From NCBI RefSeq assembly GCF_965363235.1, contig NC_134839.1, positions 57,317,560-57,381,559 of the forward strand: a DNA stretch of 64,000 nt, given 5' to 3'. Below, piece after piece: positions 1 through 64,000 of this stretch. Source of the stretch: Mytilus galloprovincialis. Its lineage: Eukaryota > Mollusca > Bivalvia > Mytilida > Mytilidae. The notes below the pieces were generated by a model. The model made no database searches. It saw only the letters and a list, made by a program, of their open reading frames with translations, and was not told the origin of the DNA. A program made the position numbers and the translations under genes. Numbering within the stretch: the first letter of the stretch is position 1; each line of letters opens with the position of its first letter.

Positions 1-47
1 GAATGTTACAGATGACAAACCCGAGACTTTTACATATTTCGTGGACA
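1..47 (+). CDS. possible 3' end of an exon of a gene entering from the left
   Basis: Reading from base 2, sixteen codons stay open (N V T D D K P E T F T Y F V D ..) and run straight into AG|GTATAT, a plausible splice donor. No family is recognisable from so few residues, and the other two frames close quickly. It could equally be chance. The start lies outside the window. Confidence 0.15.
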
Positions 48-1735
48 GGTATATAGCGACGCAAATCTTGTGTTCAAGTTATAGTGCCTGTTTGAAACCA
101 TACCTCATGCGTATGCTGCATGGAGGGGAAGTAATGAATACATAAGATCAGAACATCTGTATCTTGTGAGTTTATTATTATCCTACCCTTGATTCCTTTT
201 ACACCGAACTCTTTGTCTACATGAATAGCATGTAAAATCATACGAGTACTACTTCATCGGGCGTACAAAATAATTTTTAAAACCTGAAAACTCCTTCTGA
301 GCTGATTTAGGGTCCTTGGAAGTGCTAGCTAGAATATGACTTCCTCATGTCTCATAGTAACTGTTGATCTACCATGATGCTGAACAATCGATTCGCCAAG
401 AAATCTGATTAAGGCCTGCTGGTTTTCAATGACTCAGAGAAACTTTTTCCAGTCAGGAATTTGGCGACCTTCTATATGACCTGAAACACTTTTACAGACA
501 AACAAGTCAGAACTTGATTCAGCTTTAAAATAACTGCAGTTGTGACTGCTTGTGTAAGATTTATAGCAAGAATGGTGGTACAACATTTTTTAATCATCAG
601 TACGAAGATGGTCTAGGTCTGAAGCATCATGCAATAAACTAAAATCTTTCCCTGCTCCCATAGCCTCGATAAAGCTTTTGCTTGTGCTAATTCCTCGCAT
701 ATAAATACGCAATTCAATAGAAGAACCCTGACATATAACACACTTATCCCATTGTATTTCATTCTTACTTCGTTTCGGGCTTGATGGACATAGTTTAACA
801 GAACTGTGAATGTGTGCAATAACCCGGTTCTGAAACGATCAATTAAAAAAAAATAATTAAATTTATAAAAACCTACAAAAAAATATTTCCAATTAAAAAA
901 CAACGAGCTTCAAACTAACTGGACTATTCCAAATATACAAATCGACAATACAACAAGCAGAAAGGAGAAATGAGATTAGTAACTATTGTCCTATTTAATA
1001 ACCTGATAGTGTAAGCTACAAAACGATTAACGGCACGAGAAAAGGCTTGTTTGAATCAATTCACCCACGTAAATTTTTTTTACCAAGGGTATGGTTTGCC
1101 GGCCTCGATGGTCGATAGACCCACGGAAGAGTCTAACGTGCGACTCCTCGATGAAAATTTCACCCACGTAAAGGCAGAATTATCACTAAATTTGTGTTTT
1201 AGATTGCTTTTTTCTTCTCACCGATTAACATTACACAAAAGATATTTGGCACACATATGAACCATGTCTTATTGATGTAATCAGAGTAAAAATCCCGTGA
1301 AAGTAACACACAATACATTTTCTTTCGTTCAAAATGTGGTAAATTTCAGCTAAAAAAATAGTTATACTACAATCATGAAATACCGATACTTAAATTATGT
1401 AAATCTTTTCAGCTTTCGTTATATGATAAATTTGATTTTTAAGGTAAATGATAAGTATCATTTGAACAAATAACACAGAAAGCAATAATTTTATTTTTCG
1501 TGTTGAAGATGGCCTGTATGATGAGATATCTTTGGGTACCCCAAGAAAACACAAAATTTTGAAAAACGTGACCAAGGGAACTTACGACGACATTCATGAT
1601 TTGAAAATATAATGATTTTCCAATAGTTTGTATGTTAAAATAGCTATGTGTTATCCGTTAACTTAAACTCGTTAACTAGACGTCTTTTTCGATACTGGGC
1701 ACCCTACTATTGGTTGTAGTTGATGTAGTTGTTAA
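48..1735. other. flanking DNA with no recognised gene
   Basis: I see no convincing exon on either strand. The only structure noted is a 14-base direct repeat, TTCACCCACGTAAA, at 1060 and 1159, about 100 bases apart. The minus-strand open frame at 613-903 is low-complexity at its 3' half and resembles no family I know. Confidence 0.4.
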
Positions 1736-1739
1736 AGTC

Positions 1740-1893
1740 AATTTTTAAAATTAGAGTTATCTTCCTTTGTCCATAATTGTAGTTGGTTAAAATTGATTTT
1801 TAAAATTGGAGTTATTTTCCTTTGTCCATAATTAATTGTAGCTGATTCAACTAAAATTATGGACAAAGGAAGATAACTTCAATTCTAAAAATT
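1740..1893. repeat. short motif repeated twice directly and once inverted
   Basis: A roughly 38-base unit containing CTTCCTTTGTCCATAAT is present at about 1740-1777 and 1795-1832. Its reverse complement (ATTATGGACAAAGGAAG) is at about 1855-1893, so the stretch can fold into a hairpin with either direct copy. It looks like the remains of a foldback or miniature inverted-repeat element; no target duplication could be defined. Confidence 0.55.
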
Positions 1894-2115
1894 AATTAAA
1901 AAAATTTCATCATTGATATTTTTAGAACAGATATAAGATTCCTATTTTTCCATTTGTAAAAGCCATAACTCAACAACAGTAAATGTGACGCCACCAAAAT
2001 ACAAACATGATCTGTTTTTTGTGTTAATGAGCATTTTTTAAAAGTTTCATAACATTTGATTGAAGCAAACTTAAGTTAAAGAACAGAAACTAACTTTGAT
2101 GTGTACGTACATACC

Positions 2116-2757
2116 TACAGAAGGATAATGGTAAAACTTAATGCCCCCTCCACTACAGGGGGGCATAAAAATTTTAGTAAAGAAAGTGAGATTAAAACAT
2201 ATACTATAAGAATCATTTATTGCACTTCGTTGTTTGTCATGAACAATTTTTAATTTTTAACTATAGCAATAATTTGCTGTCAATCATCAACAGCATGCTT
2301 CAATTTATAATCTTTATCTCATTTCAAAGGCACTTTTGGGTCACCAGTTTTGCAAAAAAAAATGTATTATTCCCAACAAAAACAGACAAAGCAAATACAA
2401 ACTATCAATCATACATACACCATAATATAATACATACAGACGGATAATAACCTTATGTCCCCTCCACTACAGCTGGGGCATAAAAATTGTAGTAAAGTAA
2501 GTGAGATTAAAATATATACTATAAGAATCATTTATTGCACTTCGTTGTTTGTCATGAACAATTTTTAACTATAGCAATAATTTGCTGTCAACCATTAACA
2601 CTAAACAGCATGCTTCAATTTATAATCTTATCTCATTTCAAAGGCACTTCTGCGTCACCAGTTTTACAAAAAAAAATCTATCATTCCCAACAAAAACAGA
2701 CAAAAAAAAATACAAACTCTTAATCATACATACACCATAATATAATATATACTATGA
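2116..2757. repeat. tandem duplication of a ~320-bp unit
   Basis: Two adjacent copies (about 2116-2436 and 2437-2757) share the order: a CCCCTCCACTACAG segment, a GGGGCATAAAAATT segment, a TTATTGCACTTCGTTGTTTG segment and an A-rich end. They differ by scattered substitutions and small indels. The first part (CCCC..GGGGCATAAAAATT) resembles the end of a dispersed mussel repeat that recurs in another form at 59935. No coding capacity is evident. Confidence 0.75.
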
Positions 2758-4776
2758 ATAAACAATTAAAATAACCATGACTCATATAATATAAGTTGGA
2801 AATACAGCATTGACTGTGACAGTTACACACAACCAAATCTATGTTGTCTTTGATTGTGAAACTATTTTGTTTTGATATTGAACAAATAAAGTTTCAATGC
2901 TTCATTTAAAAAAAAAAAATTGGCAGGAAATCAATTATTTATGACTATTTTTCTGAAGAAATTTCCATCATTTTATGATATTTAGATTCGGTTTCCAGAC
3001 AACATGACAGTTCATTATTGTTTTTTCTCTCCTACAGATTGTATATCAAAACTGGGCTCCATATACTGTACTTAATTTAGACTTAAAATCAGTAAACTTA
3101 ATCCAAAAAGAAGACATAGTTTTAATAGTTCGGGAAAAAACGTTAAAACATAGAAAATAAAGTAATAAGATATAAATGCACTAAGAAAAAAATCTTACGT
3201 AACCAACTGGCAACACAAATATTTACTTATTTAAAGGAATCATAAAGAGCTGCCATTAATTATTTACAATCATTGAGCAGTTAATTAAGATATTTTGTCA
3301 TGTTTTGATTAATGAATTGTCAGCATTATTTACTCACATTTTCACCTTCCTACATGTTGTACAATATTTGAAAATAACAAACTTGTTAAACCCTGAGCAA
3401 GTTAACAGTTTGGTTTATTACATAGACACTTGTCCACAAATAAGATCTTGTGATGACCTTTTCTTGTTTTTTGTTTTTGTTTTTTTAAAGCTGTTGCCCA
3501 TTATACAACATTAAAACATACAAGAACTTAAGTCAGTGTACAATAGATAATATTAAAATTTTTATTAGTTACTAGTCAGAGTAATTATATTTTTCCTATA
3601 ACATGTATATAAGACTATTCTGATATTACCGACTTTTGACTTCAGAGTTTATATTTTTTTTTCAACAGGTTATCTACTCGGAGGCAGAACATTATGGTAC
3701 TTTATCAAGTAAGAAGTAAAGAAATAAAATCAAGCTCATTATCAGGTCAATTCCGTTTGATATTTCTTTTTAAGGTTGCTATACCCTACTGAGTACCACA
3801 GAGTAGGAAACCAGTTAAACCTGTAGATTTTGTTTCAATCTGAAGTCAAAAGTAGGTTATATGAATTGTGTGTTACAGAATATAAAATTGAGATTATCAT
3901 ATTAGAATTCCATGGATCCAATACTAGTTGCAGGATTTACTAATTTTTTGGGTATACTTTAGGTGAGCAACAAAGTCAAATTGTTCAATAAAATACAAAT
4001 TGTCTATTTATAAGAATCACAAAATTAATTATCAACAAAATATACAATCTCTTTTTCAATACACTATTCTATAAAGCACAAACATATCAAAATATTATAA
4101 ATACACAATATAGAATTGTCATACAAAAGGTCATATTTCTTTTTATTTTCAATGCCCTACAAAAATATTTTAAACTATAAAAAAAAACATGAATGAAAAC
4201 TATAAAGTGTAATAAACAAAGGCAACAGTAATCATCAGTTACCATAAAACCTTTTAAAATATACAATAAAAATATATGACGATGAAGACTAGATGAATTC
4301 TACAAAGAACGTGATTATTATTATAAATATTGATATGATCATTCTAAAACATTTCTTCTATTTTTCTACACAAAATTATTAATCAGATTACATGTGGGAT
4401 TCGGTTTTTTAATATTGCAACTTTTGCAAGCTAGTATCAACACACTCTGAAGGATCTATATTGTTTTACACAAAAATGTGTTTGTTGAACTATATGATAA
4501 GACTACAGTAAATATAGAAATTTTTGCAATTCTAAAACTTGTGATTGGAAAGGTTGATATACACAAATTATAACTTACATCTAAAAAATTTAAAAAATTA
4601 TGTATGTGCAGTAATTCTAATCATTGTAATAATTAATCTGTAATAATGTTTTCTATTGAACCATTGCAATAATATAAGCATGCACAAATTTCTGAATTTG
4701 CAGTACTATATTTTAAGATGAAATTATATATCTTTCACATTTCATTATTTAGTATCACACAGTTTTACATTACATA
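2758..4776. other. AT-rich flanking DNA, nothing recognised
   Basis: The stretch is very AT-rich with homopolymer runs. I found no splice-bordered exon, RNA gene or inverted-repeat element in it. Confidence 0.4.
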
Positions 4777-5196
4777 AGTATAACCCTATGCAACATTTCT
4801 GTAGTATGACCCTATGTAACATTTCATTAATATGACCCTATGTAACATTTCTTGAGTATGACCCTAGGTAACATTTCATTAATATGACCCTATGTAACAG
4901 TTCTTTAGTATGACCCTAGGTAACATTTCATTAATATGACCCTATGTAACAGTTCTTTAGTATGACCCTAGGTAACATTTCATTAATATGACCCTATGTA
5001 ACAGTTCTTTAGTATGACCCTAGGTAACATTTCATTAATATGACCCTATGTAACAGTTCTTTAGTATGACCCTAGGTAACATTTCATTAATATGACCCTA
5101 TGTAACAGTTCTTTAGTATGACCCTAGGTAACATTTCATTAATATGACCCTATGTAACAGTTCTTTAGTATGACCCTAGGTAACATTTCATTAGTA
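4777..5196. repeat. 26-bp minisatellite with a two-unit (52-bp) higher-order period
   Basis: About sixteen head-to-tail units, each beginning TATGACCCTA, occupy the interval. From about 4860 on, two versions alternate regularly: one with ..GGTAACATTTCATTAA and one with ..TGTAACAGTTCTTTAG. The array has therefore grown by copying a two-unit 52-bp block. The units at the left end are more divergent. Units abut with no unique spacers between them. Confidence 0.95.
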
Positions 5197-5389
5197 TAAA
5201 TATATTGGCTAAATTAAAATAAAGTCTCATTATGTAAATATTGAATCACAGCAAATAAAATATAATATCATTTATTTTAATTTGATCTATAACTTGTCAA
5301 AGACAAACTTTACAATAAATATCAATTTAATATCTACAAACATGATAACACAAAGTGTGGGATAACTGATTAGTTGCACGAGTTTTTGC

Positions 5390-6300
5390 AGTCTGGAGAC
5401 AAATGATCACCCAAACTGAATTAATTTGAAACTGATCTGTAACTGGTCAAGGTAAACTATTTATCAAATTTCAAATGAATAGCTTCAAGCATGATGAAAA
5501 AAGCGCAGAAAACTTATTGAGTGAATTTTTGTCCAATGACCATAACTGAGTTACTCTGTGCAAAATCATCAGACAGGATCAAATTTAAACTTGATCTGTA
5601 AATTGTCATGATAAAACTATATACCATATATCAAATCAATATCAAGCATGAAGAAATAAATTGCTGAGCGCAGCTGGATACGACCGCAGAGGTCCAACAC
5701 TGAACAGTTGGGGCAAAAATGGACACAATATTCGTGCTTGATACAGGTCTGAATTTGGATTGTTATTAAATATTTGACACATATTAGGTTTCTGATACAA
5801 TAACTGTAGTCGAAGAACTTAGAATTGGTTATATGATTTGAATTTATATATTTTTTGCTTTTCCCCCCCTCCCCCTTTTTTTGGCAAATAGTCCAAACCC
5901 TGACATTTCTTTATACATAATTTAGAAGTAGTGTAAATATTTTAGAATTAACTCCCTTACACTGCTTTTAAATTGTCTTAATTGTCCATTGACCAGAAAA
6001 GCCTAGTTTTTTCCTCCAAACTCAATACTAACCATCCCTTCATGGTATGGAAACTTGTGATATAATTTCAGAGAGATTCATACAATTAAACACAAGTTAT
6101 GTTTGGAAACTACAAAAATGCTTATTTGGGCCCTTTTTTAGCCCCTAATCCTAAACTATTGGGACCATAACCCCCAAAATCAATCCCAACCTTCCTTTAT
6201 TGGTACGACATGATAGCATTCTACGACGCAAAAAATGCTTTGCTGTCATATAAAAAGTCTGGAGAACTGATTTGCGAGAGCAAACCAAAAGTGCCATTTG
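5390..6300. repeat. dispersed mussel-type repeat, unclassified
   Basis: This contains phrases I recognise from many mussel loci. Examples are AACTGATCTGTAACTGGTCA near 5430, CAGCTGGATACGACCGCAGA near 5667, a TTGGGGCAAAAATGGACAC segment near 5708, and repeated ACTATTGGGACCATAACC type segments near 6160. The first portion carries two loosely similar sub-repeats (near 5415 and 5590). Class and full boundaries are unknown. Confidence 0.5.
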
Positions 6301-6438
6301 GCTTTGCAAGTAGGGGACTAATAATGAAATATTAAAACAAACTTCATATAATAATGATAAAGATTGTGATGTAATAAAAGGCAGTACGTATTGTCAAAGG
6401 AACAAAATGTGGCAGTTTTGAGTGCTGATATCAACATA

Positions 6439-6588
6439 CCCGTAGCCAAGGGGGTTCGAGGGGTTTGGACGAACCCCCCCTTGAAAACAAATAAGCACTG
6501 TTAAAGTCAATGTTCTGTTCGAATTGTGACTGTTAAAGTCAAGTTTGTGAGTCCAACGAACCCCCCCTTAAAAATTCTTGGCTACGGG
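6439..6588. mobile_element. 150-bp MITE-like element with CCCGTAGCCAAG termini
   Basis: The left end CCCGTAGCCAAG is answered by CTTGGCTACGGG at the right end. Inside, GAACCCCCCCTT occurs near both ends in the same orientation. It is a short non-autonomous inverted-repeat element with no coding capacity; no clear target-site duplication was found. Confidence 0.65.
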
Positions 6589-6968
6589 CCTGATCAAATT
6601 GGTCAAAATATCAAAACTGAGATCAACTTTGAAATACATTAATTAACTTAAAAAACAATTTCAAGTTTAACACATAAGGTGATGTCATACTTAACCTATA
6701 AATGGATATAACTAATAAAAATTCACTAAATGCTATTCATATGTACTTCATCAACATAAATTAACTAAATTGCTTGTGACCTTCTGGGATTTTTTTATGG
6801 TCTGCTTTAGCTAGAAAGAGAAAACAAGTTTTCACACGTTCTTTTAATGTTTAAACTAAAACTTGAAATCATTATAAATTTTCTTTGGTTTTTAATATGA
6901 ATGTAAAAATATCCTTACTTTATAGAGCCTTGAACTGATCTGTATATCTTCTTTTTTAAGACAGATAA

Positions 6969-7982
6969 GGCCACGGTTTTTTAATTTGTTGGTTTACGGA
7001 TTTTCCCCATGAAAAAATCGGGTCGGTCGGTCGGGAAAAAAAAGAAAAAAAAAATCTTTCAAGACAGAAAAAAAAATGCAAAATAAATATACATTTCACC
7101 ATTCTAACAAAATGTTTTTTATGCTATTTTGTCATCATTTCAAATTTTAGTTCGATGAAATATTCTTGCTCAGCTGTCATAAATATCGCATGACATTGTC
7201 TAATGATTTGCCGTAAAAAAGGGGGGTGTTCACAGACAAAGACGAAATTAAATCGTCTTTTCACAAACAAGAAAAACAAATTCGCGTAGCTCTTAATCAA
7301 TTCCAGAAAACTTGGTGAGTAATGATCTTCAAAAACGAAAACTGATAAAGAAAAAAATGTAAAAAACGTCGTACGAAAATAAGTTTCAACACACGTGTCA
7401 AAAACGTAATAGACTCGTCCACGGAAAAAAAGAGAATATCGGGTTTATAATCTAGTGTCATGCATTCCCGTTTTTTTATCCAAATGGACGATATTTTTTT
7501 TTTATTATCCATGAAACAAGAAAATTCTAAATGACTTGTTGATATTCAGAACTTTTACTTCCAAGGTGCTTCCCACCTGTCCACATTTGGACAAGTCTAT
7601 TTCTATGAGATTATGCATCTTACAGACTGATGACAAATAAGGGAAACGAACTTATTGTGTAATGGGTTTTAAACACAGATTTCGTTCCGCAAAATTATTT
7701 GCGTAAACGACATTTCAAGGTCAGTTATAATTGATTTGTCTATTTTTAGAAACGTAAACTGGAAGTTTTATTTTTTCACAACAGAGAGTGTTATCAATTT
7801 TGTTAGTGATTCATGCATTTCATTTCATAAAAAAAGAATCATTTAATTATTTTTCAGGGATAATGTATTTGTTTGGGTCGGCGGGAATAAAAAAGTATGA
7901 AAAGTCAATTTTATTTTTATTCTAGGAATCGGCAAAATCGGGTCGGCGGATCCGTAAACCAACAAATTAAAAAATCCTGGCC
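6969..7982. mobile_element. 1.0-kb inverted-repeat DNA transposon, PIF/Harbinger-like, non-autonomous
   Basis: The left end (GGCCACGGTTTTTTAATTTG, continuing TTGGTTTACGGAT) matches the reverse complement of the right end over more than 30 bases. TAA flanks both sides (6966-6968 and 7983-7985). A 3-bp TWA duplication with GGCC-type ends is typical of PIF/Harbinger. Internal GGGTCGGCGG motifs recur near the right end. I see no transposase. Because it ends 77 bp beyond the stop codon of the minus-strand oxidase activator, it probably lies in that gene's 3' untranslated region. Confidence 0.75.
7911..7918 (-). promoter_or_regulatory. candidate polyadenylation signals for the oxidase-activator gene
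   Basis: On the minus strand this reads AATAAA-type sequence (TTTTATTT on the plus strand), about 140 bases beyond the TAG stop and inside the Harbinger-like element. It is the nearest signal I see, so the element may supply the transcript end. The stretch is A/T-rich, so chance matches are likely. Confidence 0.35.
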
Positions 7983-8058
7983 TAATTCATTTTTGTTCTT
8001 TTGGCATTAAAATAGGGAAGATCCTAACAAATATTACCAACATTTTATCAATTTTTAC

Positions 8059-8661
8059 CTAAGTTCTCTTTTTGGGGGGTAAAGGAGGCAAATTATTTTG
8101 TTTCAATGGAGGGGGTGGGGCTCTAAAAGAGGGTGGTGGAGGGGGAGGTTTGTAAGAAGGAGGGGGAGGAATGTTACGAGTTGAACCATTGGAACCAGAT
8201 TTGGTAGGGGATTGGGACAGATTTTGTGATGGTAATGTTTTGGTTGTAGCTTTGACTGGTAATGGAGGTGAATCAAAATTTGAATTTGTTGATGGACTTA
8301 TGTTACGGGGACAGGATGTTGAACCAGGAGGAGGAGGTCTTCTTGGGGGTCTTGATGGAGTATGAGAGGGCTTAGGAGGAGGTTTTGAAGGCATATTTTT
8401 GTTTTTAAACTGAGCATTAAGTGCATTTGTGAGTTCATTGTTTTTGGAAAATTGCCAGCTCTGACTAGATGCTTCCTCTTTCTTTAATTCTTCAACTATG
8501 CTTCCCATTGACCTTGATGTCCGCAATTCTGAAGGTTGTGGTGGCAGTGGCCGTCGTGGCAGAGGTGGTGTTCTAGGTGCTAGTGAACGATAATTTGGTT
8601 TTTCTGCAGTTTCAGTATTAGAAGTGGAATTAGAATGTCCTCTAACGGATCCTTTAATGAC
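8059..8661 (-). CDS. oxidase activator exon 6: activation-domain end and proline-rich tail
   Basis: The acceptor TTTTTTAG precedes GTCATTAAAGGA. The exon encodes residues 215-414 and ends in TAG. It begins VIKGSVRG, continuing the activation-like segment. It then holds a basic polyproline motif (PPLPRRPLPP), a charged stretch with EELKKEEASSQSW, a possible short amphipathic segment (ELTNALNAQFKNK), and successive proline clusters up to PPLPPKKRT. The stop TAG is followed directly by GTAAAA, so a donor-like site abuts the stop. The plus-strand open frame at 8171-8365 is only its antisense shadow. Confidence 0.85.
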   Translation of the reverse strand, partial: VIKGSVRGHSNSTSNTETAEKPNYRSLAPRTPPLPRRPLPPQPSELRTSRSMGSIVEELKKEEASSQSWQFSKNNELTNALNAQFKNKNMPSKPPPKPSHTPSRPPRRPPPPGSTSCPRNISPSTNSNFDSPPLPVKATTKTLPSQNLSQSPTKSGSNGSTRNIPPPPSYKPPPPPPSFRAPPPPLKQNNLPPLPPKKRT

Positions 8662-11600
8662 CTAAAAAAATGTTTAAATATAATGTTTAATATTGATAAA
8701 TATACTAGCTAAAATGACAGGCTCAAGAAATAGACATCACACATGTATAATGAAGATATTTAGCATCTACTGAATATTTTGATATTATTTACAAACCGTA
8801 TTTTCATAAATTAAACTCATGGTACAGTGCCTTGTCATAAGAAGCATAAGCTCCTCTTTTATTCATTACATAATAACTGCATATCCATTCATTTAAGATT
8901 AAATTTAAATCATTTGAGAGTCCAATGTTAAACTTTAATCAAAAGTCATGGTAACTACTTTATGTCATCAAGACACAACAAAAAATAAAGTGACCTGAAC
9001 TAAATTATCATTGACATCATAATGTATGCTCTAATGTTGATTAGTGTGCAACTTAATATCCTCCTATGGTTTGCTGGTAAAACAAAGCAAAACTATTGTT
9101 TGTATGGTAAAAACACACAAACAAACATGCATCAAATAGCTTCATTATGTGACTTGCAGCTGATATTTAACAGCATTAATATAAAGAGAACTGATATTTT
9201 TACACTTATCTACCTTAGGAATGTGATGCACTCTAAAATATCTATTAACTCATATAATTCAACAAAAATTTACATAGATTGCTACGAATAATGATTTAAC
9301 TTTTAGTTAAAATAATTAATTTAGTTAGATAGGAAAACAATACATTCATTAATCTGCAATGTTATTTTTACATATAATGCTATCATATTGTTGTAGTGAA
9401 ATGTACAAGGGAGGAGAACTCTTGTGCTAAACTAGCTTTCTACTATACTTTCTTTTTTATACTTTCTTTTAGCATTGAATGCTGTTTTTTTCTTTATTTA
9501 TATAAAATGGCCTTTTCATATAACGTTACATGGTCAATGCTTACTGTCATTTCTTATAAATTTTGAAAATCACAACGTTTTAATCTTATATCTACAAATC
9601 TTTCAAATAAATAAAATACATACTATATTATCATCATTTTAAATCAGAAAGTAAATCTTTAAACACAAAATTTAGACAGAAATTGTCTAATGAGATGAAA
9701 GCAGTATCATTTCACATGAAATCCATTAAACTTCATTTACATGATTTAGCTGAAATTTGCATAGAGGAGATTTTGATAGTCATGATTGTGAAGCAGATAG
9801 CTCATCAAAATAATTTTTAAATTTCAATAATTCTATAAATGTATGTTATGGGATAATAAATTTACTGCTACATTTTTACACCTTTTATGCATATGTAAAA
9901 TATATACAGTTTCAACTACTTTTTCAAACTTAATACAATATATTGGCAGTTCTTGAATCAGCTTAAAACATTGTCATGAAATAAAAGCAAGCCAAATGTA
10001 TTAGACACAACACAATAAGCAGTGAGGATACTGCAAGGTTAAACACACAATTCTTAATGTTTATCACTTCTCTCCACTCAAAAAGTATACAACACTCCTT
10101 AACTTTAAACTATTGTCAGTTCTATTATATGACAAAAATTTAGGTATATCTTTTTTTTTTGTATAAAATTTTTGTACTTTGTATAACTTTGTATACAATG
10201 TTTAAAATATTTTTCAAAATATTTTTCAAAATTTGTATTTTTTTTTTAAAATTGACTTCACTATAACTGTTGCTCTTTACCTATAACAATTCATTCAAAA
10301 TTCTGACCAAATCGAAACTTGTTTAAACAAACCAAACTGTTGAACTGGTTAAACTGGAAAAATGCAGTTAATACGGTACACTATGATAAAACAAATGTAA
10401 TTTGGTCAGAACTTGGTCAGAACTTTTTTTGAACTACTATATGTGGAGAGCAGCTCTAAAGCCCCGGTCACAACAGATCGTACGATTTTTTGTCGTGTTA
10501 GATCTACAAAATAGTTGTCGTGGCACTGTCGTGCAAAATGTCAAAAAAATAATTCAATGGTCACATCAGCTACGACATGTCCATGATGGTTTCACGATGG
10601 GTACAGTACAGAAAAACAGAATTGTAATTGTACTGTCGTGGGTTTGTCGCAAGTGAGTCGTGCGAAAGTCATGCAAAAGTCATGCGACAGTCGTACGACA
10701 ATAGTCAGTTGTTTGGGGCTATTTTTCAGGTTTTCATGTCATGGGATGCACGTATTACTGTTGTGCCACTGTCGAACAACTGTTGCACGATTGTCGCAAA
10801 ACAGTCTTGGGTCACTCGCACGTTTGACTCCCAACTACTAGTATATAAAGATGGCCCGATTTATTACATGCCATTTGCCATTTGCTGTCAATATTGTTCA
10901 GTGTCATTACAAGTTCGGTCCAAATAAACGACATTTTCGTATTAGTTTATATTATAAATGTTTAGCGAATTTAAACCAGGCTGCCCCCTGAAAGAAAAAT
11001 TAACAAGTAAACGTGGTTGATGTTGATCAGACGGTGGACCCCATACCACAAGCTGAATCAAATGACGTTTCCGAAACTGCTGGAGATGACCCTCCTAATA
11101 ATGTCTCTATGTGACAGGGGACAGGGAGGAATCTACGGACATTCCCGCCAAATTGTATTTTTCTAAATAAAACAAAAATATATTGCACGACAAACTTACC
11201 ACTGTCGTACGACAGACAATGAGATTGTTGTACGACAGTTGTGTGACAGTTGAACGAATGTTTTTATTAAAATGGTTTATTTTGGTACCAAAGACAATGT
11301 GTTAACTGCACGACAGTCACACAACTGTGGTAAGACACTCTCACGACAGCCACAAGACAGTCACATGACAAAAAATTGTGGAGCAAAAAAGGTCTATGTT
11401 CAATTTTACCACGACACACGACAGCGCCACAATGCTGAAAATATCGTGTGACGGTCGTATGACAATCACAGATGACCCGCGATTTGACCAAATTTCATGT
11501 CATAGCACTGCATAGATGTGTCATGGGTTCGTTGTGACCAAGTTTTTACATATAAGTCATAGTAGCGAATAAACTCATCAAAGATACCAGGATTAAATTT

Positions 11601-14600
11601 TGTATTTACACCAGACGCAACTTTCATATACAATAGATTCATCAGTGACACTCATTTCCCAAAAAGTTAAAAACCACAAATAAACAAGTCAAAACTTGGA
11701 TTTTGAAACTGAAATTTTTGATAATGAGTTTTAATATTTTACAGAAGTGTTAAACTACATAATTAGGTGTATCAGAAGTGATCACATATCCCAGAATTCT
11801 GTGCAGATTATTTGACACACAACAGAAAACATTGGACCTTTTCATTGGTTTCCACAGGAATTTTACCATCTCCATACCTAGCAATAACCTGATAAGGCCA
11901 AAATACTATATATCATTTCATACAGTAAAGTAAACTAGAGGCTCTTAAGAGCCTGTGTCGCTCAACTTGGTCTATATGCATATTAAACAAAGAACACAGA
12001 TGGATTCATGACAAATTGTGTTTTGGTGATGGTGATGTGTTTGTAGATCTTACTTTACTGAACATTCTTGCTACTTACAATTTTCTGTATCTATAATACA
12101 CTTGGCCCTTTAGTTACAGAGGATAATATTTTGTAAAAATTTAAAAAAGTTTACCAAATTAATGAAAATTGTTAAAAATTTACTATAAAAGGCAACAACT
12201 CCTTCAGGGGTCAACTGACCATATTGGTCATGTAGACTTATTTGTAGATCTTACTTTGCTGAACATTATTGCTCTTACATTTTATCTCTATCTATAATAG
12301 TATTCAAGATAATAACCCAATGCCAAAGTTTCTTTAAAAATTAACAATTGGGGGGCAGCAACCCAAAATCCCAATTCCAATTCATCTGAAAATTTCAGGG
12401 CAGATAGATATTGACTTGATAAACAATTTAACCCCATTGAGATATTTGCTCTAAATGCTTTGGTTTCAGAGTTATAAGCCAAAATCATCATTTTACCCTT
12501 ATGTTCTATTTTTAGCCATGGCAGCCATCTTGGTTGGTTGGGTGGGTCACCACACACATTTTTTAAACTAGTTACCCTAATTATGATTGTGGCTAAGTTT
12601 GGTTAAATTTGGCCCAGAAGTTTCAGAGGAGAAGATTTTTGTACAAGATTACAAACATTTACGAAAAATTGGTAAAAAATGACTATAAAGGGCAATAACT
12701 CCTTAAGGGGTCAACTGACCATTTTGGTCAAGTTGATTTATTTGTAGATCTTACTCTGCTGAACATTATTGTTGTTCATAGTTTATCTCTATCTATAATA
12801 ATATTCAAGATGATAACCAAAAATGGCAAAATTTCCTTAAAATTACCAATTCAGGGGCAGCAACCCAACAACAGGGTGTCTGATTCATCTGAAAATTTCA
12901 GGACAGATAGATCTTGACTTGATAAACAATTTAACCCTCATGTCAGAATTGCTCTAAATGCTTTGGTTTCAGAGTTATAAGCCAAATTTTTAAAACTAGA
13001 TACCCCAATGATGATTGTGGCCAAGTTTGGTCAACTTTAACCCAGTAGTTTCAGAGGAAAAGATTTTGGTAAAGTTAACGACGACGGACGACGACGACAA
13101 CGGATGCCAAGTGATGAGAAAAGCTCACTTGGCCCTTTGGGCCAGGTGAGCTAAACAAATAATATATTATATGAAATCATACATATGTCATATGAAACAA
13201 TGATTTTAGTAAATGTTGTTATAAATGATAAAATCTAAAAATAGCAAAAACAAAATCAATGTGCGTCAGTTCTGTAGATGTATGAAAAATGTTTCTTTCA
13301 GAAAATATGAACTGTATTTCATTTGTTCATCAAACATTTGATTAAGATTCTTAGTTATTAAAATTGCTGTAATAGCACATTAACTAAATAGAGATATATA
13401 GATAAGACAGTTGGTTTTCCCGTTTGAATGGTTTTACACTCTTCATTTTTTGGGCCCTATATAGCTTGCTGTTCGGTGTGAGCCAAGGCTCTGTGTTTAG
13501 GACAGTACACGGAACTATAATGGTTTACTTTTATAAATTATTACTTGGATGGAGAGTTGTCTCATTGTCACTCATATCACATTTTCTTATATCTATATGT
13601 GTCATAAATAACCAAAATCAAGTTAATTAAGGTTAACTGTCACTTTTGGTTAGAAGATTTGTACAATGTAGATCCTCCACAAGGAAAATTTCTTATATTA
13701 AACTTAACTTGTGTAACGTTCTCCAATAAAAACATGTTTCCTTAAAAAAGGGAACAAATACAAGTACCATGGCATAATCAATATCCAATAAGACAGACAA
13801 CTACATGGTAAAAAAAATGACAACATTAGAGCAAAAAAACTTATTTTTGAAACTAAAACCTAAACATGAAGCTACTCAAATTAAACCCCATTAAATTATG
13901 GCTTTTGATAGGGACCCATGGCCAGGAAGGGTCAGCAGCAATGTCTTCACAAGTCATTATACAAATGAAGATAAAGATTGATAGCCCTACAAGCAAAAAT
14001 ATTTGTTGAAATATCAACAACAAAGGAAGCAAACGCTTGGTAATTTATAGTAACTCATTTGCTTACTATGAACTAGTTTATTTACTTTCATCAAAAAGGT
14101 GTTTTCAGTCTAAACCAATCCAAGAACCTATTGCCATGTGTGGTACTATGACTGCTATGTGATCAGAACCACAGTAACAACACTTCAACCATAGGTAAAA
14201 ACTTTTAATAGGTATGGGTTCTGTTCATTGCTGAATGCTGTACAGTAACCTTTAGTTGTTAATTTCTGTCATTTGGTCTCTTCTGGAAAGTTGTTTCATT
14301 TGCAATCATACTTTTATATTTGACATGTTTCAACTGATTTATATAGAGGTACACTATAGCTCAAGTGGATGTTTCCATTACCATCTGATATTAGTGGTAG
14401 TTTGGGTAACCTTAAAGATATCCCTTTGGTCACCCTTTTAGACAAGACATATCATTTCAGTTTCAATATCATGTGAATTGATTATACAATACCTTGCAAA
14501 ACAAAAGCTTTTTTTTCAATATTTTTATGTTAAATTTGAATGAATTTGAATAGTGGGCAGGTGAAAAAGGTAAAATCTATCTGAACTGTAGTGTATGTCA

Positions 14601-17600
14601 TTAGACTCTGACCGTGTAAGGGCTGTATAGCCTGCAGTCAAGGCCGTTAAAATCTTCCATTTGCTGTTGTCATTAGATGTGACAAATGTTTCCAGCAGAC
14701 ATATATGATAGATACCGAGTGATGACAACAGCTCAAGTGACATTTTGCCAAGTGAACTATATAATTTCAACTTCAACAGACCTTTGCTTTTGCTACATAT
14801 TCCTTTCTTCCTAAATTTGCTACCATATCTTTTGGTGGTTGAAATAAACATTCACCTGGTACTTCAAATTCATTAAATGAACTCGGAAGATTTCCCTATA
14901 AAAGAAAAAATAAACCTATCTAGTTGTTCATAAAAACTCAGTCACAGGTTTCTGAAAAATTGGAGAAAAAGTACAAAATATTAGCAATTAATTCCATGAT
15001 TCCATGATGTTATTACAGGTCAACAATAAATACATCAAACAATTGTATATTATTTCAGTGGAGCAATAAAACAAATTATTTTGGATTATGAATTAAGTGC
15101 TAATCTGCCCAAGAATCAGGCTGTGGTGAAAACATGACAACAACCAGCTCAAGTTGACATCAATTTTGTTTGCTTTTCCTATTCTTATATTTCAAGACAC
15201 AATTTGGTTGAAATGTACTAGAAACTACCAATTACCCTGTTATTTTTTATCATTCAAACAAAAGTAATCTAGAGATATCTCAAATTACCAGACATGCAAA
15301 TACAAAAGTCCTACTATTTCTAACTAAAGATGAGGATAACTTCAAAATAGGATCCGTGTTTTTTTTACCATGTTGTTACATTGGTTTAAATTGATTCTTA
15401 CAAAGCGGCACTTACTTATATTTGTATAATTTAGACAAGATATAAAACTATGTGATTTTTATAAAAGATTAAAAAAGCTGTATTCTTTAATTAACAAACA
15501 GCTGAACAAGTTATAATGTGATAATATAGATCACTGAATCTTTTAGGTAATGCATCAGCAGGTGCAGGAAACTACATGAACTACAGAATACCAAATATTT
15601 CAGTCACCTCACTGATGCCAACTTGTATGCTTTTAAAGTGTAATACATGTTTTTTCAATTGTTTAAATGTACTCGTGTTTTCATCAAATGGAGTGAACGT
15701 TCAGTGTATGTTTACTAATTTTTTGTTAATATGTACTTTGATTGAGTTAAGCCTTGATTTCAATTGATATTTGTGGTGTGTCCTTTTATGTTGTGATGTT
15801 ACACTTTTATTTCAGATAAGGGTGAAGGTTGGTGTCAGTTATAACGTATAAACCTGCTGCATTTGTTTGCACCTGTCCTAAGTGAGAAACCTGATGATAA
15901 GTTGTTGTCGTTTGTTGATGTGGTTGACAGTGTTCTCATTTCTTAAATAGATTAGATCGTTGGTTTTCCTGTTTGAATGGTTTTACACTAGTCATTTTTG
16001 ATGGCAATTATAGCTGGCTGTTTGATTTGACCCAAGGCTCTGTTTTAAAGGCTGTATTTTGACCTTTAATGGATTACATTTTTTAATTGTGTCTTGGATG
16101 GAGAGTTGTCTCATTGGCACTAATACCACATCTTCTTATACATGTATCTATGTACACAAACTTTTTGGCATGACAAAAATTCTCATTGCTAATATTAGAA
16201 GACAATTATGAGAGAACCTTTAAAATAAACCATTTTCTAGAGATATATCCATACCTTATAACCTTCCTGTTTAACTAGTGTCAAGTCCTGTATAGTTTTC
16301 ACACTGATTCTGCTATGGACTTCTTCTTCTGCTATCTTGCCAGCATCTATTAACATATGTACAGCAGTTCTTATATCTCCTTGCCTGGCAAAACATACTG
16401 CTCTGTTAAACTGTATCTACAAGATTTAAAATTGAATATCTAAATAAATAAATTTGGTGTTTTTACGGTCTTCTGATTGGTTAAAATTATTAGTTTTATT
16501 TTCAATGTTGTCAATTTTGATGGTGACACGCCCACTCTGACGTTGTGTATTCATACGCCAACATGTGTGTACGTTGTTATTGTTAATATAAATAATACAA
16601 AAAGTTCTTTGAGCCTTATTTTTGATAGAAATTTATTTATAATGAATGGCAATAATTTATTTTGACTTTATTGAACCATAAAACTAATTTTTGACTCTCC
16701 ACATTTTACATAATCCGCTTCGCAGATTATTCAATGTGAAGAGTCAAAAATTAGTTTTATGGTTGAATAAATTGAAAATAGATAATAGCCATTCATTAAA
16801 TACAGTAGTGTAGAACTTGATCACAAGATTTTTTTTAAAAGAAAGAGGGTGCCAAAGTTAAAGGCATGCAAAGGCTAGAGAGAATTATTTCAATCCAAAT
16901 TCCACATTTTTTCAGTGACTTATATCTCAAAATCAAGCACACCAACTCTTCATTTTTTTCTGCTTTTTTAGTTCCCTTTTTTATGCCATTTTAATACATT
17001 TATAACAGTATTTTAAAAAGCTTTTTATTTTGCAACAAAGTACTGACCATCCTTGACGAGCAAGTACAATGGATTTTTTACTCATTATTTTTTTTTCTAT
17101 AAGGTTCTGTAGTTTATTATTTATATATTTCAGTGGCGGATCCAGAACTTTTCCTAAGGGGGCCCGCTGACTGACCTAATTGGGGGGCTTCAGTCATGCT
17201 TCAATGATTCCCTATATAATCAACCAAATCTTTCCCACGAAAGGGGTATTTTGTTGTATTCAACTTATAAATGGAACAAATATTAGAATAGTAGGTGGAT
17301 TTTTAAATTACTACAAGAAACCGTAAATTTTTAAGACATGGTCAAATAAATCAGCCCAGATGAGTTTGTGATATATCATACATATTCAAGTATCAGTTTT
17401 ATTATGAAATATTGGAAATATTTTATAGAAATATGCCAAATTCAAAACAAGGCATGCATATATATAGTTAAGGAGTAAGAAAGGTAAAATAAGTTTTCAG
17501 GGTATACTCATAATAGTTTTTTTCTAGGATATTTCCTTTGAATGGCATTTTTACAGTAAATAATATGACATTATACAACAATAGCAAAACATTTTACTTT

Positions 17601-20600
17601 TAAACAACAAAGTTCTCTAGCACCAATAACAAGTATTTTGAAAGGTAAATATCATTTCCTTGGATTATTTTCTTACTCACCTCAAATTTATATAAAGTGA
17701 AATTCAATCCAAGCTGACTATACTTTATAAAAGAAGATCCACGTAAACTTTGTTCTGCTCTATCTAAATCATCAAGTGCCTCACTGTATCTAAAATTACA
17801 AAAATATATTTACATGTATCACAGTAAGAATAAAAAGATGTGCCAAGAGAGTATGATAAACCCTCATTATGCAAATTGAAATTGAGGCAAGAATATAATA
17901 GGATATCTAGAAGGCATTTAAATCAAAATGTTAGATTAGAAGGCTCTGCAGAAATTCATGTACTGTGGATTCATTTTTATTCGTGGTATACCAATTTTCG
18001 TTGGTTTCGTGGGTCACAGCGAACCACGAATTTAAGAATTCAACGAAGAATAATCCCGAGAAATGTGTATGGAGTTGGATGTTTATTTCCGGTTATGTTA
18101 TGCAGTTCTAGTATAGTGTTGACTAACGATAAACATTGTAACATAACACGTGATTTTTATTGAAAGAAGATACAAGTATTTTGATTAAATCTATAATAAA
18201 TATATCGAATATCAGTGATAATTTACTTTTTAAAATTGATTAAAACTGTTCATGGAAAATAACTGCAAGTTGTTAATTACCGTGTCATACTTAGTTTGGT
18301 TTACCTGTGATTAAAAATCAATAGGATTAAGTACGGGGATATTGCCCGTAGGTAATATTGTTTATGACAGGAACATTTATTTTCACACCTTATACTTATA
18401 TCACTGTTTATTATATCGTGATTAGGGAAATTAGCTTTCAATCATAAAGTTTTGAATGCCTTATAGAATTCAGACAAGAATTTATAAATTGTAAAACAAA
18501 CAAATAATTAGTTGTCTCTGCCCATTATTGTAATCGAAGTTATCAATGAATGACCAATTAAGTGAGGATTTTGACAATTCAAAACTTTTTCAATGAATTC
18601 CTTCTTTTTTGTTTTGTTTTTTTTATTGATCGAACCAAGGATGTTATATGATCTCCTAAATCAAAAAGAAATCCACGAATTACGTATCTATTTTTTGCTG
18701 TTGTAATCAGCGATCCACGAATTTACGTATACCACGAAACGTCTTTTTTTCACTATCCACGAAAATTGATACCCACGAAAATAAATGAATCCACAGTATG
18801 CGGATATTCTTTGAAGTATAAATATTTATACTTCAAAGGATTGTCAAATGTCCATAAATAACTCTGGAATGACAAACCTGCAAAATTTTTCAAATTAGAA
18901 AGAGAGTTTTCATTCACTTTGTTCACTAATCCCTACAGCAGTGTATCAGTAAGTTTGAAGTGATTTGATCCAAGAATACTGCAGTGGTAGTGTACGACAT
19001 TTCTAAAATGCTTCTTATTTATCTAAGGGTCAAAGTCCAATAACTCTGGAAGGATATTTTTTTTTAATCAAATGGTTTGTTCTGTCACCAATTCCAACAA
19101 TAATGTAAAGTTTTCAGTAAATCAATCCAAGCAGCCTCAGGTATTGCTAGAACAGGTGAAAAATTTATTTAAATCATACAATCTAAGTCCTGTTATGCAT
19201 GGATCAACAAACCAAAAAATATAAAAAGTCTAAAGGTAGTTTCCTATTATAAATTCCAACAATAATGTAAGGTTATGAGGAAATTAATTATGGCATGCTT
19301 GGGTTAATGTGCATTATGTGACTAGACCCATGACTTTTATTGAAGGAAGTATGCTGACATCTCAATGCCCTCGAGAGATATTTGTTTCATTGGGTTGCTG
19401 TCTAAATGTCTCTATTTATTCCTACAATCATGCAATGATCAAGCAACCATACATAGTACAACTAACAAATTATGGAGACTAAATTGTATTGTTAAACTTT
19501 TAAACCTATCCCAAACAATTTGAAAGAATAAATAGTGAGTTCAACTACCATGACTTCTACAACGATATTGTCTTGAAGTGCAGGTAATGTTAATTATATA
19601 TAAAGAATCATACTTTTTTAATTTAAGGTACTGCACTGCTCTATGATAAAAAGCCACAGCTAAATGAGGATCCTTTTTTATTGCTTCTCCTAGGTGCTGC
19701 AAGTAAATAAATTTGATTATAATTCAATTCTAGCATTATGAACATGACAACAAATATAGTATTGTATTGAAATTATTGCGTGCATTTATTATTGCCATTC
19801 TGTCATTTAAGTTTAAAATACGCTTTTAATTTTTGCGATTTTGAGAAAAATCCTCTTTAGATCATGTTAAAGATTTCAAAATGCTTATGTTGTACTGTAC
19901 TTTTACACCTCTGCACCAAGTTAAGGGAGGGGGCCTTTTATAGCTTACTATACAGTATGGGTTCTGCTCATTGTTGAAGGCTGTAGCATGACCAATGCTT
20001 ATTTACTTTTATACATCATTTGGTCTATGGTCTATGGTAGTGATTTGTCTCATTGGCAGTCATACCACATCTTCATCTTTTTATGTGAATAGACACGCTG
20101 TAATCTCTTGCCTTCATAATAAGTTATGACTTTGATGTGGTAAAAAAATTGGTGCTCCAGGTGTTAATAAGACTAAGGTTTGGCTATAAATACAAAAAAA
20201 AGTTTTAAAATCATGCCCATTGATTATGAAAATTAGGTTAAATCTGGGGTGAACCCTATCTGACAAAAACATGATTGTCATAACAGTCATGTATGTCTAT
20301 CTTTTATAACCGTACAGTAAATCTGAGGATTAAATATAGATAACATTTCATAGATAATAATCAATACAATGAGCTCAGTACGAAAATTTACAATGTACAA
20401 TGTAACACAGATCAATGAATGATGAGGAGCTCCAGGTCCAGGTCAGGTGAACTTTGTCGAACAGATATCGCCATCATGACCATACAGTGATTCTACTGAT
20501 GAAATAATCAACCTTTTACTTGTATGGCTAACTGACATACATGTATAAATCATAAAAACTTTAATAGCATTATCCTGTACATGCTGTACATTGTATCATA

Positions 20601-21747
20601 TCAAGGGAGCAAACATTTTTATCCCAGTCAGAAATATTTTTTTCACCCAAAGCGTGACAATTATATTTTAGTTTTTCAATGCTATCAATCAAATAAATTT
20701 TTTTTCTACAAAATTTAAACACTAAAACATGTATAAGGTATGGGGGAGAATTTGGTTTCTGAATTAACTATTTGTTTTTTCATCTGCTTGACCACAATGT
20801 TTATTTTCATCAAATTTTGAATCAGAATATTTTTTTTACACCATAACCCTCCATTCATGATTGAACAGTTCCCAAATGAATATCATCTGAAAATGTTCAC
20901 ATCTTTGTCATTTGGTCTTTTATCATGACGAAATAAATAAAGATTTTTATTTTAGGTAAAAAACAAGCAAATAGGAAATCAGAGACTGAAATTATCACAC
21001 ATTTTTATCAAATGGATTTGTTCCTGGTTACAATAAATACCTATTTTTCGAAAACAAACATTTTAATTATTTTGCCTAGCTTTTCGCTGCAAAAATGGCA
21101 ACCCCTGGCCCTCATGGTCCTGCCACCTTTTGTTTTGTTTTTGTACTACATTTTGTATATAGCATTTTGTTCTGAGGGATGGAAAGCAAAGTACTCCAAT
21201 AAATAAAATAAACACTTAGTTAAACACTAATCATTCCTAATAGAGTACTGATCAGTTTAATTGTTGCACTGTATAACTTCAGTCCAAATTTATGTACAGG
21301 ATATACTAATTCATACAATGAACAATGTACTTATCATTCCTATTGTTTTATTTAATTGTCGAACTACTTCAGAGGAAAGACTTACAGGATATATTCATAC
21401 AATGAACAATGTGTGTGTACATGCATATTGATCAATTGTTTATGGTGTCCTTTCTTAATTAACAACTTATAAACATGGACATTGGTTAACATGATGATTT
21501 TAAAAGTTACCGAATGTCTCATGATTTGAGTAATTTGTGTGTACCTATCCAAAGAATGATCAAGAATTCATACCACAATACAATCATTCTCTCTGCTAAG
21601 TCCTTTCAATACACAGGCGATATTGAACTGGATACGAGCACTCGGCTCAAGTATGTTGTTAAAACTAAGTAGGGAGTCCTTGTATCGGTCCTCTTGGAAA
21701 GCAACAACGCCTTCGTTCCAACAACGAACTGTCTCCAAAAATGCCAT
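8059..21747 (-). CDS. p67phox/NOXA1-like NADPH oxidase activator (six exons, 414 aa)
   Basis: Six exons (21747-21574, 19696-19614, 17789-17681, 16416-16255, 14895-14782, 8661-8059) join in frame to 414 residues. Residues 1-176 match the TPR region of vertebrate p67phox (NCF2) and NOXA1: the start MAFLETVRCWNEGVVAF, then HLAVAFYHRAV, then SLRGSSFIKY with Arg102 at the position of the Rac-binding Arg102 of p67phox. Residues 205-219 (..KEYVAKAKVIKGSV) correspond to the activation domain that stimulates the Nox flavocytochrome. Residues 220-414 are Ser/Pro-rich with SH3-ligand-like PPLPRRPLPP and PPLPPKK motifs. No SH3 or PB1 domain is present, unlike full p67phox (526 aa). The start ATG has a strong context (A at -3, G at +4). 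Expected role, inferred from the family: cytosolic Rac-dependent activator of a Nox1/2-type superoxide-producing oxidase. Confidence 0.85.
10466..11539. mobile_element. 1.07-kb element rich in GTCGTACGAC-type palindromes
   Basis: Short inverted ends (GGTCACAAC at 10466 and GTTGTGACC at 11531) bracket a region studded with variants of TCGTGCGACAGTCGTACGAC in both orientations. Examples lie near 10485, 10640-10700, 11200-11240 and 11310-11460. A unique middle part (about 10830-11180) separates two palindrome-rich flanks that are roughly inverse to each other. No transposase-like reading frame is seen. It looks like a foldback-type non-autonomous element inside intron 5 of the oxidase activator. 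Confidence 0.6.
11565..11650. repeat. fragment of the CAGACGCGCG dispersed family
   Basis: AAACTCATCAAAGATACCAG is followed by a TTTACACCAGACGC segment and ATTCATCAGTGACACTCA. This is the same order as the fuller copies at 42738, 43312, 48340 and 63886, but without the GCGTTTCGTC core. Confidence 0.6.
11936..13155. repeat. 1.2-kb dispersed repeat with an internal ~500-bp tandem period
   Basis: It starts GAGGCTCTTAAGAGCCTGTG and ends with GGGCCAGGTGAGC. Two internal copies begin at about 12191 and 12688 (CAATAACTCCTT, then GGGGTCAACTGACCAT and TATTTGTAGATCTTACT), giving a period near 497 bases. Near the right end a GACGACGGACGACGACGAC stretch precedes a short palindrome around GGCCCTTTGGGCC. 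I recognise this from mussel and other bivalve loci, where it is often mis-annotated as protein. It has no coding capacity here and its class is unknown. Confidence 0.7.
13405..13605 (+). repeat. CATACCACATCTTCTT-family dispersed repeat
   Basis: The order is GTTTGAATGGTTTTACACT, GGGCCCTATATAGCTTGCTG, GCCAAGGCTCTGTG, ACTTGGATGGAGAGTTGTCT and a CACTCATATCACAT end. The same order appears at 15940-16145, with fragments elsewhere in the window. It is likely SINE-like or otherwise non-autonomous, but I see no clear polymerase III boxes. Confidence 0.6.
14213..14320 (+). repeat. fragment of the CATACCACATCTTCTT family
   Basis: GTATGGGTTCTGTTCATTGC, a TAGTTGTTAATTTCTGTC segment, CATTTGGTCTCTTCTGG and a TTTGCAATCATAC end match the 3' half of the family member at 31090-31385. 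Confidence 0.55.
14782..14895 (-). CDS. oxidase activator exon 5: start of the activation domain
   Basis: The acceptor CTTTTATAG precedes GGAAATCTTCCG. It encodes residues 177-214, including ECLFQPPKDMVANLGRKEY, which aligns with GRLFRPNERQVAQLAKKDY of human p67phox. The donor reads GTCTGT; TGA would follow in frame two codons later, so splicing here is required. Phase 0 at both ends. Confidence 0.8.
14896..16254 (-). other. intron 4 of the oxidase-activator gene (phase 0)
   Basis: The donor is GTATGG. It contains one full dispersed repeat (15870-16145). The remainder is AT-rich with nothing recognised. Confidence 0.7.
15870..16145 (+). repeat. CATACCACATCTTCTT-family dispersed repeat
   Basis: It begins with the module TTTGCACCTGTCCTAAGTGA and GTTGTTGTCGTTTGTTGATG, then GTTTGAATGGTTTTACACTA. 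It ends GGAGAGTTGTCTCATTGGCA and ACCACATCTTCTTATAC. This is the longest copy in the oxidase-activator gene, inserted antisense to it. Confidence 0.65.
16255..16416 (-). CDS. oxidase activator exon 4: last TPR and capping helix
   Basis: The acceptor CTTGTAG precedes ATACAGTTT; the donor is AAG|GTATGG. It encodes residues 123-176. IQFNRAVCFARQGDIRTAVH has the TPR pattern of the human stretch [20 protein letters not shown]. The end, EEEVHSRISVKTIQDLTLVK, is likely the helix that packs back on the repeats. Phase 0 at both ends. Confidence 0.85.
16641..16798. repeat. 158-bp foldback (inverted repeat)
   Basis: Two arms of about 63-66 bases (16641-16703 and 16733-16798) are near-perfect reverse complements. 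Each contains AACCATAAAACTAATTTTTG or its complement. The centre is CCGCTTCGCAG. It would fold into a long hairpin in the intron RNA. Probably a foldback MITE. Confidence 0.8.
17131..17250. mobile_element. hAT-type terminal fragment
   Basis: CAGTGGCGGATCCAG at 17131 is a terminal inverted repeat widespread in non-autonomous hAT elements. A GGGGGCCCGCTG stretch follows. No matching right end was found nearby. A related pair of ends is at 24011-24137. Confidence 0.4.
17681..17789 (-). CDS. oxidase activator exon 3: Rac-contact region of the TPRs
   Basis: The acceptor ATTTTAG precedes ATACAGTGAGG. It completes Lys86 and encodes up to Glu122: YSEALDDLDRAEQSLRG, then SSFIKYSQLGLNFTLYKFE. Against human p67phox (LRGNQLIDYKILGLQFKL) the Rac-contact Arg102 is kept at the same residue number. 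Asn104, Leu106 and Asp108 are replaced by Ser, Phe and Lys. Incoming phase 2, outgoing phase 0. Confidence 0.85.
17963..18796. mobile_element. 834-bp MITE, TA target site, CTGTGGATTCAT termini
   Basis: The left end CTGTGGATTCATTTTTATTC and the right end (reverse complement CTGTGGATTCATTTATTTTC) are matching inverted repeats, both flanked by TA (17961-17962, 18797-18798). Sub-terminal CCACGAA/TTCGTGG motifs are repeated inside both ends. The TA duplication fits the Tc1/mariner superfamily. It has no transposase, so it is non-autonomous. These CTGTGGATTCAT ends are common in bivalve genomes. Confidence 0.85.
18809..18838. repeat. perfect 30-bp palindrome
   Basis: CTTTGAAGTATAAAT is followed directly by its exact reverse complement. 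It lies 12 bases beyond the MITE end in intron 2 of the oxidase activator. Confidence 0.9.
19614..19696 (-). CDS. oxidase activator exon 2: TPR
   Basis: The acceptor TTACTTGCAG precedes CACCTAGGAGAA; the donor is AAAAAA|GTATGA. It encodes residues 59-85 plus two bases of codon 86: HLGEAIKKDPHLAVAFYHRA then VQYLKLK. The core closely matches [20 protein letters not shown] of human p67phox. Phase 0 in, phase 2 out. Confidence 0.85.
19697..21573 (-). other. intron 1 of the oxidase-activator gene (phase 0)
   Basis: The donor is GTATGA. It contains a dispersed repeat fragment at 19925-20085. The rest is AT-rich and unremarkable. Confidence 0.7.
19925..20085 (+). repeat. fragment of the CATACCACATCTTCTT family
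   Basis: GTATGGGTTCTGCTCATTGT, CATTTGGTCTATGGTCTATG (with a small internal duplication of GGTCTAT) and CAGTCATACCACATCTTCAT mark a copy in intron 1 of the oxidase activator. Confidence 0.6.
21574..21747 (-). CDS. oxidase activator exon 1: start codon and first TPR
   Basis: It encodes residues 1-58, starting MAFLETVRCWNEGVVAFQED and ending at a GTG|GTATGA donor. Human p67phox starts [20 protein letters not shown], so start and register agree. ARIQFNIACVL matches SRICFNIGCMY. The ATG context is CAACATGG. Phase 0 out. Confidence 0.9.
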
Positions 21748-22771
21748 GTTGATCTGTCAACTTCAAAAACTTGTCTTTCATCTAGATATCGTCGAAACAA
21801 TAGTTATTATTGAATTGTAATGCATTTTAGGAAATATCCGGCTAGAGTTTGATACCTAGTAGGAAGTCCTGTTACATTGGATGTTCCGAGTAAATCTGTT
21901 CGGAATCTTTTCCCGCGTTTTTTTTTACGTTTATAAACAAAGAAAAGCAATCGTGAACCCTAAAACGATATTAACTTATTTACTGAAATTTGTTACATTA
22001 CAGATTTACCAATAACAAATAAGCAAATCTATGTTTGAAAGGTTTTCGTGACTACCACAAATTTATGAAGAATTTGGACTAAAACTAACGTTGGTAAAAT
22101 GTTTTAAAAAACACTTCAAGTTGGCTGAATTGGAATAGTGCAGACTATCGGACAAAAAAAAAAAGATGCACGATTGGTAACGCTATATAAAATTTAAATA
22201 TAACACGAAAAGGTTGCAATACATAAAACAATAAATTAATTCCACGAAAGATACACAAAAGACATTCAAATTCAAACATTTCAAAATTCCATCCTGTAAA
22301 ACACAGTACAAAAAAAAAATTTTTTTCTGAGAACAACCAGTCGTGATAACCATGATAATCGACTGGAACAAACTAGCCAATACCACCATTAAATGCACAT
22401 TAAGAGTTTTTCTTTACATAGCAAGTTACAAATAGACTAATACATTATTAATTGAAGGTCCTGACACGGCAAAATATATATGTATTAAATGTACTCAGTC
22501 ACGTACTGTCAAAGATAAGGCTCATTTCGGAATGCCAAAAAAAAAGAAATTATAGTTTGTCAAGTCAGTATATATAATACTGATTCTAATAATGTTGTAA
22601 GTTAACACAAAGTTATTAGGCTGCAATAAAGAGTAAAATATAATAACTCAATATGATATTATAAATAAAAATATGGAGATTTGGTATGGGTGCCCGGCAA
22701 TAAGAAAACTAACCACCAAAGCCGGTTCAAATGAAGTAGATGTAAACTGATGAGAACACTATAACTAGAAT

Positions 22772-22965
22772 CTAACTACAGACCAGTATGTCTAACTTCT
22801 ATCACATGTAAGGACGCAGAACATATCGTACATAGCAACATCATGGACCACTTTGACAAAAATGAATTACTAACTGAATGCACAACACGGATTCCGCAAA
22901 AGACGATCATGCGAATCCCAACTCATCATAACCATCAACGACACAGTCAAAGAACAGCATGCAAT
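22772..22965 (+). mobile_element. LINE (non-LTR) reverse-transcriptase fragment
   Basis: One frame reads NYRPVCLTSITCKDAEHIVH followed by SNIMDHFDKNELLTE. After a +1 shift near 22880 another frame reads AQHGFRKRRSCESQLIITIN. These are conserved blocks of LINE reverse transcriptase (NYRPISLTS, then QHGFRKKRSCETQL) of the jockey/CR1-like kind. The fragment is frameshifted and truncated on both sides, so it is a dead relic. Confidence 0.75.
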
Positions 22966-24010
22966 ACAGTTTAGATGACTGAAAGAAAAAAAAAGAAAAA
23001 AATACAAATACTAATAATTGTTCTCAAAACTGAAGAAAACTATAACATCGAAGACATGACAGTGTATGCAAAGGAACAAATCTGGTTGTGTTATACTTCT
23101 ACTAATAAAAAATGCTATCAGACACGGTTAAAAATCTATATAATAGTACTTATAACCATCTTCTGTTTATGTTCATTCGTGTTCCTGTTTTATAAAGAAA
23201 ATAAGCTGCGAGGTATAAGGAAATGAGATACCAACCTATCGATCAAATAAAAAAGGCAAGTTGTGACTTAAACTTGCAAAAACAATCAAAGATCTGCCAC
23301 CAACAAACAATTATTCGGAAAAAAAAACACAATTAAGATATATGTATTATTAATTTATGACATGAGACAACAATTGACACGAGTCCTGACTATGCTAACA
23401 TAATAAAAATTAAAAAAAAAAACATATTCAGCATCAATCATTAATATACAATTAATCATAATATAAACATTGCAATACACAGTGAGTCATTTCAGTCATC
23501 GATCACTCTATATGTCTTCTAATCTATAATCATATATTAGATTCGATACTCCAAAACATCGAAATTTTATGGGCTGGAGAGTTGCATGGCCTTTTTGGAT
23601 TTTTAATAATGCAAACAGGTTTGTTTTTCTCTTTAATTCTCTTTCTATCGACTTAAGCAATTAGTTTTGTAACTTTTGGCTATACTTTACGTACTCTGCA
23701 TTTAATTTGTCAGTTATGTGAATAGATATTTTTATAATATGGTGCTATCATAATCCCAGTCTGCAGTGTCCCAATCTCGTACATCTACCAGAGTTCTGAT
23801 CATGTACGATCTAAACTAAAAGTTAAGAAGCGTAATGTAAAAAAAAGCAATAGTCTTGAGGGAATCAATTCAAGACTTTTATATAACAATATTGATCTTA
23901 GAATATGGTTATGTGGCGACCTTGATCCTCTTGCAAATTGATTTAGGCTTGTAAATATTGATATGCGTCTGCCGTAGGAAACGTTTTGTCTGCCCTGTCA
24001 TGGGAAAATG

Positions 24011-24137
24011 CAGGGACGGATCAATAATTTTTTAGAAAGGGGGATCGGGTTCAATTATATATGTGCCGATTCAAATGCATTGATCGTTAAAGGGGGGTTC
24101 TAACCCAAACTCCCCCCGCCCCCTGGATCCGCCACTG
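24011..24137. mobile_element. 127-bp hAT-like MITE
   Basis: The left end CAGGGACGGATCAAT and the right end GGATCCGCCACTG (reverse complement CAGTGGCGGATCC) are imperfect inverted repeats of the hAT type. The inside has G-runs and C-runs (GGGGGGTTC, CCCCCCGCCCCC). I could not define an 8-bp duplication. Confidence 0.5.
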
Positions 24138-26377
24138 AATGCATTTACTTGAGCAATCCGAACTGATGGGATTCGATGAAATAAAAATGCACTTTTTTGT
24201 ATTTTACCCAACATACTAATCTTTAGGACAGTTTTGAGTTTGAAATAGAAATGTAAATTGTATCCCAGATTTGTTTATCAGTCATATAAAACTACATACA
24301 ATAAGACCCGTGTAAATTGCTGAACTATAGGAATGCATTTCATGATCCATGACCCGGTTTTGTCATGAATATGAATGAAAAACTGGATGATGACAAATTA
24401 TATAATAATGTATATGAATTATAATAATCATTCCCTTTTTCTTCACTTGTCAAAATTCTTCCTTCTCTTTTCTTTGCAGGCATTCACTAGTATATAAATG
24501 AAAATTATAAGTTTGTTTGCATTTCATATTCTGTTTTTCTAAAGTCTATTTTGTTATGTATCCTTCAGCTATGTCCAACAGATTTTTATACTAAAAGTTT
24601 ATTTTTACTTTAATTGTCGAGTCTAAACTAAATAATGATGTATGGAATTTTATAAGTACCAAAAATACTTTTCTAAAAGATGGAATAGTCAACCAAATCT
24701 AAATGCCTTAGACGTATAGTCGGAATCGGTAACAACAGGAATTTATATCAATGGCTGACTTCTGCATGGGTACGAATTTCGGATTATGCAAAATATTATG
24801 CGTGAAAAATATACAAATACTTTGACATGCATTTCTCAATATGAAAATGACATACCTAGATCTTAATGTATATAATATTTTTGCTGGTGTTTGTGTTCTT
24901 TGTATTGATTAATTATGTTGTTAGACATATTCATTTAAAAATAAATTTGCTACAAAACATGATATTCAATATCATGTGTATCTCAATACTATAGAAACAG
25001 AATAGTCTTTCTAATTTAATGTGAAGGACCATGAAAATAACTGGGTTTTAAATTTCAGTGTCAACTCATATAAAAATACCATTCTCACGAAGAAAGTAGT
25101 AAGCTTTTTATTTTGAAATTGTTTAAAAACATCATCACATGAAAATTATTTATTTTTCATAATTAAAACTTAACAGGGTGTAGATTTGCAATGTGGTGAT
25201 ATATAAGTGTTTCTTTGAGAAAGTGTTTTTCTGCGTGTGGTGTATATAATTAAAAGAAATAAAACAATTTTCTGTTTGAATTTATAACTGATAAATAAAA
25301 AAAAAAATCTATTCAATATTGGTTAAGGTCGCGGTCCTTTAAAATATTCAAAAGTCAAAATATTTAATGATTGCAATTAAAGTGGTTTAATTTATAATTT
25401 CATTCGGTGAAATTTACGATAAATAATGACAAAGTCTGCGTGTCAAAAAGCAATTTAAAGCTGATTCATTATTACATTCAACACTTTAAAACTTTGATTT
25501 GGTCTGACATCTTAATCAACCGGGTAAGCCTTTTTTTATTTTGTGAACAGCATGAACGAGTAAAATGTAGACTGAATGTTCTTGTGTTCATGCCTTTTAC
25601 ATGTTCTTTCTTACAAAAAATATTAACAAAAAGAACACGCTTTATAAACCACATGTTTTTTTTTTTTAATAATTATGCATTGTTTTGATGCGTATTTCTT
25701 ATTTTATTGTGTTCGAATGTATCATATACTGTAGATTTAGCTATATCGTTAAAAGGCATAGGGCAAAATCTAGCAACACAAATCTAGAGCGGTGTATCGA
25801 TAGCCTAGGAAATTGGATACATACATTATTGAAAAGTGTTATCTCTAAATTAAAACAAATAGATGCAAAATAAATTTCTAAACTTTCAACACATACATAG
25901 ATGAAAAATAAATTTCTAAACTTTCAAAACATCACACCCAGTCAAGTGAAAACCAAAGTGTGAAACTTGTTTCAATTCCGTTAATTTCCAGTGGAAAGTA
26001 TTTCAAGAACGTTGAGAACTGCAGCAATTTTACATTGTAACATTAAAGCAACTTGTTAAGTGTTCCATAGTAGGCATAGTTGGGCCAAGTAGACTGGGCT
26101 GAAGGCTGTGAAATATGGAGTGACACTAAACATGTACTATGTTGTATTCCGGAATAAGGTACGGGCTATTCAAAGATTCTGAGATAAAAATATGATACGT
26201 GTTCCTTAAAGGACAATTTATGTCAGTAGCATCAAATAGTGTGTCGGTATAATTATAGTAAACAAATACAATATGCAAATGTTTATGGATTTTGTGATTT
26301 TATCAGTAATAAAATATTATTACAAAATTTCCAATTAAAAATTAATTAATCATTATTATGGAACATTTTTTTTTATC

Positions 26378-26660
26378 GCAAGACAAGACAAGACAAGACA
26401 AGACAATATTTTATTTGAGTCTCACCTTTTATAAAACATTTACATAATATTACAATTTCACATATAAAACAAGAGCCACTCTAAAAAGAGTTATAGGAGA
26501 CTATAAAAATGGTATATACCTTTACATATATATATACACACACTTAAAATATAAAACATAAAACGTATTAAAAGTATACAATTTTGATGTCATAAGTTAA
26601 AAATGCCGTGCTAATTGATAGCCAGTCTCGCTTCCTCTCGCAATGAATGAAAATAAACAA
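26378..26660 (-). mobile_element. possible 3' end of a LINE with a pentanucleotide tail
   Basis: On the minus strand the sequence runs ..GTGAGACTCAAATAAAAT and then ATTGTCTTGTCTTGTCTTGT, i.e. a polyadenylation-like signal followed by a (TTGTC)n tail at 26378-26405. Short tandem tails are common in CR1/RTE-type LINEs. The body upstream is too eroded to translate. Confidence 0.4.
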
Positions 26661-27400
26661 ATTTTGAAAAGGGGTCTTAATAAGTCAATTAAAAATCATT
26701 AAGTTAATAAACAAATATATAAAACTTCATTTAGTTAAAAGCCAGTTAATAATAGTAATAAAGAAACACTAATATGAATAAATAAAACAAAGATAATACG
26801 GCAATTTGAGCAAAACGTGTCAAATGTTAATGCTAATTCTCACGCTAAGTATACAAAGATTTATAGTTAATTTATATGCTTTTCCCAAATTTATTTAGTC
26901 AATATCCACAGTTATTTAACTCATTTCGTGTCAAATTATGTCACATGACAGTCCAAGTGCTTGTTAACATGCAATGTTATACTACTTAACTTTAAACTTT
27001 TTTCTTGTAGATTTTTCAAATGATGCTACACGAAGTGACCTTGTAGTTTACATACAAATCGTATAAAAAAGATTAATTTTGAGAAGACTTAATTTAAAAA
27101 GCCGACTGCGCATAGTTAAACGAATAAGGGATGGGAAAAGGAAAACAGGATATTAAACAAACTAATCCAGAAGAAGAATAGTACGAAAAGTGCTACTTGG
27201 AATTATTCAGGATAGAATGCTAATTATAATTCAAAATTGGTTGTGTCCATTTTCTTTGTGACATTTTACTTGCGTTGCTTTGCTAAATTATACAGGAATC
27301 AATGCAATGATTCAAAATTATGAGTGTCAATAGACTTTTGGACAATTTCATTGTGCTGTTTAACTGAATTCTACGGACTACAATGCAGTAATTCAAAATA

Positions 27401-27515
27401 ATGAATGCCAGTTTGTTTTCTGACATCTTCCTTCTTGTTGCCTTACTGATGGGAATGTATGCATGTAAAGTTTCAAGTCACTTTGTCGTCACAGCGACAC
27501 AGCAAACTAGTCATG
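27401..27515 (+). CDS. Ly6-like protein exon 1: signal peptide
   Basis: It encodes residues 1-38 plus one base, ending CATG|GTAATA (phase 1). A hydrophobic core IFLLVALLMGMYA is followed by a likely cleavage around KVSS-HFVV. The ATG has A at -3. Further in-frame ATGs at codons 17 and 19 would destroy the signal peptide. Confidence 0.8.
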
Positions 27516-30500
27516 GTAATATAATCTTCTACAGAAATATTGATAGGAAATTTTAAGTTGTATTTTTATATGTAGTCTTTTTCGGTATTTGTTATTGAAT
27601 ATCTGTTTACGAAGTAGCCTTATATATGTACTAAGATATTTATCATGCAATCAGCCAACTATTGTACAAATAAAGGGTATACAAATAAATTTTTACTATA
27701 TTTGTACTTTTACAAATAAACTCTCCTGTGACCCCGCTTCCATGTTATGCAAAAGATAATGTGGATATTTCTTTTTCCGTACCAGTTCATTTTAGAGTTC
27801 TTTTTGCGCTCCGCGTTTTAACGAAGTCGATTTCTTTGAAAAGTTAGAGACAATGGTTTTTCGATTTTATTCAAAATAACTAAAATATCAATTGTTTGGA
27901 GTAAATTTCAGGATATAAACACTATAATGTAGATTGCCGTTGGAAAATATAAAATGTATTTGTACTCGTCACGAAACAGGAAAAAAGCTCGGCCAGACTC
28001 GCTTTTTGTCCTGTTTCTACATGTATGTCAGGACCGTAACTACCTATGAGGCAGGGGAGGCAGCAGGGGTGCCTCCCCTGAATTTTCTACACCAATTTTT
28101 TTTTTTTGGAAGTAATAAAATGAAATTTTGACAATATGTACACCAAGAACTTGAATTTATATAATAAACAACACAAGTTTACAGTTTTAACAGTGTCATG
28201 ATACGTGATATATGCGTCATTTTCCGGATTTTTCATCGAAAGTGAACCGTTTCAGTATTTGTATTTTGTGTTTTTTTTCGTGTGGCCATCCGTCTGTTAT
28301 TCAGTATTCGTACGAGAACACACATGAAACTTTGATTTCGACAATTTTGAATAAAACTTAACTATTCACATTTATCTAGGGGCTCAATTAAGCAGAGGAA
28401 GTTCCCTTTGAATTGTGAATCTTTTATGATATCGGGAATTCGTTACCGGCTGAATCAGCTGTTTTAACCGCTTCTCCCGATCGCACGAGAACATTATGGT
28501 CAATGCCTAAGTAGTTAAACACCCCATTCGTTGTAGCAGGGACTTTCTATACTAAGTATATACTTGACTGTATTTAAAGTTCCTGTTTTTAGTTATATAC
28601 ATGTCTGACTGTTCAGCTTTCAACAATATTGAAATTCAAGGTCCTCGATAAAAAAATTATCTTGCGTTCCATGATATTAGTTGCTTTATATGTTTTTTAA
28701 CTTACCAGTTTGATTTCTAATAAAAATATCTTTAAAGTCATAAGAAACGAGTGACCGGTGAAAAATAATGTTCTTCCAATTCTTGAACCAATGCATACAA
28801 ACATCATTAACAGTAGTCTTCTGTGCACGAATTTATCATTTTTTTTTTCGGTTAAATTTCGTATAATCGTCAATTTTTTTTTCAATCGGTCAGTGTTGTT
28901 GTGAAAATATGGCAGGTAATTAAAGTTCGTGTTTTGAAGCCGAAGTTTAACGATTGTCACCTGTTTGTCAACAATCGACAAAAAATCAACAGAAAGCACG
29001 GAAATTGAGCACGTGTTTAACATGTAAATACAGATAATAGTTTATTTTAAGGACATCAATGGATAACTATTGTGATCATCGGATTTTTACGAGATGGGTC
29101 ACACTGAGGTCACTTTGCATACGGAAAATATATCGGGGGAATTGCTTCCTGGAGGAAGGAAGCAATTAAAATAAAGTAAACTTCTTCTAAATATGAATAA
29201 ATTAAAGAATTTTCTTCAGAAAAAAAGTATATGTACATAAGTTTTATAATGAAAACTATCCATTGAGTTTTAAAAAAAAACATATGCATTATTTTTTTTT
29301 TTGATTTGGGGTTTCTTATGACTTTAAATACAGGTAATAATTGTTTGAATAAAAATTGCTTCCAGGATCCAGCATTACTGATGTCTCTTAGAGTAAGGAA
29401 ATCGAAGGAAAACGGGTAATTTTTAGCCATTTTATACTGAGAGGAAAACAAATCTGCGACGCAGCCCCCAACCCCTCTCTTGTGGGCCTCAGTCGGCGGC
29501 CCCCAAACCCCTGCCTCCCCTGAATTAGAACCCTAGTTACGGCCCTGTTATGTCATACAAATAAATGTGATATTTTCCGACAATGTACATATATATTGTA
29601 TATATACCTTGTGACAAAGTATACGTTTTTTTCACCTATATCATGATCGACTATACATGCGAGGGGAACATTTTATCTTGAACCGTTAGAATTCATTTTG
29701 ACATGTTTAATATATTTGATGCGTCGTATACGATAAGTGTATAGGAATGCATTTTTTATATTGCATTAGTTTCATTTTTTCACAGGTCTAACATGCTGGA
29801 CATGTCCAGAGATGTATAGTAATCAAGAATGCAATGATTGGGCACCAGATATTCCCTGTCCACAAAGTATGTATTCGCAGACCAATAACCCCTATTAGCA
29901 TATTACTTATTGAATATAATTTATGACAAAAGCAAATGATACGTTCAGATTGTGCATGCAAAATTAATACTGTTATTCTCTTTCTATTTTGATCATGATA
30001 ATGACAATGGAGGTCACTGATATTTTTTTTTTATTTGATAAACGCCTAGTATCAATGTTCAATTTGAATCAAATATTCTGAATAAATCGTTTATTAAATG
30101 AAGATTGAATTGACAGAATGTTATATTTTCAAGACATTATAAAATAAAAACAATATTTTGATTGATAATTTATGAAAAAGATCTGAATTGAAGCAAAAAA
30201 CAGTACTTTTCAGAGATATTTTATTTAATGAAAAAATATCGTCGGTACTTTATCAAATTCTTCTCTTAATATTTTTGTAGTTATATTCAAATATATTTAT
30301 ATACATGTACGGGGAGGATTGTGCCTGATATTCATATGATGAAGACATAATTTTTCAATCAGTTTAATTGAAGTCCGGAGCTGGCATGTCAGTTAACTGC
30401 TAGTCATTTTATTTATTTTCTTTGGTTACATCTTCTGACATCAGACTCGGACTTCTCTTGAACTGAATTTTAATGTGCGTATTGTTATGCGTTTACTTTT

Positions 30501-33500
30501 CTGCATTGGCTAGAGGTATAGGGGGAGGGTTGAGATCTCACAAACATGTTTAACCCCGCCGCATTTTTGCGCCTGTCCCAAGTCAGGAGCCTCTGACCTT
30601 TGTTAGTCTTGTATTATTTTAACTTTTAGTTTCTTGTGTACAATTTGGAGTTTAGTATGGTGTTCAGTATCACTGAACCAGTATATATTTGTTTAGGGGC
30701 CAGCTGAAGGACGCCTCCGGGTGCGAGAATTTCTCGTTGCATTGAAGACCTGTTGGTGACCTTCTGCTGTTGTCTGCTCTATGGTCGGGTTGTTGTCTCC
30801 TTAGCACATTCCCCATTTCCATTCTCAATTTTATGTACTAGTATGTGATTAGAGTATGGTATAATGCGAACCTAATAAGTAAGTTTTTGTCGCCATTTTA
30901 TGTACACAAACTAGTATGCTATAATTTTAGCCAGAGTTAAGAACTAACAGGACACCTTGAGTTGTATCCATTAAATTAAATCTGGTGCCATTTCTTTACC
31001 AATTATCATAGTTCTCCATAAGAAAAACAATATTTGCAGTTTTTCTCTCATGCTATATTGTAGTTTATTATACGTCATGACGGACCTTTTCAATGTAAGT
31101 GTCATACTAAGACAGGAGCTTGTAATTCAGTGGTTGCCGTTTTATGCTGTATATCATATTTGTTTTTTCGTACATTATTTTGTACATAAATCAGGTTTTT
31201 CGTTTCTCGTTTAAACAGTTTTATATTTGTCATTTAGAGGCATTTTATAGTCGACTATGCGGTATAATGGGTTTTGCTCATTGATGAAGACCGTACAATT
31301 ATCCAAAAAAGTTGATTATTTCTATGTTATTTGGTCTCTAGTTGAGAGTTGTCTCATTGACAATCATACCACTTCTTTTTATTCGTACATTTGTCGCCAA
31401 AAATATATTTTTATTAAAACATTAAATTATTGAACATCTTATCTGGTAAGATTATTTTACTTTAATGATATGTATTATTGCGTTGTATGAAAACGATTGA
31501 ACGAATTGATGATTGTTTTCTTCAAATTTGTCACAGTGACTTATTTGACATTAATATGATTTTGATCATTTATTTGCAGATAAAACTACATGTGCAACAA
31601 TTCATAGATTCAATACAAGTAGCAAAGTCAGCATAAGAGTAACCAAATCATGTGTGATTCCATTGGAATGTGATAAGTCGGTTGTTGGGTGCATAACAAA
31701 AGATGGCGCCACGGTACGATATCCAATATTAAGTCGTCCTGAATATGCATGAAATATTTGCCACTGGACGTTAAGCAACCAACAATCAATCAACCCCATA
31801 TTAAGAATTTATTAATCAATTAAATGATTGATTCATGTCCAATACTGAAGACTATAATAGTTGCCCTCTAGCTTATGATAGGTCAAACATACGACAAAGC
31901 ATTGATTTACAATCTTCTATACTTAAGAATGTTCCATATATTCTAGCTGACATAAAAAAAATCACCACTCTCTCTTCTAAGAATACATCAAGAAAGAAAG
32001 ATATTATGAATATTTGCCACCTAGCCTTTAAAGGGTAAATTATTTTTTGACAAATGATATAAAAACCTCACAACTACAATAAAACGTTCATTTGAAAAAA
32101 ATGTTAAAAACATTAATTAAGCATCCATACATTAATGAACCATTAAAACCGGTAAAAAAAATAGTTTCATAATAAATGAATTCATTAACAAAACGCAAAT
32201 GAATAAAATATCCATATATGTTAATTTGTTTAAGATTTTTTCCCCTATGTCAAAAAGACCAGAATGCTGGATTTGTTGATCGACAAAATCGTGTTTGATC
32301 GATTGATACGTCAACCAGGGACTTTCTATACTAAGTATACTATTTTAGTATAGGGAGTCCCTGCATCAACAGACAATCGATTGATGTCTTTAAATAGACA
32401 ATCGGTATTTATTTCAATTTGGAAAATTTAAATAAACCTGGTAGATGTCTTGTTAATTGTTTACAAATAATTCGAAAGTATGTTGAGAAAATGTCGTGTC
32501 ATGGTAAAAATAAAGTAAATTGAAACAATCTTATTTTTAAATCTTGTAGATTATATACAAGTATCATGCATGGCATTCAATGTTATTAAACAAAACTCTT
32601 ACTATTTGAATTTAAAAGAAAGGGAGAGGTGCAAAGGAGGGAACAACAACCATAAGTTCTATAAATATAGATATCAACTATAAAAAGTCTATGAGCAGAA
32701 AAAAAAAACAACAAAAAAACCTAATAGATGTGGCAAGACGGACCCCGGCAAATCTGCAGTCGAACTAAGTTGCTCTGGCAGGGTAATCACTTCCTGCTAC
32801 TAAATTATATCGTCGTACCCTCTGACGATACAATATAAAATAAAATTCGGTTATTTACATACAGTATATTCCCCTCCAGAAATCAAATGTTGTTTAAAAA
32901 AGAGGGACGAAAGATACCAAAGGGACAGTCAAACTCATAAATCTAAAACAAACTGCCAACGCCATGGCTAAAAATGAAAAAGACAAACAAACAACAGCAC
33001 ACATAACACAACATAGAAAACTAAAGATTAAACAACACGAACCCCACCAAAAAACTAGGGGTGATCTCAGGTCCTCCGGAAGGGTAAGCAGATCCTGCTC
33101 CACATGTGGCACCCGTCGTGTTGCTTATGTGATAACAAATCCGGTAAATAGTCTAATTCGGTAGGTCACGTTCCTGAAAGGGAAGGGGATTGTAGTTTCG
33201 ACGTAAGGAACATATCCGATATAATTTGTGAAACGGTTATTCCATAACGGTCAACCAACTCGTGATGGCGTCCGTAAAATTTACGAAGGGAGGATTTCAA
33301 CTTCACCATTTGGAACTCTTGGTTTAATAGCTTCCTTGTGAGCAGCTTGTTAATGTTTCTATAGATATAACGGCCTTCCAAACACTTTTAGATTCCTAAC
33401 ATCACTGAAGAGACATTAATTGTCGATATCCGGATATGGTGTAAAAAAATTAAGAACTTTTACAATAATTTGCAAAGTCCTTTAATTGGACTCTCGTTTA

Positions 33501-35161
33501 GAATTGAATATTTATATGAACTCTTATTCAATTTGAAACGATAGTTCATATAAATATTCAATTCAAAACGAGAGTTCATATAAAACACTTTGCAAATTAT
33601 TTAAAAGTTCTTCAAGTCACTTTCCTTCCGGTTATATAGCTCTCAATTTTTTTAACTGTAATGTGCTAATCAGATTTATAATCAAATGTTTACATACATA
33701 ACTATTTCCAACTAATCAGTTTGTTAAACCATAATATTGTGTTTACATTCGACTTTTACATGTTTTACATGAATGAAATATCTTTCCTAATCTTGTAATT
33801 TGATTGCAATGGTTACCGTTGACAAGGGATATAATTAAGTCCTTATCCTCAGTGAACAGCAACGAAGATCAGAAGGGTAACCTTTTTATTGAAATCCAAT
33901 AACCCAAATATAATATTGTTGTTATTAGGGATTCACAGGGAATATGACCAGAGCAGGGGATATAAACACATAAGTAAATGCCTTAATATAACACAATTAA
34001 AGTACTTAGGCAGCAACCGTTTGATTTTCTGGGGGGGGGGGGGGGGGGGCTATGGTTTTTTTTTCTGGACAAATTTTTTTTCTCGCCTGCGGCGAAAAAC
34101 AATCTATTTTTTTCGCGACAAGTCGAAAACAATTTTTTTCTTTCAATTTTAGCATTACATATAGTGGCAGCTGAGGGTGAAACAAACAATTTTTTTTTCT
34201 CAGAATCAAAAACAAATTATTTTTTTCTACAAAAACTGGAAACAAACTTTTTTTTCCAAAAAAAACCATAGCCCCCCCCCCCCCCCCAGAAAATCAAATG
34301 GTTGCTGCCTTAACTCGCATTTTTGAAAAGAAAAAAAAACAAATTTCAAGTTCCAATCCGTTGTGGGTAAATGAAATAATTACGCTTGATATACTTAGGA
34401 AGGTTTACTACGAATGATTCAGGAAACAAATATAGGCGTGTTATACACCAATGTGTAGATAAATCAACTTATATTAACGGCATAACACGTTTTAGTGCGG
34501 TTGACATCTGAGAAATCGAAATATAACAAAAGTTAGCGACTGGGTGTCATTAAAAATAAATGCGAGTTAAGTACCTTGTACTATACCAAGGTATATTAGG
34601 GGGGATGTTTCAGAGACACGTGCCTGAGTTATAACACACTGGCAGTGATCACGATTCCTTATCCAATGTGAAGATCTAACTTTTTATGCTAACATATAAG
34701 ATATATCATAGTTTAAACATATTATTTATTGTGGATTGGGAACAAGTTATTGCAACTTATATCAATCACTTTCCAAGTTGCGGGTGCGAGGGCTGCCTTG
34801 TACATGTGGCAGTAATAGCCTGATCTTTTCCGAAATCTACAAGGGTATTTTACGTGCAAGATAAATGGCTGGTCTCTCTGAACACGGGTCAGCCATTTAT
34901 CGTCCCCTTATAATGTACAGAGTGAGCCTTTACAAATGAGATGTATAATTTTTAAATTCAATATTGTTATTTTTTTTTTTTTTTTAGGAATGTACCTCCT
35001 GTTGTACTGAGTCATATTGTAACAAACACATTCCAACAGACGACCGATCGGCCAGTCAGCTGACATCAAACTCCATATCGTCTGCGCCATCTTTACCGCG
35101 GAATTCAGGGCTATATTTGACATTGATTGTTTACTGCTTATCTTTGTTAATTTGTATCTAA
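27401..35161 (+). CDS. Ly6/uPAR (three-finger) GPI-anchored protein (four exons, 167 aa)
   Basis: Four exons (27401-27515, 29786-29866, 31580-31713, 34988-35161) join in frame to 167 residues. Residues 1-26 are a signal peptide (MNASLFSDIFLLVALLMGMY). The mature part has 12 cysteines, starting CWTC (residues 42-45) and ending CCTESYCN, the CC-x4-CN signature of the LU fold. Classic LU domains have 8 or 10 cysteines, so an extra disulfide is likely. After the domain comes a Ser-rich spacer, an NSG site (149-151) suitable for GPI attachment, and a hydrophobic end LYLTLIVYCLSLLICI without a cytoplasmic tail. It should be an extracellular, lipid-anchored surface protein. Ligand unknown: LU proteins range from receptor modulators to immune factors. 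Confidence 0.85.
27516..29785 (+). other. intron 1 of the Ly6-like gene (phase 1)
   Basis: Two thirds is the 1.5-kb hAT-like element (28029-29547). A copy of a GCAGGGACTTTCTATACTAA motif at about 28537 reappears as one arm of the palindrome at 32316. Confidence 0.7.
28029..29547. mobile_element. 1.5-kb inverted-repeat element, hAT-like
   Basis: CAGGACCGTAACTA at the left end mirrors TAGTTACGGCCCTG at the right end. Just inside both ends lies CCTCCCCTGAATT in the same orientation. The flanks share TATGTCA/TTATGTCA, which may be a worn 8-bp duplication overlapping the first CA. The CAGGG-type end and about 8-bp duplication suggest hAT. Minus-strand open frames at 28697-29023 and 29110-29451 show no transposase signature I can recognise. 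It sits inside intron 1 of the Ly6-like gene. Confidence 0.65.
29786..29866 (+). CDS. Ly6-like protein exon 2: first finger
   Basis: The acceptor TTTTTTCACAG precedes GTCTAACATGC. It encodes GLTCWTCPEMYSNQECNDWA then PDIPCPQ, with four cysteines including the LU-opening CWTC. Ends CACAAA|GTATGT, phase 1 in and out. Confidence 0.85.
30370..30835 (+). repeat. GGGGCCAGCTGAAGGACGCC-family dispersed repeat
   Basis: The order is GTCCGGAGCTGGCATGTCAG, a GGCTAGAGGTATAGGGGGAG block, GCGCCTGTCCCAAGTCAGGA, a GGGGCCAGCTGAAGGACGCC block, and the end GGTCGGGTTGTTGTCTCC with ATTCCCCATTTCCATTCTCA. An inverted partial copy lies at 60510-60785 and a short piece at 40098-40155. Unclassified, no coding frame. 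Confidence 0.7.
31090..31385 (+). repeat. CATACCACATCTTCTT-family dispersed repeat, near full length
   Basis: It starts with AGGAGCTTGTAATTCAGTGG, then a TTTTTTCGTACATTATTTTG block, GACTATGCGGTATAATGGG, CATTTGGTCTC-type and TTGTCTCATTGACAATCATA ends. It is the best copy for judging the family layout; other copies are at 13405, 15870, 19925, 41565 and 55085. Confidence 0.65.
31580..31713 (+). CDS. Ly6-like protein exon 3: central fingers
   Basis: The acceptor TTATTTGCAG precedes ATAAAACTACATG. It encodes NKTTCATIHRFNTSSKVSIR, then VTKSCVIPLECDKSVVGCIT and KDGAT, with four cysteines and an N-glycosylation site (NKT). The donor is ACG|GTACGA. Phase 1 in, phase 0 out. Confidence 0.85.
32316..32363. 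repeat. 48-bp palindrome CAGGGACT..AGTCCCTG
   Basis: CAGGGACTTTCTATACTAA is answered by TTAGTATAGGGAGTCCCTG with a short centre. The left arm also occurs alone at about 28540, so this arm sequence belongs to a repeated family. Confidence 0.75.
32900..33385. repeat. dispersed mussel-type repeat
   Basis: GACGAAAGATACCAAAGGGA opens a block with ATCTCAGGTCCTCCGGAAGG, a CCACATGTGGCACCCGTCGT segment and CGTCCGTAAAATTTACGAAG near the end. A diverged relative of the last part is at 40165-40345 (ATCACGTCCGTAAAATCTTC). Short open frames on both strands inside it are not genes. Confidence 0.6.
33453..33612. repeat. 160-bp foldback hairpin
   Basis: AAGAACTTTTACAATAATTT, TGCAAAGT and a second block AGAATTGAATATTTATATGA are mirrored by AGTTCATATAAATATTCAAT, ACTTTGCAAATTATTTAAAA and GTTCTT. 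The arms are about 70 bases with few mismatches around a central TTCAATTTGAAA. It is a typical foldback MITE shape. Confidence 0.8.
34009..34309. mobile_element. 301-bp Harbinger-like MITE with poly-G/poly-C arms
   Basis: The ends GGCAGCAACCGTTTGATTTT and its near reverse complement AAAATCAAATGGTTGCTGCC are each flanked by TTA (34006-34008, 34310-34312). A run of about 18 G near 34031 faces a run of about 16 C near 34272, and CTATGGTTTTTTTT faces AAAAAAAACCATAG. The 3-bp TWA duplication fits PIF/Harbinger. Non-coding; it sits in intron 3 of the Ly6-like gene. Confidence 0.85.
34988..35161 (+). CDS. Ly6-like protein exon 4: CC-x4-CN end and GPI signal
   Basis: A long T-tract and TAG precede GAATGTACCTCC. 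It encodes residues 111-167: ECTSCCTESYCNKHIPTDDR, a Ser-rich spacer, RNSG and the hydrophobic end, then TAA. CCTESYCN is the strongest family mark in the gene. Confidence 0.9.
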   Translation, partial: ECTSCCTESYCNKHIPTDDRSASQLTSNSISSAPSLPRNSGLYLTLIVYCLSLLICI

Positions 35162-38100
35162 TGATCGATAGATATATCATATGTACCGGGAAAAGAATTT
35201 ATAAAATGTGCAATATATTTTCTTGATTGTTATCAAATTTTAATTGTGTTTGGATTAACGAACAGTGCGTCTTGGTAACAAATTTAAATGTCTTTTACTT
35301 TGTACAGATATAAGAGGTCATATAAAGTATATAAATATAATGTATAGATTATTTGGTCATGTTTTTTTATCCCCAAATAAAACTGGCAATAACAACACGA
35401 ACAATGATAGCTATCAGTTGTGGTTTGCGTGAACAAAAATGATTTATCTTTAGTACATTTGCATATACTGTAATGTGCAGTATTACAGATGATCATTGAC
35501 GTTTTAAAAATCATGATTCATGTGGTCAAAAGAAAGAGGGGGAGCAATTATAATCAAATTGAATGTAATTATTTCTCAGCAGGGTTATTTTGAAGAGGTT
35601 GTTGAATACGTTAATTAGATGTTTAAACATTTTAATTTATTATTTATAATTCATTAGACAAACTTTTTTAAAGGGAAAATAGCCATTCTTTTTTTTCAAT
35701 TAATTTTTGACCACGTGAAGAATATAACACAAAAGATACAAACTTCACAGCTGGAGAGGTTCGTCTATTTATTGAAAAAACCCTGATGGATATTGCTAAA
35801 CAATCAAAGATACCAACGAAGCCATAAAAACACAAGAATCGAAAGAGGGCATTCTGATGGGAAAATAGTGAAAAGACCAACATGTCTTCAAAACAGTAAA
35901 CTTAGATTGCCTTTGAAACCGGAATGATGAAAATGATCTTGAGGGGAAGCAGTTCAAGCATTGATAGTCGTCCAACTTTACACTCATGTATTTACAAAAA
36001 ATTGCAACGTCTATTTATAATAAGTCGTAAAGCATTAAAAAATAGAGGACTGGTAAAGTTTACATGATCATAACATTACTTTATTATCCATTTTTACATA
36101 TAAAACCGAGTGTGAAATAGTTAAAAAGAAAACTAATTGTATCAGAACAAACAATGAATAAGATCTAGATGGACAAAACAAAGCAGAATTTTGAAAATTT
36201 TGATACATTGTTTTAATAAAAATTATAATATAACAAAAATATCGAACTCAAAGGAGAATTTAAAACGGAAATTCCCTTATCAAATGGCAAAATCAAAAGC
36301 TCAAACACACCAAACGAATAAAAACAATAACACAGAAAACTAAACAAAAGTAACACGTACCTTAGAAATAAACTACGAAAACGAAAGGCTTTTAACAAGG
36401 TGGCATCATTTAAATATTCCTCTACAGAGACTACTTAAGAGTTCACGTATATGAATTTTCCGATAGCATGGACGCTTTATTTATTCTTCATGGACATGAA
36501 CCTCTCATAAAAACGTTATAAGTCATCCATTAATAACCTTCTTTCCATTTTAAAAGATACAGATACACTGGATTATTTCGAGAAGAATTTATTAAATAAA
36601 GTGTTATATTATTTCAACATTTACTTTCATGATCAACAACAACTAAAATGTAATCAATGGAAGAAGCCAACTTTTAGTGGTACAAATTTATCTTCACACA
36701 TTTATTTCTGGGATCTATAATAAGCTGAAGCAATATATGCTGTAATAATTCGATTTAGAAGGATGCAGAAGGAAGAACGTTAATTACCTTACTTCGTTGG
36801 CTTTATCAATGAAAACCAAGAAGAGTAATTAAAAGTTGCCTTTTAGTGACTTTCTTTGTTCTGTATTGGTTCAAGCATTGATCAAATTTTGGACAGTGCA
36901 TAAATCTCTCATTACATTGCAGTGTTTGGCAAGAATGACATAGACTTAGTGGTCATTAAGACCCAAGTTTATTTTGAACTGATACAATGTGTTCAATGAT
37001 AGGATTTCTACAGTAATTCCCTTGTCGTTAATGATTTAGCAAATTTTTCTCCCAAGACATAGTTGAACTTGTTAATTTAGAAATATTTAGAAAATGTTGC
37101 ATTTTTAATGCTCTTTGACTTCATTACTGATTTTGCTCCCTAACTGATTTGATTTTAGCACCACTGAGTACTACCGAAGACGAAAAGAGCAGACTAATTG
37201 TAAGACTGGTATATTTGAGGTGTTTTACAATTTTGGACATTGCCACTGATGGTGGACGTTATGTATCCGAGGGACACTAGCCTTTGACACAATTAACAAA
37301 CTTTTCTGAATTGATGGTTTGTAATGCTCATCAATTTCGTCATGATTAGGCCTTTCGTCAATTGCCAATTGCGCGCCACTTATTAATCTTATCTAGACGA
37401 AATGCTCATCTGGCGAAATGAAATGTTAGTCCAGTATCTTTGATGAATGTTCAAAACCACTGGGTAGATGCCACTGCTAATGGACGTGTAACAGACTAGC
37501 ACCATATCAATTTACATTTAATGTATAGTAAATGTTCATAAAATGTTCATAAATTGTTAAAATAGTTCGAAACAATAAGCCGGATTGTATACCCTATGCA
37601 TAATGATTATATAAGATAGAATGTGCATTTTGTTTTGACTTTTAGGTTGTGCTATTCTCTCAAACTTCGTCTTTGACTTATCCATCAAAGTGTTTTGATT
37701 TGAGCATCAATGGTGAGTTTTATGCAAAACGAAACCCGCGTCTAGCGTACTAAATTGTAAGCCTGGTAAACTGATGTTTTATGCAATCATTAAAGGACTG
37801 TAAATGTACAAAGACTCCGGTATTAACTCCATTCAGATAATAATGGGTCCCGAGTTTCCGTAGTTGCTACTGTTGTCACATATTTGATGCTTCTTAAGTA
37901 GATGCATTACTTAAACAAATAATACCCGATAACACTTATGTATTGGAAATTGTTTTGAAGAACTTTGTTTTAAATCAAATTCAGTTTTATAATACCTTTT
38001 TTTTTTTAACTTACCTCATTATGCAGTGCTTAGGTTAAAAAAAGGAAGAAAAAAACCCAAAAAAAAATTATTGATCAATTCATTTAGCCTTGAACTTTTT

Positions 38101-38303
38101 TTGTAAATGAAAATATGCATTTGTCATAAGAATACGATAACAATGAAATCAATTCGATATTTTTTGTAAACCATGTGATAAAATATCATACAAAAGAGAC
38201 CACAATACACATTTATTATTCGCATAAACACTGCAGATAATCCCGATATATAAAACCTACATCTATTTTCCTTTTTACAATACAACCTCACTTTAAAAGA
38301 AAT
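35162..38303. other. 3' region of the Ly6-like gene and intergenic DNA
   Basis: AATAAA at 35376-35381 is a candidate polyadenylation signal about 215 bases beyond the stop. Repeat fragments follow: 36218-36345 (inverted piece of the CCTGTACCAAGTCAG family) and 37200-37450 (GCCACTGATGGTGGACG and CTAGACGAAATGCTCATCTG pieces of the CAGACGCGCG family). No gene is seen. Confidence 0.6.
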
Positions 38304-38336
38304 ATGGAACAGAACAGTAAACTTTCGATTGCCTTC
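38304..38336 (+). CDS. lectin receptor exon 1: start
   Basis: Eleven codons, MEQNSKLSIAF, then a perfect GTAAGT-type donor. The ATG context is good (A at -3, G at +4). Alone it would be invisible; it is supported because phase 0 joins it to the hydrophobic exon 2. Confidence 0.7.
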
Positions 38337-41300
38337 GTAAGTATTATTTATATTGAATAAAGCATGATGTACGGTTTATAACTTTATGTATATATTAGGG
38401 ATGTCAAAATATCTGAAATTTAATACTCGGATCCTTGGTCATGATACTCGCGAGTACTCGTGTACTCGGATGAAACTTAAACGTCTATTGAAAAGTTAAG
38501 ATTTTAGGTGTGATTTTACTTTTTATAAACATATTAACGAAATACAATAAAGCTTTTAAATCTGTCAACTATATCACAGACAGAACATATCTTGCATTTT
38601 TGTTTTTTTAGTATCCAAAATTTTCTTTGTTTTGCAGGAAAGATTCGAATTCTAAACAAACCATTTGCTGAACCTGCAAACTGAATTTACTTTTAATTTA
38701 TTTTTGTACTGAAAATACATTACATATTTGTTTTAGATTTTTACACAAACAACTATCGATCAATTAAACTAAGCAAGTCACACTGTTGTCAATATAATGA
38801 GATTCTATGCCACTGTCATACAAATGAGAGGTTTGACTACCTACAAAACCAGGTTCAATCCAACATTTTCTACATGAGAAATGCCTGTACCAAAACAGAA
38901 ATATGACAGTTGTTTTTCCATTTGTTTGAAGTGCCTTTTGATAAAAGACTTTCCGTTTGAAATTTCCTTGGAGTTCTTTTTACAATTAAACTTATGCAGG
39001 TGAAAAAAAGATTAATGAGAATTGATCGCTCAATTTTTTTTCATTTCAAAGAAAAAAACAGACGGGTTCTTTTGATAAAGTACAACTGAACTATTTTTAC
39101 TTTGATGTCTTTACCAGCTTAATTACTAGCATCAAAATACAAATATGGTTTTGGTTATGTTGTTATCAGGTATACTTATTTTGATCTCTAATATCTAGAG
39201 GTTGAGATCGACAAAACAAAGTTTGTTTGAATGGAACTATTAAGGAAACAAATCTTCATCTAAACCATAAAACTAACAAAACTTCAACGACAAATCGTTG
39301 AGCTAAAAAATAACAACTGTAAAATAACATGAAATTCTTAATAACAGCAGATTGCCTAAACACTTGTTAGTTAGGGTTAATTATTTTTAGAACATACACC
39401 CTCCAACTATATAATATATGTAACCTTTGTTTTTGTCCTTGTGTCTTTTTTAACTTCTCTATGTTTTATCGCACTTGGCAAGACTCTCGTTTCTGATATT
39501 TAAAGGAGGCACCAGAAGGTGTTCACTCTAATTTTGAATATACGAACAAAATGAAAACAGCTTAGGAAATCGCAAGAATACTGGAAAGAGCTGGACAAGG
39601 TTCTAGTCAAAATAAGCGTTATCTGTTAAATATGCATCCCCCTCCATGAAGAAGGAAATGTTTATTAATATATGTTTTTCAAAGTGTAAGATTCAATTAT
39701 ATTTTACTTAATTTCGTCCGTTCGATTTACTAGTAGGTTAATGTCATTAAAAATACGTTTTTCCTTTCTTTTCAGGTTGCACATACTTGGTTAATACTAC
39801 TATTCCTTATTTGTATATTTATCGGTAATATATCATTTTTATAATATATTATTTAGATTTTGTAGAATTATTATTCATTAAAAAAAAACCCAGAAAACTA
39901 CGTCTAGCTTAATCAGGAATTGCCAGTGAATAAGCCCGTCTCATATAATAATAACAATGATAATGATTTAAAAAAAAATCTTTTTATATATTTAGTTTAC
40001 TGTTGAAAAAAAGGAATAGAAGATATCAAGGGGATATTTGCAAATCCGAAGTTTAACAAAGATTAACATACCATACACAAAAACGACGAAAAACAAACAA
40101 CTCTATGGTCGGGTTGTTGTCTCTTTGGCACATTCCCCATTTCCATTCTCAATTTTAACACTTAGAAAACCTTACATAAAAAACTAGAAACTGAACAATT
40201 CGAATCCAACAGAAAGCACCGTGTTAATCTCGGTTACTGCTCCAAATGTGACATTCCTGGTGGTGCTCAAGAAATTAGAAATCCGTAAAACATATCCGTG
40301 GTTATTTACTCCATAGATCAGAACCAATCAGATTATGATCACGTCCGTAAAATCTTCGACGGAATGACTTCAATAACATTAACGGTATCAATTTTTCTGC
40401 ACCAGATGCGCATTTCGACAAAACATGTCTCTTCAGTAATGCTCGTGGCCAAAATATGTAAAATCCAAAGCTTATATAAAAGATGTAGAGCTATAATCAC
40501 TTGTTCTATAGGAACCCTTGATGCAATTGTTTTCTTATTAGCCTCCAATCAAGAAATCAAGGACATTATTATAGTAAATGCAAGCCTATCGAATCATCTA
40601 GGAAACATATATTTCATATTCTAGCCCTGCTGGATGTTCTTTCTCCAAAAAAAAAAAAAAAATGAAAAGTTTACAATTGGAAAAATTTGTATCACTCCTG
40701 TTGTCGTAAATATAAAAATAAGAGAAAATGTGACATGATTGCCAATGAGGTAACTCTCTACCAGAGACCAAATAAAAAAAAATTAGTTAACAACTATATG
40801 AAAGTAAATTATAGTTGTTAACCGATCCGCATTGTCATATTTTAGACGAAAGTCAATTATAAGGTAGATTCAACTGTATCTCGTGTATCCTTTATGTTAA
40901 GAGCCAATCCGCCAGAAAACCATGCAATAATCAGAAAATCGTCCAAATCGACAAAAGTTCAATTAGTTGAATAAATAAAACATAAACATAAAACTTTGAA
41001 GAATACAGCGAAAGGACATCATCTATATAGAGAAAAGGGAAATTTAGGAATAGTGCATGCTTCTTTTTATTTATCTTTAAACGGTTCTGTACAAGTTTGG
41101 ACTCATAACAATATAGAAGCAAGTCGGTACCGTTGACTCCTATAGACATGCCGATCTTCGGTTTTAAAACATGATCCGAAACGTAACAAATGTATTGTCA
41201 ATGATGAAATCCAGCATTTAATATCAGTTTCAGTGAGCTTTCTGCTTGAACAAGGGTGTTTTAAATGCAAATAATTACAAAATGGAGCCATTGTACAGTT

Positions 41301-44300
41301 GTATAAGCTCACTTGACCCAAAGGGCATGCCTGTGTCACTAATGACGCAACCAATCTTGTTCGTTTTTAAGTTAATGCGATTTTCACAGTTCTTGTTTTT
41401 ACCTTTATATGTTCATATCTTCTTAACAGATTTATGACTTATGAATATCAGTTAACTACGGTTGCCTCTAATTTAATACCAATAATTGACGTTTATCTAC
41501 GGCTTTGCGTTTGCAATCATTTTTTTTCTACTTTTCTAATTTAACTAGTTTAATTAAAAGAGGAGATGTGGTATGATTCAATGAGCAACTATCCTAGTTA
41601 AAATGAAGTGGCAGTTAGTAATTATATAGGCCTCAGTACGGCATTCAACAATGAGATAAACCCACAAAGCAATAGTCAGCTGTAAAAGGCCTCGAAAGGA
41701 AAAATGTGAAACAATTCAGAAGAAAAGGCGTACGGCCTATTTAATAATTCACAATTTACGAAAAACAAATATACCAGACATGAACCAACAACAAATGAAA
41801 TGATAGGGTGACATCACATATATGTTCCTTTTCATCTCAGGTGCACATAACAGTGTGCTACATCTATTTTATAGTAAAATTTATGTATTTCTTTGAAATG
41901 ATAAACCTAACAATATTAAGCAGGATCTTGAACGTCTTTAACAAATTATGACTTGGATGGAGAGTTGTATCTTTGGCACTCATACTATATCTTCTTATAC
42001 CTATATAGGTAGTTTTTTAAAGAATTTAAAACTCTGTAATTGTTTATGTTTTAATTTAGTTTGTTAATCTTCTATGCATTTACAAGGTTTGAACATTTTG
42101 AACTACAAATGTACTCTTGCCTCTTCTTATTTATGATCTTTATGTATATATATATATATATATATATACAACTCGTCTAAACATCAACCCAACAATGTTA
42201 GATCTGTAAATTTGCTTTCGCAAATTTTTGGTTCTTCCCTCGCCGGGATTCGAACTCATGCTACTGTGATATCGTGACACCAAATCGCCTGCACTGCAGC
42301 CGTCCCGCTAGACCACACGACCACCTGGGCTCTCAAAAAAAGAGCTTTCGCTGGCCGTGTGTTACCTTTCCACGTCAGTTTTAATCTATCGGCGTACTAC
42401 AGTACATGATATATAAGGCATGAAGATGTTATTGTTACAGATCAGCTAAATTATCTATAGTAAAGGATCCTACAAATTAATGTAATATACAGTCACAGAA
42501 AATAATTATATTTATAAGTACGTCTGAGTCAGTGACAACCCTACAACAGATGTATCCATCGGATCGCCATCAATGATGGTGATACATGGCTGTGTACATA
42601 ATGTATATACAACTCGTCGAAAACATCAACCCAACAATGTTAGATCTGTAAATTTGCTTTCGCAAATATATATATATACAATCGAACCTGCGTAAGAGAC
42701 CACCTGTATTATGTTTTAAGCAAAAACCTTATAATTAGTTATCAAAGGTACCAGGATTATAATTTAATACACCAGACGCGCGTTTCGTCTACATAAGACT
42801 CACCAGTAACGCGCAAATCAACATAGTTATCATGGCAACCAAGTACAAAGTTGAAGAGCATTTAGGATCCAAAATTCCAAAAAGTTATGCCAAATACGGC
42901 TAAGATAATATATTCCTGGGATAAGAAACTCCTTATTTTTTTCGAAAAATTCAAAGTTTTTTACAGGAAATTTATGAAAATGACCATATACTGTAAACCA
43001 ACTTATTTTCGCGCATACTTTATTTCGCGTTTTACCCTTTCTATATCACTTCGCGGGTATTTAATTTCGCGATTTTCTGATTTACTTGATGAAGTTTAAT
43101 AAGGAATAATTGAAGTTTTACATATTCGCGACGATTTAAATTCGCGTTTTTTTTCTACTCGCGAAAGTCGCGAAAATAAATCGCTCGCGAAAATAAGTTG
43201 GTTTACAGTAATTGATATTCATGTCATCATCTAAGTTCTGACTACTGGGCTGGTGATACCCTAGGGAACGAAACGTCCACTTGCAGTGGCATCGACCCAG
43301 TGGTGTTAAAAGTTATCAAAGGTACCAGGATTATAATTTAATACACCAGACGCGCGTTTTGGCTACATAAGACTCATCAGTGACGCTTAGATCAAAATAG
43401 TTATAAAGCCAAACAAGTTCAAAGTTGAAGAGCATTGAGGACCAAAATTTCCAAAAAGTTGTGCCAAATACGGCTAAGTTAATCTTTTCCTGGGATTAGA
43501 AAATTCTTAGTTTTTCGAAAATTTAAAGTTTATAATATCATTATAATAAGATCGCTCTGTAGCGTATTTCATATAGATTGAACCTGTTTTAAAAGACCAC
43601 TTGTCTTATGAGACCATTGTATGATATCCCGTAAGTGTTCTTTTACAAATAGGTTTTACTTTTATACCATTACTGTACCACTAAAAGAAACTGTTCTCTT
43701 CCAAACCACCTGTGTTGTCCTTGCTACTACTTTCTTTGTGTTTTCATCAAGTGTTTTCGATGAATGATTTATTTATTCGTCTTTTTGTCATCTTTTGATT
43801 CCCCCCGTTTATTTTTATTTTTAGGTGTAAACGGGACAATTCGATGTTGGCAAGAAGATCCAACATCAGGTGAAAGGACACGACAGTTTTGCTCTGCAAG
43901 AAACAGCTCTTTACTTTATATGACAGTTGGTGTGCAGAAGACCCTTTTGAATCACTTTCAAACCACAAGCCTTTCAGATAATGAGTAAGTTTATTATTAA
44001 TTTGATGTTTTATTATTTTCTTATTTATGTTTTTTAAACAAATGCTACAAATCAGTTTAAAAGCACTGAACGAAAAGGAAATGATAATGTTTATTTATAT
44101 TTATTGAAACTTCTTTTAAGTTTTGATTTATTTTGTAAGACAAATACATTTGAATACAATGGAAAGTATTGAACAAGTAACTTAATAAAACGTTTAGTAG
44201 AAAAAAAAACTATTAAACGGTAAATGCAAAATCCGTAATCATAGATAATTGTGACCTGCATTTATGTTTTAACACATTGTGTTGAAATGTCCAAAAGTTT

Positions 44301-47300
44301 TAAAAGATGACAGTTTTACTTTCGTTATCAGCTGGAAATAAAATAAATCCAACTAAGGCGAATAACGCTTGAACGGTAAATGCCAAAACATCAATTTTTC
44401 AAAATCGAAGTTGACCTGTACTTTTTGGTTTATGCCTTTTTATTCAAATTTTAAAAAGTGGTACTCTAATTATCTGCCAAAAATTGATACATAGTCAAAT
44501 GTTGAATGGAACTAAGGGATACAGTGTACAACTCTAGAACAGTAAATGTCTGAACCAGCCAAGCCGAAATCACACCTGTATTTTTACATTTTAGGATCTT
44601 GATTTGTTTTTAAAATGAAAAAGATTTGTTGAAGGCCGTACAGTGACCTATAGTTGTTAATGTCTGTGTCATTTTGGTCTTTTATGAACAGCTGTCTCAT
44701 TGGCAATCATACCACATCTTCTTTTTTATATTGATGAAGCTGTAATTTAATTTTAATCTGGAATGAGGATGCTCAAGAAAGAAAACATAAGGTCCAGTAA
44801 TATTATCATTATCGTGTGGGAACCGACGAAAGTAACTAAGATTTTAGTTTTGAAATGACCTGTATTTTTGTTTTTAAAACATTGTGATAAAATTTAAAGA
44901 TATGGTCAAGTGTACTTTAATTATCATCGGAAAATATACTTGTGTGACAATCTGAGCTACGGAATGACATGTGCATCGCTACCTACCGCCTCCATTTACG
45001 ATGCGGATTTGTAAAACTTAAAATTGCTATCCATACATTTGAAATAATATAGTAAATGATAAGAAGATAACTTGATTTTGTCTTAAGCTATGCACTTGAA
45101 TGTTATTAATTATCTGTTACTGTTAAAAGGTAAATCAAATTTTGTTCACACAAATAAAAAAGAAAAATAAAGGATATGGGTATTCCTCCATGACACAACA
45201 TTGGTACATCTACCACACACAAACAACCTTTCTGTTCGTCATTTGTCTTAGTGAGGCCTTCAACACGGAGCATCCCAATGCAAGTTTAAAGTGGCCCCTA
45301 TCACCGGCTTGAGCGGAATTCTTTGCAAAAATAATTCGGATAGACATTTTAAGAAGTACAATCAGGGATTAAGTGTTTTAACGTCATGGATTATAATTAT
45401 AATTATGAATGACTTATAAAATTGAGGGCATATATTGCCTGTTTCTCAGATATGAAGTACCTAGTTTGGTGTATACAAAGTTCCGGTAACCAGTACGGTC
45501 GAATAAAGGTGGTGTGCGTCTTATTAAAATTTTAGTACACACACTGGCCTTAATTTGAGAGAATGATGTGGCACTAATAAGACAAGTTATCTCAAGAATA
45601 AATATGCCATAATTTCAAAATAAAAAAGGAAATACACCTCAAGCACGGGTAAACTGTCTCAAATGTTTATTTTTTAGCCAAGTGTCATCATGGACAAATC
45701 ATCATGTCAAAAGACAATTCTTTGATGAAGGGAACATATACTTCAGCGAATTTCCTTTCAGTGATGATGTCCCTTTTAATGAAGCCTCTATTTTCTGTAT
45801 TTATGCTACTTTTTACCTAAACAATAATACTGTTGGATGGGTTCCGTCAAACTGCAATGACAACTACTTGAACTCCGTTGATTGTTGTTATACGTCACAA
45901 AAGAATATAGGTAACTATCTATTTCTATTTTAAAGCATTTCATTATATCCTGTCACTTTTTGTTTCTATACTAACCTTTTTTAGTCTGTCAAATATAATT
46001 TAGTAATAGAATAGAATTGTTATTGGTTTAGTGTTTTGTAAATCAGGCCTTATATAGCTAATTCAGTTTGATTACTAATTGTGTATTGCCATACGATCAC
46101 CTAAAAGGATGCATTCTTACATCCACGACATTTAGACTTTTGTGGATAGGTGTCTCATAACCAATCATAACAGAGCTTTTTACTTTTATATTATTTATGA
46201 AACGAAATCATAATATGCATCGGATCGTGAAAAAATCTTGTTTTCAAGCTTTCAAGTTATCATTTTACCGTTAACATTTCTAACATTACATTATAACAAT
46301 AGACGGTGATGCGATGAAGCAGTTCTTATTATGAGTAAATAAACTTATCATAGATACCAGGATTCAAAATGTGTACGCCTGACGCGCGTTTCGTCTAAAA
46401 AAAGACTTGAATCTAAAACGTTAAAAGGTGATATAAAGAACGAAGTTGAAGAGCAGAAAAAAGTAAACAATTAAATAGTTATCGGATATCACACGTACTT
46501 CGTTTTTGAAACTAAAAGCATTCAATTACAATGTGTTGATTTTTTTCTCGATTTTCTGGCAGGATGACTGATTATGATGTGGATGGCTTTTTAACATCCA
46601 ACGGACAATAAAATGCATAATTTAGACCGAGATCTTGTTAATGAAATATGATTATTAATACTGCTTTGAATAAGATCGACACGCTGAGCCGGATGTTTAA
46701 TGTGTTTGTTCACAAGATAACCATCCGCTGGAAGACATGAAAACCTACACGGGCACATTTTCCGACTCTAAGTTGACTCTTACTCTCGCGTGCGTGCTAA
46801 GCGGAGAAGCATCAAATACTAAATTTAAAGTTTTGGCTGGACACGTCCGGGATTTCGAACCCCTGATCTCCCGTTCGGGGCGAACATGCTACCAAGAGAC
46901 CAGTGATGCTGTTCGGACAGGATGGATTTTTAGTTATTGTATATTATGTATCATTTAAACACAGCAATATATATTATTGTTAGTGATTTAAAAAACGTCT
47001 ACTCTACTTGCTTATTACAATATATAAACATGTGTCATTGTATAATTGAAACAGAAGCTTTGAACGCTACGTTGTACACCGTAGCGGTCACGTGGTACAC
47101 AGCAGAAAACTATTGTTCAAAGGAAGGAAGCAATTTGTTAAACCTTACTCAGCCGATTAACTTGTATTTAAGTTTCGTTAAAACGCCATGGCTATCATCA
47201 GGGTAAGAAAATGTAGACTCAACACATTTTGTCATTTTTTTTTAGAAAGATAGTAGAAGAAAAGGTTAGCAGAGGTTTTCGAACCTTAAAAGTGTTTAAT

Positions 47301-50300
47301 TATGGAAAGAATGATACAAAACTTAGTTCTAGACATTATTTTGAATTTTCTACAACTAAGACATTTATATGTTTTGCACATTTGATTACAAGGATCAAGG
47401 GTGAGGAATAATACCAACTATTAAATAAAGATAACATTTATACAGACCATCGACGTTATCTTGAAAAAAATTAAATACATTTTCATAAAGCAACTGGAAA
47501 CATTGCCGATGTAGATGTAATAGAATGGGGAAGGATGAAAATTCTGCAATCAAGTGTAAGAGTCAGTGTAATATAGTCGCATTTTCAACATCGTAAATGA
47601 TTTTACTTTGCAACTGTTTTGATTCGAACGCCACTGATGTGTCTTAAATATAGATGAAATGCGCGTCTGGCGTACTAAATTATAACCTGAATCTTTGATC
47701 AAGAAAGTTCTAAATAGGAAGCATGAAGTCTATTAAGTGTTAATTTTTGATATATTGTATAGATACTTGTTTATTGTTGAATTCTTTATGGGTTATTTTT
47801 CTTGTTTTTTTTTAGGGGGGGAGGGTTATTGCTGTCGTTGTAGTCCTGTTTCATTTATGATAACCCCACATCTCTTTTTATTCAAAACTAGTATTTCGTA
47901 CTTCGATTTTTTTATTAAGCTTTTAAACTTATTTTTGAAATCAAACTGTAAGAAGAACCACACACATGTACTCGAGTGTAACAATGAGATACTAAACAGA
48001 TGATGTATGGCTTTTCATCAACATGTAAGATCATCAATAATAATCAAATTCTATTTTAACATGTTAACATGTAAATAATCTCAAAACAACTTGAAGTTGA
48101 AGAGCAGTGATGCCACCAAAAAATCCTAAAAGTTTTGACAAATACAGCTGAGGTAATCTATTCCTGAGGTAGAAAAACCTTAGTATTTCAAAAATTCAAA
48201 GTTTTGTTAGCAGTCAATTTATAATTATGAACATATCAATGATAATTCAAGTCAACACAGAAGTGCTGACTGCTGGGCTCGTGATACCCTCGGGGAATTA
48301 AAACTCACCCAGCAGTAGCATCTACACAGTGGTTGTAAATAAACTCATCATAGATACCAGAGTTGAAACTTTATATTTCCGCCAGACGCGCGTTTCGTCC
48401 GACTGTCATCCTTATTGCTACTTGCGAAGAGGAAGTGTACGAAAATAATTATAAAATCAAGATAATATGAGACGTGAATACTTGTTTATCTTCGAAAAAT
48501 AACATTTTCTTCAAGCAAATGACATATCTACTGATTTATTTCTGTCATTAAATAATAAGCAAATAAGAATAGGAAATTGATCTCTTCGTTGGTCAATAAA
48601 CGAAATAATCACGATGGCTACTTTGTGGTCGAATGATGACAGGTTTACACTTGGCGACCTCTTTTCTGTATAAAAATATTTCCCAATGTTATTTTGGTAA
48701 TAGTGGGAAAGCTGGAACACTGAAGAGCTACGTTGTATTGGTCACGCGGGAAAAGGGAGATAGACGCCATTTTACAAAAATGGCGCCTCCATCGTACCGG
48801 AAAAATTGCTTAAAAATTTATTCTAGATACTTAAAATGCAGTTTAAGAACTTATTATTGTAATAATATAATTCTTAAAGACAAGTCTGAATTTCGAGCTG
48901 ATTCTCCAGCTTTCTATTGTTATTCAAATATTGTTAATTCTATTACAATAATATTTGTTTCAGGGTAACAAAGTTTTGGACTGGTCATTCATCACTAGAA
49001 ATTTTTGAAAATTTAGAGATTGCAAAGAAATATGATATTGCTGAAATGGAAATCAACCAAACAGGTTGTGTCTATGTTATTGTTGAAAACCAATATCAAA
49101 ACTTTCCAAAAATTCAGTTGGGAATAGATTCATGCAATAATACTAAGGACGGTTTTATTTGCTTGAAACCCACACGTAAGTTAACTGTATACATGTATGA
49201 CGTTTTTGTTCGATTTTCTGGATGTATACAATTGTGTATTTACTTTATTTTTACGCACCACATATATGCAGTATTTTTCTCCATTAAATAGAAGAATATG
49301 AAGTATTTGAAAATATTAAGGGTTTTCAAAAATATTCTAAATACTAAACCATACAAAAAGGTCATTGATGCAAACCTTTTTTTTTTTTAAAATATATGCC
49401 AAAAGCTCGGGGACGTAGATTGTACAAGCAGATAAATATGCATGTAATATAAATTCGTAGAAACAAGACACTTATTAGTACAGTAGTAATGTGTTCATCT
49501 AAAAATGCAAAAGCACATAATTGAACACGAACTTATACCAGCACACGAGATGAAACAGTTTATTTCGTTCACAACATATATCGGTAACCTCATCAATTTG
49601 TTTTCTTCATGTAGTGGTTTATATTGATGCCGATCTTTTTTAACATTTATTTTTATCAATCTTTTTCCGTAGAAAATTGTGTTGATGTCAAACCTTTGAT
49701 AGTCTGATTTGACGGCTGTGTGTTTTTGTAATGTGTCCGTTTTTATTCTATAGCTAGTCACCACTTCAGTTTGATCATGTAGATCTATTGTATAGTCATT
49801 TAATAAAATTTTCTATTCGCAAAAGTATGAATTATTCTAAATTCTAAATGATAATGATGTTCTTGTCCCAGGCGTATTGGTTATATTTTACAAATTCAAA
49901 TGTGACGCCATTTTGAGCCTTACAATGTGTTTTAGCTAACACGGCTGTGAATTTTTGTAATGTGTCTGTTTTTATTCTATAGCTAGTCACCACTTCAGTT
50001 TAATCATGTAGATCTACTATATAGTCATTTTATAAAATTTACTGTTCACAAAAGTATGAATTATTCTAAATTCTAAATAATAATAATGTTCTTGTCCCAT
50101 GCGTATTGGTTACATTTTGTTTTGGGACTTTTGGTTCTCAATGCTTTTCAACTTTGTACTTGTTTTGGCTTCCAAACTTAGCGTCACTGGTTGGTCTTGT
50201 GTGGACGTGGAGGACGTCTGGCGTGTTACATTTTTAGCCTGGTACATTTGTTGGCTATTATTCATTTGTTATTCTGTCCTATATTTTCTCTCATTTATTT

Positions 50301-53300
50301 GTATTGTAGTCCTGTCATTTAATATTGTCATTTTAATGTTATAATTAACATTGCCATTAAAGCGGGATGTTTGGCATGCCACAAAACCAGGTTCAACCCA
50401 CCATTTTTATTTTGAATTGCCCTGTACCAAGTCAGTGAAATGGCCATTGTTATATTATAGTTCATTTGTGTGTGTGTTACATTTTAATGTTGTGTTTCTG
50501 TTGTGTCGTAGTTCTCTTATATTTGATGCGTTTCCCTCAGTTTTAGTTTGTAACCCCGATTTGTTTTTTCTCTATCGTTTTATGAATTTCGAACAGCGGT
50601 GTACTACTGTTGCCTTTATTTGATACTTTTTTATTTTCCCTAGAACTTGAACTTCCAACTCACAAGTCGAAAACAAACTGTCAACGTCATGCCAAAAACG
50701 AAACATAAAAAAACCCCGACCAAATTCAAACAATAGTATACAAAACACAACGTAGAAACTATAGACTGAGCAACACGTACCCAACCAAAAACTCAAGTGC
50801 TTTCGGTGTGTCAACATGACAATTATACAATGATACCAAGATTAAACTGTGCATTTCAATTGAGAAAAGGAAGGCACTAAAAGCATTCATCATTTGTAAT
50901 GTAAAGAAATGCCGGAATTCTTTAATCAATGCAAAACATGGTTTGTCAGTGGAATAAAAAGAATGCTTTGAATATTTTGAATATTTTTTTGCAGAATATA
51001 TGTATTTCGATAGGTCACCAAACTTTATTTACACCAGCAATTATTTAAAGTACGATGGTCAGCCATATACTATTTCGGAGTGTGAGGATGAGTGTGAGGA
51101 AATGATGAAGAACGGTTATGCATGTATCGGCTTCAATTACAATAAAGCAAATTCGAGCTGCCAATTTAAGGAAACGATGTTCGGAGGCAGTTATACTATC
51201 CGATTTGACTCCGATTGGATTTCTGTTGATTTTACCCACCATCATGGTATGATATAACCATTAGTTGAATGTACAACTTGCACACTGTTAAATATAGTAA
51301 AATTGAGGAACTGCTTAAATCCACGTAATTTAGATTCATTTACATTGCCACGTGTCACAATTTTACACTAATTATAATTTAAGGAAAATTTCTTCAGGAT
51401 TATCTGATAATTTTTAACTTTGGACTTATCTTTCCTGCTGAATAATCATGCAGAATGGTCATATTCTTTATAGGTGTTACATATTACAACTTGTATGTTC
51501 TATAGGCTGTAGCAACAACTACTTTATCTTCTTAAACTTTTAAACATTACCAAACGAGATTCATTTGATATGAACAATACGAAAGGAGCAACTAATAGAA
51601 CAGGAAATGCTTTCTTTTCAGGATCACATGAGTTAACCTCCTTTTGATATTCATGTTGCCCAATAACTTTTGAATAGTGTTTAGTATGTTTATCTCTTCG
51701 TCAATAAAACACCCATTTTCGGACGGTTCCGTTATTAAAAATTAGTCACGTAACTTATTTGACACATGATTGTCTTAATTTTTTTCCTTTTTCTGAATTT
51801 GTGCTCTCCTCTCTTTTATATCTAGGTATAATACTCCGTAGCAATCCGTTATACACCTCACCGTTACTGTCAATACATGCATCAAAATAAAAACAACTTT
51901 TTTTGGAACTGAAAAATGTAATCCTTGTCTATTTTGTAGACTAAAGCTGACCTTAAAGTCATCAATTAAAAATTGTTTCATTCTTCATAACAAGTTAAGA
52001 AAATAGAAATGATTGTGGATAGCATAATATTTTCAAATGTAAATACATATGTAGAAAAATATATATGCAGAAAACGTTCAAGAAAATTTCTAGAAAATAT
52101 TTGTTGTGGACATGTACTGAAGGCTCTAAATGCAAGAATTATATTCAAAATATATTGCAAACGACTGCATATAATCTATCCTTTCTTATCTTTCAATGCA
52201 AATACAGTTTTGCTTACAGATGGGCTAGTCATTGTTACATATCATATGTAAAACATTTTAATGAAAAGTGTCCATTTTCGATATGTCAGGAGGACACGAA
52301 GTCTCACTTTCATATTCCAAATCTATGAAACTTCAGGGAAAAGGTTCCAAGGCATTGTATGCCACGTTCTAATCAATCAAACGTCTAGAACGTGTGCAAG
52401 TAGTCATGCTAACTATTATTGATACACGGGTCATTACAGATAAGTTGAATTCTCGAAACTTTTTGTATGGTCATAAACGGAATGCTGGTATCACTGTCAC
52501 TTAAGCGATCTTCAGTAGACTTTTGCGATAAATCTAGATCATAAAGTAGAAGTCCTACAAACATGCCAAAACTAGGGGTTTCTGATAATTTTTTCTTAAT
52601 GACATTTGATCGATTATACGTTCCTATCTAACTTTATTGAAATTGAAAGATCTTTATAGGTGTATCCATCGCCCTGTGTCATTCAAACGAAATAAGACAG
52701 AAAATCAACAACATAACAAACATAAAGATCTTCGAGATTGACTAGTTTCTATACGGTATGCCCTATGTCCATAAAATGTGTATGAATAAATCTGAACCAG
52801 ATGATCACAGATCTTATGTCTACACCAAATTTTTCAAATGATGAATCATTATGATATATCAAAAATCAACAATGAGGCTCACGACCAAGAACAGGGACTC
52901 AAACACGTGATCTGTTAAACTTGTCTGAACCCAATCTTCTTTCAACAACAATAACAGGAGTAATCAAGAGTTGTCTACATATTGTACAATAGCGTCTGTC
53001 CAGTTCTTTACATATTATATTTATTAATGTATATCTTTTAATCTATTTAAGAACTAACTGTCAAATAATTTAATTGTAGCTATTGCTGGTAATTATACAC
53101 CTAAGCAAATTGCAGTCAGTACATCTTCAGGTGGGTCATCTTTAAATGAAGTTACACAATGTATTTTGATATGTTATGTGTCTTATTCCTTTCATTTTTA
53201 TAAACAAACCAACCTGTCAATCATTTATTTATAAAACAAACAGAACACTCAGACGGTGATCATTGTCACACGTGAAAGCCACAATGAACTAATGACTTTA

Positions 53301-56300
53301 ATTTAATGTACAATTATTCAAGTGATACGGGATCTAAATGAGCATAGAATGAATTGCGATGTTGTAGAAATAGATGGCAGAAGATACCAAAGGAACATGC
53401 GAAAATCATAACAAAAATCTAAAAGAGTAACAAGTGTTCAATAATGGCAGATGCTCAATAACCATTGTCATATCCATTTTTTTTCCATTTCAGTAACTAA
53501 TAATGAAGGAGTAACAGCATTAAGTTATTTATATGATAGGAATAATCAGGCCACATTACCTTCAGAGAAAACAATTATTAGAGGTTCGGAAAACACAAGT
53601 GATTATCCTGCTGCAACGAATAACATTAATACAGATACTTCATTTTTAGGTGAGAGATGTTTTTTTAACTAGCATAACTATTTACTATGAACCTTCTTGC
53701 ATGCAATGCTGCATTTTATTTTAAAGTTAACATCGCATGTTTACACGATTTCAAGGAATTTTAGTATTTCATCCTCACTTTAAATGAAAACCAAACAAAA
53801 GTATTCGATGGGTCAAGCAATTAAAAAGGACAAATAAACAATATATAGAAATAAAAATCAAAAGCTAACTGCAAATATTTAAAAGAGTAACAAGTGTTCA
53901 ATAATGGCAGATGCACAATAACCATTGTCCTATCCAATTTTTTTCCATTTCAGTAACTATTAATGAGGGAGTAACAGCATTAAGTTATTTATATGATAGG
54001 AATGATCAAGCCACATTACCTTCAGAGAAGACAATTATTAGAGGTTCGGAAAACACAAGTGATTATCCTACTGCAACGAATAACATAAATACAGATACTT
54101 CATTTCTAGGTGAGAGATGTTTTTTTAACTAGCATAACTATTTACTATGAACCTTCTTGCATGCAATACAGCATTTTATTGCATAGCAATATAATATTTC
54201 CCACAGAAAGTAACCAAAAGTTAGCGTGCAATAAATTCTAATATTGCACTAGTGCAATAAATCTTCAAAAATTTATGACGTCATCAACAACAAAATCTTA
54301 GTTTAAACCAATTTTTACTTTCAAATCTTATATTACTATACAATAAAAGGGTTATTGCATGAATATTGGGGAATATTGTCCCTCGTAGAACATATATTGC
54401 ACTCGCAAGCTCGTGCAATATAAAATTCTACTTGGGACAATATTCCCCAATATTCATGCAATAACCCTATATTATTTTGAAGTTAACATCACATGTATAC
54501 ACGATTTCAAGGAATTTTAGTATTTCATCCTTACTTTAAATGAAAACCAAACAAAAGTATTCGATGGGTCAATCAATTAAAAAGGACAATTAAACAACAT
54601 ATAGAAATAAAAAAAAAGGTAACTGCAAACATTTTTTTGTCTTAAGTATCTATAATACGAATAGCACAGGGAATACTAAAATAATAATGAAATAATCCAT
54701 TTTTTCAGAGTATCAAGCACTATTTTGTCAATATATATTGTTAAGCTTCGCTTGTGTGTACACAAACTATGCCAGTTTCGAGCCTCCTCGTGGGGTTTTT
54801 GATTATGTGATTACTTGGCCGTTATATGGTGAATATTTGATTACCAGACAAAATATTTCATGATTATCTGATAATATGGGACTGTTTTTTTTATTATTTG
54901 ATTATCTTGTTAAAAAAAACAATTTATGATCATGTGATTCTATTTACAAAAAAGTTGTGATTATGTGATTCTATTTACAAAAAAGTTGTGATTATGTGAT
55001 TATATTTGCATTACTGGGAAACCCCCATGAGGGGCCTCTCAGTCGTAGTTGCATGCTTTTGTTAGCTTTTTAAGTTAGCAGCTTCTTTATAAAAATAAGG
55101 AGATGTGGTATAATTGCCAATTAGACAACTATCCACCATAGTTCAAATGGAGTGGATGTAATCAATCATAGGCAATTGTTCGGCCTTAAACAATGAGAAA
55201 ACCCCATTATGTATAGTTGGCTATATAAGGAACATATTTGATGAAATGGAATCAAAAGAGAAATGGGAATAATTGAATGGTTAATACAAGATTTTCATGC
55301 TTTGAATCCAAAGAGGAATTTTGCCTCCAGTGCAAGTATGGGTCATTTATTTGTTTAAACTAGAATTATCGCCTTTTCCAACATCAATAAGTCAAAACCA
55401 ATTGACATATACACTCTTTTTTCTATCAAAAGACAACCATCATGACAACAATCGTGATTTGACAGTTATTACTATGTAAAAGAAAGCTAGGGCAGAATAC
55501 CATCATTATAATTAAAGCACGATCGCGAACCTGACTGTCTCAAAGTTGACATCTCACTGTATACCAGAGGAAATACTGCGAGTTGTTTATATTAATAGAA
55601 TGCATATCGGGGGCTTGTTTTAATACATGAATTTCATTTGAATCAACACATGTAGAGCCCCGCTGTGAATTGAATTCTTACCTACATAAAAAGACAAAAT
55701 AGTATATACACTTCGATAAATCTTACACATAATGAATGTTGAGCTATATAGAAATCTTGTGATGCCTTAAATACCGTTTAAAATAGCTGGCAATTAACGA
55801 ACGAAAATATTAAAGATAGTTTCAATTTGTTTTTAGTTTTCCAAAATTTTGTAGCTTCTGAATAGTATAAAAAAAGTATTATGTCCAATGAGACATTTAC
55901 CAACCAGAATATCAGTTGTAGACTTATGTGGAAGCCAATCATGAGTATTTACTTCTTCTTCTCTTCTACTGGTATCTGGCATAGAATTCGTGTAGATAAA
56001 TATTTAAAAGTCCATATGACTGTTTTTTCCAGTTGTTCTGTTAGTATATATGGTCGAGCGTTTGGTGTTGTCTGTTTTAACTCATCTTTAAAGAAGCGAG
56101 CATCTTATAAATAACTGATTTATTGTGATCATAATGGCTTAAATAATGAATATTGTCATTGCTTTTAAAGGTAATACTTCTATAATCCTTAAAATGATTA
56201 TTTACAAAAGACACCAAAGATCAAATTGAGATGATCTAAAGTTAATGTCAAATTCTTGGTCTTGTTTTTTCATGTGCTTTCAATTTTTGTTTATTATTAA

Positions 56301-59300
56301 CATGTGACTATACCTATTCAAATATTAGAGGACACAAATGAAAATTATTATCACTTTATAGTTTTGATTATTGATTTTATATCATTATATAAGTTAACTT
56401 ACTATAATGATCAAGCTTTTCATGCTTTTAGCATGGTTAGTTGCATTTTTGAAAAGTTTTATTAAAAAACAGACTAAAGTTAATATACATTAAATTATTT
56501 ATTAATGTGCAAACTAGATTTTGGAAGCAAACAATTTAGGAAAAAAAAAATAGATGTTTTTTTAATTGATAAATTCTGTTATAACTCATGTCTACTAACA
56601 TTACATAAGAAGTTAAACACACAAAACAATATTCATTTTCATATCCTGCCTATAAAGTATGGTTTTAATAGTTTATAGTATCGAATTCATAACAGTGTGG
56701 CTATGGACATTGATTGGCGCACTTTAATATCCCATTGACTGGGACAGATTAGGTGAACGTTCGTCTATAACGCCCATTGCTCACGACGTCCTTAATATAA
56801 ACATTTAAACCGTGGGGTCACCAAAGGTTCTCAACGCCTATATAAAATAATTCGAAATACTAATCAGGAATTTGTGTTTTGATTTATATTGATTAATTAA
56901 ACGTCCTTTACTTGTGTTTTTGTTATGTTTCGACAATCAATTTTCATAATAAGATATCGCAAAGCCATGTTCTTTCAGAAAAAAGAATGACTTACTGAAT
57001 GCATGTATTGATTGATTATCTTTTTCGGATTTAACAATTGCGATTGTCGAGTTATGTAATCTTTTAACTTTTATCTGGTCTAATTTTATTTTAGAACGAA
57101 TGCATAATCCACTTTCAAAAGTTGTGCAAATACGAAACATAAAGACAAAATATACTTCTGCCCTGTCGTTTTCGTACTTGAAAGTTATTGGATAGTAAGA
57201 AAGCTATTTGGATTAAACCTTGTGAAATTTGCATGCATTTACGTTATTGTATTGGCAAAATGTATCATTTGGTGTATATAGGAAACTTAAACCGTTCTGC
57301 TATACTGCTACTATACTTGTATAAAACACTTGGCAACAGAAACGCATTCATCTTATCTATATAAAAAAATCGACCCAATTTACATAGAAATGGACGTCTT
57401 CGTGCATTTGTGATTGCAAATAAAATATGTTCCGGACCTTATGAGTATTTGGACCATACGTGTATGGTTGGACCATATTAGTATACCCTTATGGTCATGA
57501 TATATGCGTATGGTCCAAATACTCATATGGTCCGGAACACATACATGATATTCTGTGCATTGTCGGTCGTCTATTATTTTTTTTCTTTTGTTGATGGATT
57601 TGACGTCTTTCTGTAAGTGATTATTTGTTCATGACTTAAAACTTACTTGCAAATAATTTAAAAACAAGACTTGATTTATAAAAATGTCCAAACAAACCAT
57701 GATTTTTTTTTAAACATACATCACATCCATTGCAAAAGGCTAAAATTCGCCAGGTCTTTAATTTCAACTAAGTGAGTTGACTAAATTAATGTTGCGGACC
57801 ATTTTCCAATTTCCATGCGGTATCCCTATTTTTTTCTCGCTCATCTTTTATGTTTGTTTTTTTTTCTTCATCCCAAGACCTCTTGGAGCTTTCATTCTAT
57901 AAAGTGTGTATTTTGCTAATGGTCGAAGGCCATACGGGGACCTATAGCTTGATAACGCCTGTTGGTCCCTGGAAAGAATGTGTCTGATTGCCTATCACAC
58001 TTCATATTCTTATTTTAACATGCAGTTATATCTATGATAAGAATGAAAATTGAATTGTCATTGAGACAAAAACCCAACCAAAGAGCAAAAAAAAAAAAGA
58101 AAAAAAAAAAGCCCAAGGCAACATGTAGATCTTTCGTATCAAGGGAATTGCTATAAATTGCTATAAATTAATAGTATTAGGCCATACTCAAGTTATAAAA
58201 TAGATCTTGTCGTCAACTTTTGCAACCAGCTTCTATGTTTCTATAATGCACTGTTCATCCTTTTTGGGCTTCGACTTTTCCATTGGACAGACAATTTTGT
58301 TTTCGACTGTTTTAAAAAGATGCATTTTTTTACAAAATCATACAAGTAAGGAGTCTCTGGCCTTTGGTAGTGTTGTATGTTAATTAATGTTTGTTTATTT
58401 ATTTGTTTAGGAAATAAGTATGACGTACATTTTCACTGAACTAGGACACTTTTTATAATAGTTTTTCGATATCGCTCGGGCAAAAATAATCACGAATATA
58501 ATGCCTACCCATGTTAAAACTACAATAAAGTATAGTTTGCATCAATTATTTCTTGAACCTACCATTTTTTTTGTCTATGTTGGATTTGTGTGGCATTGAA
58601 AAAAACGGGTATAAACTACACAGTGCAGCTTCCAACAACAATACAAGATTTATTGATTTTCAAAATGCGACCAAAATTAAAAATTTGCTCGCAGCGGAAA
58701 AAATTCAACAGTTTGATTTTAATTGAAATAAAATAATTGTTATGATTTACACACCGTTACTTTTTCCAATATAAATATTCGAACTATTTTGTTTGTTGTT
58801 TCCTTTATAAATTTACATCATTTTTAAAAAGACCACGCGTCTTCGATATTTAGAAGACTATAAAAGTGATGTTCATTATCTTTCTTCTGCTGTAAGTTTA
58901 ATTTAGTTATTTTGTGTAATAATTGCCATCTCGTATGTTTTAAATTTGAATAAAGAAGATTCAGGTTGTCTTATACGTCAATGATACACACAAAAAAAAA
59001 ACCGATAACAAATAAAATAAGGTGCAAAATTCATTCTCCATGAAAAGAATACATCACATGGATGTAATTTTTGTAAGAAAAATACCAATTTCGTGAGAAG
59101 TTGTGTGTTGGACTTGAAGAGCCAAGGCAAACTGACAAATATCTGAATGAACGAATCGATTTATGGTATATAAAAAAAACAAAGCCCACATGGTTAACAT
59201 TGAATAAATAGAAGGCCACTCTTAAATGATCACAACGTAGAAGTTTTTGTTCTCTTAATCAATAAGATATTTTCTGAAATAACGCGGGTCCCTATTAACT

Positions 59301-62300
59301 TAAAATTTTTTTTGTTTTTTTTTTTACCATGAATAAACTTTTTTTTATTATTATTGATTGATATCAGCTCTGGATATTAATATTCTTAAAAGTGAAACTG
59401 TTGTAAGTGATGGTATAACAATTATTTAAAATAAATTCCTTAAATGATATGTGAAAAGAAAGTTTCATTTTATGTATCAAAATGTGTAACAAATGATTAT
59501 TTAAATCCCAACTTGAAGGCCTCCGATAGACTGAGTGAGCATAAAATCATCGCCCACGACAAACAGTTAAAGGTAAAATGTTCAGTACAATTACTAATAA
59601 ACGTTTTACTGTCGACCACACTGTTATGAATTTCGTTCTACTATATCTCATATGTTTTTAAAAAGAAATGGAAAGAACAGAATCCTATCATATATAAAGA
59701 ACAATTATTACAATCACATGAAATGAAATTTTAATTTTGTTTGCTGGTCAGTAAAGGTCATCTTAAAATCTAAATATACAATGTCACATGGTACAAATTG
59801 ACAAAAAAATAAAAGCACATGTGGTGTTTTTGTTTTGGTTGGAAGGCCGTTACTCTATTTAAATTATGAGTAGTTCGTATATATCATATATCAACATACA
59901 TTGAGGAAAAAAATATTAGTTTGAAAAAATGAATTTTTATGCCCCACCTACAATAGTATGGGGACATTATGTTTTCTGGTCTGTGGGTCCGTTCGTCCGT
60001 CTGTCCCGCTTCAGGTTAAAGTTTTTGGTCAAGGTAGTTTTTGATGAAGTTGAAGTCCAATCAACTTGAAACTTAGTACACATGTTCCCTATGTTATGAT
60101 CTTTCTAATTTGAATGCCAAATTAGAGTTTTACCCAAATTTCACGGTCCAATAAACATAAAAAATGATAGTGCGAGTGGGACATCCATGGACTATGGACA
60201 CATTCTTGTTTAGAACTTTTTCTGCAAATATATAGAAGTCAAATGTATAATATACTCTTTAAAATTCTTGGATTGTTAATTTATACTTTCGCTGACATAT
60301 TTGTTGCTAGGGAAAACGTTTACTGTTGGAGCATGCGTAGTCGCTGCCGTAGCTGGTGTAGTTGTGTTGGGAGCAACCGTTATAGGAATCATGAAGATAA
60401 AACAGAAAGGGGTAAGAATAAGACAAATTTCAAGTTTGGATAATTTAGTCAACTCTATGATTATCTTTCTTGTCAACGCGTCACGATCACTCTAAAATTG
60501 ACAGTACATAAAATTGAGAATGGAAGTGGGGAATGTGCCAAAGAGACAACAACCCGACCATAGAAAAAAACAACAACAGAAGGTCACCAACAGGTCTTCA
60601 ATGTAGCGAAAAATTCCCGCACCCGGAGGCGTCCTTCAGCTGGCCCCTAAACAAATATATACTAGTTCAGTGATAATGAACGCCATACTAATTTCCAAAT
60701 TGTACACAAGAAACTAAAATTAAAATAATACAAGACAAACAAAGGCCAGAGGCTCCTGACTTGGGACAGGCGCAAAAAACGCATAACTTTTTTCAAATGA
60801 ATTAATTGCATTTCAGTTTTATTTTCATTTTGTTTGTGTGTTTGGTATTAGAGCATTGGGCTCAGGTTTGAAATGAATTGGCAAATGGTTACTAAAAAGT
60901 AAAATCACAAAAATACTGAACTCAGAGGAAAATCTAATTGGAAAGTCTATAATCACATGGCAAAATCAAATGAGATAACACATAAAAAACGAATGGACAA
61001 CAATTGTCATATTCCTGACTTGGTACAGACATTTTCAAATTTATAAAATGGTGAATCATCAAATTCCGTTATATTTACAATGATGCGTTAACCTAAAGGA
61101 AAATCTAATAGAAAAGTCCATAATCACATGACAAAATTAAATGAGAAAACACATAAAAAACGAATGGACAACAACTGTCATATTCCTGACTTGGTACAGA
61201 CATTTTCAAATTTATAAAATGGTGAATCATCAAATTCCGTTATATATACAATGATGCGTTAACTAAAAGGACATAGTAAATAAAATAGTCAAAATATGGG
61301 TACAGCAGTCATCATTGTGTTACAATTTTAAAAGGAACAATTTAACAAAACACAAAAACAGGACGTCAGGAAATTTTATACGTCACATATATTTGTCGTT
61401 CAATGTATAAACAAACAATTTTAAAATTTCACATGATGTTAGCATAAAGGGTTAAAAAATCAAAAGTATGTAAGAATTATATTCAGAAAAAGACCTAGAT
61501 TTAAAATAGTCCAAAAGTTACATAGAATTTATAAGAATCCATAAATAGTTCATTCTACTACGCGATTGAATAATTTTGACGTTTGTGGTTCAACGTATTT
61601 TCTAATTCATAATAGAAATATATCATAATTAAGAATAAAATGCTATTTTTTGTAAATTTATTGGGGTGTAAAAGCGGTGACCGAAGTACATTTTGTATGC
61701 GGAAGCGCTTCATACTAAAACTGTGCACACGGTCAACGCTTTTACAACCCTATAAAGTTACAAAAAGGCATTCAATACTTATAATTACATTTTTACCTAT
61801 CGGATTATGAAAACACGCCTTTTGTCAAGTTTTTATTTCATTTACCTGTGCACTTTATTGTGGGACCTCGTGTCATCATGAATGAAAAGTTGCATTGTGT
61901 AATGCAATTGATTAAGGAATATCACGAGATTGCTAGTTAGCCAATCAGAATAACGTATTATAATGAAACATACATCTAATGTAATTATTGACATATAATA
62001 GAACAATATCATACTGACGGGATCTTTGAAAGTACAGAGTCACGTTATAAGAACCAAAGAACACACAAAAAGTCGCATATACAAAACAAACCTGCAAAAA
62101 ATGAAAGATAATACAAACACATTGACGAGATGTTTAAGAACGAGTAACGTTAAATGGATATCACATAAAACATTCTGCGTACTGATGTTGTTTATCATCT
62201 TAACAACGTGTTATATTAACAATAGAACAAAGACAAATGAAAGAACAATATAACACGTTGTTTAGATGATAAACAACATCAGTACGCAAAATCTTTACAT

Positions 62301-63101
62301 TCAGACCATCATGTATTATTTGTGAAGTTGATACGGAATATTTACCAACCAGGTCTTGGTACCTTCCGATGATTTTTTTAAAATCAGTACTAGTTTATTC
62401 TTATTTCATATTAGTTTCATTAACCAATGATACTGCCGATGAGCTAATTCATATGCATTTATTGGAAGTTCATGTGTGAAAGTTGCATCTGATTTGGCCA
62501 CAAAACGTGCAAATTTGCATTTGATGAACATCATTCAAAATCGTAATTCTTAAGATCTAAGACTCTCATATATTAGACGATATAATATAGTCCATCTTTT
62601 TAAGTTTTAACGACACATCTTTGAAATTCATTTCGACAGAAGTGAAAGGAAACTAAAAAAGAGGAAAGACAAATTTTGAACCTTTTCTTTGACAAATAAT
62701 CTTCATTTTTAAAGCGTCAAAATCGCTTATGCACCAGATGCTCGTTTCTCCTATTGAAGAATATGTAAACATCGAACATTACTTTATTTTCTAAGAGATA
62801 TTTCTTGAAAACTTACCATAGAAATTACCCACATAAATAATATGTTCAATTTAAGAGACAAAAGTATCAACGTTTATATCTTTTTAATTAAATCTGTAGT
62901 TATGAGTATACTTACGTAATTTGTTTCTGGTTCTAGAGAAATTCGAGTATAATATGCAGTTCGCATAATGTTGAAGATAGTTTGTCAAATGGTAAGCACG
63001 AAGTTAGCGGACTAACAAGTCTGAACAACTTTCTGAATAAGCCTCCAGGAAACTACCAGGTTGGAAGACTACGCAACAAACCACACAACAATCAGCATTA
63101 A
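38304..63101 (+). CDS. type I membrane receptor: two C-type lectin-like domains + PAN/apple domain (twelve exons, 571 aa)
   Basis: Twelve exons with fully consistent phases give 571 residues. Order: signal sequence (1-28, hydrophobic LILLFLICIFIG), lectin-like domain 1 (about 33-155), lectin-like domain 2 (about 159-276; VTWYTAENYC at 170-179, FWTGHSS at 212-218, three late cysteines 243/265/274), PAN/apple domain (279-362; C308-x3-C312-x9-C322-x11-C334), Ser/Thr/Asn-rich stalk (363-483, containing a duplicated 52-residue exon), membrane helix (about 488-511, GACVVAAVAGVVVLGATVIG) and a 60-residue cytoplasmic tail. Neither lectin domain has EPN/QPD or WND sugar-binding motifs, so calcium-dependent sugar binding is not predicted. 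Domain pairing and ligand are unknown; a surface recognition or adhesion role is inferred. Confidence 0.85.
38337..39775 (+). other. intron 1 of the lectin receptor (phase 0)
   Basis: It contains a CCTGTACCAA-family repeat copy at 38800-38990 and a CTCGCGAGTACTCGTGTACT motif cluster near 38445; otherwise AT-rich. Confidence 0.6.
38800..38990 (+). repeat. CCTGTACCAAGTCAG-family dispersed repeat
   Basis: ACCAGGTTCAATCCAACATT, GAAATGCCTGTACCAAAACA, AATATGACAGTTGTTTTTCC and GACTTTCCGTTTGAAATTTC appear in the order also seen (inverted) at 60890-61270 and (partial) at 50350-50470. Confidence 0.6.
39776..39824 (+). CDS. lectin receptor exon 2: signal-peptide core
   Basis: The acceptor CTTTCTTTTCAG precedes GTTGCACATACT. 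It encodes VAHTWLILLFLICIFI plus one base, giving the hydrophobic core of the signal sequence. Phase 0 in, phase 1 out. Confidence 0.75.
40098..40345. repeat. fragments of two dispersed repeat families
   Basis: GGTCGGGTTGTTGTCTCTTT with ATTCCCCATTTCCATTCTCA at 40098-40155 is the 3' end of the family at 30370. From 40165 the sequence (ATCTCGGTTACTGCTCCAAA, ATCACGTCCGTAAAATCTTC) is a diverged relative of 33100-33300. Confidence 0.5.
41565..41830 (-). repeat. CATACCACATCTTCTT-family dispersed repeat, inverted
   Basis: Starting AGGAGATGTGGTATGATTCA, it continues GCAACTATCC, GGCATTCAACAATGAGATAA, CAGCTGTAAAAGGCCTCGAA and AACGAAAAACAAAT-type blocks, the reverse of the order at 31090-31385. A short inverted piece is also at 40720-40800. 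Confidence 0.65.
42167..42345 (-). mobile_element. tRNA-derived SINE
   Basis: On the minus strand a tRNA-like head reads GTGGTCTAGCGGGACGG (A-box region, 42300-42316) and GAGTTCGAATCCCGGC (B-box region, 42243-42258). It is followed by a unique body ending near CGAAAGCAAATTTACAGATC. The spacing and promoter boxes fit a polymerase III SINE. The cloverleaf 3' side is degraded, so this is not a working tRNA gene. The last about 65 bases of its tail recur in the same orientation at 42604-42668. Confidence 0.75.
42604..42668 (-). repeat. second copy of the SINE tail
   Basis: ACAACTCGTCGAAAACATCA, ACCCAACAATGTTAGATCTG and TTTGCTTTCGCAAAT repeat the sequence at 42168-42232 almost exactly. The roughly 370 bases between the copies include the tRNA head. 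(AT)n runs abut both copies (42148-42167, 42669-42676). Confidence 0.8.
42738..43550. repeat. tandem CAGACGCGCG-family repeat (two copies)
   Basis: Copy 1 starts at 42738 and copy 2 at 43312, both GTTATCAAAGGTACCAGGAT, then ACACCAGACGCGCGTTT, a CATAAGACTCA segment, AAGTTGAAGAGCATT and GCCAAATACGGCTAAG. Copy 1 also carries the distal part (CTACTGGGCTGGTGATACCC, CCACTTGCAGTGGCATCGAC), and a 218-bp MITE is inserted in it. Other copies: 46345, 48060-48400, 50100 and 63886. Unclassified. Confidence 0.75.
42991..43208. mobile_element. 218-bp MITE, TA target site, nested in the repeat
   Basis: CTGTAAACCAACTTATTTTC at the left is mirrored at the right (GAAAATAAGTTGGTTTACAG), and TA flanks both sides (42989-42990, 43209-43210). 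The interior is full of CGCGAAA/TTTCGCG motifs. It is Tc1/mariner-like by target site and interrupts a copy of the CAGACGCGCG repeat, so it is younger than that copy. Confidence 0.9.
43825..43984 (+). CDS. lectin receptor exon 3: first half of lectin-like domain 1
   Basis: The acceptor TTTATTTTTAG precedes GTGTAAACGGG. It encodes residues 28-80, including VNGTIRCWQEDPT, QFCSARNSSLLYM and FQTTSLSDN. C50 followed by NSSLLYM fits the CxxxxxxLL stretch of the fold. N-glycosylation sites at N30 and N54. The donor is a perfect GTAAGT. Phase 1 in, phase 2 out. Confidence 0.85.
43985..45677 (+). other. intron 3 of the lectin receptor (phase 2)
   Basis: It holds a fragment of the CATACCACATCTTCTT family at 44620-44735 (GAAGGCCGTACAGTGACCTA to ATACCACATCTTCTTTTTT). 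Nothing else is recognised. Confidence 0.6.
45678..45910 (+). CDS. lectin receptor exon 4: second half of lectin-like domain 1
   Basis: A T-rich tract and TAG precede CCAAGTGTCATC. It encodes residues 81-158: SSWTNHHVKRQFF matches the WTG-type strand, then EASIFCIYA with C121, WVPSNC (W135, C140) and a C150-C151 pair. Phase 2 in, phase 1 out. Confidence 0.85.
46345..46450. repeat. CAGACGCGCG-family fragment
   Basis: AAACTTATCATAGATACCAG, then CGCCTGACGCGCGTTTCGTC and GAAGTTGAAGAGCAG, as in the copies at 42738 and 48340. Confidence 0.6.
46735..46925 (-). mobile_element. tRNA-derived SINE
   Basis: On the minus strand CACTGGTCTCTTGGTAGCAT resembles a polymerase III A box and GGGGTTCGAAATCCCGGA a B box, about 45 bases apart. 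A non-tRNA body follows (ending near GGAAAATGTGCCCGTGTAGG). The extra base in the B-box loop and lack of a full cloverleaf argue against a functional tRNA. Confidence 0.65.
47055..47202 (+). CDS. lectin receptor exon 5: first half of lectin-like domain 2
   Basis: The acceptor TTGAAACAG precedes AAGCTTTGAACG. It encodes residues 159-207: VTWYTAENYCSKEGSNLLNL is the classic start of a C-type lectin-like domain (TW..AE.YC...G..LL). Donor GG|GTAAGA. Phase 1 in, phase 2 out, the same as exon 3. Confidence 0.9.
47203..48963 (+). other. intron 5 of the lectin receptor (phase 2)
   Basis: CAGACGCGCG-family pieces lie at about 47620-47700 and 48060-48400 (TTGAAGTTGAAGAGCAGTGA to CGCCAGACGCGCGTTTCGTC). 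The open frame at 48633-48968 runs into exon 6 but is only partly real. Confidence 0.6.
48964..49175 (+). CDS. lectin receptor exon 6: second half of lectin-like domain 2
   Basis: The acceptor TTTGTTTCAG precedes GGTAACAAAG. It encodes residues 208-278: VTKFWTGHSSLEIF, then GCVYVIVENQ with C243, DSCNNTKDGFICLKP with C265 and C274, the closing cysteines of the fold. Donor CACAC|GTAAGT. Phase 2 in, phase 1 out, the same as exon 4. Confidence 0.9.
49176..50994 (+). other. intron 6 of the lectin receptor (phase 1)
   Basis: It holds a tandem duplication (49710-50118) that grades into inverted CAGACGCGCG-family sequence (50100-50250) and a CCTGTACCAAGTCAG piece (50350-50470). Long open frames here come from these repeats. 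Confidence 0.65.
49710..50118. repeat. duplicated ~180-bp segment, period ~232 bp
   Basis: CTATAGCTAGTCACCACTTC, AGTATGAATTATTCTAAATT and GTTCTTGTCCCA occur in order at 49749-49870 and 49979-50099. The copies are over 90 percent alike by eye and separated by about 50 unique bases (AATGTGACGCCATTTTGAGC). Confidence 0.75.
50995..51246 (+). CDS. lectin receptor exon 7: PAN/apple domain
   Basis: A T-tract and GCAG precede AATATATGTATT. It encodes residues 279-362 as one symmetric phase 1-1 exon. ISECEDECEEMMKNGYACIG, FNYNKANSSCQF and YTIRFDSDWISVDF follow the PAN/apple order: a C-x3-C helix, an aromatic GFNY strand, then a late cysteine. PAN modules bind proteins or sugars; the ligand here is unknown. 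Donor CATG|GTATGA. Confidence 0.85.
51247..53079 (+). other. intron 7 of the lectin receptor (phase 1)
   Basis: AT-rich. The open frames near 52009-52328 have no splice borders in the required phase 1 and no family resemblance. Nothing else is recognised. Confidence 0.55.
53080..53130 (+). CDS. lectin receptor exon 8: short stalk exon
   Basis: The acceptor TTTAATTGTAG precedes CTATTGCTGG. It encodes AIAGNYTPKQIAVSTSS with an N-glycosylation site (NYT); donor TCAG|GTGGGT. Phase 1-1. It is a linker between the PAN domain and the stalk; support comes from phase and borders rather than homology. Confidence 0.65.
53494..53649 (+). CDS. lectin receptor exon 9: stalk exon, copy A
   Basis: The acceptor TTTTCCATTTCAG precedes TAACTAATAATG; the donor is TTTTTAG|GTGAGA. 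It encodes residues 380-431 (52 aa, rich in Ser, Thr and Asn; ENTSDYPAATNNINTDTS), phase 1-1, with NTS and similar sites. Likely an extended glycosylated stalk. Confidence 0.85.
53954..54109 (+). CDS. lectin receptor exon 10: stalk exon, copy B
   Basis: Same borders, length and phase as exon 9. I count eight base differences in 156; only three change the residue (N to I at the third residue, N to D, A to T). It keeps an open frame and both splice sites, so transcripts may use one copy or both without loss of frame. Confidence 0.85.
54181..54478. mobile_element. ~295-bp insertion with a large internal palindrome
   Basis: Comparison with unit A places an inserted segment between GCATTTTATT and TTATTTTGAAGTTAAC, apparently with TTATT duplicated on both sides. 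Its right half is a hairpin: GGGTTATTGCATGAATATTG, GGGAATATTGTCCC and TATATTGCACTCG are mirrored by the sequence ending at 54468. Superfamily uncertain. Confidence 0.75.
54778..55040. mobile_element. inverted-repeat block with 31-bp internal repeats
   Basis: GAGCCTCCTCGTGGGGTTTT at the left is loosely mirrored by AAACCCCCATGAGGGGCCTC at the right. Inside, TTGTGATTATGTGATTCTAT is tandemly repeated with a 31-base period at about 54925-55010. It looks like a small non-autonomous element. Confidence 0.5.
55085..55250 (-). repeat. CATACCACATCTTCTT-family dispersed repeat, inverted
   Basis: AGGAGATGTGGTATAATTGC, TAGACAACTATCCACC, GGCCTTAAACAATGAGAAAA and AGTTGGCTATATAAGG follow the family order in reverse. 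Confidence 0.6.
57428..57539. mobile_element. 112-bp MITE with TGTTCCGGACC termini
   Basis: TGTTCCGGACCTTATGAGTA and the reverse complement of the right end (TGTTCCGGACCATATGAGTA) match over about 33 bases, continuing TTTGGACCATACG. Short, non-coding and hairpin-forming. Confidence 0.8.
57900..58010 (+). repeat. degenerate CATACCACATCTTCTT-family fragment
   Basis: GGTCGAAGGCCATACGGGGA, CTATAGCTTGATAACGCCTG and GATTGCCTATCACACTTCAT are a worn version of the family 3' half. Confidence 0.4.
59935..60215 (+). repeat. GCCCCACCTACAATAG-family dispersed repeat
   Basis: ATGCCCCACCTACAATAGTA, GGGACATTATGTTTTCTGGT, TCCGTTCGTCCGTCTGTCCC, CTTGAAACTTAGTACACATG and GGACTATGGACACATTCTTG are in the order I recognise from many mussel loci. 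The repeat ends GTTT. Non-coding. Confidence 0.7.
60311..60411 (+). CDS. lectin receptor exon 11: transmembrane helix
   Basis: The acceptor TTTGTTGCTAG precedes GGAAAACGTTT; the donor is AAAGG|GTAAGA. It encodes residues 484-517: GKTFTVGACVVAAVAGVVVL then GATVIGIMKIKQKG, a single membrane helix followed by a basic stop-transfer KIKQK. Phase 1 in, phase 0 out. The minus-strand frame here is a shadow. Confidence 0.85.
60510..60785 (-). repeat. GGGGCCAGCTGAAGGACGCC-family repeat, inverted
   Basis: TGAGAATGGAAGTGGGGAAT, AGGTCACCAACAGGTCTTCA, GGAGGCGTCCTTCAGCTGGC and GACTTGGGACAGGCGC are the reverse of 30548-30835. Confidence 0.7.
60890..61270 (-). repeat. CCTGTACCAAGTCAG-family repeat with internal tandem duplication (~174 bp)
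   Basis: Two successive near-identical units (about 60926-61099 and 61100-61270) share AATCTAAT, AAAAACGAATGGACAACAA, CATATTCCTGACTTGGTACA and GGTGAATCATCAAATTCCGT. The first part is the inverted family core; the second unit is a local duplication. Confidence 0.8.
61664..61756. repeat. inverted repeat GGGGTGTAAAAGCGGTGACC
   Basis: GGGGTGTAAAAGCGGTGACC is mirrored by GGTCAACGCTTTTACAACCC with a roughly 50-base centre (itself partly mirrored, TTTGTATGCGGAAGCGCTTC). Probably a small MITE. Confidence 0.6.
62175..62288. repeat. 114-bp hairpin with ~42-bp arms
   Basis: TGCGTACTGATGTTGTTTAT, CATCTTAACAACGTGTTATA and its near-exact complement TATAACACGTTGTTTAGATG, ATAAACAACATCAGTACGCA surround a loop of about 29 bases rich in A. 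It sits in intron 11 of the lectin receptor. Confidence 0.85.
62937..63101 (+). CDS. lectin receptor exon 12: cytoplasmic tail and stop
   Basis: The acceptor TTTCTGGTTCTAG precedes AGAAATTCGAGT. It encodes residues 518-571, beginning RNSSIICSSHNVEDSLSNG and including FLNKPPGNYQVGRLRNKPH, then TAA. The single tyrosine sits in PPGNYQVG. It has an internal strong donor (GTAAGC at 62992) and a weaker one (CAG|GTTGGA at 63060), so an alternative longer or different tail is possible. AATAAA lies 5 bases beyond the stop. Confidence 0.75.
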   Translation, partial: RNSSIICSSHNVEDSLSNGKHEVSGLTSLNNFLNKPPGNYQVGRLRNKPHNNQH

Positions 63102-63105
63102 CGAA

Positions 63106-63111
63106 AATAAA
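63106..63111 (+). promoter_or_regulatory. candidate polyadenylation signal
   Basis: AATAAA five bases after the receptor stop codon would give an extremely short 3' untranslated region. A later AATAAA at about 63815 would serve the alternative last exon. Confidence 0.4.
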
Positions 63112-63394
63112 ATGAATTCTTTAAAAATGCACCCTTGTGTTTTGAATAGGTCTTCTGTGGATTAAGATCTACATTTTGTCTACGATACAATGATTGATGA
63201 AGAAACATTTTTGTGAAGTGTGTTTCTGTAAATAAGGTTAGAGGTATTGTTATCTAAAACCAATTTAAGTCTTAACAGATTTGAAATGTGATATGGTTCA
63301 AGTCAGAAAAAAGCAAATTAGAATGAAAATGTAGTGTTCACTAGAATTTGAGATTAAAATGTATATATGACTTTCGTCTTCTGTCTTATATCAG

Positions 63395-63505
63395 GCATAT
63401 CGTTGGCTTCAAAAGATGACAATTTCACAAAGCTATACAAGTACATCGCAAATGTTTCCATCGCAGTCAGCGTATGGAGTTAATGAACAGGTTTATCATA
63501 GATGA
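63395..63505 (+). CDS. possible alternative last exon of the lectin receptor
   Basis: A very good acceptor (CTTTCGTCTTCTGTCTTATATCAG shortened: pyrimidine tract then ATATCAG) opens this segment. Joined in phase 0 to a CAG|GT donor at 63059/63060 it would add AYRWLQKMTISQSYTSTSQM then FPSQSAYGVNEQVYHR and a stop, a tail with four tyrosines. Joined to the stronger GTAAGC donor (phase 1) it would instead add GISLASKDDNFTKLYKYIAN and a short end. Either is speculative. Confidence 0.35.
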   Translation, partial: AYRWLQKMTISQSYTSTSQMFPSQSAYGVNEQVYHR

Positions 63506-63885
63506 ATTTTATTTCGAATGTCTTTCCTTCTATTGTGATATATTTTTTAATTAAGTCAAGTGCCAACACAAATAACTCAGGTTATGTTTATGTTATTGAC
63601 TCTTGCAATTCAGGAATGCAATGTATTTGGCACATTATAGCATTGTTATTTATGGTCATTAATAGCTTTACGCAGATTTATATATTTGTATTTTAATTCA
63701 TATTTTCGGTGTTTATGGTTCAAATCAAATAAGACCGTAAAAGCGAAGTTATCTTTGTTTTGCCGTTATTCATTATGGCGTCTAATGTAAGTCTTTTTTT
63801 TAAACCTCATGGTAAATAAAACTGGGCATGTGAAAATGCAAAACATGTTGAACCAAAATAAGTGTCAAGCTGTATGGTTACATAA
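63506..63885. other. 3' flanking DNA, nothing recognised
   Basis: AT-rich sequence with an open frame (63502-63696) of no recognisable family. Confidence 0.4.
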
Positions 63886-64000
63886 ATAGTTATCAAAGGT
63901 ACCAGGATTATAATTTAGTACGTCAGACGCGCGTTTCGTCTACATAAGACTCATCAGTGACGCTCATATCAAAATATTTGTAAAGCCAAACAAGTACAAA
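63886..64000. repeat. CAGACGCGCG-family repeat, running off the window
   Basis: AGTTATCAAAGGTACCAGGA, CGTCAGACGCGCGTTTCGTC, ACATAAGACTCATCAGTGAC and AAGCCAAACAAGTACAAA: a well-kept copy truncated by the window end. Confidence 0.75.

Follow-up and report, generated by a model that had tools for sequence, protein, structure and literature searches.

A p67phox-type oxidase activator that carries a proline-rich C-terminal tail in place of the SH3 and PB1 domains of vertebrate p67phox is encoded in the window, the stretch of 64,000 nucleotides of Mytilus galloprovincialis DNA analysed here. From the domain layout of this protein and of the other oxidase components in the genome, the tail would dock on an SH3 domain of the organizer, which is the reverse of the vertebrate p47phox-p67phox contact, and the protein would serve as the activator of a Nox2-like oxidase; we put the probability of this reading at roughly 0.6.

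Gene structure and the N-terminal half

The gene consists of six exons on the minus strand, from 21747 to 8059 (Table 1; C2:57325618-57339306 in the genome), and encodes a product of 414 amino acids. All five introns have GT-AG splice sites, and the reading frame is continuous. The start and stop placed by an earlier sequence-only reading of this DNA are retained, as M1 was aligned with M1 of p67phox, in-frame stops lie upstream of it and the TAG ends exon 6.

Table 1. Features of the activator gene (positions in the window)
Feature	Position	Strand	Description and evidence
Exon 1, aa 1-58	21574..21747	-	Start codon and first TPR; gene model, p67phox alignment, tblastn (E 1e-7)
Exon 2, aa 59-86	19614..19696	-	TPR segment with Rac-contact D67 and H69 (KDPHLAVA); gene model, alignment, tblastn
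Exon 3, aa 86-122	17681..17789	-	TPR and LRG segment with Rac-contact R102; gene model, alignment, tblastn
Exon 4, aa 123-176	16255..16416	-	Last TPR helices; gene model, alignment
Exon 5, aa 177-214	14782..14895	-	Linker and first part of activation segment (RKEYVAKAK); gene model, alignment, tblastn
Exon 6, aa 215-414 and stop	8059..8661	-	Opens with the V204-aligned valine, then proline-rich tail, TAG; gene model, alignment
Proline-rich tail coding region, aa 220-414 and stop	8059..8646	-	6 PxxPx[RK], 4 [RK]xxPxxP; C-terminus LPPLPPKKRT
Two AATAAA hexamers, candidate poly(A) signals	7910..7921	-	Offsets 137 and 143 past the stop; weak evidence, DNA AT-rich

Residues 1-218 matched residues 1-207 of human p67phox (PDB 1hh8) with an E value of 9.4e-29, which bears out the claim that the N-terminal 219 residues correspond to p67phox/NOXA1, and the N-terminal half also matched the Rac-complex structure 1e96 (E 1.5e-27). 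The predicted fold of this half is clear from a match at E 1e-28. TPR_1 and TPR_2 scored above the Pfam cut-offs, and further TPR models, ANAPC3 and Cdc6_lid scored below them.

H69, a Rac contact of p67phox, is kept in the mussel protein, and four of the seven Rac-contact residues differ (S37A, N104S, L106F and D108K). D67 and R102, both identical in the mussel activator in the 1hh8 alignment, are the residues named as critical for Rac binding in the excerpted text of Kawahara & Lambeth 2007 (PMC2121648). In the activation segment, EYVAKAKV of the mussel protein lies opposite DYLGKATV of p67phox, and the essential V204 was aligned with V215. Exon 6 opens with the codon for V215, which links this exon to the activator gene. 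By homology, the TPR half, D67/R102 and the V204 activation segment place the protein in the p67phox/NOXA1 activator family.

The SH3-A, PB1 and SH3-B set of vertebrate-type p67phox (NCF2) is missing; no SH3 or PB1 domain was detected in the activator protein by Pfam at E values up to 0.1. The sequence-only reading had measured the protein against this SH3-PB1-SH3 layout, and the mussel protein indeed lacks these domains; however, the layout is not the obvious baseline, as the p67phox-like proteins of Ciona and sea urchin are described as lacking PB1 in the available part of PMC2121648. The equivalent of K196 (K207) is kept in the mussel protein although it has no PB1 domain, contrary to the published correlation between K196 and PB1.

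The proline-rich tail

The tail (aa 220-414) comprises 195 amino acids, 46 of which are proline (24%), and runs to the TAG, as had been claimed for a tail of about 195 residues rich in SH3-ligand motifs. Six class II motifs (PxxPx[R/K]; two of them overlapping, at 406 and 407) were counted against a mean of 1.57 in 2000 shuffles, 0.6% of which reached six, and four class I motifs ([R/K]xxPxxP) against a mean of 1.50, with 5.2% reaching four; 11 patterns were tried and the figures are uncorrected. The proline-richness is plain, and the excess of class I and II motifs is suggestive, with that of class I being marginal. Among the other patterns, PPxY (9.7% of shuffles), PPR[PR] (20%) and LKK[TE] (0.8%) occurred once each, and the EVH1 type, PxxDY, the CIN85 type and RxxK gave no match in the tail. 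Proline-rich tails can bind many SH3 proteins.

At 200 codons, the frame of exon 6 exceeds every other stop-to-stop frame of the 64 kb, the next having 140. The GC contents by codon position were 0.46/0.60/0.24 in exon 6 and 0.50/0.33/0.28 in exons 1-5, with the third position low in both. A shorter isoform is possible through a donor-like site at 8513, which scores 4.4 within the range of the used donors (3.6-12.7). A module common to the tail (LNAQF) and the organizer linker (LKSKF, LKARF and LKAMF) was considered; its local alignment score of 103 was matched by 11 of 300 shuffled tails, and no claim is made for it.

Other oxidase genes in the genome

The organizer locus (C4:28458082-28490787) contains PX pieces, two adjacent SH3 domains with GWW, and then SH3-3, SH3-4 and SH3-5. 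The PX-SH3-SH3 pieces matched NCF1 in PDB with an E value of 4.5e-46, and the PX piece alone matched 1kq6 (E 4.8e-15). This PX domain was pieced together from three exons, one stretch of it escaping detection, and it scored 15.9 bits against a Pfam cut-off of 21.6. PX pieces were matched at this locus only, which accounts for 9 of the 49 matches; the other 40 fall in the SH3 part, none of them starting before query position 87. Judged from the exon pieces, the PX domain, the tandem SH3 pair and the further SH3 domains would place the locus in the SH3PXD2/p47phox organizer family, and in its predicted domain layout, with five SH3, it is SH3PXD2/Tks-like. A p47phox-like protein with four SH3 domains is described for sea urchin in the excerpt of PMC2121648.

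The p22phox gene (C6:26751861-26759395) carries PPPRAPP. Human p22phox has PPPRPP at this place. The Nox2-like gene (C10:12645615-12667292) received 10 of the 36 matches of human NOX2, at 38-73% identity, and the two top-ranking ones are among them; seven further loci matched NOX2 more weakly, and the C10 gene was picked by its matches.

No p40phox was found: all 33 of 33 query matches lay over its SH3 domain (query 165-248), with none elsewhere in its PX or PB1 domain, and none of the five PB1 matches in the genome lay near any of the 20 PX matches. The absence of p40phox or of another organizer is not airtight, since the genome PX scan missed the intron-split PX domain of the organizer.

Proposed docking of the tail on the organizer

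In the proposed complex, Rac-GTP would bind the TPR part of the activator, and the activation segment would act on Nox2 as in vertebrates. The PX domain of the organizer would bind the membrane, and its tandem SH3 pair would bind p22phox. An organizer SH3, most simply SH3-3, SH3-4 or SH3-5, could then grip the tail and bring the activator to the membrane, so that the ligand would come from the activator and the SH3 from the organizer.

Three features of the Ciona-type p67phox recur here: a proline-rich C-terminus in place of SH3/PB1, organizer SH3 domains beyond the tandem pair (SH3-3, -4 and -5 of the C4 locus) and an apparent lack of p40phox in the genome, within a limited PX scan. The sequence-only reading had proposed that partner choice would be inverted or different; the architecture and the gene inventory (no p40phox found, spare organizer SH3) fit this and make it plausible, but the idea is not new, having been put forward for Ciona in 2007.

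With a real activator half, the tail might instead mainly serve other SH3 proteins such as actin, endocytic or kinase adaptors, with recruitment to the oxidase by Rac and Nox2 contacts alone. Many partners would be at hand, as SH3_1, the sole SH3 model run in the genome profile scan, gave 79 matches, and the tail motifs are of the generic classes I and II. However, activator and organizer dock in vertebrates and in the Ciona and sea urchin models in the excerpted text of Kawahara & Lambeth (PMC2121648), the organizer has SH3 domains to spare, and Pfam gives the activator no other docking domain; we regard this alternative as unlikely, though deserving of attention.

The tail could also bind the tandem SH3 groove of the organizer and thus compete with p22phox and the autoinhibitory segment of the organizer. 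A single PPRR in the tail (aa 319-322), the RPPPRLN after SH3-2 of the organizer and the PPPRA in p22phox are in keeping with this, and PPPRPKT of human NCF2 is suggested as a ligand of the tandem groove in the part of PMC12730246 consulted. The published tandem-SH3 motif, however, has no match in the tail in either its strict or its relaxed form, with Arg at position 1 instead of [PAVIL], and competition for the groove appears improbable.

We entertain, more tentatively than docking on the organizer itself, that the mussel oxidase does without a dedicated p47phox or NOXO1 and that one five-SH3 SH3PXD2/Tks-type scaffold is its sole organizer, to which the proline-rich-tailed p67phox is matched; the odds are somewhat against it. 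SH3PXD2/Tks in vertebrates is a podosome and invadopodium protein. If the idea holds, the pairing of Tks with a proline-rich activator would be a lasting version of the burst oxidase, possibly the ancestral one in bilaterians, and the vertebrate exchange of a proline-rich region for SH3 and the p40phox/PB1 arm would be later additions.

Search for SH3/PB1 exons and second copies

The reported absence of SH3 or PB1 exons in the 8 kb beyond the stop was upheld by tblastn with the C-terminal half of human p67phox, which found none there or in a further 40 kb to the left (best E 5.8 to the left); the same procedure with human p47phox recovered each of the five organizer SH3 domains. On the contig of the activator, Pfam gave no SH3_1 match from 53.98 to 65.2 Mb and no match to PB1 at all, so that neither lies within 3 Mb of the gene. 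Genome-wide, the C-terminal half of human p67phox gave 47 matches, none of them in its PB1 part.

These results bear on an incomplete gene model, in which distant exons or alternative splicing around exon 6 would add SH3/PB1 domains in a longer isoform. The SH3_1 scan can overlook domains split by introns, as it reported just three of the organizer's five SH3 domains. A donor-like TAG/GTAAAA at the stop has a score of 4.4 (used donors, 3.6-12.7), but from its place after the in-frame stop it cannot lengthen the protein. Given the empty 48 kb and the contig scan, such an isoform is very improbable.

The p67phox genome search returned nine matches, six of which are the exons of the activator itself. 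A second or complete NCF2 was sought, as had been proposed, and rejected, as the three non-self matches had E values of 4.3-5.7; no second p67phox/NCF2 locus was found in the genome. Viral contigs searched for stray relatives gave 10 pattern matches, none of which was confirmed. A decayed or shortened NCF2 copy of vertebrate type at this locus would account for the missing C-terminal half, but is scarcely credible: all six exons are intact, their splice sites are canonical, the frame has no internal stop, and the genome search turned up no better copy.

Significance

One activator with a proline-rich tail, one five-SH3 organizer, p22phox and a Nox2-like gene, with no p40phox found, make up a small and concrete parts list for testing the docking-swap hypothesis of 2007 in a reconstituted oxidase. 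In the annotation of invertebrate oxidases, vertebrate-type NCF2/NCF1 domain sets should not be taken for granted. Production of ROS is reported for oyster haemocytes, although one title (PMC3463542) implicates the mitochondria of unstimulated cells.

Comparison with known systems

The mussel activator has in common with vertebrate p67phox (NCF2) the TPR and activation half, the start, V204, K196, D67 and R102. Vertebrate p67phox then has SH3-A, PB1 and SH3-B, whereas the mussel protein has none of these and its tail is a predicted SH3 ligand, not a receptor. Vertebrate NOXA1 offers a parallel to the proposed contact, since this activator is bound by SH3 domains of Tks4/Tks5 in the available part of PMC7663256, where Gianni 2009 and 2011 are cited and the 2011 title refers to binding through a NoxA1 proline-rich region; NOXA1, however, keeps PB1 and a C-terminal SH3 (PMC2121648, excerpt), both of which the mussel activator lacks.

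Among molluscs, the limpet Lottia gigantea has p67phox together with p47phox-like and p22phox-like genes and Nox2, as given in the excerpt of PMC2121648. For the Sydney rock oyster, a bivalve p67phox transcript with a partial sequence of 185 amino acids is described in the excerpt of PMC4892480, in which neither p47phox nor p40phox is listed as found in the transcriptome. The open-licence literature matches listed, consulted as excerpts, contained no description of the anatomy or tail of a Mytilus p67phox.

The closest counterpart is the p67phox-like protein of Ciona intestinalis, for which Kawahara & Lambeth 2007 (PMC2121648, excerpt) described a proline-rich tail without SH3 or PB1 and proposed reversed docking. 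As in the mussel, it has TPRs with both critical Rac residues, an activation segment and a proline-rich C-terminus, and it goes together with an organizer with extra C-terminal SH3 and no p40phox found in the genome (PMC2121648, excerpt). The proline-rich region spans aa 256-348 in Ciona (same source) versus aa 220-414 in the mussel, and the two are likened by description. In summary, the proline-rich-tailed layout was already known from Ciona, and the mussel activator is a well-supported new example of it.

Gene structure and p67phox-like half of the activator

The window lies at C2:57317560-57381559 (C2 being the contig that carries it) within a genome of 1.385 Gb. The p67phox-like gene that the sequence-only reading had placed at 8059-21747, here called the activator, was recovered as six exons with GT-AG introns and a frame unbroken over 414 residues, and the locus is real, intact and had been read correctly from sequence alone. 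In-frame stops precede the start codon; downstream, AATAAA hexamers were located 137 and 143 bases past the stop. The frame of exon 6 was the longest ORF of the window (200 codons; next longest, 140), with a low, coding-like third-position GC. Exon 6 opens on the codon for the valine that matches V204, an essential residue of human p67phox, and retention of intron 5, as read from the sequence, would give a protein ending in KVC and a stop. Exon 6 is thereby linked to the gene, as a protein without it would either lose this valine or end in that way.

The exon 5 donor at window position 14782 reads GTCTGT, and read-through yields KVC with a stop directly after the activation valine; intron retention would therefore make a natural tail-less activator half. 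At 8059-8061, the TAG stop stands directly 5' of GTAAAA, a donor-like sequence scoring like a weak used donor; a splice there keeps the stop, and thus only a spliced 3' UTR is possible.

Coordinates of the activator exons and of the other oxidase genes (C4, C6 and C10, other contigs of the same genome)
Feature	Location	Strand	Description
Exon 1	window 21747-21574	minus	six-exon model
Exon 2	window 19696-19614	minus	six-exon model
Exon 3	window 17789-17681	minus	six-exon model
Exon 4	window 16416-16255	minus	six-exon model
Exon 5	window 14895-14782	minus	six-exon model
Exon 6	window 8661-8059	minus	six-exon model
Organizer	C4:28458082-28490787		PX pieces in three exons, tandem SH3 pair, RPPPRLN, third SH3, last ORF
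p22phox	C6:26751861-26759395		five exon pieces, first residues not found
Nox2-like gene	C10:12645615-12667292		10/36 human NOX2 matches, 38-73% identity

Residues 1-218 of the activator aligned with residues 1-207 of human p67phox (PDB 1hh8, E 9.4e-29), consistent with the N-terminal match of 219 residues claimed earlier, and the Rac complex structure 1e96 was matched with an E of 1.5e-27. In the 1hh8 alignment, D67, H69 and R102 of p67phox were unchanged, and S37, N104, L106 and D108 were replaced by A, S, F and K. We take H69, S37, N104, L106 and D108 to be Rac contacts. D67 and R102 are the two critical Rac residues in the available text of Kawahara & Lambeth 2007 (PMC2121648). The activation segment is DYLGKATV in p67phox versus EYVAKAKV in the activator, and only TPR_1 and TPR_2 exceeded the Pfam cut-off.

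By alignment, K207 (window 14803-14805) corresponds to human K196, and by Pfam the activator has no PB1. A basic residue at 196 is tied to a functional PB1 in the same text, with one exception noted by its authors (PMC2121648); K207 in the activator runs counter to this correlation.

Proline-rich tail and search for SH3 and PB1 domains

The tail (aa 220-414) contained 46 prolines in 195 residues, six class II motifs (aa 246, 316, 346, 396, 406 and 407, the last two overlapping) and four class I motifs, as expected from the ligand-type tail of about 195 residues proposed from sequence. In 2000 shuffled tails, class II motifs averaged 1.57 (at least six in 0.6%) and class I motifs 1.50 (at least four in 5.2%), values uncorrected for the 11 patterns tried. 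The tandem-SH3 motif, as given in the available text of Kalman et al. 2025 (PMC12730246), did not occur in the tail in strict or relaxed form. The tail has LNAQF preceding KPPPKP, and the organizer linker (C4:28488730-28490787) has LKSKF, LKARF and LKAMF; the similarity is weak, its score being equalled by 11 of 300 shuffles.

The reported absence of SH3 and PB1 exons in the 8 kb past the stop held in tblastn with the C-terminal half of human p67phox, which found nothing convincing there, nor in the next 40 kb to the left (lowest E, 5.8 leftward, and 1.4 inside the window, at the proline tail itself). As a positive control, the organizer locus was picked up by human p47phox in the same search, with PX pieces and all five of its SH3 domains. 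Genome-wide, the p67phox half gave 47 matches, none within its PB1 part. Whole-genome scans returned 79 SH3_1 matches (E <=0.001), the nearest on the window's contig 3.3 Mb away, and five PB1 matches (E <=0.01), none on that contig. The SH3_1 scan can overlook intron-split domains, since it reported three of the five at the organizer control locus. The search for a second complete NCF2 gave no confident locus: six of nine p67phox matches were the activator, and the other three had E >=4.3. Window positions 4767-5197 hold a tandem array that reads as 16.6 copies of 26 bp (84% matches) or as 8.3 copies of 52 bp (97% matches).

Other oxidase components

The PX and SH3-SH3 pieces of the organizer matched p47phox in the PDB (E 4.5e-46; PX piece alone, 4.8e-15). 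One stretch of the PX was not found among its three exon pieces, and the domain fell below the Pfam cut-off and was absent from the genome PX scan output. The last ORF (686 codons) contains a linker rich in proline, together with two SH3 domains at the C-terminus. RPPPRLN stands at the position of the autoinhibitory PPR motif in p47phox and Tks, the latter per the available text of PMC12730246. No second organizer locus was found with the organizer PX query (9 of 49 matches were itself, 40 in the SH3 part). An ORF of at least 844 codons (C4:28454001-28456532), still open where the scanned stretch begins and 1.5 kb upstream of the first PX piece, resembles a LINE-type reverse transcriptase, as FADDCKVY and FSKAFDTVPH presumably indicate.

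All 33 matches of p40phox in the genome covered its SH3 (query 165-248), and p40phox was not found. Mussel p22phox carries PPPRAPP at the site of the human motif, which we take to be PPPRPP. Human NOX2 matched seven further loci more weakly, and an NAD_binding_6 scan was also run. In a 770-codon frame at C4:52623367-52625298, the four best matches to what we take to be the mussel foot protein 1 repeat were 98-100% identical, which by this single test marks the genome as that of a Mytilus-type mussel.

Proposed docking model and comparison with known systems

The observed domain layouts and oxidase gene inventory suggest a model whose contacts are all putative. The SH3 domains of the organizer would grip the activator tail, its tandem pair would remain bound to p22phox, and the activator half would act as its vertebrate counterpart does, by way of Rac and the activation segment. 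This is the simplest model because the activator is without SH3 and PB1, p40phox was not found and the organizer has three spare SH3 domains.

The organizer, its layout taken from exon pieces, shares five SH3 domains with SH3PXD2/Tks. In the available text of PMC7663256, a Tks protein with five SH3 domains binds NOXA1 through one or more of them, and the title of a 2011 paper cited there mentions a proline-rich region of NoxA1. For oyster, the available text of PMC4892480 reports a partial p67phox, with p47phox and p40phox not found. According to the available text of PMC2121648, limpet p67phox has TPRs and an AD-like region, PB1 is missing from Ciona and sea urchin p67phox-like proteins in parallel with the absence of p40phox, and Ciona p47phox has an additional C-terminal SH3. 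Ciona p67phox is described there as without SH3 and PB1, with C-terminal PRRs at aa 256-348, and thus shares both traits with the mussel activator. The latter is ordinary in kind and a useful, clean test case; as this kind has already been described in Ciona, the mussel gene extends it to a bivalve, together with a gene inventory.
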